The translations under genes and the position numbers were made by a program. A model generated the notes under the pieces. That model ran no database searches. It was not told where the DNA came from and saw only the letters and a list, made by a program, of their open reading frames with translations. 64,000 nt of DNA from Pseudomonadota bacterium. GTDB lineage: Bacteria > Pseudomonadota > Gammaproteobacteria > Burkholderiales > Burkholderiaceae_C. The stretch spans positions 124,001 to 188,000 of the forward strand of contig CAUJHV010000029.1 in assembly GCA_963205115.1 (NCBI GenBank), written 5' to 3'. Shown piece by piece: positions 1-64,000 of the stretch (its first letter is position 1; the number at the start of each line of letters is the position of its first letter).

Positions 1-1215
<1,215 letters not shown>

Positions 1216-1638
1216 TCAGGGATGCAGCGGCCGGTAGGCGACCGCCTTGATCTCGATGAGCAGGTGCGGGTGCGGCAACTGGTGCACCGCGACCGTCGTG
1301 CGGGTCGGTCCGTCGTAGTCGAAAAACTCGGCCCACGCCTCGTTGTAGCCGCCGAAATCGTTCATGTTCACGAGGAAGACCTGCGCCTCGACCAGGTCCG
1401 CCAGGCTGGCGCCCGCGCTGGCCAGGATGTCGCGGATGTTCTCGATCACGGCGCGGGTCTGGACCTTGATGTCCAGGCGCGTGACGCCCATCGCGTCGGC
1501 CTCGGCGCCTGCAAAGCTGTTGTCCGGGCGGCGCGAGCTGGTGCCCGAGACGAACAGGAAATCACCTGCGCGCTTGATGTGCGGAAAGCGGCCGCGCGGC
1601 GTGGCCTTGCCAGCGACGACCTGGGACGACGTCGTCAT
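1216..1638 (-). CDS. RidA family protein, probable 2-aminomuconate deaminase
   Basis: C-terminal part of ORF 1216..2094: [40 protein letters not shown]...[13 protein letters not shown]; operon context. Confidence 0.8.
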
Positions 1639-1705
1639 GACGGGCTCCTGTGGACAGTGGTGAAGCGGGTGAAGGCAGGTGTGTTCACACGTAGGTTCCC
1701 TTGCG

Positions 1706-3208
1706 TCATGCAGCCGCGAGAACCTGGATGGCCACGCAGATGTTGGTGGTCTCGGAATAGAAGTCCAGCGAGTAGCGGCCGCCTTCGCGCCCGATGCCCG
1801 ACAGCTTCGATCCGCCGAAGGGCGTGCGCAGGTCGCGCGAGAACCAGGTGTTGACCCAGACGATGCCCACGTGGAAGCGGCGCGAGACGCGGTGCGCGCG
1901 AGAGAGGTCGCTCGTCCACACGCAGGCGGCCAGGCCATAGGCGCTGTCGTTGACGCGGCGCACCACCTCGTCCTCGTCGTCGAAGGGCGAGAGGTGGCAC
2001 ACCGGGCCGAAGACTTCTTCGCGCATGCAGCGGGCGTCGTCGGGCAGGCCGGTCCAGATCGTCGGCTGCACGAAGGCACCCTGGTCGCGCGCATCGCCGA
2101 AGTGCGGCACGCCGCCGCCGGTGACCACGGTCGCTCCTTCTTCGACGGCCAGCGCGTAGTAGCCCAGCACCTTGTCGCGGTGCTCGTGCGAGATCAGCGA
2201 GCCCATGAAGACGCCGTCCTCGTCGGGCCAGCCGACCTTCAACGCTGCAGTGCGCGCGGCCAGCGCGGCGACGAAGCGGTCGAAGATCGAGCGGTGCACG
2301 TAGACCCGCTCGCTGCACAGGCAGACCTGGCCGGCGTTGGTGAAGCTGGAGCGGATGACGCCCTCGACGGCAGCGTCGAAATCGGCATCCGCAAACACCA
2401 CCGCGGCGTTCTTGCCGCCCAGCTCGAAGGAGATCTCCTTCACGCCGTCGGCCACGGCCTTCATGATGGTGGCGCCGGTGCGCGATTCGCCGGTGAAGGT
2501 GACGGCGTCCACGCCGGGATGACGTGTCATGGCCTCGCCGGCCGAGCCCGGCCCGAAGCCGTGCACCAGGTTGAAAACACCGGGCGGCACGCCGGCTTCG
2601 TGAAAAGCTTCGGCCAGCAGCGTGGCCGAGGCCGGGGTTTCTTCCGAGGGCTTGACCACCATCGTGTTGCCGCAGATCAGCGCCGGACCGGCCTTCCAGG
2701 TCATCGACAGCAGCGGCAGGTTCCACGGGCAGATGCTGGCCACCACACCCAGCGGCTTGCGCACCGTGTAGTTCAGCAGTTCCTGGCCGCTGGCCAGACG
2801 CGTCTCGAAGCTGTCGCCGTGGGCCAGCTTGCCCAGGTCGGCAAAGGTGCGCAGGTTGACGATGCCGCGGTAGACATCCAGCGCACGCGCCTGGGCGAGG
2901 GGCCGTCCGGTATCGGCCACTTCCGCGGCGATGAATTCGTCGAAGCGCCGTTCGATGACATCCGCCACGCGGTGCAGCGCACGGGCACGTTCGTCGACGC
3001 TGAAGCGGCCCCAGGGTCCTTCGAGCGCGCGCCGCGCGGCCTGCACGGCGCGGTCGACCAAGGCGGCATCGGCTTCGTGGACCATGCCCAGCACCTGGCC
3101 GTGCAGCGGGCTGCGGTCGGGAAAGCGCCGCTCCGTGGACACGAACTCACCGTCGACGTAATTGCGCATCTCGCGCAGCGTGGGCGGCAGATCGAAGGGT
3201 GTCGGCAC
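1706..3208 (-). CDS. aldehyde dehydrogenase, probable 2-aminomuconic 6-semialdehyde dehydrogenase
   Basis: 500 aa [28 protein letters not shown]...[14 protein letters not shown]; neighbours ACMSD/HAO. Confidence 0.85.
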
Positions 3209-3341
3209 ATCGGACTCCAGGAGGCGATGCGGCGCAGTCTAGGCAGTCGATCTATCTTTGAATAACGAAAGTTTTGGCCCGATGTATAGCCGGCAGGAAT
3301 AGATCAGCCTGGCGCGGCAGATGGGCCCGCGGCGTGCCGCG

Positions 3342-4727
3342 TCAGTGCGCGGCGATCTGGCGTTCCAGCAGCGCGGCCACGCCCAGCAGGAAGCGGTCGT
3401 CGTGCCAGCGGCCCACGAGTTGAAGACCGATGGGCAGGCCGCCGGCGCTGCGCCCGCAGGGCATCGACAGGGCGGGGTGGCCCGTGAGGTTCATCGGGTA
3501 GGTGTAGGGGTACCAGGCGCCGCGGATGGTGCCGGCGCTGCGGCCGGCGATGATCACGTCGCCATGCGGATCCTGCTCCACCGGCAGCGGCGGTGCGGAC
3601 ACCGTCGGCGAGACGAGGACGTCCACCCGGTCGAACACCGCCTGCAGCTCCTGGAAGCAGCGTGTGCGCGCAAATTGCGCCTCCTGCAACGCAACCGCGC
3701 CATGCTGCAGACCGCGGCGCACGACGCCCACCAGCGACGGATCGAGCCGCGCCTCGAAGGCCTTCAGCTGTGGGCCGATGCGTGCGGCCAGCGTCGATTC
3801 CAGCAGCACGATGAAGTGGCGTTCTAGCGCGACGAAGTCCAGGTTGACCGGCTCGATCGCCGCGCCCGCGCGCGCCATCGCATCCACCGCGGCTTGCGTG
3901 GCGGCCAGGACCTCCGGATCGACCGTGTTGCCGCAGGTGGGCATCCAGCCCACGCGCAGGCCGCCCAGACTCAACGGCACGGCGCGCCCGTCGGGCTGCG
4001 TGCCCTGGCCGTAGGGGTCGCGGGCGTCGAAGCCGCGGATGGCCTCGAACAGCAGCGCGCAGTCGGCGACATCCCGCGCCATCGGGCCGACGTAGGAATT
4101 GGCGCCGAAGAGATCCGGCGGCTGCAGATTGGCCACCGCGCCCAGCGTGGGCTTGAAACCGACGACGCCGCAGCAGGAGGCGGGGATGCGGATCGAGCCG
4201 CCGCCATCGCTGCCCAGCGCCAGCGGGCCGATGCCGGCGGCCAGCGCCGCGGCCGCGCCGCTGCTGGACGCGCCGCAGGTGAAGCGCGGATCGATGGGGT
4301 TCAGCGTGCGGCCGAACAGGGGCGAATCGGGCGAGTGTTTGTGGCCGAACTCCGGCGTGGTGGTCTTGCCGAACATCACCGCGCCCGCGGCCTTTGCGCG
4401 CGCCACGGGCAGGGCGTCCTGCGTGGGCACGAAGTGTTCGTACAGCGCGGAGCCCATGGTCGTGCGCACGCCGGCCGTGAGGGTCAGGTCCTTCACCGAG
4501 AAGGGCACGCCCAGCAGCGGCGGCAGCGCGCCGCCCTGCATCAGGCGCGCCTCGGCGGCGCGCGCGGCGTCCATCGCCTGTTCGGCTGCGAGCGTGATGA
4601 AGGCATTGATCGAGCGCCGTGCCGATTCGCGGGCGAGCACGGCCTGCAGCGCCTCCACCGGCGAGGCCTCGCGGCGTCGGATGCAGGCGGCCAGTGCGTG
4701 GGCCTCGAGGTCGGCCAGGTCGGTCAT
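3342..4727 (-). CDS. amidase signature family protein
   Basis: GVPFSVKDLTLTAGVRTTMGS, CGASSSGAAAALAAGIGPLALGSDGGGSIRIPASCCGVVGFKPT; start at MTDLADLEAH. Confidence 0.88.
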   Translation of the reverse strand: MTDLADLEAHALAACIRRREASPVEALQAVLARESARRSINAFITLAAEQAMDAARAAEARLMQGGALPPLLGVPFSVKDLTLTAGVRTTMGSALYEHFVPTQDALPVARAKAAGAVMFGKTTTPEFGHKHSPDSPLFGRTLNPIDPRFTCGASSSGAAAALAAGIGPLALGSDGGGSIRIPASCCGVVGFKPTLGAVANLQPPDLFGANSYVGPMARDVADCALLFEAIRGFDARDPYGQGTQPDGRAVPLSLGGLRVGWMPTCGNTVDPEVLAATQAAVDAMARAGAAIEPVNLDFVALERHFIVLLESTLAARIGPQLKAFEARLDPSLVGVVRRGLQHGAVALQEAQFARTRCFQELQAVFDRVDVLVSPTVSAPPLPVEQDPHGDVIIAGRSAGTIRGAWYPYTYPMNLTGHPALSMPCGRSAGGLPIGLQLVGRWHDDRFLLGVAALLERQIAAH

Positions 4728-4791
4728 GGGGAGTCCTTCGATGTGCGGGGGGAGTGCCGCAGGGGCGGAAGAAACAGGAGGGCGTCGCTGC

Positions 4792-5622
4792 TCACACCAT
4801 CCAGCGGCCACCGTCTACGAGCAGAGTCTGGCCCGTGATGAAACGTGCCTCGTCGCTGGCGAGGAAGGCCACCAGCGCGGCCACGTCTTCGACCTCGCCG
4901 ACAAAGCCCGCGGGTGTGCCCGCGCGGATGCGCGCCAGCACCTCGGGCGACAGCGTGTCGTGCGCGCGTGTGCGGATGGCGCCCGGGCACACGGCGTTCA
5001 CCGTCACGCCGTGCGGCGCCAGCTCACGTGCCAGCGCGCGGGTGAAGCCCACCACGCCCATCTTGGCGGCCGCGTAGTCGGCCAGGCCCGCATCGCCGAC
5101 GAAGGCCGCGTCGCTGCTCATGTTGACGATGCGCCCGCGGCCGCGTGCTTGCATGCCAGGCGCCACCAGGCGCGAGGCGCGCATGGCGCTGAGCAGCGAG
5201 ACCTCCAGCACGAAGCGCCAGGTCGATTCTTGTGATTCGACAAAAGGCCCGCCGCGTTCGCGCGCGCTCTGGCCGACGTTGTTGAACAGCACGTCCACGG
5301 GGCCCAGGCGCGCATCGACATCGGCCAGGAAGCGCGCCAAGGCCTCGGCATCGGTGCAGTCGCCCTGGCGCGCCAGGCCCGCGCTCAGTGCAGGCGCGAT
5401 TTCGTCGACGGCGAGGTCCATGACCGCCACGCGCGCGCCTTCCGCGACGAATCGGCGCGCCGTTCCCGCGCCGATGCCGGCGCCGCCGCCGGTGATGACG
5501 ACCACGCGGCCGTCGAACCGTCCCGTGGTGGCCGGTGCCGGCAGCGCCGCGGCTTCGCGCGGGCTGAGGGTTGCAGCCCCGCCCGACGGCGACGGATCTG
5601 CGGGCTTGGGTGGGTCGCTCAC
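4792..5622 (-). CDS. SDR family oxidoreductase
   Basis: VVVITGGGAGIGAGTARR..., LADYAAAKMGVVGFTRALARELAPHGVTVNAVCPGAI; GTG start inferred. Confidence 0.82.
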   Translation of the reverse strand: MSDPPKPADPSPSGGAATLSPREAAALPAPATTGRFDGRVVVITGGGAGIGAGTARRFVAEGARVAVMDLAVDEIAPALSAGLARQGDCTDAEALARFLADVDARLGPVDVLFNNVGQSARERGGPFVESQESTWRFVLEVSLLSAMRASRLVAPGMQARGRGRIVNMSSDAAFVGDAGLADYAAAKMGVVGFTRALARELAPHGVTVNAVCPGAIRTRAHDTLSPEVLARIRAGTPAGFVGEVEDVAALVAFLASDEARFITGQTLLVDGGRWMV

Positions 5623-5626
5623 GGCA

Positions 5627-6376
5627 TCAATGCCAGCTGCGTCCGCCATCCACCGCCAGCGCGACGCCGGTGATGAATGCCGCCGAAGGTCCGGCCAGGA
5701 ACAGGATGGCCTCGGCCATCTCGTCCGCCTGGCCCACGCGGCCCAGCGCGTAGCGCGAACGGATGGCGCGCTCGGCCTCGTCGGCGTCTGCGCGGTCTTC
5801 GTAGCTGCCGCGCAGCAAGGGCGTATCCACCGCACCCGGGCACACGGCGTTGACACGGATGCGCTCGCCGGCCCATTCGGCCGCGAGTGTCTTGCCGAAC
5901 ATCACCAGCCCCGCCTTGCTGGCGGCGTAGGCGCTGCGGCCGGCCAGCGGCACCAGCGCGGCGGCCGAGGCGACATTCACGACCGCGCCGCCGCCGTTCG
6001 CGCGCAGGTGCGGCAGCGCGGCGCGGCACACGTACATCGGTCCGCTGAGGTTGACCGCCAGGGTCCGCGCCCAGGCGGCGTCGTCCAGCGCGTCCAGCCG
6101 CGCCTCGCAATCGACCCCCGCGCTGTTGACCACGATATCCAGCCCGCCCAGCGTGCGCGCCGCGGCGTCCACGGCGGCGTTGACGGCTGCCGAATCGGCC
6201 ACGTCGGCCTGGCACAGCAGCCAATCGGGGTGCGCCCCGGCGAAGCCTTCTGGAAAGGCCCGGTCGAGCACCGCGACGCGTGCACCGCGCTGCTCGGCCA
6301 GCCGCGCCACGGCCAGGCCGATGCCGCTGCCGCCGCCCGTGACCAGCAGCCGCCGGCCGCGCAGCTCATCGCTCAC
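5627..6376 (-). CDS. SDR family oxidoreductase
   Basis: LLVTGGGSGIGLAVARLAEQ..., SAYAASKAGLVMFGKTLAAEWAGERIRVNAVCPGAVDTPLL; GTG start overlapping the stop of the next upstream gene. Confidence 0.85.
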   Translation of the reverse strand: MSDELRGRRLLVTGGGSGIGLAVARLAEQRGARVAVLDRAFPEGFAGAHPDWLLCQADVADSAAVNAAVDAAARTLGGLDIVVNSAGVDCEARLDALDDAAWARTLAVNLSGPMYVCRAALPHLRANGGGAVVNVASAAALVPLAGRSAYAASKAGLVMFGKTLAAEWAGERIRVNAVCPGAVDTPLLRGSYEDRADADEAERAIRSRYALGRVGQADEMAEAILFLAGPSAAFITGVALAVDGGRSWH

Positions 6377-7191
6377 GGTGCGGCCTCCAGCAGCGGGCGC
6401 ATGTCGTCGCTGATGCGGTCGCAGCGGTCGATCCAGACATCGCTGTGGCGCTGCACGTGCTGGATCAGGCCTTCCAGGACCTTCAGCCGCGAGGGCTGGC
6501 CGATGATCTGCGGGTGCATGCCGACCATCATCATGCGGCCCTCGGCATGCAGCACGTCGAACTCCGAGGTCCAGGCCTCCAGCACGGCTGACGGCGCCTG
6601 CAGCGTGCGGCCGGGCAGCACGATGGAATACTGCCAGAACGGCGCGTCGTCCAGCACCCAGCGGAAGGGCAACTCGACGATGCGCGTGCGCTCGCCGCGG
6701 ATGCGCAGCAGGTAAGGCGAGTCGTCGTCGAAGAAGTTGGACGAATAGTCGAAGCCGAATTCCTGGATGAGATCCAGCGTGATGGGGCTGAATTCGGCCG
6801 CGGGCGAACGCCAGCCGCGCGGGCGCTGCCCGGTGATGCGCGTGAGCACCTCCATGCCGCGCGCCATTTCGTCGCGCTCTTCCTCGGGCGAGAGATTGAC
6901 GATCCAGCGGTGGCTGTAGCTGTGGTGCGCGATCTCGTGGCCGCGACGCAGCACGTCCTCCATCAGCGCCGGGTGCTGCTCGGCCACCATGCCGGGCACG
7001 AAGAAGGTGGCGTGCACGCCGTAGCGCTCCAGCAGGGCCAGCACACGCGGCATGCCCACCTTCCAGCCGTAGGCGCCCTGCGACATCAGGATGGGCCGCT
7101 GCGCGTAGGCGGGGTCGCGCGCCGTCCACATGGTCTCCGCATCCAGATCGAAAGTCAGCATCAGCGGAAATCCGCGGCTCGTGGTGGGCAT
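6373..7191 (-). CDS. polysaccharide deacetylase family protein (PuuE-like)
   Basis: LTFDLDAETMW...HATFFVPGMVAEQHPALMEDVLRRGHEIAHHSYSH. Confidence 0.85.
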   Translation of the reverse strand: MPTTSRGFPLMLTFDLDAETMWTARDPAYAQRPILMSQGAYGWKVGMPRVLALLERYGVHATFFVPGMVAEQHPALMEDVLRRGHEIAHHSYSHRWIVNLSPEEERDEMARGMEVLTRITGQRPRGWRSPAAEFSPITLDLIQEFGFDYSSNFFDDDSPYLLRIRGERTRIVELPFRWVLDDAPFWQYSIVLPGRTLQAPSAVLEAWTSEFDVLHAEGRMMMVGMHPQIIGQPSRLKVLEGLIQHVQRHSDVWIDRCDRISDDMRPLLEAAP

Positions 7192-7207
7192 GCAGGTTCC
7201 TTGGACG

Positions 7208-7987
7208 TCAGACGTATTTGTGGAAGCCGGTGAAGCGCTCGGCCAGCACCAGCGCGATGCCGGTGACCAGGATCAGCAGCGTGGACACCGCGGCCACACC
7301 GGGATCGACGCCGTGCTCCACGGAGGTGAAGATCTTCACCGGCAGGGTGTTCTGGCTGGCCGACAGCAGGAAGATCGTCACCGGCACGTTGTCCAGCGAG
7401 GTGATGAAGGCAAACAGCCCGCCGGCCACCAGGGCCGGCTGCACCAGCGGCAGCGTGACCAGGCGGAAGCCCGTGAAGCCGTCGGCGCCCAGCACACGCG
7501 CGGCGTCTTCCACCGCGGGGTCCACGCCGGAGAGTCCGGCCAGCGCCGCCCGCACGACATAGGGCAGGGTGATGACCACGTGCGCCGCCACCAGCCCGAG
7601 GATGCCGCCGCGCAGGCCGGTGAGCGTGTAGAACTGCAGCAGTGCCACGCCCAGCACGACGGCCGGCAGCACCAGCGGCGCCATCGCCATGGCCGCCAGC
7701 GTCTGCGCAAACGGCACCAGGCGGCGGTGGATGGCCAGCGCCAGGCTCAGGCCCAGCGCGAGCGCGCCCACCGTCGCCAGCGTGGCCAGCCACAGGCTGG
7801 TCCAGGCGGCGGAGAGGTAGTCCGCGTCGCGCAGCACCACCTCGAACCAGTGCAGCGTCAGGCCCCGCGGCGGGATGGTGAGGTAAGCCGTCTTGCTGAA
7901 TGCGGCCAGCACGATCACCACCACCGGCAGCTGCAGGAAGGCGATGACCGCGAAGGCAAACGCGGCGAGCAGGCGACCCGGCGTCAT
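7208..7987 (-). CDS. ABC transporter permease, spermidine/putrescine (PotC) type
   Basis: TM-rich; LVAAHVVITLPYVVRAALAGL...EDAARVLGADGFTGFRLVTLPLVQPALVAGG permease EAA-type loop. Confidence 0.85.
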   Translation of the reverse strand: MTPGRLLAAFAFAVIAFLQLPVVVIVLAAFSKTAYLTIPPRGLTLHWFEVVLRDADYLSAAWTSLWLATLATVGALALGLSLALAIHRRLVPFAQTLAAMAMAPLVLPAVVLGVALLQFYTLTGLRGGILGLVAAHVVITLPYVVRAALAGLSGVDPAVEDAARVLGADGFTGFRLVTLPLVQPALVAGGLFAFITSLDNVPVTIFLLSASQNTLPVKIFTSVEHGVDPGVAAVSTLLILVTGIALVLAERFTGFHKYV

Positions 7988-8045
7988 GCGAATCCCCAGC
8001 GCGCGCGACGCTGCGCCATGAGCCCGAGGGAGCGGATGGGCCGAC

Positions 8046-8915
8046 TCATCCTTGCCCACCCCAGCGCCGCATCACGCGGCTGGATACGGCCACGATCACC
8101 AGCGTCATCGCCGTCAGCACAAAGGCCAGCGCCGCGCCGGCGGGCCAGTCCAGCGTCTGCAGGAAGTCGTCGTAGATCATCGTGGCCATCACGCGGTAGG
8201 TCGGGCCGCCCAGCATGCGCGGCGTGACCAGCGCGCTGATCGTCAGCACATAGACCAGGATGCAGCCCGACAGGATGCCGGGCGCGGACATCGGCAGCGT
8301 CACCGACCAGAACACCCGCGCACGGCTGGCCGACAGCGTGGCGGCCGCTTCTTCGACCTCGCGCGGGATGGCCTGGATCACCGGCACCAGCATCAGCACC
8401 ATGAAGGGCAGGAAGATGTGTGTCATGCCCACCCACACGCCGGTGAGGTTGAACATCATCTTCAGCGGGCGCTCGATGAGGCCGGCATCGACCAGCAGGT
8501 TGTTCAGCAGCCCGCGCGGCGCCAGCAGCACGATCCAGCCGAAGCTGCGCACCACCAGGTTCAGCAGCATCGGGAAGATCACCAGCATCGTCAGCCAGAA
8601 GCGCAGGCGCGCCGAGGCGCGCGCCATCACCAGCGCCAGCGGATAACCCAGCAGCAGGCACAGCAGCGTCACGCCGAAGCCCAGCTGCAGCGTGCGCACG
8701 ACCACCTCGCGGTAGTACTCGTCGCCGAAGACCTGCCAGTAGTTGGCGATGGTCCAGTCGCTCGTGATGCCGGTTCCGGCGACATAGCTGTGCAGCGACA
8801 GCGGCAGCATCAGCAGCGCCGGCGCGACAAAAAACAGCAGCAGCAACAGCAGCCCCGGCGAGACCAGCGCCAGGCCGGAGCGGGACGTGCGGACGGCGGC
8901 CTGATCGGCTGTCAT
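8046..8915 (-). CDS. ABC transporter permease, PotB type
   Basis: MTADQAAVRTSRSGLALVSPGLLLLLLFF...EVEEAAATLSASRARVFWSVTLPMSAPGILSG. Confidence 0.87.
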   Translation of the reverse strand: MTADQAAVRTSRSGLALVSPGLLLLLLFFVAPALLMLPLSLHSYVAGTGITSDWTIANYWQVFGDEYYREVVVRTLQLGFGVTLLCLLLGYPLALVMARASARLRFWLTMLVIFPMLLNLVVRSFGWIVLLAPRGLLNNLLVDAGLIERPLKMMFNLTGVWVGMTHIFLPFMVLMLVPVIQAIPREVEEAAATLSASRARVFWSVTLPMSAPGILSGCILVYVLTISALVTPRMLGGPTYRVMATMIYDDFLQTLDWPAGAALAFVLTAMTLVIVAVSSRVMRRWGGQG

Positions 8916-10006
8916 GGCACGGCCGCCGGACCCAGGTGCACACGACCCGGGTCGATGTGGACTTGCACGGCCTCGCCGGCCGCGATCTGCGCCTCGGGCG
9001 CGCTGCCGGGCAATTCGGCCACGATCTCGAGACCCTCGGCCAGCGCCAGCACGTAGCGCACACGCGCGCCGACGAAAGATCGCAGGGCCACGCGCGCCGG
9101 GTAGGCGACGCGGCCCTCGAACGACGCACCCGATGCGCCGCGTGTCAGGTGCAATTCCTCCTGGCGCAGGATCAGATCGACCGCCGCACCCTTGGGCAGC
9201 GGCAGCGTCGTGGCCGCGGGCAGTTCCACGCCACCGCCCACCGCGATGCGCAGCCAGCCGCCATCGGCGCCGACCACCTGGCCGCGCAGCCGGTTCGGCC
9301 GGCCCAGGAAGCCTGCAACGAAGGCATTGGCCGGCCGGTGGTAGACCTCCTCGGGTGTGCCGAACTGCTGCACACGGCCTTCGCTGAGCACGCACACGCG
9401 GTCAGACATGGCCAGCGCCTCGGTCTGGTCGTGCGTGACGAAGAGGGTGGTGATGCCCACCTCGCGCTGCAGGCGCTTGAGTTCGATCTGCATGTCGTCG
9501 CGCAGCGCGGCGTCCAGGTTGGACAGCGGCTCGTCGAAGAGCAGGATGCTGGGCCGCGGCGCCAGCGAGCGGGCCACGGCCACGCGCTGCTGCTGGCCGC
9601 CGGAAAGCTGCCGCGGCATGCGCCCGGCCAGCCCCGCCAGGCGCACCGAGGCCAGGGCCTCGTCGACCCGGCGCTTCAATTCGTCACCACCCACGCCCGC
9701 GCGGCGCAGGCCGAAGGCGACGTTTTCGAAGACCGACAGGTGCGGGAACAGCGCATACGACTGGAACACCAAGCCGATGCGCCGGCGGTGCGGTGGCTCG
9801 TGCGTGACCTCGCGCTCGTCCACGCGGATGCGCCCGGCCGAGGGCGAGACCAGCCCGGCCACCATGCGCAGCACAGTGGTCTTGCCGCAGCCCGAAGGGC
9901 CCAGCAGCGAGACGAACTCGCCGTCGGCCACCGCCAGGGAGACCGACGAGACGACCGCGTGCTCGCCGTAGCGCTTCTCCAGGCCTTCCAGCGTCAGGCG
10001 CGGCAC
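8912..10006 (-). CDS. ABC transporter ATP-binding protein, PotA type
   Basis: Walker A GPSGCGKTT, signature LSGGQQQRVAVARSL, Walker B ILLFDEPLSNLD; TOBE-like C-terminus. Confidence 0.93.
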   Translation of the reverse strand: MPRLTLEGLEKRYGEHAVVSSVSLAVADGEFVSLLGPSGCGKTTVLRMVAGLVSPSAGRIRVDEREVTHEPPHRRRIGLVFQSYALFPHLSVFENVAFGLRRAGVGGDELKRRVDEALASVRLAGLAGRMPRQLSGGQQQRVAVARSLAPRPSILLFDEPLSNLDAALRDDMQIELKRLQREVGITTLFVTHDQTEALAMSDRVCVLSEGRVQQFGTPEEVYHRPANAFVAGFLGRPNRLRGQVVGADGGWLRIAVGGGVELPAATTLPLPKGAAVDLILRQEELHLTRGASGASFEGRVAYPARVALRSFVGARVRYVLALAEGLEIVAELPGSAPEAQIAAGEAVQVHIDPGRVHLGPAAVP

Positions 10007-10019
10007 GGCGGCGCTGCGC

Positions 10020-11105
10020 TCAACGCGCCACTTCGCGCTGCCAGCGCTTGGTCCATTCCGGCACGTTGCGCGCCACGACCTCGGGGTCCGGGAACCACAT
10101 GGCGTCGAAGCTCGGGCCGTTGGGCACGATGCGCGCGGCCTTGTCCGACAGCGTGACCTTCAGGTTCACGGGGCCCGCGTACTTCTTTTCCGCGAAGCAG
10201 GCCTGCCCGGTGCGCGAGAGGACCTCGTCGATATATTTCAGCGCCAGCGCCGGCTGCTTGCCGCCCTTGGGCGTGACGAGCGCCGGCAGGATGCCCACTG
10301 CACCTTCCTTGGGGTAGCTCACGGCCAGCGGCAGGCCCTTGTCGATGGCCGAGCCGGCGCGGTCGGGGTACCAGGCGGCCATGGCGATCTCGCCGCGCTC
10401 GAACAGCGAGACGATCTGGTCGGCCTGCGTGTAGAGCGTCACCGACTGCTTGGCCAGCGGCTTGATCGCCGCGAAGCCGGGGTCCAGGTTGTCCAGCGTG
10501 CCGCCCTTCATGCGGTTGATGGCCAGCAGCAGCTGCAGGCCCGAGGTGCCGGAGATGTCGCCGATGGCGACCTTGCCGGCCCATTCCGGCTTGAAGAGGT
10601 CGTTCCAGGACGTGGGCGGTGTCTTGACCTGCTTGGTGTCGTAGACGATGACCGTGCCGCCGGTCATGAAGACCACGTAGGCGCCGTCCTTGTCGAAGGC
10701 GCGGGGCGAGATGTCCGCTGCGTTGGAGAGTTTGCTGCGGTCGATGGCATCGAGCAGCTTCTCGTTCTTCAGCTGCACGGCCAGCGAGTTGTCGATGTAG
10801 ACGACGTCGAAGTCGCTCTTGCCGCCGGTGGCGCGGATGGCCGCGGCAAACTGGCTGGAGCTGCCGAGCTTCAGCGCGACCTTGGCGCCGGTTTTCTTCT
10901 CGAATTCCGAGATGTGGCAGGTGCGCGAATCCTCGGCGAAAGAACCGCCGAAGATGCCGACGACCAATTCCTGGGCCCGCACGGCGGGGCTCGCGGCCAG
11001 GGCCAGCAACGCCGAGGCGGCTGCCGCGAGGCGACCGAGGCGTGGGAACCGGGAGGCCCTGGAATGGCGGGTGATCGTGGAGATCCTGGCGACAGGGGCG
11101 TGCAT
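10020..11105 (-). CDS. ABC transporter extracellular substrate-binding protein (PotD-like)
   Basis: Signal-like N-terminus; ELVVGIFGGSFAEDSRTCHISEFEKKTGAKV...FDVVYIDNSLAVQLKNEK. Confidence 0.85.
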   Translation of the reverse strand: MHAPVARISTITRHSRASRFPRLGRLAAAASALLALAASPAVRAQELVVGIFGGSFAEDSRTCHISEFEKKTGAKVALKLGSSSQFAAAIRATGGKSDFDVVYIDNSLAVQLKNEKLLDAIDRSKLSNAADISPRAFDKDGAYVVFMTGGTVIVYDTKQVKTPPTSWNDLFKPEWAGKVAIGDISGTSGLQLLLAINRMKGGTLDNLDPGFAAIKPLAKQSVTLYTQADQIVSLFERGEIAMAAWYPDRAGSAIDKGLPLAVSYPKEGAVGILPALVTPKGGKQPALALKYIDEVLSRTGQACFAEKKYAGPVNLKVTLSDKAARIVPNGPSFDAMWFPDPEVVARNVPEWTKRWQREVAR

Positions 11106-11273
11106 GCGAGCTCCTTCACGTGGCAGGGGCGCCGGACGGCACCGCAGGGCAAGCGTAGCCCAAGCGGCGATCCGGTTCAAGAAAGCTTTCACGAAAGATA
11201 CATCGCGTTTTCCCTCTGTCGCCGGGCCGTGCCCGGCACACGTCGCCGTTGTAGGCTCGGATCCTCGGCCGCC

Positions 11274-11855
11274 ATGGCCGTTTCAGCCCCGCCTGCCATG
11301 CCCACGAGCCGCCGCCCCGCAACCGCCCCGCGCCCCCATCGACCGCAAGACGACCTGGTCGGCCGCGGCATGGCGCAGTGGCGCGCCGAGCGGCCCGACA
11401 TCGACAGCGACGGCAAGGGCGTGGTCGGGCGGCTGCTGTGCCTGGAAGACGTGGTGCTGCAGGCGGCCAACCGCGCGCTGGCGCCGCACGGCCTGAAATA
11501 CGTGGAGTACGCGGTGCTGGCCACGCTGCGCGTGAGCGGCGCGCCCTACCGCATGGCGCCGTCGCAACTGCAGGCCACGCTGCTGTTCACCTCGGGCGGT
11601 TTGTCGAACCTGCTCAAGCGGCTGGAATTGGCCGGCTGGGTGCGGCGCAGCGCCGACCCGTCCGACGGCCGCGGCGTGCTCGTCGGCCTGACCGCACAGG
11701 GCCGCCGCCTGGCCGACGCCGCCATGCCCGACCACGCCGCCGCGGAACGCGCGCTGCTGCAGATGTTCGATGCGCGTGAATGCGAGCAGCTGGCGGGCCT
11801 GCTCAGCCGCATGATGGTGGGCAATCGCCCGGGGCTGAGCGGGCAGGGCGACTGA
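11274..11855 (+). CDS. MarR family transcriptional regulator
   Basis: LLFTSGGLSNLLKRLELAGWVRRSADPSDGRGVLVGLTAQGRRLADAAM winged-helix signature; divergent from the ABC operon. Confidence 0.85.
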   Translation: MAVSAPPAMPTSRRPATAPRPHRPQDDLVGRGMAQWRAERPDIDSDGKGVVGRLLCLEDVVLQAANRALAPHGLKYVEYAVLATLRVSGAPYRMAPSQLQATLLFTSGGLSNLLKRLELAGWVRRSADPSDGRGVLVGLTAQGRRLADAAMPDHAAAERALLQMFDARECEQLAGLLSRMMVGNRPGLSGQGD

Positions 11856-11881
11856 ACGTCGCGCGGGTGGCCGCGCGCCCT

Positions 11882-12454
11882 TCAGAACAGCTTGCCGACG
11901 TTGGCCAGGGTGAGGACACCCAGCACGGCGAAGATGCCCGCCGCGATGCCGTGCACGAGCTTCATGGACACCTTCTGCGCGATCTTGTCGCCCAGGAAGA
12001 CGGCCGGCACGTTGGCGATCATCATGCCGAAGGTCGTGCCCAGCACCACCTGCACCACATCGGGATAGCGCGCGGCCAGGGCCACTGTCGCGATCTGCGT
12101 CTTATCGCCCATCTCGGCCAGGAAGAAGGCCACCACCGTGGTGCCGAAGACGCCGAAGCGCTGCTTGCCGCCGGCGCTGTCCTCGTCGATCGTGTCGGGA
12201 ATCAGCATCCAGCCGGCCATCGCCAGGAAGGACAGGCCGATGACCCAGCGCAGCAGGTCAGGACCCAGCGCCTGCGCGACCCAGCCGCCCAGCGCGCCGG
12301 CGGCCGCGTGGTTGGCCAGCGTGGCCACGAGGATGCCGGCGATGATCGGCAGCGGCCTGCGGAACGTGGCGGCCAGCACGATGGCCAGCAGCTGGGTCTT
12401 GTCGCCCATCTCGCCCAGCGCCACGACGCCGGTCGATACCAAAAATGCTTCCAA
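11882..12454 (-). CDS. TMEM165/GDT1 (UPF0016) family membrane protein
   Basis: Two ExGDKTQ motifs: ALGEMGDKTQLLAIVLAATF and LAEMGDKTQIATVALAARY; TTG start inferred. Confidence 0.88.
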   Translation of the reverse strand: MEAFLVSTGVVALGEMGDKTQLLAIVLAATFRRPLPIIAGILVATLANHAAAGALGGWVAQALGPDLLRWVIGLSFLAMAGWMLIPDTIDEDSAGGKQRFGVFGTTVVAFFLAEMGDKTQIATVALAARYPDVVQVVLGTTFGMMIANVPAVFLGDKIAQKVSMKLVHGIAAGIFAVLGVLTLANVGKLF

Positions 12455-12566
12455 GGGGATCTCCAGGGGCCGCCGAATAAACCACAGACCACTATAGCCA
12501 GCCGGGTGTGGCGGCCTTGCACAATGGCGGCGTGCAGCGTGACGCTGCGATGCCCGGAAGCCCCCG

Positions 12567-13604
12567 ATGAAAGCCGCCTTCCTCACGTCCCATGGCAGCC
12601 CCGAGTCCGTCAGCGTCGGCGAACGCCCGATGCCCGCGCGCGCGGCCGGCGAGGTGCTCGTGCGCATGCGCGCGTCGACGGTCAACCGCGTCGATCTCTA
12701 CATGCGCGACAGCGCGGCCGGCATCACGCACACGCTGCCGCAGATCATGGGCGTGGACGGCGCCGGCGTGGTCGAAGCCGTCGACGAGGGCGAGAAGCGG
12801 CTCGCGGTGGGCCAGGCCGTCGTGTTGCACCCCGGCATCGGCTGCCAGCGCTGCGAGTTTTGCCTGCGCGGGCAGGACGTGCTGTGCACGTCGTACCGCA
12901 TCCTGGGCGAGCAGCGCGACGGCACCTGGGCCGAGTTCGTCAGCCTGCCCGCGCGCAACGTCTTCGCGCAGCCCGAGGGCTGGGACCCGGTCGAAGCCGC
13001 GGCGCTGGGCGTCAACCACCTGACCGCCTGGCGCATGCTGGTCACGCAGGCGCGGCTGCAGGCGCACGAGACGGTGCTCGTCTTCGGCATCGGCGGCGGT
13101 GTCTCGCTGGCCGCGCTGCAATTGGCCAAGGCCATGGGCGCACGCGTGATCGTCACGTCGCGAGAAGCCAGCAAGCTCGACCGCGCCAGCGTGCTGGGCG
13201 CCGACGCGGCCATCGACAGCAGCCGGGAGGACATCGCCAAGGCGGTGATGGCCTTGACCGACGGGCGCGGCGTGGACGTGGTGATCGAAAACGTCGGCGC
13301 CGCCGTCTGGGGCGCGGCGCTGAAGAGCCTGGTGCGCGGCGGGCGCCTGGTGACCTGCGGTGCGACCAGCGGCGACCAGCCCGGCGCGGACCTGCGCCGC
13401 ATGTTCATCCGCCAGCTGCAGGTCTTCGGCTCCACGCTGGGTACCTTGGCGGAATTCGGCGACCTGCTGGCCTTCTGCGCCCGCGCGGGGATCCGGCCCA
13501 TGATCGACAGCCGCTTTCCGCTGGCGCAGGCGCGCGAAGCGCTGGCGCGGCTGGAATCCGGACATCAGTTCGGCAAGCTGGGGATCGTCATCGGCGGCGC
13601 CTGA
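12567..13604 (+). CDS. zinc-binding alcohol dehydrogenase family (MDR) protein
   Basis: 345 aa; VVLHPGIGCQRCEFCLRGQDVLCTSYRILGEQRDGTWAEFV; Rossmann VFGIGGGVSLAALQLAKAMGARVIVT. Confidence 0.88.
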   Translation: MKAAFLTSHGSPESVSVGERPMPARAAGEVLVRMRASTVNRVDLYMRDSAAGITHTLPQIMGVDGAGVVEAVDEGEKRLAVGQAVVLHPGIGCQRCEFCLRGQDVLCTSYRILGEQRDGTWAEFVSLPARNVFAQPEGWDPVEAAALGVNHLTAWRMLVTQARLQAHETVLVFGIGGGVSLAALQLAKAMGARVIVTSREASKLDRASVLGADAAIDSSREDIAKAVMALTDGRGVDVVIENVGAAVWGAALKSLVRGGRLVTCGATSGDQPGADLRRMFIRQLQVFGSTLGTLAEFGDLLAFCARAGIRPMIDSRFPLAQAREALARLESGHQFGKLGIVIGGA

Positions 13605-13635
13605 GCGGGGCGCGGCCGCGGGCCGCTGCCGCGTT

Positions 13636-13700
13636 CTCAAGTCGCCACGCGGCCGCGTGCCGCAGTCCCGTGCTCAGGTCGCCACGCGGCCGCGTGCCGC
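13636..13700. repeat. two 28-bp direct repeats (13636-13663 and 13673-13700), 27/28 identical, each containing palindrome CACGCGGCCGCGTG
   Basis: ctcaagtcgccacgcggccgcgtgccgc / ctcaggtcgccacgcggccgcgtgccgc. Confidence 0.95.
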
Positions 13701-14162
13701 CTTGTGCAGCAGCTCCAGCAGCATCAAGCGCTCCGCCACGCTCAGGCGCGACACGGCCTGCGTCTCGGCCTCGCAGATGCGCGCGGTGGCCTCGTCGACC
13801 ACCTGGCGGCCGGCGGCGGTGGTGCGGATACGCAAGGCGCGACGATCGCTGGCGTGCGGCTCGCGGTCGACAAAACCGCGGCGCATCAGGCGGTCGATGC
13901 AGGCCGTCATGTGCGGCGCGGATACCGCCAGCGCGGTGGCCAGCTGGGTGGCCGTGAGGCCTTCGTTGTGGCGCACGAGTGCCAGCGCCGTGTACTCCAG
14001 CTGGCGCAACTGATGCACCGCAGCCACCTGCGTCTCGAAGACCACGTTCGTGACCACCGAGACCTGCGCCAGCTGGTAGCCCAGCACGCCGGTGAGCGCA
14101 CCTTCGTCCAGCCGGGCGGCGGGAGTCGAGCGGGCTTCCGCGAGCGGCGGCACTTTGTTCAT
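13674..14162 (-). CDS. MarR family transcriptional regulator
   Basis: 162 aa; LALVRHNEGLTATQLATALAVSAPHMTACIDRLMRRGFVDREPHASDRRALRIRTTAAGRQVV. Confidence 0.88.
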   Translation of the reverse strand: MNKVPPLAEARSTPAARLDEGALTGVLGYQLAQVSVVTNVVFETQVAAVHQLRQLEYTALALVRHNEGLTATQLATALAVSAPHMTACIDRLMRRGFVDREPHASDRRALRIRTTAAGRQVVDEATARICEAETQAVSRLSVAERLMLLELLHKAARGRVAT

Positions 14163-14367
14163 CGGGTGATTCTGACCGATGCCGGCGAGGCGTCCCGCGC
14201 GTCGGCACCGCCGGGACTGCGGTTCACCGACTTAGTAAAACCACGGAATCATTCCTGTTGCAATCTACCTAGTATCTGGCTCCTGCGATTGGACAACTGG
14301 TTCAGTCGCCTAACCATATAGACCAGGCCAGCGACGCCCGCAGGCGCACGGCCGGACAGGAGACACG

Positions 14368-16104
14368 ATGCCCAGCGTTCCCTTCAACGACCGGCCGGCC
14401 ACCTGGGTGGCCAGCGCCTTGGTGGCGACGCTGGCCGCCGGCTGCGGCGGCAGCGACGACACACCGGCGCTGCCCCGCCTGGCGGCCGCGCAGGCCGCCG
14501 CCCTGTCCGGTACCTGCGAGGCGCTCGCGGCCAAGCTGGCCGGCCTGGCCGACACCACCATCACCGCCGCCACCACGGTGGCTGCGGGCAAGGTCAGCAA
14601 CGTCGATTCCCCTGAACACTGCCGCGTCACCGGCGAGATGTTCAAGCGCACCAGCGCCGTCGACGGCCGGTCCTACGCCATCGGCTTCGAGATGCGCCTG
14701 CCCAAGGCCTGGAACGGCCGCTACTTCTACCAGGGCAATGGTGGCATCGACGGCGCGGTCGTCGCGGCCGCCGGTGCCCTGGGCGGCGGGCCGGTCACGG
14801 GTGCGCTGGCGCAAGGTTTTGCGGTGATGAGTTCCGATGCCGGCCACAACAACGCCACCAGTGCCGGCCCGGCGTTTGGCATCGACCCGCAGGCACGTCT
14901 GGACTACGGCTACCAGGCCTCGGCCAAGCTGCTGCCCACGGCCAAGGAAGTCATCCGCCAGGCCTACGGCAAGGCACCGGACCGCCTCTACTTCGGCGGC
15001 TGCTCCAACGGCGGGCGTCATGCGCTGGTCGCGGCCGCGCGCTACGGGGACCAGTACGACGGCTTCCTCGTCGGCTCACCGGGCTTCAACCTGCCCAAGG
15101 CCGCCGTGGCCAACATCTTCGGTGCGCAGCGCTACCGCACGGTGTCGGCCGATCCCACCAGCATCACGGCCGCCAACCTGGCCACGGCCTGGACCACCGC
15201 CGAACGCGCGCTGGTCTCGGCCGCCGTGGTGGCCAAGTGCGACGCGCTGGACGGCGCGACGGATGGCCTCGTGCAGGACACCGCGGCCTGCCAGTCGCGC
15301 TTCAACCTGCAGACGGATGTCGCCACCTGCACCGGCGCACGCGACGGCACCTGCCTGAGCGCCGCACAGAAAGCCGTGGTGGCCGACATCTTTGCCGGCG
15401 CCAAAACCAGCGCCGGGCTGCCGATCTACGCGAGCTTCCCGTTCGACAGCGGACACGGCACGGCCGGCGTGGCGAGCTGGGAATTCAACGCGCCGCTGGA
15501 CCGCGATTCCGGCGCCGTGGGCTTGATCTTCAAGGTGCCGCCGCTGGCAGGCAACAGCACGGCCGATCAGCTGGCCACCTACGTGCTGACGGCCTCGGTC
15601 GACACCATGTTCCAGGAGATCTTCGCCACGAACGCCACGTACACCGAGTCGTCGATGAGCTTCATGACGCCGCCCGACGCCACCAACCTGGGCAAGGTGA
15701 AGAACCGCGGCGGCAAGATCCTGGCCTACCACGGCGTGAGTGACGCGATCTTCTCGGTGAACGACACGCAAGCCTGGTACGACGGCCTGCGCACGGCCAA
15801 CGGCGGCGACGCCAGCAACTTTGCGCGCTTCTTCCGCGTGCCCGGGATGGGCCATTGCAGCGGCGGCCCGGCCACCGACCAGTTCGACATGCTGAGCCAA
15901 CTCGTCGCCTGGGTGGAGCAGGGCACCGCGCCCGACAGCGTCGTGGCCAAGGCCCGCGGCACCGGCAATGCCGGCGGCGTGAATGCCGACCTGCCGGCCG
16001 CGTGGTCGGCCACGCGCAGCCGTCCGCTGTGCCCCTACCCGCAGGTCGCCCGCTACAAGGGCACCGGCGACATCGAAAGCGCGGACAGCTTCAGCTGCCA
16101 GTGA
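14368..16104 (+). CDS. tannase/feruloyl esterase family hydrolase, MHETase-like, probable exported protein
   Basis: LYFGGCSNGGRHALVAAARYGDQYDGFLVGSPGFNLPKA nucleophile region; VPGMGHCSGGPATDQFDMLSQLVAWVEQGTAPD; RPLCPYPQVARYKGTGDI. Confidence 0.9.
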   Translation: MPSVPFNDRPATWVASALVATLAAGCGGSDDTPALPRLAAAQAAALSGTCEALAAKLAGLADTTITAATTVAAGKVSNVDSPEHCRVTGEMFKRTSAVDGRSYAIGFEMRLPKAWNGRYFYQGNGGIDGAVVAAAGALGGGPVTGALAQGFAVMSSDAGHNNATSAGPAFGIDPQARLDYGYQASAKLLPTAKEVIRQAYGKAPDRLYFGGCSNGGRHALVAAARYGDQYDGFLVGSPGFNLPKAAVANIFGAQRYRTVSADPTSITAANLATAWTTAERALVSAAVVAKCDALDGATDGLVQDTAACQSRFNLQTDVATCTGARDGTCLSAAQKAVVADIFAGAKTSAGLPIYASFPFDSGHGTAGVASWEFNAPLDRDSGAVGLIFKVPPLAGNSTADQLATYVLTASVDTMFQEIFATNATYTESSMSFMTPPDATNLGKVKNRGGKILAYHGVSDAIFSVNDTQAWYDGLRTANGGDASNFARFFRVPGMGHCSGGPATDQFDMLSQLVAWVEQGTAPDSVVAKARGTGNAGGVNADLPAAWSATRSRPLCPYPQVARYKGTGDIESADSFSCQ

Positions 16105-16118
16105 GCCGTTGAATGCAG

Positions 16119-16151
16119 CAGGCCCGTCGCGCCGCCAGGCGCGCGGGCCTG
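16119..16151. terminator. strong GC stem-loop between convergent genes, possible bidirectional terminator
   Basis: CAGGCCCGTCGCGCC gcca GGCGCGCGGGCCTG; no T-run. Confidence 0.5.
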
Positions 16152-16158
16152 TGGCCGT

Positions 16159-18627
<2,469 letters not shown>

Positions 18628-18772
18628 GATTCGAGACCTGGAAAGAGTAGTTCCACTACGCGGATTGTGCCGCGACGGGCTGGGACATCTAGCAAGAATG
18701 AGGCTTGATGTTGAGCGATTGAAACCAAGCCCATCAGGTTGACAATGGCCCGGAAACGGAGGAGATGGACGT

Positions 18773-20062
18773 ATGACCCCGCATGACCTGGCCCAGAGTC
18801 TGGACCTGCCCAAGCGCGCGATTGCACTGGTATTGGCCGGCGGCCGCGGCAGCCGGCTCAAGAGCCTGACCGACAGCCGCGCCAAGCCCGCGGTGTATTT
18901 CGGCGGCAAGTTCCGCATCGTCGATTTCGCGCTGTCGAACTGCCTGAATTCCGGCATCCGGCGCATCGGCGTCATCACGCAGTACAAGAGCCACAGCCTG
19001 TTGCGTCACCTGCAGCGCGGCTGGGCCTTCCTGCGGCCCGAGATGAACGAATTTGTCGACCTGCTGCCCGCGCAGCAGCGCGTGGACGAAGAAAGCTGGT
19101 ACCGCGGCACTGCCGATGCGGTCTACCAGAACCAGGACATCCTGGCGGCCTACGGCGCCGACTACGTCGTGGTGCTGGCCGGCGACCACATCTACAAGAT
19201 GAACTACGCGGTCATGCTGGCCGACCATGTCTCGATGGGCCGCGAAGTCACCGTGGGCTGCATCGAAGTGGACCGCGAAGAGGCCAAGGCCTTCGGCGTG
19301 ATGGCCATCGACGAGCGGCGCAACATCACCGCCTTCGTCGAGAAGCCGGAGAACCCGCCGCCCATGCCGGGCAAGCCGGACCGCACGCTGGCCAGCATGG
19401 GCATCTATATCTTCAATGCGCGCTACCTCTACCGCGAGCTCGAGCGCGACATCAACGATCCGAACTCCAGCCACGACTTCGGCAAGGACATCATTCCGCG
19501 CGCGGTGCGCATGGGCAAGGCCACGGCGCACCCCTTCGAACTCAGCTGCGTGGGCAAGCGCATGGGCTCCGAACCCTACTGGCGCGACGTGGGCACGATC
19601 GACGCCTACTGGGACGCCAACATCGACCTCACGGCCACCGATCCGCTGCTCAACCTGTACGACACGCGCTGGCCGATCTGGACCTACCAGCCGCAGCTGC
19701 CACCGGCCAAGTTCGTGCATAACCAGGACGACCGCCGCGGGCTGGCCATCGAGTCCACGGTCTCGGGCGGCTGCATCGTCTCCGGCGCGGTCTTCCGCAG
19801 CCTGCTGTTCTCGCAGGTGCGCGTGCACTCGTTCTCCTCGGTCAACTGGAGCGTGCTGCTGCCCAGCGTGACGGTGGGGCGGCACGCGCGGCTGACCCGT
19901 TGCGTGGTCGACCGCGCCTGCAGCATCCCCGACGGCATGGTCATCGGCGAGAACCCCGAGGAAGACGCCAAGCGCTTCTTCCGCACCGAAAGCGGCATCA
20001 CGCTGGTCACGCGCGACATGCTCGAGCGGATCGCGGCGCACGAACAAGACGCGCTCGCGTGA
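18773..20062 (+). CDS. glgC: glucose-1-phosphate adenylyltransferase
   Basis: [67 protein letters not shown]. Confidence 0.96.
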
Positions 20063-21519
20063 TGCGCGTCCTGCACGTCGCCGCGGAAATCTACCCGCTC
20101 GTCAAGACCGGCGGCCTGGCCGATGTGGTGGCCGCGCTGCCGCCGGCGCTGGCCCACGCCGGCGCCGATGTGCGCCTGCTGCTGCCCGGCCTGCCGCCCA
20201 TGCGCGAGGCCGTGCAGCATGCGCGCACGGTCATCGATTTCGGCACCGTCTTCGGCGCCCCACGTGTGCGGCTGCTGCAAGGCCTGATGCCGGGCACGCA
20301 GCTGCCGGTCTACCTGGTCGATGCGCCGCTGCTGTATCAGCGCGAAGGCGGCCCCTATCAGGCGTCCGACGGCCGCGACTGGCCGGACAACCTGCAGCGC
20401 TTCGGCCTGCTGGGCTGGGTGGCCTGCCAGATCGCCGCGGGCGCCGTGGACGCCACCTGGGCGCCGCGCATCGTGCATGCCCACGACTGGCACGCAGCGC
20501 TGGGCTGCGCCTATCTGCGCGCGCACCCGGCCAGCGGCGTGCGCAGCGTCTACACCGTGCACAACCTGGCCTACCAAGGGCTGTTTCCCATCGAAGACCA
20601 CGCGCTGCTGGGCCTGTCCGCAGGTTTCATGTCGCCGGCCGGGCTGGAATACCACGGCCAGATGTCCTTCATGAAGGCCGGCCTGAAGTTTGCCGACCGC
20701 GTCACCACGGTGAGCCCCACCTATGCACGCGAGATCGCCACACCGGAATTCGGCTGCGGCCTGGACGGTGTGATCCGCGGGCGCAGCGCCAGCGTCAGCG
20801 GCATCATCAACGGCATCGACAGCGCCGTCTGGGACCCGTCCACTGACAGCGCGATTGCGCAGCTCTACGACCGCACGCGGCTGGCCGGCAAGGCCGCCTG
20901 CAAGCTGGCTTTGCAGCGCGCGACCGGCCTGGCCGAGGACCCCGACGCACCGCTGCTGCTGGCCCTGAGCCGCCTGTCTTCGCAGAAAGGGCTGGACCTG
21001 ATCCTCTCGGCGTTGCCATCGCTGATGGAAGAGGGCGTGCAGGTGGTCGTGCAAGGCACCGGCGAGCCGGGCCTCGAGGCCGCGTTCCGCGCGGCTGCGG
21101 ACGCACACCCGGGCCGCGTGACGGCCCATATCGGCTACGACGAGGGCCGCGCGCACCGCCTGATGGCCGGCGCCGACATGATCCTCGTGCCCTCGCGCTT
21201 CGAGCCCTGCGGCCTCACGCAGCTCTACGGCCTGCGCTACGGCACGGTGCCCGTGGTCCGCCGCGTGGGCGGCCTGGCCGATACGGTGCAGGATGCCGAT
21301 GCGCAGCACCTGGCCGACGGATCGGCCACGGGTTTCAGCTTCGACCGTGCACAGCCGGCCGAACTGGTGCAGGCCGTGCGCCGCGCCGTTGCGCTGTACC
21401 GCCAGCCACCCGCCTGGCAGGCGCTGATGCGCCAGGGCATGGCCAGCGATTTTTCCTGGGACGGCCCGGCGCGCGACTACATCGCCCTGTACGAAGGAGC
21501 CTTGCGTGAACCCGGCTGA
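20062..21519 (+). CDS. glgA: glycogen synthase
   Basis: [30 protein letters not shown]...[37 protein letters not shown] overlaps the glgC stop. Confidence 0.96.
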
Positions 21520-22393
21520 CCCTTCACCCGTGCCGCGCCTGGGCATCCTCGGCGGCAGCGGCCTGTACGACCTGGACGGCCTGACCGACACGCGCTGGGT
21601 GCACGTGGACACGCCCTGGGGCGCGCCCTCGGACGAGATCCTGCTGGGCCGCCTGGGCACGGCCGAGCTGGCCTTTCTGCCACGCCACGGCCGCGGCCAC
21701 CGCATCCCGCCCTCGGACGTGAACTACCGCGCCAATGTCGCCGCGCTGAAGTCCCTGGGCGTGACCGACATCCTCTCGCTCAGCGCCGTCGGCGGCCTGC
21801 GGGCCGATCTGCCGCCGGGCAGCTTCGTCGTCGTTGACCAGTTCATCGACCGCACCACGCAGCGTGCGCGCAGCTTCTTCGGCACCGGCCTGGTGGCGCA
21901 CGTCTCGATGGCCCACCCCGTGTGCGCGCGGCTGGGCGACCACGTCGCGCAGGCGCTGGGCGGCGGCAGCGCGCCCTGGGTTCGCGGCGGCACCTACCTG
22001 GCGATGGAAGGCCCGCAGTTCAGCACCTTTGCGGAGAGCCAGCTCTACCGCAGCTGGAACTGCAGCGTCATCGGCATGACCAACTGGCCCGAGGCCGCAC
22101 TCGCGCGTGAAGCCGAGATCTGCTACTGCTCGGTGGCCATGGTTACCGATTTCGACTGCTGGCACCCTGAACACGACGCCGTCACGGTGGACACCATCAT
22201 CCGCGTGCTGCTGGGCAATGCCGAACGCGCACGCGGCCTGGTCTCGACACTGGCCGGCGCCATCACCGGCGACGCCCAAGGCGCGGCCTGCGGCTGTCGC
22301 CGCGCGCTGGACGCCGCCTTGATCACGGCACCCGCCGTGCGCGACCCGCTGGTCGTGCAGCGGCTGAAATTCATCGCTGCGCGCGTGCTTTGA
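21506..22393 (+). CDS. mtnP: S-methyl-5'-thioadenosine phosphorylase family protein
   Basis: [15 protein letters not shown]...[30 protein letters not shown]...[27 protein letters not shown] start with GAAGGAG SD inside glgA. Confidence 0.92.
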
Positions 22394-22433
22394 GCCGCCG
22401 CGAACGCGCACCCCACCACAGGACCGACTTCTC

Positions 22434-23515
<1,082 letters not shown>

Positions 23516-23519
<4 letters not shown>

Positions 23520-24211
23520 CCGGCCTGCGACGCCGCCGGGTGGACCGGCCCGACCTCGAGGCGCGCGAAGCTTTGTTGCGCGAAATGGCGGCACTCGACG
23601 CGCAGGGCCTGAACCGCGGCAGCGCCGGCAACGGCAGCGTGCGCGCCACGGAAGGCGGCTTCTGGATCACGCCCACTGGCGTGGGCGCGGCGGGTCTGAC
23701 GCTGGAGAACCTGGTCTGGGTGGACGGCAACGGGCGTGCCCATGGCGACTGGCAGCCGTCCAGCGAATGGCATTTCCACCGCGCGGTCTATGCCACGCGG
23801 TCCGATCTGCATGCCGTGCTGCACGCCCATGCCCCGCACGCCACCGCGCTGGCCTGTCTGCGCCGTGGCCTGCCGGCCTTTCACTACATGGTGGCCGTGG
23901 CCGGCGGCGACGATGTGCCGTGCACGCCCTACCACCTGTTCGGCACCGAGGCGCTGAGCGCCGCCGTGGCGCAGGCCTTCGCGCAGCGCCTGGCCTGTCT
24001 GATGGCCAACCATGGCCTGGTGGCGGGCGGCCGCGACATGGCCCATGCCACGCGCGTGCTGCTGGAGGTGGAGTCGCTGTGCGGCATCTACCTGCAGGCG
24101 CTGTCGGTGGGCGAACCGGTCTGCCTGACACGCGCGGAAATGGCCGCCGTGATCGACAAGTTCAAGAGCTACGGCCAGCCGCAGGCGCGGCGCGAGCGGC
24201 GTACGCGCTGA
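23516..24211 (+). CDS. class II (FucA/AraD-type) aldolase, candidate 5-methylthioribulose-1-P/5-deoxyribulose-1-P aldolase
   Basis: GLNRGSAGNGSVR...GFWITPTGV...SSEWHFHRAVYATRSDLHAVLHAHAPHATALACLRRGLPAFHYMVAVAGGDDVPCTPY; GTG start overlaps the mtnA stop. Confidence 0.88.
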
Positions 24212-24282
24212 GCGACCCGGCCATCTGCAGCGCGCGCCGCGGGCCTGATTCCCCGGCGCACGCGCGACAGCCAGTCACGGCG

Positions 24283-24741
24283 TCAGGCCGCGACCTTGAT
24301 TTCCTCGGGCTCCAGCGAGGTCAGCAGGTACTCGGCCGGCTTGCCGTGGCGCACCACGACATAGCCCATGCGGGTTTCGCCCGGCGCCCACGGCCAGGGC
24401 TTCCAGAAGGCCGAGAAGGTCCAGATCTGGTCGCGCTTGTGGACCCCCTGGCGCAATTCGACCCATTGCGGGTGCAGATGGCCGAAGGGCAACTGGGGCG
24501 CAGCGCCCAGCGGGTCCTTCACCATTTCCTGTTTCTCGATCTCGGCCACGCTCATGCGGCGCAGCAGGTGCTTGCGCCGCACGACGAAGCGCGGCTCCAT
24601 CAGCGGCTCGGTTTCGATCTCGTCGTCGCCATGGTGCGCGGGCTTGCGCCACTCGCGCCACGCATGGACCACGAACGCCAGCGCCAGCAGGACACCCAGG
24701 CCCAACAGGCCCAGGGCGGCCGACAGCAGCTGACCCGTCAT
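24283..24741 (-). CDS. conserved hypothetical protein with one N-terminal TM segment
   Basis: MTGQLLSAALGLLGLGVLLALAFVVHAWREW...; ATGA overlap with upstream gene. Confidence 0.65.
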   Translation of the reverse strand: MTGQLLSAALGLLGLGVLLALAFVVHAWREWRKPAHHGDDEIETEPLMEPRFVVRRKHLLRRMSVAEIEKQEMVKDPLGAAPQLPFGHLHPQWVELRQGVHKRDQIWTFSAFWKPWPWAPGETRMGYVVVRHGKPAEYLLTSLEPEEIKVAA

Positions 24742-25238
24742 CGGGCAGCGCCGGCCAGATCGCGCACATCGCTGGGGTGCGGACCGGTCTGCGCCGGCTT
24801 GTTCCAGGGCGAGTGCAGGGTCGGGATGTGCCCGTTGATGCGCAGCTTGCGGGCCACCATCTTGCCGCGCTGCACGGTCAGCAGCAGGTCGCGTTCGAAG
24901 GGCGTGTCGTAGCCGTCGTGGATGAGCTTCAGCGGACGCCCCTGCGGCAGACGCAGCAGGCCGGTGAACCAATGGGCGAAGACACGTTCGCCGTAGCCCG
25001 GGAAGAGGCTGGCGATGGTTGCGGGCCGGCCATCGACCAGGCGGCCGCGCAGGCCGATGAGGTACAGGCGCTTGCCGGTGATCTCCCACTGGCCGAGGTA
25101 ACCGCGCCACAGCGAGGTACTGATGGTCTTGAACCCTGGATCCTGACCCGACAGCGCAAGAAAGGCGTCCAGCGGGTTGGTGCACATGACGTGCGTCTCG
25201 CCGTCGTAGCGCAGCGTCTCCGGAATCTGGGCCGCCAT
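24738..25238 (-). CDS. conserved hypothetical protein
   Basis: MAAQIPETLRYDGETHVMCTNPLDAFLALSG...TSLWRGYLGQWEITGKRLYLIGLRG; translational coupling with 24283..24741. Confidence 0.65.
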   Translation of the reverse strand: MAAQIPETLRYDGETHVMCTNPLDAFLALSGQDPGFKTISTSLWRGYLGQWEITGKRLYLIGLRGRLVDGRPATIASLFPGYGERVFAHWFTGLLRLPQGRPLKLIHDGYDTPFERDLLLTVQRGKMVARKLRINGHIPTLHSPWNKPAQTGPHPSDVRDLAGAAR

Positions 25239-25725
25239 GGGGAACGTCACTCCTGTCTGTGGTTTTTCTGGTACGCGATGACAGCGCTTGGGACCAGTCT
25301 CACACCGCCTGATGCGTGCACAAATCCCCAATCCGCCAGTCCCTCACCCCTACCGTGGCTCCTGACTGCGGAACCCGAACGGTAACCGAAAGTAGACGAG
25401 ACACCGTTTCCGGTGGGATCCCTGCAACTCGGGGGGTGTATGTTCAACGCGTCACGGGTATGGAAATCCCACGTGACAAGTCTCACGCTTTTCGGGTGGA
25501 TCCGGCAAGCTGGTGGCGTCCGTCTCCTGCGCTGCATCCAGCGCACGGCAGGTGACGACGCCGGCAACGTGGCCCGTGCCCACCAGACGGAACCGCCTGC
25601 GGTTCGGCCGGGTCGCCCCCGTGGTGTGGGGCCGGCGGCACGCGTAGGCTGCCGGCTGTGGCCCGGGACGAGACCTGCCCGGGCGGAATCGGCGCACGCC
25701 AGACCCAACTACAGGAGCCCCACCG

Positions 25726-27072
25726 ATGTCCCTGCACCAGCAACTGCTCGCACGCCAGGCGCAGAACCGACCCATTCGCGTGGCCCTGATTGGCGCGGGC
25801 AAATTCGGCTCGATGTACCTGGCGCAAGTGCCGCGCACTCCCGGCATGCACCTGGTGGGCATCGCCGACCTGTCGCCGGACAACGCCCGGCGCAACCTCG
25901 CCCGCGTAGGCTGGGCGCCCGAACGCAGCTCCGCCACCTCGCTCGACCAGGCCCTGCGCGACGGCAGCACGCACATTGGCGAGGACTGGCGGGCGCTGGT
26001 GCGCCACCCGGCCATCGACATCGTCGTCGAATGCACCGGCCACCCGATCGCCGCGGTCGACCATTGCCTGGCGGCGTTTGCCGCGGGCAAATCGGTGGTC
26101 AACGTGACGGTCGAAGCCGACGCCATGTGCGGCCCGATGCTGGCCGTGCGCGCCCAGGCCGCCGGCGTGGTCTATTCGCTGGCCTTCGGCGACCAGCCGG
26201 CGCTGATCTGCGACCTGGTCGACTGGGCCCGCACCTGCGGATTCCCGGTGGTGGCGGCCGGACGCGGGCACAAGTGGCTGCCGCACTTTGCGCAGTCGAC
26301 GCCGGAAACCGTCTGGGGCTACTACGGTCTGACCCCGGAACAGGCCGCGCGGGGCGGCCTCAACCCGAAGATGTTCAACAGCTTCCTCGACGGCAGCAAA
26401 CCGTCCATCGAAAGCACGGCGGTCGCCAATGCCACCGGCCTGGGCGTGCCGTCCGACGGCCTGCAGTACCCGCCGGCCAGCGTGGAGCACATCCCGCGCG
26501 TGACGCGCCCGCGCAGCGAAGGCGGCGTGCTCGAGCGCAAGGGCATGGTGGAGGTGATCTCCAGCCTCGAACCCGACGGCCGCCCGATCGGCTACGACAT
26601 CCGCATGGGCGTGTGGGTCACGGTGGAAGGCGAGACCGAATACATCCGCAACTGCTTCGAGGAATACAACGCGCAGACCGACCCCAGCGGCCGCTACTTC
26701 ACGCTCTACAAGCGCTGGCACCTGATCGGCCTGGAGGTGGGTTATTCGGTGGCCAGCCTGGCCTTGCGCGGCGAGGCCACGGGCGTGGCGCTCGGCTGGC
26801 AGGCCGATTGCGTGGCCACGGCCAAGCGCGATCTGCACGAGGGCGAGGTGCTGGACGGCGAGGGCGGCTACACCGTCTGGGGCAAGCTGCTGCCGGCGTC
26901 GACCTCGCTGCGGTTGGGTGGGCTGCCGCTGGGCCTGGCGCACGGCATCCGCATGCGCCGCGCCGTGCCGCGGGGGCAGTCGCTGACCTGGGCCGACGTC
27001 GTCGCCGACGAATCGAGCGCGGCCTGGATGTTGCGCCGCGAGATGGAGCGCACGCTGGCAGCTGGCGGCTGA
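25726..27072 (+). CDS. NAD(P)-binding (homoserine dehydrogenase-like) oxidoreductase with C-terminal SAF-like domain
   Basis: IRVALIGAGKFGSMYLAQVPRTPGMHLVGIADLSPDNARRNL...KRDLHEGEVLDGEGGYTVWGKLLPAS. Confidence 0.8.
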   Translation: MSLHQQLLARQAQNRPIRVALIGAGKFGSMYLAQVPRTPGMHLVGIADLSPDNARRNLARVGWAPERSSATSLDQALRDGSTHIGEDWRALVRHPAIDIVVECTGHPIAAVDHCLAAFAAGKSVVNVTVEADAMCGPMLAVRAQAAGVVYSLAFGDQPALICDLVDWARTCGFPVVAAGRGHKWLPHFAQSTPETVWGYYGLTPEQAARGGLNPKMFNSFLDGSKPSIESTAVANATGLGVPSDGLQYPPASVEHIPRVTRPRSEGGVLERKGMVEVISSLEPDGRPIGYDIRMGVWVTVEGETEYIRNCFEEYNAQTDPSGRYFTLYKRWHLIGLEVGYSVASLALRGEATGVALGWQADCVATAKRDLHEGEVLDGEGGYTVWGKLLPASTSLRLGGLPLGLAHGIRMRRAVPRGQSLTWADVVADESSAAWMLRREMERTLAAGG

Positions 27073-27193
27073 GCTTCGAGGCCGGTACCTGGCGGCGCAC
27101 AGGCGCCGGACCCGCCAGCCCGCGCGGGCCGGTGCATGTCTGCATCGGCTGCCTGCCTCGCCTGACCCGGCGGCGGATGACGCCAAGTCCGGC

Positions 27194-28198
27194 TCAATCC
27201 CCCTCGGCCGCCGCGCCGTCCACTTCCTGCGTACGCAGCGCGTCGATCTCCGTCTGGCGCGAGCCGGCACGGCGGTAGAACGCATCCAGCGTGGCGCCGC
27301 CCGTGAGCTGCCAGCCGGGTGGCCGCACGACCGTCATGAAGCCGGTGGGCGTGAGCTGGCGGTGGTTCTGCCAGGTTTCCAAGGTGCTCAAGCCCAGCGA
27401 CAGCACCAGCAGCCCGCCCACGACGGCCCAGGCACGGCGCGAGGGCCGGCCAAAGGCGATGCTGACATGGCCCAGCAGCGCAATCGCAGCAGCCACCGCC
27501 CATATCGGCCGCTGCCAGGTGACCAGGGGCGGCCAATCGAGGGCGTAGGCCAGCGTGGCCAGCGGCCAGGGCAGGATCACCGCCGCCAGCAGCACGGTGC
27601 AGGCCCAGCCGAAGTGCCGCCCGAATTGCGACGGTGCGTGGAAGATGCGCGTGAGCAGTCCCCACAGACCGGCCCACACGGCCAGCGCCAACACGCCCGT
27701 CACGAGGCTGGACACGGCGCTGAGCGGCTTGAACTCGTCGAACGCGTTGAACCACATGTCCGCGGCCACGGCACCAAAGGCCAGCACGGCCATCAGGGGC
27801 ACCAGCCAGGCCGGTTCGTGGTGTCGCGATTGCAGCGGCAGTTCGGCCGCCACGGCCTCGTTGGCGTCGCACAGGCGCCAGCGTGTGCGGCCGGTCTCGA
27901 TCCACTCGCCAGGCGTCAGTGCGAAGCTGCCGGCGGGCGCGCGGGCGCCCTGGCGTGCATCGCGCGAGGGCAGGCGGCACACGCCGTTGTGTGTGCCCAG
28001 ATCCGTGAGCGTGAGGGCGCCGCTGGCGGCATCGCGGTCCAGCCGCACGTGCGCGGGTGCGACATGCGGATCGTCCAGGATGATGTCGCAGCCGTAGCCG
28101 CGTCCCAGCGTCACGGGCCAGCTGCGCAGACGCACGCGCTGGACCACACGCTGCTGGCGGTCCAGCACCTCGAGGACATGGCCGATGGCGGCGGTCAT
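27194..28198 (-). CDS. FHA domain-containing multi-TM protein
   Basis: LGRGYGCDIILDDPHVAPAHVRLDRDAASGALTLTDLGTHNGV FHA signature, then several TM helices; ATGA overlap with protease gene. Confidence 0.82.
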   Translation of the reverse strand: MTAAIGHVLEVLDRQQRVVQRVRLRSWPVTLGRGYGCDIILDDPHVAPAHVRLDRDAASGALTLTDLGTHNGVCRLPSRDARQGARAPAGSFALTPGEWIETGRTRWRLCDANEAVAAELPLQSRHHEPAWLVPLMAVLAFGAVAADMWFNAFDEFKPLSAVSSLVTGVLALAVWAGLWGLLTRIFHAPSQFGRHFGWACTVLLAAVILPWPLATLAYALDWPPLVTWQRPIWAVAAAIALLGHVSIAFGRPSRRAWAVVGGLLVLSLGLSTLETWQNHRQLTPTGFMTVVRPPGWQLTGGATLDAFYRRAGSRQTEIDALRTQEVDGAAAEGD

Positions 28199-29625
28199 TT
28201 GGCGGTGCTCCGGCCGATGGCCTCGACAAAGCGGTGCGACTCCTGCATCGCGCGCGCGTAGGCGACACCGTTGAGCTGCAGCACGCTTTCCAGCCCGGAC
28301 TGCGCGCTGTCGAGCGTCACGACGACGGTGGACACGTCGTACAGGCCCTCGAGCTTGCGGTAGGCGCGGGCGCAGACCACCACGCGCAGCGGCAGGTGGG
28401 TGTTGCGCACGAAGTCTTCCGTGCAGCGGGAGGCCGTGCGGTCACGCGTCTGGCCGGCGACGTGGTAACCCTCGTTGGACATGCTCTGGCTGCGCATGGC
28501 CGACAACCGCAGCGCGCCCAGGCGGTCGGAGGTGACCACCTCGTGCTGCGTGCTCACGCTGCCCACCTGCAGCGAGCTCTTGATGTAGCGCGCGCTGTCC
28601 AGCGAACAGCGCGCCGTCTCCAACCGGTAGCTGCGCTTGTCGGCATTCGAGACGTCGCCCCAGCAGCGGGCCAGGGTGTCCGGGATCACCGGCACGCGGT
28701 AGGGCCCCAGCGGCTGCGTGCGCCAGTTGCCGGTCTGCATGCGGTCCAGCATCAGGTTCTGGTGGGCCATCAATTGCGCGAGCATCTCGGCGCGCAGGTC
28801 GGCATTTGTCACCGGCTTGCCGGTCGCGGCCCGCACCTGCGCACGCGCCAGCAAGGTCTTCACGAAGCGCACAGGCACCTGGAAGTTGGTCAGCTCGGCG
28901 CTGCGGCCGTAACCGGCCACGTTCACGCCGACCACGCGGCCTTCGTCGTCCAGCGCCGGGCCACCGGACACACCGGGGTTCATGGCGCCGGTGAACAGCA
29001 GGTGCGGGTACAGCGAGCGTTCGGGCAGCCCGTTGTAGGTGCCTTCCGAAATGGCGAAGCCCAGGTCCAGCGGATTGCCCAGCGACAGCACCTTGTCGCC
29101 CTGGCGCAGCGAGTCGTCGGGCGCCAGGGTCATCACGGGCCACGGTGTCTGCCGCTGCGCGGCACCCACCTGCACGACGGCGAGGTCGTGCTGCACGTCG
29201 ATGGCCAGGATCTGCAGCGGCCCGCGCACGCCGTCGGTCCGCACGAACTCGGCGCGGTAGCGGTCGGGCTCCTGCACGAGCTGCGAGATGACGTGGTAGT
29301 TGGTGACCAGCAGGCCGTCGGGCGAGACGCTGAAGGCCGAACCGGCCGACGCCTGGCTTTCCGAGCCCGCGACGATGACCCGCACCTGCACGAGCTTGTC
29401 GCGGTGCTGGTCGTAGATGCGGCGGGCCAGCGACGAAGGCGGCGCCGGCAGGGGCTGGGCGGGCGCTGCTTCCGGCGCGGAGGCGACGGGCGCGGCACGC
29501 GGCAGCACACCCGGCAGGTTGCCCGGCACGGTCCCCACGGGCTGTGCCGCGGCTGCACCACAGGTCAGTCCAATGGCGAGCAGCCGCCCGATCCCCCTGA
29601 AGCCACGGCGGGCGTGTGTTCTCAT
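28195..29625 (-). CDS. secreted trypsin-like (S1C-type) serine protease
   Basis: Signal-like N-terminus; SAFSVSPDGLLVTNYHVI, DVQHDLAVVQV, GAMNPGVSGGPALDDEGRVVGVNV (His/Asp/Ser). Confidence 0.85.
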   Translation of the reverse strand: MRTHARRGFRGIGRLLAIGLTCGAAAAQPVGTVPGNLPGVLPRAAPVASAPEAAPAQPLPAPPSSLARRIYDQHRDKLVQVRVIVAGSESQASAGSAFSVSPDGLLVTNYHVISQLVQEPDRYRAEFVRTDGVRGPLQILAIDVQHDLAVVQVGAAQRQTPWPVMTLAPDDSLRQGDKVLSLGNPLDLGFAISEGTYNGLPERSLYPHLLFTGAMNPGVSGGPALDDEGRVVGVNVAGYGRSAELTNFQVPVRFVKTLLARAQVRAATGKPVTNADLRAEMLAQLMAHQNLMLDRMQTGNWRTQPLGPYRVPVIPDTLARCWGDVSNADKRSYRLETARCSLDSARYIKSSLQVGSVSTQHEVVTSDRLGALRLSAMRSQSMSNEGYHVAGQTRDRTASRCTEDFVRNTHLPLRVVVCARAYRKLEGLYDVSTVVVTLDSAQSGLESVLQLNGVAYARAMQESHRFVEAIGRSTAK

Positions 29626-29647
29626 GGTTACATTGTGCGCGAGCGCG

Positions 29648-30577
29648 TCAATTTGCGCTGGTGCCGCTATTTGCAGCCTTTCGCGAGGGCCAGGTGGCCA
29701 GCAGCAGCCCCAGAACGGCCAGGCCCAACGCCGCCACGTGCGCCGCGCCGAAGGTCTCGCCCAGGAAAAGCACGCCCACCAGTGCGGCGCTGACGGGCAG
29801 CATCACGGTGAAGACACCGGCTCGCGGCGCCGGCACGTGGCGCAGGCCGCGCATCCACAGCCACACCGTGACCATGCTGGCGGCCAGCGCGTAGAAGACC
29901 AGCAGGACCCAGGTGGGCGCCGTGATGGCAGCGAAGTCGAATTGCCAGGCCTGCCACGCACCAAAGGGTGTGACCAGCGCCAGGCCCCACAGGTTGATCA
30001 GCGCACTGATGCGCCGCGGCGACACCTGCGCCGCCAGCCGCTTGCCGATGACCACATAACTGGCCTCGCAGATCACCGCGCCCAGCAGCAGTACATAGCC
30101 CCACCAGGGCGCGGCGGCGACCGGGACGCCGCTGGCGGATGCCGGCGCGCGGGCCATCGCGAGCAGCGCGATGCCCAGGGCCGCGCAGGCGATGGCCGCC
30201 CACACACGCCCGCCGATGCGCTCGCGCAGGAAGGCCCAGGACAGCAGCGCCACGGCCGCCGGAATCGCGGCCATCACGACACCCGCGGCCAGCGCCGAAG
30301 TGGCCGCCACGCCGAACAGCATGCAGATGCTGAAGAGGAAATTGCCGAGAAAGCTCTCCCAGAACAGCAGCACCCGGTCGTGGGGCGACAGCGGCGTCTC
30401 GCCGGCGACCCGGTGCACCCAGTGCGCCATCGCCACCGCGGCGATGCCAAATCGCAGCCAGGCCAGCAGGAACACCGGGAAGGCCGCGACGAGCAGCTTG
30501 GACAGGCCCACGTAGCTGCCCACCAGCGCCATGCTGGCAGCCAGGCTCAGATAAGCCGCGATCGGCGGGCGGTGCAT
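29648..30577 (-). CDS. DMT superfamily (EamA) transporter
   Basis: 10-TM-like hydrophobic pattern; two EamA repeats (LLGAVICEASYVVIGKRLAA..., LGETFGAAHVAALGLAVLGLLLA). Confidence 0.85.
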   Translation of the reverse strand: MHRPPIAAYLSLAASMALVGSYVGLSKLLVAAFPVFLLAWLRFGIAAVAMAHWVHRVAGETPLSPHDRVLLFWESFLGNFLFSICMLFGVAATSALAAGVVMAAIPAAVALLSWAFLRERIGGRVWAAIACAALGIALLAMARAPASASGVPVAAAPWWGYVLLLGAVICEASYVVIGKRLAAQVSPRRISALINLWGLALVTPFGAWQAWQFDFAAITAPTWVLLVFYALAASMVTVWLWMRGLRHVPAPRAGVFTVMLPVSAALVGVLFLGETFGAAHVAALGLAVLGLLLATWPSRKAANSGTSAN

Positions 30578-30610
30578 GCGGTGCGGAATCGGCTTGGCGC
30601 GTGAGGGGGA

Positions 30611-31939
30611 TCAGAACGCCGCAGCGTAGCGGTCCAACTCCCAGGCGCTCACGTGGCGCGCATAGGTGGTCCACTCCTGGCGCTTGAGCTGCAGGAACTC
30701 GGCCCACAGCGACGGCCCCAGGGCCTGGCCGACCACGCGGTCGCTGGCCAGCGCGTCCAGCGCTTCCGACAGCGAGCCGGGCAGCACGCCGATGCCTTCG
30801 GCACGGATGCGCGCCAGCGGCCACTCGAACAAGTCCTCGGTGCGCGCGTGGCCCGGGTCCAGCCCGCGTTCGATGCCGTCCAGGCCCGCGGCGATCAGCG
30901 CGGCGGTGGCCAGGTACGGGTTGGCCGATGCATCCGGCAGGCGCCACTCGAAACGCCCGGGCAAGGTGCGCACCAGCGCCGTGCGGTTGTTGGGCCCATG
31001 GGCCACGTAGGCCGGCGCCCAGGTCGTGCCAGAGAGCGATTCACCCACCGTGAGCCGCTTGTAGGAGTTGACCGTCGGCGCGGCCAGCGCGCACAGCGCT
31101 GGCGCATGGGCCATCACACCGGCAATGAACTGCCGGCCCAGCAGGGAGAGGTTTTCCGGACCCGCGGCCGGGCCCGGATCGAACAGGCAGGTCGAGCCCG
31201 ACCAGAGCGACACGTGCATGTGCATGCCGCTGCCGGGCTGGTTGGCAAACGGCTTGGGCATCATCGAAAAGACCATGCCGCGCGCCTGCGCCAGCTCGTG
31301 CGCGGCCAGCTTGAACAGCATCAGGTGATCGGCGCTGTGCAGCGCCTCGTCGTACGCGAAGTTGACCTCGTACTGGCCGTGTGCGTCTTCGTGGTCCAGC
31401 TGCAGCACGTCCAGACCGGCGGCTTCCAGCGCCTGGTGCAGCTCGCGCAGGAAGCCGGTCTGGCGCGACAGCGATTTCAGGTCGTACGAGGGCCGGTCGA
31501 GCCGGTCCGCGTCGTCGGCTGGCAGCCAGCGGTCGCCCACGCGCTTGAGCAGGAAGAACTCTGGCTCGATACCGGTGCGCAGCGTCCAGCCGCGCTCGGC
31601 CAGGCGCGCGCAGGCGCGGCGCAGCACCTGGCGCGGGCAGGATTCGAAGGGTTCGCCGCCGACAAAACCGTCGCCGACGATGCGCGCCACGCCCGGCATC
31701 CAGGGCAGGCAACGGATGGTGGCGGCATCGCCGCGCGCGTAGTACTCCGAGCGCGGCCCCGTGCGCGACAGGCCCGTGCCCCAGATCGACGGCCCGGAAA
31801 AGCCCGCACCCATCTGCAGCACGTCGTCCAGGTGTGCCAGCGGCACGAGCTTGCCCTTGGCCGTGCCGTGCACGTCCGCAAACTGCACGAGCAGGCTGTG
31901 CACGCCTGCCTCGCGCAGGCCTTGCTCGAGCGTGGTCAC
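30611..31939 (-). CDS. glutamine synthetase family protein (gamma-glutamylpolyamine ligase-like/GlnT)
   Basis: GIEPEFFLLKRVG...LDVLQLDHEDAHGQYEVNFAYDEALHSADHLMLFK...NQPGSGMHMHVSLW; start codon uncertain. Confidence 0.85.
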   Translation of the reverse strand: MTTLEQGLREAGVHSLLVQFADVHGTAKGKLVPLAHLDDVLQMGAGFSGPSIWGTGLSRTGPRSEYYARGDAATIRCLPWMPGVARIVGDGFVGGEPFESCPRQVLRRACARLAERGWTLRTGIEPEFFLLKRVGDRWLPADDADRLDRPSYDLKSLSRQTGFLRELHQALEAAGLDVLQLDHEDAHGQYEVNFAYDEALHSADHLMLFKLAAHELAQARGMVFSMMPKPFANQPGSGMHMHVSLWSGSTCLFDPGPAAGPENLSLLGRQFIAGVMAHAPALCALAAPTVNSYKRLTVGESLSGTTWAPAYVAHGPNNRTALVRTLPGRFEWRLPDASANPYLATAALIAAGLDGIERGLDPGHARTEDLFEWPLARIRAEGIGVLPGSLSEALDALASDRVVGQALGPSLWAEFLQLKRQEWTTYARHVSAWELDRYAAAF

Positions 31940-31964
31940 GATCGGATGGTCCTCACTGGGCGAC

Positions 31965-32078
31965 CCTCCGCGCTGCGCGCTGCGGGATTCGCGCATGGGA
32001 GCGGCCCGGCGGGCTCACTGGTGTGCCTTCGGGCTGCGCCCTCCGGTATTCGCGCTTGGGAACGGCCCGGCGCGCTCA
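31965..32078. repeat. two imperfect 53-bp direct repeats (31965-32017; 32026-32078), about 85% identical; related element at 37212-37263
   Basis: cctccgcgctgcgcgctgcgggattcgcgcatgggagcggcccggcgggctca vs ccttcgggctgcgccctccggtattcgcgcttgggaacggcccggcgcgctca. Confidence 0.9.
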
Positions 32079-33347
32079 TGCAGCCGCCAGCGCGTCGCGC
32101 AGGATGCCCATGGCCTCGTCGAACACGGGCTCGGCGATGGTCAGCGGGAACAGGAAGCGCAGCACGTTGGCATTCACGCCGCAGCTCAGCAGGATCAGCC
32201 CGCGCTGCAGGGCTTGCGCCTGCACGCGCTTGGTGAAATCCGCATCGGGCTCGCCGGTGCCGGGCTGGTTGAATTCGACCGCCACCATCGCACCCAGGCC
32301 GCGGATGTCGGCAATCTGCGGCACGCGGGCGCGCTCGGCCTGCAGCACGGCCTTGAGTTGGTCGCCCAGCATCGCGCCACGTTCGGGCAGCTTCTCCTGC
32401 GCCATCACGTCGATGACCGCATGCGCGGCGGCGATGGCCAGCGGGTTGCCGGCATAGGTGCCGCCCAGGCCACCCGGCGCCGGTGCATCCATGATCTCGG
32501 CGCGGCCGCACACGGCCGACAACGGTGTGCCGGCGGCCAGGCTCTTGGCGATGGCCATGAGGTCGGGCACCACGCCGTAGTGCTCCATAGCAAACATCTT
32601 GCCGGTGCGGCCGAAGCCGGTCTGCACCTCGTCGGCGATCAGCACGATGCCGTGTTCGTCGCACAGCGCGCGCAGCCACTGCACGGCCTCGGCCTGGATG
32701 ACGTTGAAGCCGCCTTCACCCTGGATGGGCTCGAAGACGATGGCCGCGACGCGGCTGGGTTCGATGTCGGCCTTGAAGAGGTGGTGCAGCGCGCGCTTGA
32801 CCTCGGCCAGATCGACACCCTGGCCCGGGAAGGGCACGTGGTAGATCTCGGGCGGGAAGGGCCCGAACCCGGCCTTGTAGGGCTGGACCTTGCCGGTGAG
32901 CGACACGGCAAACAGGCTGCGGCCATGGAAGGCGCCGCCGAAGGCGATGACACCCGATCGCTTGGTGTACGCGCGGGCGATCTTGACGGCGTTTTCGATG
33001 GCCTCGGCGCCGGTCGAGAAGAACGCGGTCTTCTTCGCATGCGTGCCCGGGGTCATCGCATTGATCTTCTCGGCCAGCGCGACATAACCCTCATAAGGCA
33101 CCACCTGCCAGCAGGTGTGTGTGAAGCGGCCGAGCTGCTCCTGGATGGCGGCGATCACCTTCGGGTGGCCGTGGCCGACATTCATCACCGCGATGCCGCC
33201 GGCAAAGTCGATGTAGCGGCGGCCTTCGACATCCCACAGCTCCGCGCCCTGCGCGCGATCGGCAAAAAAGCCGCACATGACGCCGACACCACGCGGCGTG
33301 GCAGCGGCCTTGCGGGCCTGGAGTTGTTCGTTGGGGGAGTGGTTCAT
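32076..33347 (-). CDS. gabT: 4-aminobutyrate aminotransferase
   Basis: RYIDFAGGIAVMNVGHGHPKVIAAIQEQ...FFSTGAEAIENAVKIARAYTKRSGVIAFGGAFHGRS...LIADEVQTGFGRTGKMFAMEH. Confidence 0.93.
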   Translation of the reverse strand: MNHSPNEQLQARKAAATPRGVGVMCGFFADRAQGAELWDVEGRRYIDFAGGIAVMNVGHGHPKVIAAIQEQLGRFTHTCWQVVPYEGYVALAEKINAMTPGTHAKKTAFFSTGAEAIENAVKIARAYTKRSGVIAFGGAFHGRSLFAVSLTGKVQPYKAGFGPFPPEIYHVPFPGQGVDLAEVKRALHHLFKADIEPSRVAAIVFEPIQGEGGFNVIQAEAVQWLRALCDEHGIVLIADEVQTGFGRTGKMFAMEHYGVVPDLMAIAKSLAAGTPLSAVCGRAEIMDAPAPGGLGGTYAGNPLAIAAAHAVIDVMAQEKLPERGAMLGDQLKAVLQAERARVPQIADIRGLGAMVAVEFNQPGTGEPDADFTKRVQAQALQRGLILLSCGVNANVLRFLFPLTIAEPVFDEAMGILRDALAAA

Positions 33348-33396
33348 GGTGTGCTCCTGTGCGGGCGCGGCTGCGCGCGCGGGTAACCCGTGCCCT

Positions 33397-34899
33397 TCAG
33401 GCCGGGTCGATGCGCAGCCAGGTGGTCTTCAGTTCGGTGTACTTGTCCAGCGCGTGCAGCGACTTGTCGCGGCCGTTGCCGCTTTGTTTGTAGCCGCCGA
33501 ACGGAACGGTGATGTCGTCTTCGTCGTACTGGTTGACGTGCACCGTGCCGGCGCGCAGCGCACGCGCCACGCGGTGGGCACGGCTGAGATGGCCGCTCCA
33601 GACGCTGGCCTGCAGGCCGTAGCTGGAGTTGTTGGCCAGCGCGATGGCCTCGGCTTCGGTCTTGAAGCGCACGATGGCCAGCACCGGGCCGAAGATCTCT
33701 TCGCGGGCGATCTTCATGCCGTTGTCGACCTGGTCGAAGACCGTCGGTTCGACATAGAAGCCGCCGGTTTCGGTGCGTGTGCGGCGGCCGCCGGCCACGC
33801 AGCGTGCGCCTTCGCTGTTGCCGGCTTCGATGTAGCCCATGACGGTGCGCAGCTGGGTCTCGTCGACCAGCGCGCCCATCACCGTGGAAGGGTCCAGCGG
33901 ATCGCCCGGCGCGTAGCTCGGCGCTTCGGCCGCGACGATCTCCACCAGCCGGTCGGCCACCCGTTCGTGGACCAGCGCGCGCGAGGGCGCGTTGCAGCTT
34001 TCGCCCTGGTTGAAGAACATCGAGCCGGCCAGCGTGCGCGCCGCGCGATCGATGTCTTCGACGTCGTCGAAGACGACGAAGGCCGACTTGCCGCCCAGCT
34101 CGTTGTAGACACGTTTGAGGTTGCTGCGGCCGGCGTATTCGAGCATGCGGCGGCCCGTTCGCGTGGAGCCGGTGAAGCCGATGGCATCCACATCCATGTG
34201 CAGCGCCAGCGCCTCGCCGGCCTCATGGCCGAAGCCCGGCACGACGTTCAGCACCCCCGGCGGCAGGCCGGCTTCCAGCGCCAGTTCGGCCAGGCGCAGC
34301 GCGCTGAAGGGGCTCTTCTCGCTGGGCTTGAGCACCACGGAATTGCCGGTGGCCAGCGCCGGGCCGAGCTTCCAGGCCGCCATGATCAGCGGATAGTTCC
34401 AGGGCACGATGACGCCCACCACGCCCATGGGCTCGCGCGTGATCATCGCCAGGCTGCTGGCGGCCGTGGGCGCGATCTCGTCGTAGACCTTGTCGATGGC
34501 CTCGCCGTACCAGGCCAGTGTGCGCGCCGTCGCAGCCACGTCCACCGACAGGGCGTACTGGATGGGCTTGCCCATGTCCAGCGTGTCCAGCAGCGCGAGT
34601 TCGTCGCGCGCGGCCAGCACCTTTTCCGCAAAGCGCTGCAGGACCTTCTTGCGCGCCGCCGGCGCCTGGCCGGCCCAGCGGCCGTCGGCGAAGGCGTGGC
34701 GCGCGGCACGCACGGCGGCCGAGACATCGGCTTCGCGCCCGCGCGCCACGGGCCCCAGCAGCCGCCCGTCGATGGGCGAGTGCTTGTCGAAAGTCTCGCC
34801 GGCCAACGCGGCGCGGCGCTCGCCGTCGATGAGCGCGCGGCCGTCGAACGCCTGCGCCGCGGCGCGATCGGCCCAGGACATGCCGGCGGTCGCGGCCAT
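33397..34899 (-). CDS. aldehyde dehydrogenase (PuuC-like gamma-glutamyl-aminobutyraldehyde dehydrogenase)
   Basis: ALDH motifs ELGGKSAFVVFDDVEDIDRA, FFNQGESCNAPSR; located in polyamine cluster. Confidence 0.87.
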   Translation of the reverse strand: MAATAGMSWADRAAAQAFDGRALIDGERRAALAGETFDKHSPIDGRLLGPVARGREADVSAAVRAARHAFADGRWAGQAPAARKKVLQRFAEKVLAARDELALLDTLDMGKPIQYALSVDVAATARTLAWYGEAIDKVYDEIAPTAASSLAMITREPMGVVGVIVPWNYPLIMAAWKLGPALATGNSVVLKPSEKSPFSALRLAELALEAGLPPGVLNVVPGFGHEAGEALALHMDVDAIGFTGSTRTGRRMLEYAGRSNLKRVYNELGGKSAFVVFDDVEDIDRAARTLAGSMFFNQGESCNAPSRALVHERVADRLVEIVAAEAPSYAPGDPLDPSTVMGALVDETQLRTVMGYIEAGNSEGARCVAGGRRTRTETGGFYVEPTVFDQVDNGMKIAREEIFGPVLAIVRFKTEAEAIALANNSSYGLQASVWSGHLSRAHRVARALRAGTVHVNQYDEDDITVPFGGYKQSGNGRDKSLHALDKYTELKTTWLRIDPA

Positions 34900-34901
34900 G
34901 A

Positions 34902-36287
34902 TCAGAACTGCACGACGACCGACGCGCCCAGCAGGCTGTTGGACTTGCGGTAGCTGCCGTCCCTGACGTTCAGGAACACCGGCGCATTCGCGCGGTCCAG
35001 ACGGTACTCGACCTTGAAGGTCGTGTTCAGGTCGTACAGGTAGCTCAGGCCGACGCTGAGCGCGCTGCGGTTGACACCGGTATTGCAGGCCGCGATGGTG
35101 GGATCGGTGACGCAATCGAGCGTGGCGTCCACACCCAGGCCGCTGCGGCCGTCGCCCAGCGACCCGTTGGCCGGGTCCCAGTAGCCGGTGTAGCCCAGCA
35201 GGCCGCCGCCGTTCTTGCTGTTGCGGATGTAGTCGGCGCGCACGATGCCTTCGAAGCGCGGCGTGAACTTGTAGGCCGCCAAGGCCGACAGGCCGGTCCA
35301 TTGCGCGTCACGCAGATCGCCCGTGACCGGATCGGGCACGATGGCCGCGCCCTTTTGCTTGCCGTAGCTGAACTGGCCCTGCACCGTCCAGTCGCCGCGG
35401 ATGAAATAGGCATCCACCTCGAACAGGTCGACACGGCTCTTGGCGCCATTCGGGTCAGCGAAGTTGGCCGCATTGCCGTGCACGCCGGCAAAGCCGAAGC
35501 CCTGGAATTCGCCGCGCGAATAGTCCACGCGGTAGGCGACCACCGGGGCGCGCTGGCCGGCCTCGTTCTTCGAGGCATTCATGTTGGCCACCAGGCCGCG
35601 CATCCACCACTTGCCGCGTGTGAGTTCCAGGCCCGCGCCGGTGTAGGTGGTGGGCAGCGTGTAGTCGAACAACAGGTTGTGCGTGATCAGCTTGTTCAGC
35701 GTGGGCTGCAGGTATTCGTAGCCCGACCAATCCGGAATGTGGCCGGCGATGAAGCGCGTCTGCAGGTCGCCCAGCGGCACGCTGACCGAGGCCTCCTGGA
35801 CCACGCCGCCGTTGCCGATGACCGAATCGGTGCCGCGGTTGGGCACCAGGGTCAGGCGCCACTTGGTGCCGGAATCGGTTTCCTTCTGGAAGTCGATGGC
35901 CACCGCGCCGAAGTACGAGTTGTCGTAGCTGTAGCCGTCGCTGGCCACATTGTTCAGGAACTGGAAGCCGGCGCGGCGCTGGTTCTTGTTCCAGATGAAC
36001 GTCGGGTCGGCATAGCCGCTGATCTTCAGCAGCTTCATGCCCGCGGCGTCACGCGAGTCTTCCAGCGCTTCGGCCTTGACCGTCACACGGCTGAGTTCCT
36101 TGCTCTGCTCCGGCGTCATGCCCCACTCGGGCTTCTTCTCTTCCTGCGCCTTGAGCTTGCTCTCCAGCGCGCTGACCTTGGCTTTCAGCTCCTGGAGTTC
36201 CTTGAGGATGTCCGAGTTGCTTTGCGCCGCGGCCGGGAAGGCGGCTGCCAGCGCAAGCGCGAGCGTGGTGATGGGGAGGGCTTTCAT
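34902..36287 (-). CDS. DUF3138-like outer-membrane porin
   Basis: Signal peptide MKALPITTLALALAAAFPAAAQS, coiled coil, beta-rich repeats, terminal F (ASVVVQF). Confidence 0.78.
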   Translation of the reverse strand: MKALPITTLALALAAAFPAAAQSNSDILKELQELKAKVSALESKLKAQEEKKPEWGMTPEQSKELSRVTVKAEALEDSRDAAGMKLLKISGYADPTFIWNKNQRRAGFQFLNNVASDGYSYDNSYFGAVAIDFQKETDSGTKWRLTLVPNRGTDSVIGNGGVVQEASVSVPLGDLQTRFIAGHIPDWSGYEYLQPTLNKLITHNLLFDYTLPTTYTGAGLELTRGKWWMRGLVANMNASKNEAGQRAPVVAYRVDYSRGEFQGFGFAGVHGNAANFADPNGAKSRVDLFEVDAYFIRGDWTVQGQFSYGKQKGAAIVPDPVTGDLRDAQWTGLSALAAYKFTPRFEGIVRADYIRNSKNGGGLLGYTGYWDPANGSLGDGRSGLGVDATLDCVTDPTIAACNTGVNRSALSVGLSYLYDLNTTFKVEYRLDRANAPVFLNVRDGSYRKSNSLLGASVVVQF

Positions 36288-36346
36288 GTTCGGTTCTCCT
36301 TCCGGCTGTTGTATGTGTGATGCGGTAATGGGGGGGTAGGACAGGC

Positions 36347-37204
36347 TCAGTGCCGCGCGGCCTCGGCCATCTCGAGCGCGCGCCGGCGTTCGGCGTGTGC
36401 GATGAGCCAGCTCGCGGCCAGCACACCGATGGCCACGAGGCACACGATGACGGTCGCGATGGCATTCACGCTGGGGTTCAGGCCCAGTTTGGCACGCGAG
36501 AAAATGACCAGCGGCATGGTCGTGGAGCCTGGCCCGGACAGGAAGGCCGAGAGCACCACGTCGTCGAGCGAAAGCGTGAAGGTCAGCAGCCAGGCCGAGG
36601 CCAGCGACTGCGCAATCATCGGCAGCGTGACCAGCCAGAACACCTGGTGCGGCCGCGCGCCCAGGTCTTGTGCGGCCTCTTCGAGCTGCGGGTTCAGGTC
36701 CTGCAGGCGGGCCTGGATCACGACCGTGGCGTAGGCCATGCCGATCAGCAGGTGGCCCAGCCAGATGGTCATCATGCCCCTCTCGGGGAAACCCACGCCG
36801 AAGATGACCTCGGTGACACGCTGCATGCTCACCAGCATCAGCAGCAGCGACAGGCCGACGACGACCTCGGGCATCACCAGCGGTGCATTGACCATGCCGT
36901 TGAACAGCGTGCGGCCGGTGAAGCGCCGGTATGTCACCAGGCTGAATGCCGCCATCGTGCCCAGCAGCACCGAGCCGCAGGCGGTGAGGAAGGCGATTTT
37001 CAGGCTCAGCCACAGGCCGGCGAGCATCTCGTGATCGTTCGTGAGCGCCACATACCACTTCAACGTGAAGCCGCGCCAGACATTGGGCACGGTGGAGTCG
37101 TTGAACGAATACAGCACCAGCGCCACGATGGGGAGGTACAGGAACACGTACCCGGCCGAGAGCCAGCTGCGTGCAAACCAGCGGTTCACGGTCGAGGCGT
37201 TCAT
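36347..37204 (-). CDS. polyamine ABC transporter permease (PotC/PotI type)
   Basis: MNASTVNRWFARSWLSAGYVFLYLPIVALVLYSFNDS...EEAAQDLGARPHQVFWLVTLPMIAQSL. Confidence 0.92.
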   Translation of the reverse strand: MNASTVNRWFARSWLSAGYVFLYLPIVALVLYSFNDSTVPNVWRGFTLKWYVALTNDHEMLAGLWLSLKIAFLTACGSVLLGTMAAFSLVTYRRFTGRTLFNGMVNAPLVMPEVVVGLSLLLMLVSMQRVTEVIFGVGFPERGMMTIWLGHLLIGMAYATVVIQARLQDLNPQLEEAAQDLGARPHQVFWLVTLPMIAQSLASAWLLTFTLSLDDVVLSAFLSGPGSTTMPLVIFSRAKLGLNPSVNAIATVIVCLVAIGVLAASWLIAHAERRRALEMAEAARH

Positions 37205-37211
37205 TGGAATG

Positions 37212-37263
37212 CCTCCGCGCTGCGCGCTCCGGAATGAGCCCTTCGGGCGGCCGGGCGGGCTCA
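37212..37263. repeat. third copy of the intercistronic repeat family
   Basis: cctccgcgctgcgcgctccggaatgagcccttcgggcggccgggcgggctca. Confidence 0.85.
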
Positions 37264-38271
37264 TGTGCGCGCCTCCTGCGCCTCGGCCTGGTACTTGTTG
37301 AAGACGGCCAGCGGCACGAGGATCAGCAGCACCATCACCACGGCCACAGCCGAGGCCATGGGCCAGTCGTTGTTGGAGAAGAACTCGTCCCACATGACGC
37401 GGCCGATCATCAGCGTCTCGGGGCCGCCGAGCAGTTCAGGCACGACGAATTCGCCGACGCACGGGATGAAGACCAGCATCGAGCCCGCGATGATGCCGGC
37501 CTTGGACAGCGGCACCGTGATCGTCCAGAAGGCCGTCCAGGGCGTGGCGCCGAGGTCCTGCGCGGCTTCCAGCAGGCGCAGGTCCATCTTCGCCAGGTTG
37601 CTGTACAGCGGCAGGATCATGAAGGGCAGGTAGGTGTAGACCATGCCCAAAACCAGCGAGAAGGGCGTGTTCATCAGCTTGCCGGGCGCGGGAATGAGCC
37701 CGCCGGCGGCCAGCAGCTGGTCCAGCCCGGTGCCGATGATGACGTCGGCCACCCAGCCGTCGGTGGTGAGCAGACCTTTCCAGGCATAGACGCGCAGCAG
37801 GAAGGAGGTCCAGAACGGCAGCATCACCAGCATCAGCAGTGCGGGCTGGATGCCGGGTTTGGCCCGCGCCATGAAGTAGGCAAACGGGTAGCCGATGGCC
37901 AGGCACAGCACGGTGGTCCAGAAGGCGTATTTCAGGCTGGCCAGGTAGGCCATGAAATACAGCGCGTCCTGGGTGATGAACTGGTAGCCGGTGAACTTGA
38001 GCGTCAGCGTCGCCAGGCCGTCCTTGAAGCTCAACAGATCGTTGGGCCGCACGGTGCCCATCTCCGAGAAGCTGATGTTCAGGACAATCAGGAAGGGCAG
38101 CAGAAAAAACAGCAGCAGCCACGCAAAGGGCACGCCGATGACCGTCCATCGGCCGGCGAACGACGGCAGGCGCCCGGCGCGCAGCGAGGACGTCATGCCA
38201 GGCGCGGACGCCGCAGCAGCGGGTGCCGCAGGCCGCGCCGCGGCGGTGCTGGCAACAGGGGAGGCAGCCAT
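37261..38271 (-). CDS. polyamine ABC transporter permease (PotB/PotH type)
   Basis: VIGVPFAWLLLFFLLPFLIVLNISFSEM...EAAQDLGATPWTAFWTITVPLSKAGIIAG. Confidence 0.92.
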   Translation of the reverse strand: MAASPVASTAAARPAAPAAAASAPGMTSSLRAGRLPSFAGRWTVIGVPFAWLLLFFLLPFLIVLNISFSEMGTVRPNDLLSFKDGLATLTLKFTGYQFITQDALYFMAYLASLKYAFWTTVLCLAIGYPFAYFMARAKPGIQPALLMLVMLPFWTSFLLRVYAWKGLLTTDGWVADVIIGTGLDQLLAAGGLIPAPGKLMNTPFSLVLGMVYTYLPFMILPLYSNLAKMDLRLLEAAQDLGATPWTAFWTITVPLSKAGIIAGSMLVFIPCVGEFVVPELLGGPETLMIGRVMWDEFFSNNDWPMASAVAVVMVLLILVPLAVFNKYQAEAQEART

Positions 38272-38288
38272 GTGCGCGTTCCGGCGGC

Positions 38289-39389
<1,101 letters not shown>

Positions 39390-39392
39390 GGG

Positions 39393-40511
39393 TCAGAGCC
39401 CCGTCTTGAAGGACGTGTAGGTGCGCGTCATCAGGCGCCGCAGATCGTTGTTCAGCGCATCGGGCGGCACCATCTTGGCCAGTTCGGCCGGCGGCAGGAA
39501 AACCGTCGGGTTGTTGGCCACTTCGGGCTTGATGTGCTTCTTCGATTCCGGCACGGGGTTGGCGTAGAAGACCTTGTTGGTCAGGGCCGCGCTGATTTCC
39601 GGGCGCAGCATGTAGTTGATGAACTTGTGGGCGTTGCCCGGATGCTGCGCATCAGCCGGCATCACCATCACGTCGAAGAACAGGATGCCGCCGTTCTTGG
39701 GCAGCAGCGCCTCGATCTTCTGCCCTGTCTTACCTTCGATCGCACGCTGCTTGGCGATGTTGATGTCACCCGACCAGCCCAGCGCCAGGCAGATCGAACC
39801 GTTGGCCATGTCGTTGATGTAGCCCGACGAGCTGAACAGCGTGATGTGCGGGCGGATCGCCTTGAGCGTGGTGGCCGCCAGCGTGTAGTCGGCCGGGCTC
39901 TTGCTGAACGGCGGCTTGCCCAGGTAATGCAGAACCGCGGGCAGCACCTCGCTGGCGGAATCGAGCACCGAGGTGCCGCAGCTCTTGAGCTTGCTGACGT
40001 ATTCCGGCTTGAAGACCAGGTCCCACACGTTGTCCGGCATGGGCGTACTGCCCAGCGCGGCCTTGACCTTGTCGACGTTGATGCCCACCGTGGTGAAGCC
40101 CCACAGCCAGTTCACCAGGTAGTCGTTGCCCGGGTCCATGCGCTGCAGCTGCTTCTGCACGGCCGGGTCCAGGTTCTTGAAATTGGGCAGCTTGGACTTG
40201 TCCAGCTTCTGCAGCAAGCCGCCGTCGATCTGCAGCTTGGCCCAGTTGGACGAGGGCACGACGATGTCGTAGCCGGTCTTGCCCGCCACCAGCTTGGCGT
40301 GCACGATCTCGTTGTTGTCGAAATTGTCGTAGCGGACCTTGATGCCGGTTTCCTTCTCGAAACTGGCGATGGTGTCCGGCGCGATGTAGTCCGACCAGTT
40401 GTAGATGTTCAGGACCTTTTCTTCTTCCTGGGCCGACACGCTGCCGGCCCCGGCCAACGACAGGCCCGCAGCCACCAAGGCAACGGCGCGGCGGACGGAC
40501 TTCAATTTCAT
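39393..40511 (-). CDS. putrescine ABC transporter substrate-binding protein (PotF-like)
   Basis: Signal peptide; KVLNIYNWSDYIAPDTIASFEKETGIKVRYDNFDNNEIVHAKLVAGKTGYDIVVPSSNW. Confidence 0.94.
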   Translation of the reverse strand: MKLKSVRRAVALVAAGLSLAGAGSVSAQEEEKVLNIYNWSDYIAPDTIASFEKETGIKVRYDNFDNNEIVHAKLVAGKTGYDIVVPSSNWAKLQIDGGLLQKLDKSKLPNFKNLDPAVQKQLQRMDPGNDYLVNWLWGFTTVGINVDKVKAALGSTPMPDNVWDLVFKPEYVSKLKSCGTSVLDSASEVLPAVLHYLGKPPFSKSPADYTLAATTLKAIRPHITLFSSSGYINDMANGSICLALGWSGDINIAKQRAIEGKTGQKIEALLPKNGGILFFDVMVMPADAQHPGNAHKFINYMLRPEISAALTNKVFYANPVPESKKHIKPEVANNPTVFLPPAELAKMVPPDALNNDLRRLMTRTYTSFKTGL

Positions 40512-40665
40512 GAGGCGACCTCCTGATCGGTCTGTAAGTAGAGGGATTGACATCAACGGACAAGTCTAGGTGCGGGCCGACACGGCGCCATCCGGGCAAG
40601 CGCGCAGCGTGGCGCGGAAGCCGCGTTCGCGGCCCGCGGCTTGCGCTGTCGGTCGGCCCGGTGCG

Positions 40666-42087
40666 TCATGCAAGCCAGCCGTTCTTCTGCGCGTCGGCCA
40701 GCGTGCGGTCCAGACAGGTGCGGATCAGCGCCATCATCTCGTCGATCTGCGCGCGCGTGATGACCAGCGGCGGCGCGATGATCATGCGGTCGCCCACGGC
40801 GCGCATGATCAGGCCGTTGCCGAAGCAGTGGCCGCGGCAGACCATGCCGATCTCGATCTCATCGGGGAAGGGCGTGCCCTTGGCCTTGTCTTTCACGAGC
40901 AGCAGCGCGCCCATCAGGCCGCAGGTCTCGGCGTCGCCGATCAGCGGGTGCGACTTCAGCGATTCGAACTGCGCGGCCAGGTAGGGGCCGACGTCGTCGT
41001 GCACATGCTCGACCAAGCCCAGTTGCTGGATCAGCCGGATATTGGCCACGCCCACGGCGCAGGCCACCGGGTGGCCGGAGTAGGTGTAGCCGTGCGTGAA
41101 TTCGCCGCCTTCTTCGATCAGCGTGCGCGCCACGCGGTCGCCGACCATCACGCCGCCCAGCGGCACGTAGCCGCTGGTCACGCCCTTGGCGAAGGTCATC
41201 AGGTCGGGCTTGAAGCCCTGGGTCTCGCAGCCGAACCAGCGGCCCGTGCGGCCGAAGCCGCAGATGACTTCGTCGCTGACCAGCAGGATGCCGTAGCGGT
41301 CGCAGATGCGCTGCACCTCGGGCCAGTAGGTGCTGGGCGGGATGATCACGCCGCCGGCGCCTTGTACCGGCTCACCGATGAAGGCCGCGACCTTCTCGGG
41401 CCCGAGCTCGAGGATCTTGTCTTCCAGCCACTTCGCGGCCACCAGCCCGAAGGCCTCGCGCGTGAGGCCCTGCGGCCGTCCGTGCGCCCACCAGTACGGC
41501 TGCTCGATATGCACGATGCCTGGAATCGGCAGGCCGCCCTGGGCGTGCATGCCGGCCATGCCGCCCAGCGAGGCGCCGGCCATCGTGGAGCCGTGGTACG
41601 CGTTGTGGCGGCTGATGATCACCTGCCGCTCGGGCTGGCCCTTGAGGTCCCAGTAGCGACGCACCATGCGCACGACCGTGTCGTTGCCCTCGGAGCCCGA
41701 GCCCGAGAAGAAGACATGCTTGAACTGCGGCGGCGTCACCCGGGCCAGCAATTCGGCCAGCTCGATGGCCGGCGTCGTGGTGGTCTGAAAGAAGCTGTTG
41801 TAGAAGGGCAGCTGCTGCATCTGGCGCGCGGCCGCATCGACCAGCGCCTGCTGGCCGTAGCCGACGTTGACGCACCACAGGCCGCTCATCGCGTCGAGGA
41901 TGTGGTGGCCCTCGCTGTCGGTCAGGTAGATGTTCTGCGCGCTGGTGATGACACGCGAGCCCTTGCTGGCCAACGATTTGAAATCGGTGAAGGGATGCAG
42001 GAAGTGCGCCGCGTCGGCGGCCTGCCAGTCACGGGTGCTGCGGCTGCCGGCTGCGCCCAGGGACGGTGCGGAGATGGGTTGCGTCAT
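40666..42087 (-). CDS. class III aminotransferase, polyamine:pyruvate (SpuC-like)
   Basis: ILDAMSGLWCVNVGYGQQALVDAAARQMQQLPFYNSFFQTTTTPAIELAELLARVTP...LLVSDEVICGFGRTGRWFG. Confidence 0.9.
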   Translation of the reverse strand: MTQPISAPSLGAAGSRSTRDWQAADAAHFLHPFTDFKSLASKGSRVITSAQNIYLTDSEGHHILDAMSGLWCVNVGYGQQALVDAAARQMQQLPFYNSFFQTTTTPAIELAELLARVTPPQFKHVFFSGSGSEGNDTVVRMVRRYWDLKGQPERQVIISRHNAYHGSTMAGASLGGMAGMHAQGGLPIPGIVHIEQPYWWAHGRPQGLTREAFGLVAAKWLEDKILELGPEKVAAFIGEPVQGAGGVIIPPSTYWPEVQRICDRYGILLVSDEVICGFGRTGRWFGCETQGFKPDLMTFAKGVTSGYVPLGGVMVGDRVARTLIEEGGEFTHGYTYSGHPVACAVGVANIRLIQQLGLVEHVHDDVGPYLAAQFESLKSHPLIGDAETCGLMGALLLVKDKAKGTPFPDEIEIGMVCRGHCFGNGLIMRAVGDRMIIAPPLVITRAQIDEMMALIRTCLDRTLADAQKNGWLA

Positions 42088-42097
42088 GGACTTCTCC

Positions 42098-43465
42098 TCA
42101 GACGTGTAGCAAGAGGTGTTCCCGTTCCCAGGGAGAGATCACCTTCATGAACTCGGCGTACTCGATCTCCTTGATCTCGGTGTAGACGGTGACGAAGCCT
42201 TCGCCCAGCACCTCGGCCAGGTCCTTCTCGTCGCGCAGCAGCTGCAGCGCTTCGCCCAGACTGCGCGGCAGCTGGTAGTCGCCGAGATAGGCATCGCCCT
42301 TGCATTCGGGCGTGGGATCGAGCTTCTTCTTGATGCCCAGGTAGCCGCAGGCCAGGGTGGCGGCCAGCGCGACGTAAGGGTTGGCGTCGGCGCCGATGAC
42401 ACGGTTTTCGATGCGGCGGCCGGCAGGTGCCGCCACCGGCGAGCGGATGCCCACCGTGCGGTTGTCCGTGCCCCACTGGATGTTGATGGGCGCTGCCGTG
42501 AAGCGCGCCAGGCGGCGATAACTGTTCACATAAGGGGCAAACAGTGCCATCGCGGCGGGGATGTAGCGCTGCAGCCCGCCGATGAACCAGTAGAAGGCCT
42601 GGCTGGCCGTGCCGTCGGGGTTGCTGAACAGGTTCTTGCCGGTGGCCTTGTCGATGATGCTCTGGTGGATGTGCATCGCGCTGCCGGGTTCGCCGGCGAT
42701 CGGCTTGGCCATGAAGGTGGCGAACATGTCGTGCCGCAGCGCTGCTTCGCGCACCGTGCGCTTGAACAAGAACACCTCGTCGGCCAGGCCCAGCGGGTGG
42801 GCGTGGAAGAAGTTGATCTCCATCTGCCCGGCGCCGACCTCGTGGATCAACGTGTCGACGTTGAGCTCCATCTTGTCGCAGTAGTCGTACACGTCCTCGA
42901 ACAGCGGGTCGAACTCGTTGACCGCGTCGATCGAATACGCCTGGCGCGAGGTCTCGCTGCGCCCGCTGCGGCCGATGGGTGGCTTCAGCGGCACGTCGGG
43001 GTCGGTGTTGCGCGCCACGAGATAGAACTCGAGCTCGGGTGCGACGACCGGGTCCCAGCCTTCGGCCGCAAAGAGGTCGCACACGCGGCGCAGCACCGAA
43101 CGCGGCGCGTAGGGAATGAGCCGGCCGTCGCGGTCGTAGCAGTCGTGGATGACCTGCGCGGTGGGGTCCACGGCCCAGGGCACGATGCGCACCGTGCTGG
43201 GGTCGGGCCGCAGGTGCATGTCCTGGTCGGTCGGGCTGATGACGTCGTAGTAGGGCCCTTCCTCGGGGAATTCGCCCGTCACGCCCAGCGCCACCACCAC
43301 TTCGGGCAGGCGCATGCCGCGGTCTTCGTAGAACTTCTGCCGGGGCAGGATCTTGCCGCGCGCCACGCCGGTGAGGTCGGGCACCAGGCATTCGATCTCC
43401 GTGACGCGGCGTTCGTTGAGCCAGTTTTCGAGATCGCTGAAAGTGAAATTCTGTTTGGTCACCAT
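42098..43465 (-). CDS. glutamine synthetase family gamma-glutamylputrescine synthetase (PuuA/SpuI-like)
   Basis: APELEFYLVARNTDPD...VGAGQMEINFFHAHPLGLADEVFLFKRTVREAALRHDMFATFMAKPIAGEPGSAMHIHQS. Confidence 0.92.
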   Translation of the reverse strand: MVTKQNFTFSDLENWLNERRVTEIECLVPDLTGVARGKILPRQKFYEDRGMRLPEVVVALGVTGEFPEEGPYYDVISPTDQDMHLRPDPSTVRIVPWAVDPTAQVIHDCYDRDGRLIPYAPRSVLRRVCDLFAAEGWDPVVAPELEFYLVARNTDPDVPLKPPIGRSGRSETSRQAYSIDAVNEFDPLFEDVYDYCDKMELNVDTLIHEVGAGQMEINFFHAHPLGLADEVFLFKRTVREAALRHDMFATFMAKPIAGEPGSAMHIHQSIIDKATGKNLFSNPDGTASQAFYWFIGGLQRYIPAAMALFAPYVNSYRRLARFTAAPINIQWGTDNRTVGIRSPVAAPAGRRIENRVIGADANPYVALAATLACGYLGIKKKLDPTPECKGDAYLGDYQLPRSLGEALQLLRDEKDLAEVLGEGFVTVYTEIKEIEYAEFMKVISPWEREHLLLHV

Positions 43466-43536
43466 GAGGAACCTGTCTTTCTTATGGGTGATCGCCGCGT
43501 CCCGGTGCGGGCGGCGGCTTGGCGCGTATTCAGGCC

Positions 43537-44334
43537 TCAGGCGGGCATGGGCGCTCGCGGGCGGTCGCGGTAGTTGCAGCAGGCCTGGCCGAAGGCGCGC
43601 AGGATCGCCATCGAATACGGGTTGTCCTGCGCCTGCCACTCGGGGTGCCACTGCACGCACAGATTGAAGCCCGGCGCGTGCGCGCGGCTGAAGGCCTCGA
43701 TCAGGCCGTCGGGCGCGCGCGCTTCCACCTGCAAGCCCTCGGCCAGCCGGTCGACAGCCTGGCCGTGCAGTGAATTCACCGGGAACCGGTCGACGCCGAC
43801 GATGCCGTGCAGCACGCCGCCGGGCACCACGTCCACCGGGTGTGCATCGGCGTATTGCTGTTCAACGGGCTCGTTGTCGCGCGAGCGGTGGTCGGCGAAG
43901 GGCCCGACTTCCTGCACCGCCTGGTACAGCGAGCCGCCCAGCGCCACATTCACTTCCTGCGTGCCGCGGCAGATGGCCAGCAAAGGCATGCCGCTATCCA
44001 GCACGCGGCGCACGAGGGGCAGCGTCCAGTCGTCGCGCGCAGGGTCCAGCGGCAGCGAGGGATCGCGCACGGCCTGCCCGAAATGCGAGGGGTGCACGTT
44101 CGATGGCGAGCCGGTCAGCAGCACGCCATCGGCCAGCTGCAGCAGCTCGTCCAGGTCCTCGGGCCGCGCCTGCGGCACCACCAGCGGCAGCGCGCCGGCC
44201 AGCCGCGCGGCATCGACATACTTCTGGCCAATCGTGTGCGAGGCGTGCGCGCCCAGCAGCTTGTTGCAGGCCGGCAGCAGGACGACAGGTCGGAGGTGGC
44301 GCGTCACGCGAGCAGGTCCCTCATGCGGTACCAC
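43537..44334 (-). CDS. puuD: gamma-glutamyl-gamma-aminobutyrate hydrolase (PuuD-like, class I GAT fold)
   Basis: LLAICRGTQEVNVALGGSLYQAVQEV; LCVQWHPEWQ. Confidence 0.93.
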   Translation of the reverse strand: MVPHEGPARVTRHLRPVVLLPACNKLLGAHASHTIGQKYVDAARLAGALPLVVPQARPEDLDELLQLADGVLLTGSPSNVHPSHFGQAVRDPSLPLDPARDDWTLPLVRRVLDSGMPLLAICRGTQEVNVALGGSLYQAVQEVGPFADHRSRDNEPVEQQYADAHPVDVVPGGVLHGIVGVDRFPVNSLHGQAVDRLAEGLQVEARAPDGLIEAFSRAHAPGFNLCVQWHPEWQAQDNPYSMAILRAFGQACCNYRDRPRAPMPA

Positions 44335-45617
44335 GCCATGCCGAGCACGAGCGCGGGGGTTCTGAATGCCGATCCACCGGGAAACGGCCGGTGGCGCAGC
44401 CGCGCGAACACGTCGAAGCGCGCCGCATCGCCGGCCATGGCTTCGGCCACCAGGCGTCCGGCCATGCCGGTGAGCGCCAGTCCGTGTCCCGAGAATCCTT
44501 GCAGATAGTACGTGTTCGCCGCGCCGCCACCCGCGGCGGGCAGACGGCCGAAATCAGGGGCGCGGTTCATCGAGATGTCGACGAAGCCGCCCCAGGCATA
44601 TTCCACCGGCACGTCGCGCAGCTGCGGGAAGCTGCGCACCATGCGCTGGCGCATGCTCTGCGCGAGGTTCTTCGGGGTCACGGTGGAGTAGCTGACGCGC
44701 CCGCCGTAGAGCATGCGGTCGTCGGCCGTGGTGCGGAAATAGTCCAGCACGAAGTTGGTGTCGCACACCGCGGCGCGCGAAGGAATCAGGCTGTTGGCCA
44801 GCGGCTGTGGCAGCTGCGCGGAGCAGGCGATATACGTGCCCACCGGCATGATGCGCGCCGACAGTGCCGGCGCCAGCCCTTGCAGGTAGACATTGCCTGC
44901 CAACAGCACCTGCCGCGCCCGCACCAGGCCCTGCGGCGTGTGCAGCGTGGCGCTGGCGCCGGGCTCGATCCGCGTGACCGGCGTCGATTCGTGCAGCACC
45001 GCGCCGGCGGCCATCGCCGCGCGCGCCAGGCCCTGCGTGTAGCGCAGCGGGTGCAGATGGCCGCTGCGCGCATCGAATACGCCGCTGTGGAAGCGCGGCG
45101 AATCGATCCAGCCGCGGATGTCTTGGGGGGCGACGCGCTGCAGTTCGTAGCCGTAGCGGCGCGCGATGTCATCGGCCCAGTCGGACAGCGAGGCGCCCTT
45201 GCGCGCATCGGTGGCCAGGCCGAGGTAGCCGTCCTGCCAGTGGCAATCGATGGCGTGGCGGGTGATGCGTTCGCGCAGCAGGTCCAGCGCCTCGATCGAC
45301 AGCTCCCACAGGCGGCGCGCGTCTTCGGCGCCGAGCTGCGCCTCCAGCACGTCCTGGTCGCAGGCGTAGCCGTGGATGGCCTGCCCGCCATTGCGCCCGC
45401 TGGCGCCGAAGCCCACATGGCGCGCTTCCAGCACCCGCACGTCGAATCCGCGTTGGGCCAGTTCCAGCGCCGCCGACAGCCCCGCCAGTCCGCCGCCGAC
45501 GATGGCCACATCGCAGCTCAGCTCGCCCTGCACAGGCGCCGACGGCAGCCACTCGGGCGCGGTGGCCACGTAGTAGGAGTCGCGCGTCAGTTCGAGGTCG
45601 GTATCCGTCAATGGCAT
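44304..45617 (-). CDS. puuB: FAD-dependent gamma-glutamylputrescine oxidoreductase (PuuB-like)
   Basis: DVAIVGGGLAGLSAALELAQRGFDVRVLEARHVGFGASGRNGGQAIHGYACDQ; TYYLQGFSGHGLALTGMAGRLVAEA. Confidence 0.9.
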   Translation of the reverse strand: MPLTDTDLELTRDSYYVATAPEWLPSAPVQGELSCDVAIVGGGLAGLSAALELAQRGFDVRVLEARHVGFGASGRNGGQAIHGYACDQDVLEAQLGAEDARRLWELSIEALDLLRERITRHAIDCHWQDGYLGLATDARKGASLSDWADDIARRYGYELQRVAPQDIRGWIDSPRFHSGVFDARSGHLHPLRYTQGLARAAMAAGAVLHESTPVTRIEPGASATLHTPQGLVRARQVLLAGNVYLQGLAPALSARIMPVGTYIACSAQLPQPLANSLIPSRAAVCDTNFVLDYFRTTADDRMLYGGRVSYSTVTPKNLAQSMRQRMVRSFPQLRDVPVEYAWGGFVDISMNRAPDFGRLPAAGGGAANTYYLQGFSGHGLALTGMAGRLVAEAMAGDAARFDVFARLRHRPFPGGSAFRTPALVLGMAWYRMRDLLA

Positions 45618-45653
45618 GCGTTGCCCAGTCTAGACGGAACGTGAAGCAATTGG

Positions 45654-45701
45654 CATGCAAGCCTGATCGGGGCTCTCCCGGGGTATTCGCATAACATGCA
45701 A
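45654..45701. promoter_or_regulatory. two CATGCAA direct half-sites (45654-45660; 45695-45701), 41 bp apart in the puuB/Lrp divergent region
   Basis: ttggCATGCAAgcc and cataaCATGCAAaaaa. Confidence 0.4.
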
Positions 45702-45726
45702 AAAACGGACTGCAGATTCGAATCCC

Positions 45727-46206
45727 ATGCGAACAAAGGCGCCCGTACTGCAACTGGATGCGATCGACCGACACATCCTCGGGCAGCTCCAGAACGATGC
45801 CAAAGTCAGCAACCAGGAGCTGGCACAACGTGTGCACCTCTCGCCGTCGGCCTGCCTGCGGCGCGTGAAGCAGCTCGAGGACGCGGGCGTGATCGCGCGC
45901 TACGTGGCGCTGCTGAACCCGCGCGCCATCGGCGCCGGCGGCACGAGCTTCACGATCATCAACCTGGAGTCCATGAGCAACGAGCAGCTCGAAGCCTTCG
46001 AGCAGGCCGTGCGCGACGAGCCGCGGGTGCTGGACTGTTATTACGTGGCCGGGGCCAACGATTACCTGATCCGCTTCGCGTACCGCGACGCGGAGGACCT
46101 CGAGCATTTCCATGCCGAGATCCTGATGCGCCTGCCCGGCGTGGTGCGCTCGAACTCCATGATGGTGCTGCGCACCGTCAAGAAGACCACCGCGCTGCCC
46201 CTTTGA
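45727..46206 (+). CDS. Lrp/AsnC family transcriptional regulator
   Basis: LDAIDRHILGQLQNDAKVSNQELAQRVHLSPSACLRRVKQLEDAGVIARYVALLNPRAIG. Confidence 0.93.
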   Translation: MRTKAPVLQLDAIDRHILGQLQNDAKVSNQELAQRVHLSPSACLRRVKQLEDAGVIARYVALLNPRAIGAGGTSFTIINLESMSNEQLEAFEQAVRDEPRVLDCYYVAGANDYLIRFAYRDAEDLEHFHAEILMRLPGVVRSNSMMVLRTVKKTTALPL

Positions 46207-46262
46207 ACGAGAAGCGCGGCGGCTGACCGGCTGATCGGGCCGCGACGGTCACGCCGCGGGCG

Positions 46263-46799
46263 TCAGTGGCCTGCGGCGGTGCGCTGCGCGGCGGCAGCGT
46301 CTTCGAGCGTCTGGCGGCGGCGCGCCTCGGGGTAGATCAGAGACTCTTCCAGCGCGATGTGGTCGCGGTAGAGCTGCTCGAAGACCGGCAGCGCGGCGCG
46401 CAGCATGTCGACGTCGTACCAGGTGAAGCCGTTGATCACGGCCTCGAGCTGCGGCTCGAGCTCCAGCCAGTCTTCCTCGAGCCAGCCATGGTCCTGCTGC
46501 AGGCGGATGATGTGCTGCACCAGTTCGGCATCGCCGGACTTCACCAGGTTCGGGAAGATCAGCCGCTCTTCGGCGGCATGGTGGTTGCGCGCGTGCGTGG
46601 TGAAGAAGCGGCAGACCTTGCGCGACATCTCGCGCGTCTCGGGCGTCACGCCTTGCGCGTCGAGCGCGTCGACGAGCCGGTGCAGGTCGCCCAGCGCCAC
46701 CATGACGTCACGGTGCTCCGCGTCCAGCGCATCCAGCGCGGGAAGCGAAGGGCGGATGAAGCCATCGGCAGTGCGGGGCTTCTTGGCAGTCTTGCTCAT
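46263..46799 (-). CDS. hemerythrin HHE cation-binding domain protein
   Basis: LDALDAEHRDVMVALGDLHRL...FFTTHARNHHAAEERLIFPNL...LYRDHIALEESLIYPEA. Confidence 0.88.
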   Translation of the reverse strand: MSKTAKKPRTADGFIRPSLPALDALDAEHRDVMVALGDLHRLVDALDAQGVTPETREMSRKVCRFFTTHARNHHAAEERLIFPNLVKSGDAELVQHIIRLQQDHGWLEEDWLELEPQLEAVINGFTWYDVDMLRAALPVFEQLYRDHIALEESLIYPEARRRQTLEDAAAAQRTAAGH

Positions 46800-47075
46800 C
46801 GGGTGCTCCTTCCAGTCGTTGCTGCCCATTGTTCGCATGCAGCCCCGAACGACGTTGCGTTGCGTCAAGCGAGGGGTTGAGCTGGCACAGGCATGGCGCG
46901 TGCATGCGACGCCGACAGAGCTTCGGGCGCCTGACGGGCAACAGCCACAGCTTTCCACATGACGAAACGTTGTGCAGTGCAATGAAATGTCGATTGATGC
47001 AGCGCAACACGAAAACTCCACCAGGAAGGAAGATCTCTCGCATCATGAAACGACACGCGCAAGTGCTTGATTTCA

Positions 47076-47106
47076 TTGACCATCAACTTGTGTCTTCTAT
47101 AAGACA
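47076..47106 (+). promoter_or_regulatory. candidate sigma70 promoter of aceA with palindrome over the -10
   Basis: TTGACC-16 nt-TATAAG; TGTCTTCTATAAGACA (47091-47106) is 14/16 palindromic. Confidence 0.6.
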
Positions 47107-47204
47107 TAAGTCTCCACAAATGGCTTGCCGTCCCGTAGGCTTGAGCCCATTGACGAACCGAATTCCGCGTTCCCTGTTTCTTCCTTTCCATTGACCAGGA
47201 GCTT

Positions 47205-48524
47205 GTGATGACACAACTGACCCGTGAACAGCAGATTGCCGCCCTCGAGAAGGATTGGGCCGAGAACCCGCGCTGGAAGCTCGTCAAGCGCGGCTACAGC
47301 GCCGCGGACGTCGTGCGCCTGCGCGGCAGCCTGCAGCCCGAGTACACGCTGGCCAAGCGCGGTGCCGAGAAGCTGTGGACGCTGGTCAACGGCGCGGCCG
47401 CCAAGGGCTACGTGAATGCCTTCGGCGCCATCACCGCCGGCCAGGCCATGCAGCAGGCCAAGGCCGGCCTGGAGGCCGTGTACCTGTCGGGCTGGCAGGT
47501 CGCCGCCGACGGCAACACCAGCGAGACCATGTACCCCGACCAGTCGCTGTACGCGTACGACTCGGTGCCGACGATGGTTCGCCGCATCAACAACACCTTC
47601 AAGCGTGCCGACGAGATCCAGTGGAGCCGCGGCGTGGGCCCCGGCCACAAGGACTTCATCGACTACTTCCTGCCGATCGTGGCTGACGCGGAAGCCGGTT
47701 TCGGCGGCGTGCTCAACGCCTTCGAACTGATGAAGAACATGATCACGTCCGGCGCGGCCGGCGTGCACTTCGAAGACCAGCTCGCCGCGGTCAAGAAGTG
47801 CGGCCACATGGGTGGCAAGGTGCTGGTTCCCACGCAGGAAGCCTGCGAGAAGCTGATCGCCGCGCGCTTCGCCGCCGACGTGATGGGCGTGCCGACCATC
47901 GTGCTGGCCCGCACCGATGCGGAAGCCGCCAACCTGGTCACCAGCGACCATGACGCCAACGACAAGCCGTTCCTGACGGGCGAGCGCACGCCGGAAGGCT
48001 TCTACCGCGTGAAGAACGGCTTGGAGCAGGCCATCAGCCGCGGTGTGGCCTATGCGCCCTACGCCGACCTGGTGTGGTGCGAAACCGGCACGCCGGACCT
48101 GGGCTTCGCCCGTGAGTTTGCGCAGGCCGTGCACGCCAAGAGCCCGGGCAAGCTGCTGAGCTACAACTGCTCGCCCAGCTTCAACTGGAAGAAGAACCTG
48201 GACGACAAGACGATTGCCGCCTTCCAGGAAGAGCTGTCCGCGCTGGGCTACAAGTACCAGTTCATCACGCTGGCCGGCATCCACATCAACTGGTACAACA
48301 CGTTCCAGTTTGCCCACGCCTATGCCCGCGGCGAAGGCATGAAGCACTACGTCAACATGGTGCAGGAGCGCGAATTCGCCGCCCGCGAGCAGGGCTACAC
48401 CTTCGTGTCGCACCAGCAGGAAGTCGGCGCGGGTTACTTCGACGACGTGACCACCGTCATCCAGGGCGGCTCGTCCAGCGTCAAGGCGCTGACCGGCTCG
48501 ACGGAAGAAGAGCAGTTCCACTGA
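47205..48524 (+). CDS. aceA: isocitrate lyase
   Basis: [35 protein letters not shown]...[16 protein letters not shown]-type active site ([16 protein letters not shown]). Confidence 0.97.
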
Positions 48525-48588
48525 CCAGACTGCCGGCCGGTGCTCGTGGCGCGATCCGCCGCGACCCCGGCCGCTGATGGTCCGCAAG

Positions 48589-48613
48589 AAGCCCGGCCTT
48601 GGCCGGGCTTTGT
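48589..48613 (+). terminator. intrinsic-type terminator downstream of aceA
   Basis: AAGCCCGGCCTTGGCCGGGCTTT followed by T-rich tgtcgttt. Confidence 0.7.
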
Positions 48614-48726
48614 CGTTTGGGGCGGCGCTTGCGCACCCACGCCTGCGTGTCCGCGCCCCGCAAGAGCGGCCGACACACGCCGAGCGAATGCGGTGACCGC
48701 TCAAGTTGCTTCGGCCGAGGACCGAA

Positions 48727-48769
48727 ACGTGCGGAGCAGGGGACTCCTTCAGTCCCCTGTTCCGCACGT
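48727..48769. repeat. 19-bp-arm inverted repeat (one G-U pair), 5-nt loop
   Basis: ACGTGCGGAGCAGGGGACT ccttc AGTCCCCTGTTCCGCACGT. Confidence 0.95.
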
Positions 48770-48806
48770 GCAGAACCCGTCCTTGCCCGAACCGCCCTTA
48801 CCGCCG

Positions 48807-50654
48807 ATGCCAGCGCACCAGGCTGGCACCCGCGTGGCGGTCGATCCGGCGGTCGCGGAACCGGACGGGTGCCCACAGACCGTCGACCAGGCGCTGGAAT
48901 GGGTGCTGACCGATCCCGTGCGCGCCATCGCGGCAGCCGACCGCGTGCACGCCGCTGCCGGCCCACAGGGCGACGAGGCGCTCGCCGCGCAGGCCCTGCT
49001 GGTGCGCGCCCTGGCGTGCCTGCGAGCCGGTGACGAAGCGGGCTCGCACGCAGCCCTGACGCAGGCCGATCGTCTGCCCGCCTGCGCGTCCGACCCGCGT
49101 TCTGCAGGACTGCGCCAACACATGCAGGCGCAGCTGTTGCGCCTGGAAGGCCACAACGAGGCCGCGCGGTCGGTGCTGGCCGCCTTGCACGGACATGCCG
49201 AAGGGCGCCCGACCATCGACGCCTTCCATACCGTCATCACGCTGGGCATCGTGCAGGGCATGCTGGAGCGCATCGACGAGTCGTTGGCGAGCTTCTATGC
49301 CGCGCTGGACCTGGCGCGCTCGATCGGCGGCCTGCCGCTCGAGGTGAACGCGCTGAACAATCTCGGCGCACAACAGCTGGACCTGCACAACCTGGACGAC
49401 GCGCTGCCCATGCTGCGGCAATCGCTGGGCGGGGCGTTGCGGCTGGAATCCCGTCGACTGGAGATCTTCGCTGCCGGGAATCTCGTGCAGTGCCTGTGCG
49501 CCATGGGCCAGGCGGGCGAGGCACTGGCGCTGGCCAGACAGCACCTGATTCCGGTGATACGCGGGGACGACCCGCCGTCGCTGCACCGCGACGAGGAGAT
49601 CGCCAATGCGCTGATGGACAACGGCCTGCATCACGAGGCCGCGGCCTACCTGCGCCGCGAGGCCCGCACCGACGTGCTGACCAACCCGACCACCGCCACC
49701 CGCGCCTGGCTGCAGGCCCGGCTGCTGCTTGCCGAAGGCCAGCCCCGCGAGGCGCTGGAACTGTGCCTGTCGCTATGGCACCTGATGGACGACGACAGCG
49801 TGATGCCGGCCGACCGTTTGCGGCTGTGCGAGTTCACCGCCGAACTGGCTGCGCAGTGCGACGAACACCGCACGGCCTACGTCTGGCTGCGCCGCGCCCA
49901 CGGCCTGAAGGAACAGCTGCTGGGTCGCGCGGCGCGTGCCCGCTTCGTCAGCCTGCAGATCGAACATGACTTGCGCGGCGCGCGCCGGGAACGCGACACC
50001 GCCCAGGCAGCGGCCCACCAGCAGGCCATGGCCAACGCGGCATTGCAGCAGCAGATCGCGGCCAACGAGGCGTTGCAGGGGCGCTTGCGTGCCCTGGCGC
50101 TGGAAGATCCGCTCACCGGCCTGGGCAACCGCCGTCAGCTGATGCAGTGGGGAGCCGAGCTGATCGAACAGGCCCGCGGCACGGGGCAGACGGTCGCGGT
50201 GGCCTTGTGCGACATGGACCACTTCAAGCGCATCAACGATCAGCATGGCCACGACGCCGGCGACCAGGTCCTCAAGGCCTTCGCCGGGCTGGCGCGCCTG
50301 GCGCTGCGGCCCAACGACCTGTGCTGCCGATTGGGAGGCGAGGAGTTCGCGGTGCTGATGCCCGGCGCAACCGAGGAGGTGGCCGCGCGACGGTTACAGG
50401 CCCTGCTGGCCGAATTCACGAAGCTGCCATTCGTGGGTGCGGCCGGCGCGGCGTTCGCGGCCAGCTTCTCCGCCGGGGTGTGTGAATGCGGTGTCGCCGG
50501 GGAGAACCTGCCGCTGCAGGCCCTCCTGGCGCGCGCCGACCAGCGCTTGTACAGCGCCAAGGAAGCCGGCCGCAGCCGCGTGTGCGCCCGCACGCCACCC
50601 GAAGCGCCAGGCGCCGCAGCGGACTACATCGAATCGGCCAGCATCGCGCGGTAG
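48807..50654 (+). CDS. TPR-like repeat protein with C-terminal GGDEF diguanylate cyclase domain
   Basis: LEDPLTGLGNRRQLMQWG...VALCDMDHFKRINDQHGHDAGDQVL...LRPNDLCCRLGGEEFAVLMPGA; start uncertain (ORF opens at 48540). Confidence 0.88.
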   Translation: MPAHQAGTRVAVDPAVAEPDGCPQTVDQALEWVLTDPVRAIAAADRVHAAAGPQGDEALAAQALLVRALACLRAGDEAGSHAALTQADRLPACASDPRSAGLRQHMQAQLLRLEGHNEAARSVLAALHGHAEGRPTIDAFHTVITLGIVQGMLERIDESLASFYAALDLARSIGGLPLEVNALNNLGAQQLDLHNLDDALPMLRQSLGGALRLESRRLEIFAAGNLVQCLCAMGQAGEALALARQHLIPVIRGDDPPSLHRDEEIANALMDNGLHHEAAAYLRREARTDVLTNPTTATRAWLQARLLLAEGQPREALELCLSLWHLMDDDSVMPADRLRLCEFTAELAAQCDEHRTAYVWLRRAHGLKEQLLGRAARARFVSLQIEHDLRGARRERDTAQAAAHQQAMANAALQQQIAANEALQGRLRALALEDPLTGLGNRRQLMQWGAELIEQARGTGQTVAVALCDMDHFKRINDQHGHDAGDQVLKAFAGLARLALRPNDLCCRLGGEEFAVLMPGATEEVAARRLQALLAEFTKLPFVGAAGAAFAASFSAGVCECGVAGENLPLQALLARADQRLYSAKEAGRSRVCARTPPEAPGAAADYIESASIAR

Positions 50655-51772
50655 TCGTCGCGCGTGGCGATGACCGGGTTGGTCTTGTGGCAGTGATCGG
50701 CCATCGCGCCGTCGATCACGCGCTCGAACAGGTCTTCGCTCACACCCATCGCACGCAGGCCCGAGGGCAGGCCCAGCTGCGCATTCATCTCGCGCAGCGC
50801 CTCGGCCACCTCGGTGCCGCGGCTGTCGCAGCCGGGCAGGCCCATGGCCTGGGCCATGCGCGACAGGCGGTGCTCGCGCTGGATCGAATCGGCCGCGGCA
50901 TTGAAACGCACCACCGCGGGCAGGAACATCGCGTTGAGCGTGCCGTGGTGCAGCCGCGGGTTCACCCCGCCCAGGCTGTGGCTGAGCGAATGCACGCAGC
51001 CCAGGCCTTTCTGGAAGGCCATCGCGCCCTGGGCGCTGGCGCTCATCATGTTCCAGCGCGCGTCGCGGTCGCTGCCATCGCGCGTGGCGCGCTGGATGTG
51101 CGACCAGCCGCGCCACAGGCCGTCGAGCGCAATGCCGTCGGCCGGCGGGTTGACGGCCGGCGCCATGAAGGTCTCCATGCAATGCGCGATGGCGTCCATG
51201 CCGGTGGCTGCGGTCAGCATCGGCGGCAGGCCCAGCGTCAAGGCGGGGTCCAGCAGCGCGGCGCGTGGCATCAGGTGCCAGGAATGGAAGCCCAGCTTGC
51301 GGCCGTCGTCGACGATGAGGATGGATCCGCGCGCCACTTCGCTGCCGGTGCCTGCCGTCGTGGGCACGGCGATCAGCGGCAGCACGGCTTCGGTGATGCG
51401 CGGGCTGCCGCCTTCGATGGTGGCGTAGGTCTTCAGCGGGCCCTCGTGCGTGGCGGCGATGGCCACGCCCTTGGCCAGGTCGATGCTCGAGCCGCCGCCC
51501 ACGGCGATCAGGCCGTCGCAATGTTGTGCGCGCAGCACCTCCAGCGCGGCGCGCACGCCCGCCTCGGTCGGGTTGGACGGCGTGCCGTCGAAGACCGCGT
51601 GCGGCAGATCGCCCAGCGCCGCTACCGCTTGCGCCAGCACACCGGCCGCGCGCACACCCGCGTCGGTGACGATCAGCGGCCGCGTGATGCCCACCCGCGC
51701 GCATTCGCCGGGCAGCAGGTTGACCACACCGAAGTCGATGTGGATCTGCGTGAGGTATTGGATGAAGGCCAT
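50624..51772 (-). CDS. iron-containing alcohol dehydrogenase
   Basis: GLIAVGGGSSIDLAKGVAIAATHEGPLKTY...PTTAGTGSEVARGSI...DAIAHCMETFMAP. Confidence 0.93.
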   Translation of the reverse strand: MAFIQYLTQIHIDFGVVNLLPGECARVGITRPLIVTDAGVRAAGVLAQAVAALGDLPHAVFDGTPSNPTEAGVRAALEVLRAQHCDGLIAVGGGSSIDLAKGVAIAATHEGPLKTYATIEGGSPRITEAVLPLIAVPTTAGTGSEVARGSILIVDDGRKLGFHSWHLMPRAALLDPALTLGLPPMLTAATGMDAIAHCMETFMAPAVNPPADGIALDGLWRGWSHIQRATRDGSDRDARWNMMSASAQGAMAFQKGLGCVHSLSHSLGGVNPRLHHGTLNAMFLPAVVRFNAAADSIQREHRLSRMAQAMGLPGCDSRGTEVAEALREMNAQLGLPSGLRAMGVSEDLFERVIDGAMADHCHKTNPVIATRDDYRAMLADSM

Positions 51773-51992
51773 GGAGAAGGTCCTGAAGGTCGATCGAACG
51801 GCGTCCACGCAGGCCCGGGCGACGCCACGCGCGTCGCGCGCCGTCGGCAGACTTGAGGTGCCGACAGACGAGCGCGCGCCACATGGGACGGGGTCGGCTC
51901 GGTCCTGCGAGCCGGTCAGTATGCCCCGGCATACTGTGCAGGCCCATCGCCGTTTTCCTGCGACCCCACCACCGCAAACCTGCGAGCCACCC

Positions 51993-52943
51993 GTGGCCCA
52001 ACACCTGCTCACCCCGCGCATGGCTGGCGTGCTGGACCGTGTCCGGCGTGCGCGGCACCCGCCGATGCACGTGATGACGCCCGACGAGGCGCGCCGCCAC
52101 TACACCGCCGCCGCCGAGGTGCTGGACCTGCCGCGCGCGCCGCTGGCACGCGTCGAGGACCTCACGATGGTGGCCGCCGACGGCAGCGCGATGCGCGCGC
52201 GGCTGTATGCGGTCTCCAACGAGCGCCTGCCCGTGCTGCTGTACCTGCATGGCGGCGGCTTCGTCGTCGGCAACCTCGAGACACACGACTCGCTGTGCCG
52301 GCAGATCGCCAAGCGCGCCGGCTGCGCCGTGCTGGCTGTGGACTACCGCCTCGCGCCCGAGCACCGGTTTCCGGCAGCGGTCGACGATGCCTGGGCGGCC
52401 TTCCAGGCGTTGCCGGCACTGGCGCAAGGGCTGGGCCTGGACCACACGCGGCTGGCCGTGGGGGGTGACAGCGCCGGTGGCACGCTGGCCGCGGTGGTGG
52501 CGCTGATGGCCCGCGATGCCGGAGCGCACCTGGCCCTGCAACTGCTCGTCACACCCGGCACGGGCGCGCACGCGGACACGCCCTCGCACCGCCTGTTCGC
52601 CCAGGGTTTTCTGATCGAACGCGCGACGATCGAGTGGTTCTTCGATCACACGCTGCCGCGGCAGCAGCGCACCGACTGGCGCTTCGCGCCGCTGGAAGTG
52701 CCCGAGGTGGATGGCGTTGCGCCGGCATTCGTCGTCCTGGCCGAATGCGACCCGGTCGTCGACGAAGGCCTGGCCTACGCCGACCGCCTGCGTGCCGCAG
52801 GCGTGCCGGTCGAGCTGGAACTCGCGCGCGGCGTGACCCACGATTTCATCAAGATGGGCCGCGTGCTGCCCGAGGCCAGCCACGCCTTGGACGCCATCGC
52901 GGCCGCCCTGCAAACCGCATTTTCCGGAGACCCCTCACGATGA
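51993..52943 (+). CDS. alpha/beta hydrolase (HSL family)
   Basis: LLYLHGGGFVVGNLETHDSLCRQIAKRAGCAVLAVDYRLAPEHRFPAAVDDAW; GGDSAGGTLAAVV; GTG start inferred. Confidence 0.9.
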   Translation: MAQHLLTPRMAGVLDRVRRARHPPMHVMTPDEARRHYTAAAEVLDLPRAPLARVEDLTMVAADGSAMRARLYAVSNERLPVLLYLHGGGFVVGNLETHDSLCRQIAKRAGCAVLAVDYRLAPEHRFPAAVDDAWAAFQALPALAQGLGLDHTRLAVGGDSAGGTLAAVVALMARDAGAHLALQLLVTPGTGAHADTPSHRLFAQGFLIERATIEWFFDHTLPRQQRTDWRFAPLEVPEVDGVAPAFVVLAECDPVVDEGLAYADRLRAAGVPVELELARGVTHDFIKMGRVLPEASHALDAIAAALQTAFSGDPSR

Positions 52944-53797
52944 AACGCACCGCCTTCCGCTTCTTCGACCGCCTGCGTGTGCGCTGGGCCGAGGTCGACA
53001 TGCAGAAGATCGTCTTCAACGCCCATTACCTGATGTATGTCGACACCGCCGTGGCCGGCTACTGGCGCGCGATGGCGCTGCCGTACCACGAGACCATGGA
53101 GGCGCTCGAAGGCGACCTGTACGTGCGCAAGGCGACGCTGGAATACCTGGGCTCGGCGCGCTACGACGACCAGATCGACGTGGGCATCCGCTGCGAGCGC
53201 ATCGGCACCTCGTCGATCCTGCTGCAGACCGCCGTCTTCCGCGCGGAAACCGCGCTGGTGACGGGCGAACTGGTCTACGTCTTCGCCGACCCGGCCACGC
53301 AGACTTCCAAGCCCGTGCCGCCGCCGCTGCGTGCGCTGTTCGAGGCCTTCGAAGCCGGCGAGCCGATGGCACAGGTGCAGGTCGGCCGCTGGAACGAACT
53401 CGGGCGCCAGGCGCACCCGCTGCGCAAGGCCGTGTTCGTCGACGAGCAGAAGATCCCGGCCGAGCTCGAATGGGACGAAGCCGACGCCACCGCCGCGCAC
53501 GCCGTGGCCACCAACCGCATGGGCATCGCGCTGGCCACGGGGCGGCTGGTCGACGTGGGCCAGGGCGTGGGCAAGATCGGCCGCATGGCCGTGCGCCAGG
53601 ACATGCGCGGCAGCCGCGTGGGCCGCGCGGTGCTCGACGCGCTGGTGGCCCATGCCCGCGCGCAGGGCCTGCGCGGCGTGCTTCTGCATGCGCAGCTGTC
53701 GGCTGCCGGCTTCTACGCCCGGGCGGGTTTCACATCGCAAGGGCCGGTGTTCGAGGAAGCCGGCATCGCGCACCAGGAGATGGTGCTGGCCTTGTGA
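52940..53797 (+). CDS. fusion protein: YbgC/FadM-type hotdog acyl-CoA thioesterase + GNAT acetyltransferase
   Basis: VRWAEVDMQKIVFNAHYLMYVDTAVAGYWR (hotdog) then RKAVFVDEQKIPAELEWDEAD...IGRMAVRQDMRGSRVGRAVLDALVAHARAQG (GNAT). Confidence 0.88.
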   Translation: MKRTAFRFFDRLRVRWAEVDMQKIVFNAHYLMYVDTAVAGYWRAMALPYHETMEALEGDLYVRKATLEYLGSARYDDQIDVGIRCERIGTSSILLQTAVFRAETALVTGELVYVFADPATQTSKPVPPPLRALFEAFEAGEPMAQVQVGRWNELGRQAHPLRKAVFVDEQKIPAELEWDEADATAAHAVATNRMGIALATGRLVDVGQGVGKIGRMAVRQDMRGSRVGRAVLDALVAHARAQGLRGVLLHAQLSAAGFYARAGFTSQGPVFEEAGIAHQEMVLAL

Positions 53798-53825
53798 GGC
53801 GGCACGCCGGTGCGCGCGGCGCCGA

Positions 53826-54131
53826 TCAGCCCGGCGACGGGTCGTCGGCCGGCCAGAAAGCTTCGACCATGCGCGGCGAATCCAGCAAACCCGCGAGCGC
53901 GGCCTCGGCCTGCGCCGCGATCGCGGTTTCGAGCGCCGTGTCCACGCCACCGGGATGCCGGTAGATCTCCATCAGCGTGCTGCGGCCGTCTGCCGCGGGC
54001 GCGCGCCGCAGAAGCCGGGCATCGAGTCCGGGCCATTGCGCGCGCAAGCGGGCCTGAAGTGCGTGTGCCGCCGCCTGCGCGTCGGGCGCACGGCGCGTCT
54101 TCCAGTACACGTACAGCTCGCGATCAGGCAT
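53826..54131 (-). CDS. DUF4936-like protein
   Basis: MPDRELYVYWKTRRAPDAQAAAHALQARLRAQWPGLDARLLRR...TLMEIYRHPGG. Confidence 0.7.
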   Translation of the reverse strand: MPDRELYVYWKTRRAPDAQAAAHALQARLRAQWPGLDARLLRRAPAADGRSTLMEIYRHPGGVDTALETAIAAQAEAALAGLLDSPRMVEAFWPADDPSPG

Positions 54132-54178
54132 GGGCGATACACCAAGGGCCGCGCGGCCTTGCGCCAGGGGTGCGTCGC

Positions 54179-55123
54179 TCAGGCCGCTTCGGCCGGCAGC
54201 GCGTAGGGCAGGGCAGTCGCGGCGAGCGCCTGGCCCTGCGCCGTGAACTGGCCGGGCGCCTCGCGCATCGCCAGTTTCAGTTCCACCAGCGCCGACCAGC
54301 CGCCACCCGGACGCGGCGCGGCCAAAACCACTTCACCGGCCGGTTGTTCGGGGTCGGACGAGTGGAAGACTTCCTGGCCAGGCTGCAGCGCCACCGGCGC
54401 ATCCATCGGCAGCATGCGGCGCTTGAGCGTGCCGCGGTACTGGCTGCGCGCCACGACTTCCTGGCCCGGATAACAGCCTTTCTGAAAATTCACGCCCCCG
54501 ACGAGTTCGAGGTTGATCATCTGCGGCACGAAGTGCTCGACCGTGGCGGCCACCACACGCGGCACCGCGCTGCGGACTTCCAGCCAGGCCCAGTGCGCGG
54601 CGTCCAGGGCCGGCAACGCCGGCGCGGCGGCGTCGGCCGGGGCCGCCAAGAGCCAGCGCGGCTGGCCTTCGGCATCGGGCAGGCGGATCCAGCGTGCGCC
54701 TTCGCGCTCGCCGCTGCGCCAGACCGGCGCGGCGGCGGCTTCAGCGCCGAGCCACGAACCGGCCGATGCACCTGCCAGGCCCCACAGCGCGGTACTTGCC
54801 GAGGCGTCGGACATCTTGCACTTCGCGCGCAGCACGAACATCGACAGCCGCTTGAGCGTGGGCGCCAGCAGATCGGCGCTGCAGGCCAGCGCCACGGTCT
54901 CGGGCGCGTCACGCCAGATCACGAAGCTGGCGAGCAAGCGCCCCTTGGCCGAACAATAGCCCGCCGGCCGCGCCTGGCCCGGCATCAGGCCTTGGACGTC
55001 CTGCGTCAGCTGGCCATGCAGGAAGCTGGCCGCATCGGGGCCCTGGGCCAGGATCAGGCCCCAATCGGCGAGCCGCAGCGCGCCGGCCATGCCCATCGCG
55101 GGCGTCGAAAAGGTCTCTGACAT
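54179..55123 (-). CDS. ygfZ: YgfZ/GcvT folate-binding family protein
   Basis: [13 protein letters not shown]...[28 protein letters not shown] signature. Confidence 0.92.
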
Positions 55124-55145
55124 CGGCTCATTATCATCAGCGCCC

Positions 55146-56168
55146 ATGTCCGCTCGCCGTTTCGGGTTTCGCACCCTGTTGATCCTGCTGTTGCTGCTGG
55201 CCGTCGTGGCCGGCGGGGCGGCGTACTGGCTGGGTTCGCGCTGGGTCGACCAGCCGCTGCCGCTGGCGCGTGCCACGGTGGATGTCACCGTGCCACCCGG
55301 CAGTTCCGCGCGCAAGGTGGCGCAGGCCTGGGCCGATGCCGGCGTGCAGGTGCCGGCCGAGTGGCTGTTCTACTGGTTTCGCCTGTCGGGCGATGCGGCA
55401 CGCATGCGCGCCGGCAGCTATTCGGTCAGCACCGGCGCCACACCGCGCATCCTGCTGCGCAAGATGGTCGACGGCGAAGAGACCATGGAGCAGGTCCGCC
55501 TGATCGAAGGCTGGACCATGCGCCAGTGGCGCGAGGCGCTGGCGCAGGCGCCGCATCTGCAGCCCACCACGGCCAAGATGAGCGACGACGAGCTGATGGC
55601 CGCCATCGGCGCGCCCGGCGTCAAGCCGGAAGGGCGCTTCTTCCCCGACACCTACCGCTACGGCCGCGGCGTGAGCGACGTCAGCGTGCTCAAGCGCGCC
55701 TATGCGCAGATGCAGCTGCGGCTGGCCTCGGCCTGGGCTGGTCGCATGGCCGACCTGCCGCTGAAATCCGCGGACGAGGCGCTGACCCTGGCCTCCATCG
55801 TCGAGAAGGAAACCGGCCGGCCGCAGGACCGCGGGCTCATCGCCGGTGTGTTCATCAACCGGCTGCGCATCGGCATGCCACTGCAGACCGACCCGACCGT
55901 CATCTACGGCCTGGGTGCCTCGTTCGACGGCAACCTGCGCAAGCGCGATCTGCAGACCGACACACCCTTCAACACCTATACGCGCCGCGGCCTGCCGCCC
56001 ACGCCCATCGCCATGCCCGGCGCCGATGCGCTGGCCGTCGCGGTGCAGCCGCAGGCCACCGCGGCGCTGTATTTCGTGGCACGCGGCGACGGAACCAGCG
56101 CCTTCAGCGAGAACCTCGGTCAACACAACCGCGCGGTCAACACCTACCAGCGCGGCGGCACGCCCTGA
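55146..56168 (+). CDS. mltG: endolytic transglycosylase
   Basis: Single [19 protein letters not shown]...[43 protein letters not shown]. Confidence 0.95.
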
Positions 56169-56179
56169 AACGCCTTTTC

Positions 56180-56800
56180 ATGTCCGCACACGGTCGATTC
56201 ATCACGTTCGAAGGCATCGACGGTGCCGGCAAGACCACGCATATCCAGGCCCTGGCCGATGGCCTTCGCGCCGCCGGCCACGAGGTGCTGCTCACGCGCG
56301 AGCCCGGCGGCACGCCGCTGGCGGAAACGCTGCGCGAGCTGGTGCTGCACCAGCCCATGGATGCGCTGACGGAGAGCCTGATGGTCTTCGCCGCCCGGCG
56401 CGACCACCTGGCGCACCGCATCGCTCCGGCGCTGGCCCAGGGCATCACGGTCATCTGCGACCGCTTCACCGATGCGTCGTTTGCCTACCAAGGCGGCGGA
56501 CGCGGCTTCGACCGCGGCGTGCTGACGCAGCTGGAGGCCTGGGTGCAGGAAGGCCGCCAGCCCGATCTGACATTGTGGTTCGACCTGCCCGCCGCCGAGG
56601 CCGCGCGGCGCCGCGGCGCCGTGCGCGCGCCGGACCGATTCGAGTCGCAGGACGAGGCCTTCTTCGAGCGCGTGCGCGCCGGCTATCTGGCCCGCCAGGC
56701 CGCCGACCCGCGGCGCTTTGCCGTCATCGACGCCACGGGCGCGCCGGCGGCCGTGTGGGCACAGGTCGAAGCGGCCGTCCGGGAGCACGGCGCGTGGTAG
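56180..56800 (+). CDS. tmk: dTMP kinase
   Basis: [51 protein letters not shown]...[16 protein letters not shown]. Confidence 0.96.
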
Positions 56801-57834
56801 CCGTGGTGGACGGCGAAGGCCGCTTCTGCTGGCCCTGGCTGCGCGAGAGCCTGGTCGAGGCGCAGGCCCAGGTGCGCGGCCATTCGCTGCTGGTGCACGG
56901 TGCGCCGGGCGACGGCGCCTGGGAATTTGGACTGGCGCTGGGCATGGCGCAGCTGTGCGAGAGCAAAGGCGCCCGCCGCCCCTGCGGCCACTGTGGCGCC
57001 TGCAACCTGGTCAACGGCTGGTCGCATCCCGACTTCCACTGGCTCATGCCGCAGGACACCGCGCTGCAACGCGGTGTGCCCGTGCAGGTGGACGAGCGCC
57101 GCAAGCCCAGCAAGCAGATCCGCATCGACGAGGTGAGGGCGGCCATAGACGCCTGCACCTCGACCACCGGCCGCGGCCAGGGCCGCGCCCTGGTGATCTT
57201 CCCCGGCGAGGCCATGAATGCCATCGCCGCCAGCGCCCTGCTCAAAACGCTGGAAGAACCGCCCGCGGGCACGCGCATCGTCATTTGCGCGGCCGAGCCG
57301 GCACGCCTGCTGCCGACCATCCGCAGCCGCTGCCAGCGCTGGACGCTGCCGCGCGTCGCGCCGGCCGTGGCGCGGGCCTGGCTGGGCGAGCAGGGCATCC
57401 CGGGCCCGGATGTGCTGCTGGCCGCGTGCAATGGCCATCCTTTGCAGGCCTTGGCGATGCACGAAGCCGGCATGACGGCTGAGCGCTGGACCGCGCTGCC
57501 CGAGCGCGTGGCCCAGGGCGATGCGGCCGCGCTGGCCGGCGCCGCGACGCCGGTGCTGCTGGAGGCCATGGCCAAGCTCTGCCACGACGCGATGGCCGCG
57601 GCCGTCGGCGGCCAGCCGCGCTTCTTTCCCGGCTCCAAATGGACGGCCGGGCTGTCGCTGCGGCGCCTGAGCGACTGGCACCGGCAGCTACAGAAGCTCC
57701 AGCGGCATGCCGATCACCCGTGGAACGAAGCGCTGCTCGTCGATGCCGTCGTGGCTGAAGCCCGCAGCGCGCTGCAACCCGCGACCAGCGGTCGCCGCAC
57801 CGACAACGGTGCTTTGGCTACACTCGATCCATGA
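56794..57834 (+). CDS. holB: DNA polymerase III subunit delta'
   Basis: [55 protein letters not shown]...[20 protein letters not shown] start overlaps tmk. Confidence 0.93.
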
Positions 57835-58232
57835 ACGCCACGTCATCACGCCTACCCGCTGCCGCCGCAGCCGGCAGCCCCGCCCCGAGCAGCGGCCGCC
57901 CGAGCGTGATCCAGCTGGTGTTCCGCGAAAAGAACGCGCTGTACGCAGCCTACGTGCCCGTGCTGGCCGACGGCGGCCTGTTCGTGCCCACCACGCGCGA
58001 CTACCGGCTGGGCGAAGACATCTACCTGCTGCTGTCGCTGCCGGACGACCCGCAGCGCTACCCGGTGGCCGGCAAGATCGCCTGGATCACGCCGCCCAAT
58101 GCCTCTGGCGGCCGCACCCAGGGCGTCGGCGTGCGCTTTCCGAATGACGACAAGACCCGCGCGCTGAAGGTCAAGATCGAAGAGATCCTGGGCACGTCGA
58201 TCTCCAGTTCCAAGCCGACGCAGACCATCTGA
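57831..58232 (+). CDS. PilZ domain protein
   Basis: FREKNALYAAYVPVLADGGLFVPTTRDYRLGEDIYLLLSLPDDPQRYPVAGKIAWITP; holB-pilZ-tatD order. Confidence 0.9.
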   Translation: MNATSSRLPAAAAAGSPAPSSGRPSVIQLVFREKNALYAAYVPVLADGGLFVPTTRDYRLGEDIYLLLSLPDDPQRYPVAGKIAWITPPNASGGRTQGVGVRFPNDDKTRALKVKIEEILGTSISSSKPTQTI

Positions 58233-58282
58233 GCGCCCCTCGGCGCCGCACCGCCCTTCGGCGCCTGTGCGAGCATGTCGGC

Positions 58283-59068
58283 ATGTTTGTCGATTCCCAC
58301 TGCCACCTCACGTTCGACGGCCTGCACGGGCGCATCGCGGACGTACTCAGCGCCATGGCCGACGCGCAGGTCGACCGCGCCATGTGCATCTCCACGACGA
58401 TGGAAGAAGCGCCCGATGTGCTGCAGCTGGCCCTCGATCACGCGAACCTGTATGCCACGGTCGGCGTGCACCCCGACAGCGAAGGCGTCAGCGAGCCCAG
58501 CTTCGATCAACTCGTGGCCGCCGGGCAGCACCCGCGCATCCTGGCCATCGGCGAAACCGGGCTCGATTACTACCGCCTCAACGGCCGAAGCATCGAAGAC
58601 ATGCACTGGCAGCGCGAGCGCTTCCGCGTGCACATCCGCGCCGCGCGCGCCGTGCGCAAGCCGTTGGTGATCCACACCCGATCGGCCTCGGCGGACACGC
58701 TCGCGGTGCTGCGCGAAGAGCAGGGCGCCGAGGTCGGCGGCGTCTTCCACTGCTTCACCGAAACGGCGGACGTGGCCCGCGCCGCGCTGGACATGGGCTT
58801 CCACATCTCGTTTTCCGGCATCCTGAGCTTCAAGAACGCCCAGGACCTGCGCGATGTCGCCAGCTGGGTGCCGCTGGACCGTTGCCTGATCGAGACGGAC
58901 AGCCCCTACCTCGCGCCCGTGCCCTACCGCGGCAAGCCCAACCAGCCGGCCTACGTGCCCTACGTGGCACGCGCGCTGGCCGCCTGCCGCGGCATCACGG
59001 TGGAGGAGGTGGCGCAGGCCACCACGGCCAACTTCGACCGGCTTTTCATGCCCCAGACCGGCGGGTGA
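58283..59068 (+). CDS. TatD family hydrolase
   Basis: MFVDSHCHLTFDGL...ILAIGETGLDYYRL...VFHCFTETADVARAALDMGFHISFSGILSFKNA...IETDSPYLAPVPYRGKPNQPAYV. Confidence 0.95.
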   Translation: MFVDSHCHLTFDGLHGRIADVLSAMADAQVDRAMCISTTMEEAPDVLQLALDHANLYATVGVHPDSEGVSEPSFDQLVAAGQHPRILAIGETGLDYYRLNGRSIEDMHWQRERFRVHIRAARAVRKPLVIHTRSASADTLAVLREEQGAEVGGVFHCFTETADVARAALDMGFHISFSGILSFKNAQDLRDVASWVPLDRCLIETDSPYLAPVPYRGKPNQPAYVPYVARALAACRGITVEEVAQATTANFDRLFMPQTGG

Positions 59069-59333
59069 TGCCCGGAATCGCGGCAAAACCCATCTTCAAG
59101 TGAAACTTGATGCGGCTTGACAAATGAAATCCAAACCATTGTCGCCAAAGGCTTTCTAGGTTTTTGTCGCAAGCGACAGCGAACGCCTGGTGCCAGACCT
59201 CCCGGCCGCCGCGGGAAGCCCAAAGCGCCCCAGCCAGACCCGGCCTGTCAAGCCAGTTCCGCACGGATTCGACCGAGCCGCCAGCGCCCGAGGATGCCGA
59301 ACGTGGACAGCCGCACGCGCCGATGCCCGACAG

Positions 59334-59354
59334 TTGTCAGACATTGCCTGACAA
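59334..59354. promoter_or_regulatory. 21-bp palindrome, operator-like
   Basis: TTGTCAGACATTGCCTGACAA; 7-bp perfect arms, 18/21 palindromic overall counting the centre as mismatched. Confidence 0.6.
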
Positions 59355-59443
59355 GCGGTTTCGGCCTGCGCCCACTGGGTGAACCCAAGGGCCGCTCCTA
59401 CATTGGTTCGCATCCCATTGATGCATGCCCTGAAGGAGCCGTA

Positions 59444-59659
59444 GTGATTCCTGCCGAAGCCAACAACCCGTTTGCGCTGTTGCTGAACCCCGAGAACGTC
59501 GTGAAGGCCGTGGAAGCGTCCGAGCGCCTGTCTCGCCTCCAAAGCCGGGTCTGCCGCCCGCTGGACCGCCCGCTGATCCCGACCGCCGCCGTGCCCAATG
59601 ACTCCGTCGCCGCATTCGACGCCGCCATCGACCGCGCGTCGGCGCGCCGCATGTACTGA
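59444..59659 (+). CDS. small conserved-looking protein (71 aa)
   Basis: V/MIPAEANNPFALLLNPENVVKAVEASERLSRLQSRVCRPLDRPLIPTAAVPNDSVAAFDAAIDRASARRMY; GAAGGAG SD, GTG start, followed by a terminator. Confidence 0.7.
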   Translation: MIPAEANNPFALLLNPENVVKAVEASERLSRLQSRVCRPLDRPLIPTAAVPNDSVAAFDAAIDRASARRMY

Positions 59660-59679
59660 GTCGCCGCGACATCGCACCT

Positions 59680-59704
59680 GCGCGCCTCGGGCGCGCTTTT
59701 TTTT
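59680..59704 (+). terminator. rho-independent terminator
   Basis: GCGCGCC tcg GGCGCGC TTTTTTTT. Confidence 0.9.
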
Positions 59705-59994
59705 GGCCGATCGACGGGCGGCACGTGTCAGTCGCCTCGACGGTCCGCGCCGCGGCCCAGGGTCGTGGCCACAGACTCAGCGGCCAGACGCGGCGATCTG
59801 CAGGGCAGAGTCCACGCGAGGGCGCAGATTCGAGCGGACGCACGGCTCCATCGGTGCCCGCTCGGCCGAATCACATAGATGCGACAATGTATATTATGAC
59901 AACTTAGAAATCGACGGGCCTGCGGTTCGCCGGACACATGGCAAGACGCCCACTCGGCATGGCGCTTCGACCCCCGTCCTTCGACGTCCCGTGT

Positions 59995-60071
59995 GCGCAT
60001 CGCGCATCGCGCATCGCGCATCGCGCATCGCGCATCGCGCATCGCGCACCGAGCACCGAGCACCGAGCACC
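59995..60071. repeat. heptanucleotide tandem array, 11 units (7x GCGCATC, 1x GCGCACC, 3x GAGCACC)
   Basis: Unit-by-unit reading of 59995-60071. Confidence 0.97.
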
Positions 60072-60079
60072 GGCGTGGC

Positions 60080-61378
60080 CTAAGCATCCACGCGAACGAT
60101 GCCAGGCATCGCGACCCGGCCCTCACGCAACTCCGCGCGCGGCGCATAACAGCGCAATGCGATCTGGAACGGTCCCGCTGGTGTCGGCAACCAGTTCGCC
60201 CGCAGCTGCGGCTCTCCGGGGCTCGTGCGCTGCAGCACGATCTCGATCGAACCGTCGGCCGCCACCACCAGGCCGGCGGTCCGGTTGCCGATCGAATAGC
60301 GTCCGATCGGGTTGTCGACGAAGAACCGCCGTCCATCCGCCGTGGCCTCGTACATCGTGAACGACCAGAACGAGTCGGTGGGAATGCCGCCCGCCGGCAC
60401 ATGCAGGACGTAGCGGCTCTCGCCGTCCAGCGGCTGCCGGTCGTCATCGTGGTAGCGCACGAAATACATCGCCTCGTCGGGCTCCAAGGCGCCCAGGCCA
60501 CCCATCGCCACGGAAGCGCGCAAGGCGAAATTCCGGCCGAAATTGCCGATGTCCGCCGCGGCGGCGATCCAGCCCTGGAAGTCTCGGCGCCCGCTGGCGC
60601 CGGAGCGCCGCACGCCCTCGAATGCTGACGCGATCTGCGCGGACCAGGCCTGCTGGATGGCGACGGGAAGTTTCTCCCATGCCCGCACATCGCCTGGACT
60701 GAAGCCGATCTCGGCCCATGAAGACAAAAGCTCGCCCTCGCCGGCCGGCGGCGGGTTGCGCGCGAGCGCCTCGTTCACAACAGCCAGGAAATTCTGCGGA
60801 TCGACAGCGTCACGCGGCTGCACGCGCGCCAGCCCATCCGCACCGCCCGGTGCCACGACCTCCAACGCATTCTGCATCGCGTGCGAATGGGCGAGATCGT
60901 CCAGCCCTTCGACCAGCCAGCGCGCAAAGAGCCACACGTCCAGGCCCGGCGTGGCAATCACCCGCCCCTCCCCGCCCGGCGCCGCCTGTCCCGGCCCGAC
61001 CAGCGTCAGATCCACCGGACCGCGTGCGTCCAACCGCTCGCCGACCACGGCGATGTGGTTCGTACAGGCATCCAGCAGCGCCACCGACCAGTAGCGCCCT
61101 GGCGGCATCTGGCCCACACGAATGCGCACCGGCCCGCGCGAGAGATCCAGCCAGGCGTTCGAGTACAGCGTGTCGTTGTTCGGCGCGGTCAGCCAGCGCG
61201 AACGGTGGTCGCTGAGCGCGCGCAGGTGCTGCACCGTATTGGGCGCGTGACGCTGCGCGTTCTGTGGGCCCTGCACCGCGCGGTAGCGCGTTTGCGCCAG
61301 CACGAACAGCGGATAGCCGTAGACAAAGGCCGCGTCGATGCGGCTCGCCAACGAGTCCGCATCCGCCGTCATCGCCAC
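60080..61378 (-). CDS. DUF1254/DUF1214 domain protein
   Basis: AFVYGYPLFVLAQTRYRAV...WLTAPNNDTLYSNAWLDLSRGPVRI...FWSFTMYEATADGRRFFVDNPIGRYSIGNRT. Confidence 0.88.
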   Translation of the reverse strand: MAMTADADSLASRIDAAFVYGYPLFVLAQTRYRAVQGPQNAQRHAPNTVQHLRALSDHRSRWLTAPNNDTLYSNAWLDLSRGPVRIRVGQMPPGRYWSVALLDACTNHIAVVGERLDARGPVDLTLVGPGQAAPGGEGRVIATPGLDVWLFARWLVEGLDDLAHSHAMQNALEVVAPGGADGLARVQPRDAVDPQNFLAVVNEALARNPPPAGEGELLSSWAEIGFSPGDVRAWEKLPVAIQQAWSAQIASAFEGVRRSGASGRRDFQGWIAAAADIGNFGRNFALRASVAMGGLGALEPDEAMYFVRYHDDDRQPLDGESRYVLHVPAGGIPTDSFWSFTMYEATADGRRFFVDNPIGRYSIGNRTAGLVVAADGSIEIVLQRTSPGEPQLRANWLPTPAGPFQIALRCYAPRAELREGRVAMPGIVRVDA

Positions 61379-61390
61379 GCGCGTGTCAGC

Positions 61391-63046
61391 TCAGGCGGCC
61401 ACGGCCGCGTGGGCCTTCTCGAAGCTGAAGTCGCGGTAGCCATTCGTCGCCGCTGCCGCGCAGTGTTCGCGGTATTTCGGGAAGCCGCCGGTAAACAGCG
61501 TCAGCCCCAGCGGCTTGTCCTTGACGTTCGCGCCGACATACCAGGTCTTGGCCTTGGACAGCAGCGTGCGATCGGCCAGGCTGGCCACGAGCGCCATCCA
61601 GGCGTCTTCGGCCTGCTTCGTGGGCTCCACGGCCTTCAGGCCGTGTTCCTTCATGTGCGTCATGAGCGCGGCGAACCAGTCCACGTCGTGTTCGCTGATG
61701 CGCACGATATTGGCCAGCGCCGCCGGGCCGTTCGGGCCGGTGGTCATGAAGAGATTCGGGAAACCTTCGAGCATGAGGCCCAGGTAGGAGCGTGCGCCGT
61801 CCTTCCACTTCTGGTTGACGGTCTGGCCGTTGCGGCCGACCACGTCGAAGGCCAGCAGCGCCCCGGTCAGGCCGTCGTAGCCCGTGGCCAGGATCAGCAT
61901 GTCCAGCTCGATCTCGCCGGAAGCCGTGCGCACGCCCTTCTCCGTGATCTCGAGGATGGGGTCCGTCTGGCAATCCACCAGGTGCACGTTGGGCAGGTTG
62001 TAGGTCTCGTAGTAGCTCGAATCCAGACAAGGCCGGCGGGCAAAAATGGGGTAGCCGCGCGGCTTGAGCTTCTCGGCAGTCACGGGATCCTTCACGACCT
62101 CGTCGATCTTGCCGCGCACGAATTCGGCCACGTGCTCATTGGCCTCGGCGTTGGCCAGCAGGTCGGAGAACGTGCCCAGCATGGCCAGGCCGCCGTTGCG
62201 CCAGCCGTCTTCCATGAGCTTTTGCCGCTCCTCGGGTGTCACGCTGAAGAAAGCGCGGGTGCTGGCCGGCCGCAGGCCGCCGTTGGGGCTGTTCAGCGCG
62301 GCCTGGCGCAAGCCGGCGTAGTTGCGCTTGACCTCGGCCACGTAGTCGGGCTCCAGCTTGCGGTTGCGCATGGGCATCGTGAAGCTGGGCGTGCGCTGCA
62401 GCACAAACAGCTCACCGGCTTTCGGCCCGACTTCCTGAACGATCTGGATGCCGGTGGAGCCGGTGCCCAGCACGCCCACGCGCTTGCCGGCATAACTCAC
62501 CGGATGATGCGGCCAGCGTGCCGCGCGGTACAGCTCGCCCTTGAAGCGGTCCAGGCCCGGGATTTCCGGATCCTTCGGCACCGACAGCGGCCCCGTGGCC
62601 ATCACGCAGTACGGGGCCTCGAAGGTCTCGCCGCCATCGGTGGTCACCACCCAGAGCTGGCGTTCTTCGTCCCAGGCGGCACGTGTGACGCGCGTGTTGA
62701 ACTTGAAGTGCTTGCGCAGGCTCAGCCGGTCGGCCACGAAATTGAAATACGCCAGCAGCTCGGGCTGCGCGGCGAAGTATTCCGACCATGTCCACTCCTG
62801 CTCGACCTCGCGCGAAAACGCGTAGCTGTAGCAGATGCTGGGCAGGTCCACACGCGCGCCGGGATAGCGGTTCCAGTACCACACGCCACCCACGTCGCCG
62901 CCCGCCTCGAAGCCTTGCACGGCCAGGCCCATCTCGCGGTACTTGTGGATCGCGTACAGCCCGCCGAAACCCGCGCCGACGACGATCACGTCCAGGCGGC
63001 GCGCCGATCCGGTTGTGGCCGGGTTTTGTCCAGGTTCAGCGTTCAT
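61391..63046 (-). CDS. flavin-containing Baeyer-Villiger-type monooxygenase
   Basis: VIVVGAGFGGLYAIHKYREMG; GGVWYWNRYPGARVD; FKGELYRAARWP; GVLGTGSTGIQIVQEVG. Confidence 0.9.
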   Translation of the reverse strand: MNAEPGQNPATTGSARRLDVIVVGAGFGGLYAIHKYREMGLAVQGFEAGGDVGGVWYWNRYPGARVDLPSICYSYAFSREVEQEWTWSEYFAAQPELLAYFNFVADRLSLRKHFKFNTRVTRAAWDEERQLWVVTTDGGETFEAPYCVMATGPLSVPKDPEIPGLDRFKGELYRAARWPHHPVSYAGKRVGVLGTGSTGIQIVQEVGPKAGELFVLQRTPSFTMPMRNRKLEPDYVAEVKRNYAGLRQAALNSPNGGLRPASTRAFFSVTPEERQKLMEDGWRNGGLAMLGTFSDLLANAEANEHVAEFVRGKIDEVVKDPVTAEKLKPRGYPIFARRPCLDSSYYETYNLPNVHLVDCQTDPILEITEKGVRTASGEIELDMLILATGYDGLTGALLAFDVVGRNGQTVNQKWKDGARSYLGLMLEGFPNLFMTTGPNGPAALANIVRISEHDVDWFAALMTHMKEHGLKAVEPTKQAEDAWMALVASLADRTLLSKAKTWYVGANVKDKPLGLTLFTGGFPKYREHCAAAATNGYRDFSFEKAHAAVAA

Positions 63047-63719
63047 CCTTCTCTCCGGTCTTTGCAAGGGGTGGCACGGGGCTGGGGCCGGCGCGGTTGA
63101 GCAGGCCCAGCAACACGATGTCCAGGTATTGGTCGATGACTTCGGTGGCACGCATCGGCCCGCCGGGGCGGTGCCAGCGCGACATCTGGTTCAGGCCCGA
63201 CAGCAGCAGCCGCCCGGCAATGGACGGGTTCACGGGCCGCAGTTCGCCGCTGGCGATGCCGTCCTCAACGCAGGTGCGCAGCAGCTTTTCGTAGTCGTCG
63301 CGCTGCTGCAGCGCCAGGCCGCGGCGACCGGTGGCGCCGGCCTGCCAGAAGGCATTCGAGCCGGCAACCCACTTGTCGCGGCGCGCCTCCATCGATTCGG
63401 CCGATGCCCGCAGGAAGGCGCGCACCTTCTCGGTGGGCGTGTGCGCTCGCGCCACGGCCGTCTGCACCTCGGCCAGCAGCGAGCTCATCGATTCGATGAC
63501 CACCCGCTCGTACAGCGCGTCCTTGTTCGGGAAATAGTAGTACAGCGCCGCCTTGGTGATCTGCGCGGCCTCGGCGATGTCGCGCAGCGAGGTGGCATCG
63601 AAGCCCTTCTGCGCAAACAGCCGCCGCGCAATGGACAACAACTGCGCCTCGCGCCCATCGGCCAGGCCCGGATCGGACGCGGCCGACGACTCCTGCGATC
63701 CGGCGTCCTGGCTCATCAC
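63036..63719 (-). CDS. TetR family transcriptional regulator
   Basis: LLSIARRLFAQKGFDATSLRDIAEAAQITKAALYYYFPNKDALYERV. Confidence 0.94.
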   Translation of the reverse strand: MMSQDAGSQESSAASDPGLADGREAQLLSIARRLFAQKGFDATSLRDIAEAAQITKAALYYYFPNKDALYERVVIESMSSLLAEVQTAVARAHTPTEKVRAFLRASAESMEARRDKWVAGSNAFWQAGATGRRGLALQQRDDYEKLLRTCVEDGIASGELRPVNPSIAGRLLLSGLNQMSRWHRPGGPMRATEVIDQYLDIVLLGLLNRAGPSPVPPLAKTGEKDER

Positions 63720-64000
63720 CGGCCCTGGTAGACGGGCTTGCGCTTTTCCAGGAAGGCACGCTGCGCCTCCTTGGCGTCTTCGGTCTTCGACAGCGCCAGG
63801 GTGTTGCCCTGCTCGTAGCGGTAGGCGTCGCGCAGCGGCATGACCTCCGTCAGGCGCGCGGCTTCCTTGGCCAGGCGCACGGCGATCGGTGACTTGCTGG
63901 CGATCTCGTGGGCGATGCCCATCGCGTAGGGCAGCAGTTCGGCCTGCGGCAGGCAGGCTTCGACCAGGCCCAGGCGGTACATCTCGGCGGCCGTGATCTG
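63716..64000 (-). CDS. enoyl-CoA hydratase/isomerase family protein (C-terminal part, truncated at window edge)
   Basis: LGLVEACLPQAELLPYAMGIAHEIASKSPIAVRLAKEAARLTEVMPLRDAYRYEQGNTLALSKTEDAKEAQRAFLEKRKPVYQGR. Confidence 0.85.
   Translation of the reverse strand, partial: QITAAEMYRLGLVEACLPQAELLPYAMGIAHEIASKSPIAVRLAKEAARLTEVMPLRDAYRYEQGNTLALSKTEDAKEAQRAFLEKRKPVYQGR

Follow-up and report, generated by a model that had tools for sequence, protein, structure and literature searches.

The MHETase of Ideonella sakaiensis (PDB 6QZ1-6QZ4, 6QGA) and two fungal feruloyl esterases, A. oryzae feruloyl esterase B (3WMT) and F. oxysporum FaeC (6FAT, 8BHH), belong to the tannase/feruloyl esterase family (Pfam PF07519). 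In MHETase, the carboxylate of MHET is held by R411, which is itself positioned by S416 and S419 (Palm et al.). Across the tannase family, a Gly-Gly pair at the oxyanion hole is the norm, and at the position of MHETase residue 226 Glu is rarer than Thr and Asn (PMC7568301). Here we analyzed an esterase gene in a 64,000-nucleotide stretch of bacterial DNA (the window). Its product shares with MHETase the PF07519 fold, the triad, five disulfides, the Ca2+ ligands, the lid Trp, the active-site Phe and a lipoprotein-type N-terminus, but differs in having only 39% identity, in belonging to a separate clade and in having the Arg411 segment deleted. It has the family, the catalytic disulfide and a feruloyl-esterase-type architecture in common with the fungal feruloyl esterases, but its identity to them is just 22-23% in structural alignment (TM about 0.67-0.70), and their lid sequences are hard to align with its own. 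We propose, with a probability of roughly two in three (0.68), that the protein is a MarR-regulated, secreted, probably lipid-anchored hydroxycinnamoyl (feruloyl/p-coumaroyl/caffeoyl) esterase of PF07519.

The esterase is a full-length PF07519 protein

The open reading frame and the elements at its start, of which the latter two were read from the sequence, are as follows.

14368..16104, + strand: esterase ORF, PF07519 alpha/beta-hydrolase, 578 aa, ATG start
14358..14362, + strand: AGGAG, resembling a ribosome-binding site, 5 nt upstream of the ATG
14368..14445, + strand: predicted signal peptide with lipoprotein-type box LAAGC (aa 22-26)

The protein matched the Pfam Tannase profile PF07519 with 438.9 bits against a cut-off of 29.8 (E 3e-131) over profile positions 1-489 of 490, a full-length match that establishes its membership in the family. 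NCBIfam held no equivalog model for it. Its 11 cysteines are Cys26 and ten residues at family disulfide positions (50, 85, 212, 291, 308, 321, 329, 497, 555 and 577), the latter being invariant or nearly so in the orthologue alignment, and alignment to MHETase showed that all five family disulfides and the calcium-site aspartates D292, D295 and D299 are retained. The AlphaFold model had a pLDDT of 88.9 and a pTM of 0.89. The esterase is a real, ordinary full-length member of a known tannase/feruloyl-esterase family, and the preliminary description, which had called it a tannase-family esterase, was right on this point. The blocks which that description had quoted were all found in the protein, namely GCSNGG (aa 211-216), DGFLVGSPGFNLPKA, YHGVSDAIFSVNDT, VPGMGHCSGGPATDQFDML, RPLCPYPQVARYKGTGDI and LAAGC (aa 22-26). 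The lipoprotein-like N-terminus that it had remarked on was likewise confirmed, with Cys26 conserved at 90% or more in the alignment of orthologues. Cys26 is the putative lipidated residue, and the esterase is probably secreted and membrane-anchored.

The catalytic site follows the family pattern

Alignment to MHETase and across the family located the catalytic residues.

14740..14745, + strand: oxyanion-hole Gly125-Gly126 (MHETase S131-G132), family alignment
14998..15015, + strand: nucleophile loop GCSNGG with Cys212 and catalytic Ser213 (MHETase C224, S225)
15742..15744, + strand: catalytic Asp459 (MHETase D492)
15853..15858, + strand: catalytic His496 and Cys497 (MHETase H528, C529)

The protein has the Ser-Asp-His triad and the adjacent Cys-Cys disulfide that characterize the family, the disulfide pair being Cys212-Cys497. 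Ser213, His496 and Asp459 would attack the ester as in a serine esterase, the backbone of Gly126 and Asn214 would stabilize the oxyanion, and the disulfide between Cys212 and Cys497 would clamp the nucleophile to the histidine while the lid shuts over the substrate's aromatic ring. Two residues differ from MHETase at this site, where Gly replaces S131 and N214 occupies the E226 column. The GCSNGG loop, previously pointed out as a departure from the GCSEGG of MHETase, is indeed present, but it is an ordinary state in the family (PMC7568301).

The Arg411 segment of the lid is missing

The lid was compared in an L-INS-i family alignment of 172 sequences, 129 of which were close relatives (identity of 50% or higher).

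15478..15543, + strand: shortened lid segment W371-P392, lacking the MHETase Q410-R411...G414 stretch (alignment)
15502-15507, + strand: R379 and near-invariant D380 in the F415/S416 columns (family alignment)

MHETase residues 410-412 were gapped in all 129 relatives and residues 413-414 likewise, apart from one to three exceptions, and the window protein itself was gapped at columns 410-414. The earlier observation of no obvious counterpart to the substrate-carboxylate Arg in the lid therefore holds. The S416 column contained Asp in 128 of the 129 relatives (D380 in the window protein), the F415 column contained Leu in 75 and Arg in 51 (R379), and the equivalent of S419 was A383. With N214, D380 and A383 at the respective positions, the window protein has none of the MHETase-type residues Glu226, Ser416 and Ser419.

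A pairwise phmmer alignment had offered R379 as the equivalent of Arg411. This candidate was rejected, since the family alignment assigns R379 to the F415 column of a shorter segment, and most relatives, among them the closest (77% identical), have Leu at this position. With the loop shortened, the correspondence between R379 and R411 goes beyond what sequence alone can settle.

The acidic residue near the site of the MHET carboxylate speaks against MHET as a substrate and would suit a phenolic hydroxyl. The near-invariant Asp380, which would lie at the distal end of the pocket, probably contacts the phenolic hydroxyl rather than a carboxylate. These features bear on the reading that the window protein is a genuine MHETase or terephthalate-monoester hydrolase, which we regard as very improbable. 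MHETase is its closest solved structure and the F495, W397, H488, L254 and F424 columns are conserved in the family alignment; moreover, the E226T variant of MHETase retains about half of its activity (PMC7568301), so that a change at position 226 is not disqualifying. Against it stand the missing Arg411 segment and the acidic residue at the S416 column, together with the separate clade, the content of the protein's own genome and the catabolic context of its orthologues, which points elsewhere. PET46, a feruloyl esterase of another fold, and its homologues hydrolyze MHET (PMC13292399), and the window protein might accordingly show a weak MHET side activity; as its natural substrate, MHET is disfavored.

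The conservation of the lid also bears on the idea of a carboxylesterase of broad specificity, acting on other aromatic or lignin-derived esters without one particular natural substrate. The family does include bacterial homologues of unassigned function (PMC7568301) and there are four PF07519 paralogues in the protein's own genome, but a shaped lid and an Asp380 strongly conserved across 129 relatives argue for a defined ligand, and we hold a broad specificity to be highly unlikely.

The window protein belongs to a clade that excludes MHETase

By sequence, MHETase was the top solved relative (phmmer E about 1e-105, 39.4% identity over 526 aa), an identity at the general level of the family, as the majority of 6,671 family sequences have less than 53% identity to MHETase (Knott et al., PMC7568301). 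Fold comparison of the model gave a TM of 0.82 to MHETase and 0.67-0.70 to the fungal feruloyl esterases (A. oryzae FaeB 0.68). Two maximum-likelihood trees of 62 and 64 rows were calculated with a divergent own-genome paralogue as outgroup and with the fungal PDB chains left out. In both trees the window protein fell inside a clade of 39-40 rows that excluded MHETase (support 100/99 and 100/100), whereas the branching of MHETase next to this clade differed between them. MHETase paired outside the window clade with L066 (51.5% identity). The window clade spans Comamonadaceae, Sphaerotilaceae, Oxalobacteraceae, Burkholderia and some Gammaproteobacteria, and is mainly Burkholderiales. Relatives at E <= 1e-60 were found in 80 of 251 genomes and 56 of 141 genera, the genomes having been sampled from the family. 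The window protein is part of a widespread, common branch separate from MHETase.

The preliminary description had spoken of a close resemblance to MHETase and had named phylogeny as a check on it. What stands is that no solved structure is closer than MHETase; the blocks in common occur throughout the family, there is no special closeness, and the phylogeny came out against it by placing the window protein in a distinct clade. One paralogue from the same genome (G000:C70) is in fact nearer to MHETase (44%) than the window protein is (39%).

Other members of the family were noted alongside. The nearest non-identical relative of MHETase, L066 / L183 (G372:C2:456634-458190; 51.5%), keeps Glu226 and has Lys in the Arg411 column, and it is a candidate for activity on MHET or a related ester. 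Three further PF07519 paralogues in the window's own genome lie at G000:C70:92376-94010 (L002), G000:C62:7820-9466 (L003) and G000:C29:230167-231612 (L004); in the C70 paralogue, position 226 is Gly and the Arg411 column contains His.

Besides its MHETase, I. sakaiensis has two members of the window clade

The genome of I. sakaiensis / Piscinibacter sakaiensis 201-F6 (G113), which encodes a 100% identical MHETase, provided an internal comparison. It encodes eight PF07519 proteins, located on contigs C6 (two), C30 (two), C36, C59, C79 and C104.

L203-L207, L186, L187, L179 (G113): I. sakaiensis PF07519 loci

These eight proteins run against the published statement that nothing homologous to MHETase (tannase/feruloyl esterase) was found in I. 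sakaiensis (Palm et al.). Two of the paralogues, on C30 (L142, NZ_BBYR01000030.1, about 50.5-52.2 kb; 62% identity) and C59 (L187; 57-60%), fall into the window clade; each is accompanied by a divergent MarR gene and has the same loop deletion as the window protein. The window gene thus has its counterpart in I. sakaiensis in a protein other than MHETase. A combined reading would make the clade a loop-less relative of the MHETase lineage, so that the lid loop and Arg411 of MHETase would be testable as a phenolic-to-terephthalate switch, or would have the window enzyme hydrolyze MHET with Arg379 standing in for Arg411; we consider this quite unlikely.

A second full PET-type gene set was seen in a different genus (G402), with five PETase-family proteins above the cut-off and a MHETase of 99.5% identity that has genes for a Rieske dioxygenase and a PdxA-like dehydrogenase next to it (L065 / L188, G402:C1:1288000-1306000; also L190, L194).

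The genome of the window protein contains CoA-pathway genes, with no PETase found above the cut-off

The assembly that contains the window is about 90% complete, and absences from it are therefore provisional. No PETase was found over the cut-off in this assembly (family best 23.2 bits vs 28). TphA2, the terephthalate dioxygenase, had no close match there, the best being a partial one of 28% identity and 34 bits; the query was the large-subunit gene beside MHETase in G402, assigned from its position and its Rieske/ring-hydroxylase domains. No tph genes, and no MHETase-type link to PETase or terephthalate catabolism, were thus found in the genome at this completeness. The same genome encodes two PRK12582-type synthetases (720 and 678 bits), one of them clustered on contig C14 with genes for an acyl-CoA dehydrogenase (58%) and a crotonase (61%). 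A p-hydroxycinnamoyl-CoA hydratase/lyase above the family cut-off was absent from the ~90% complete assembly, so a hydroxycinnamate route there would be beta-oxidative.

The esterase lies beside a divergent MarR gene, and loci in relatives suggest hydroxycinnamates as probable substrates

Two features lie directly upstream of the esterase.

13674..14162, - strand: divergent MarR-family regulator (PF01047/PF12802)
14163..14367, no strand: MarR-esterase intergenic region, 205 bp, presumed from its position to hold both promoters and the operator

The MarR neighbor is the probable regulator of the esterase. When this region and its equivalents in three relatives were searched for inverted repeats, no clear or shared palindrome emerged as a MarR operator. 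Downstream of the esterase lies a glycogen phosphorylase on the opposite strand. Of the genes that recur at the orthologue loci, only MarR neighbors the esterase in the window, the CoA-pathway genes being on other contigs.

The context was also compared among 82 orthologue loci. A PRK12582-type acyl-CoA synthetase (>= 40% identity to the reference) lay 0.2-5 kb from the esterase in 42 of these loci, which are not independent of one another, against an expected frequency near a random gene of ~0.6% (two strong copies, 6.1 Mb genome, 18 kb stretch). We take the PRK12582 proteins to be feruloyl-CoA-synthase-like; the model describes a subfamily, and the hits scored slightly below its cut-off (680-718 vs 777 bits), which makes feruloyl-CoA a best guess among aryl acids. 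With the same 40% threshold, a crotonase was found in 30 of the 82 loci and an acyl-CoA dehydrogenase in 25. Many loci also had an aldehyde dehydrogenase, as well as TctC-type or Peripla_BP_6-type solute-binding proteins. Both loci that were checked for it, L105 and L173 (Massilia and Burkholderia anthina), contained a p-hydroxycinnamoyl-CoA hydratase/lyase (PRK09120; 494 and 496 bits vs a cut-off of 276). Together with the synthetase in 42 of 82 loci, this constitutes a CoA gene context of the hydroxycinnamate type in the orthologues.

A divergent MarR gene within 600 bp was present in 18 of the 82 loci, in addition to the window. Among these 18, a synthetase was nearby in one only, that of the closest relative (L189, 77%), where the divergent MarR gene, genes for a VanB-like reductase and a VanA-type Rieske oxygenase, and the PRK12582 synthetase gene stand in succession within 6 kb. 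MarR-type and synthetase-type loci were intermixed within the window clade. The VanA-type oxygenase in L189 (12087-13114, - strand) is split over two overlapping frames, with VanA_C matched only over 1-62 of 193, possibly through a frameshift or sequencing error. In the Pseudacidovorax loci L133, L136, L150, L151, L162 and L168, two PF07519 esterases are clustered with a TctC/Bug-type binding protein between them.

This distribution bears on whether the protein is instead a hydroxybenzoate or gallate ester hydrolase, that is a true tannase or depsidase releasing gallate, protocatechuate or 4-hydroxybenzoate. Any phenolic acid would be compatible with Asp380, the window offers only the MarR neighbor, and a synthetase accompanies just 1 of the 18 divergent-MarR loci. 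However, the CoA-synthetase/crotonase surroundings in about half of the clade fit C6-C3 acids, the two types of locus intermix, and the single locus with both is that of the closest relative. We therefore judge a gallate or hydroxybenzoate ester to be an unlikely substrate, though the most serious competitor to the hydroxycinnamoyl esterase that we favor. For the latter, the divergent MarR regulator probably induces the esterase in response to an aromatic acid or its CoA thioester, and the freed acid would enter a CoA-dependent hydroxycinnamate pathway. No published assay of any member of the window clade was found among the open-licence papers searched, and for this reason we infer the substrate. 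At this strength, the suggestion in the preliminary description that the enzyme acts on a related aromatic ester is probably correct.

Discussion

The comparison guards against a common enzyme class being labeled as plastic-monomer hydrolases on the strength of family-wide motifs, and it offers a concrete substrate prediction for a widespread and apparently unassayed clade. I. sakaiensis is shown to have relatives of MHETase without the Arg411 segment in its own genome. If the combined reading given above is true, this organism's own paralogue would allow the lid loop and Arg411 of MHETase to be probed as a specificity switch.
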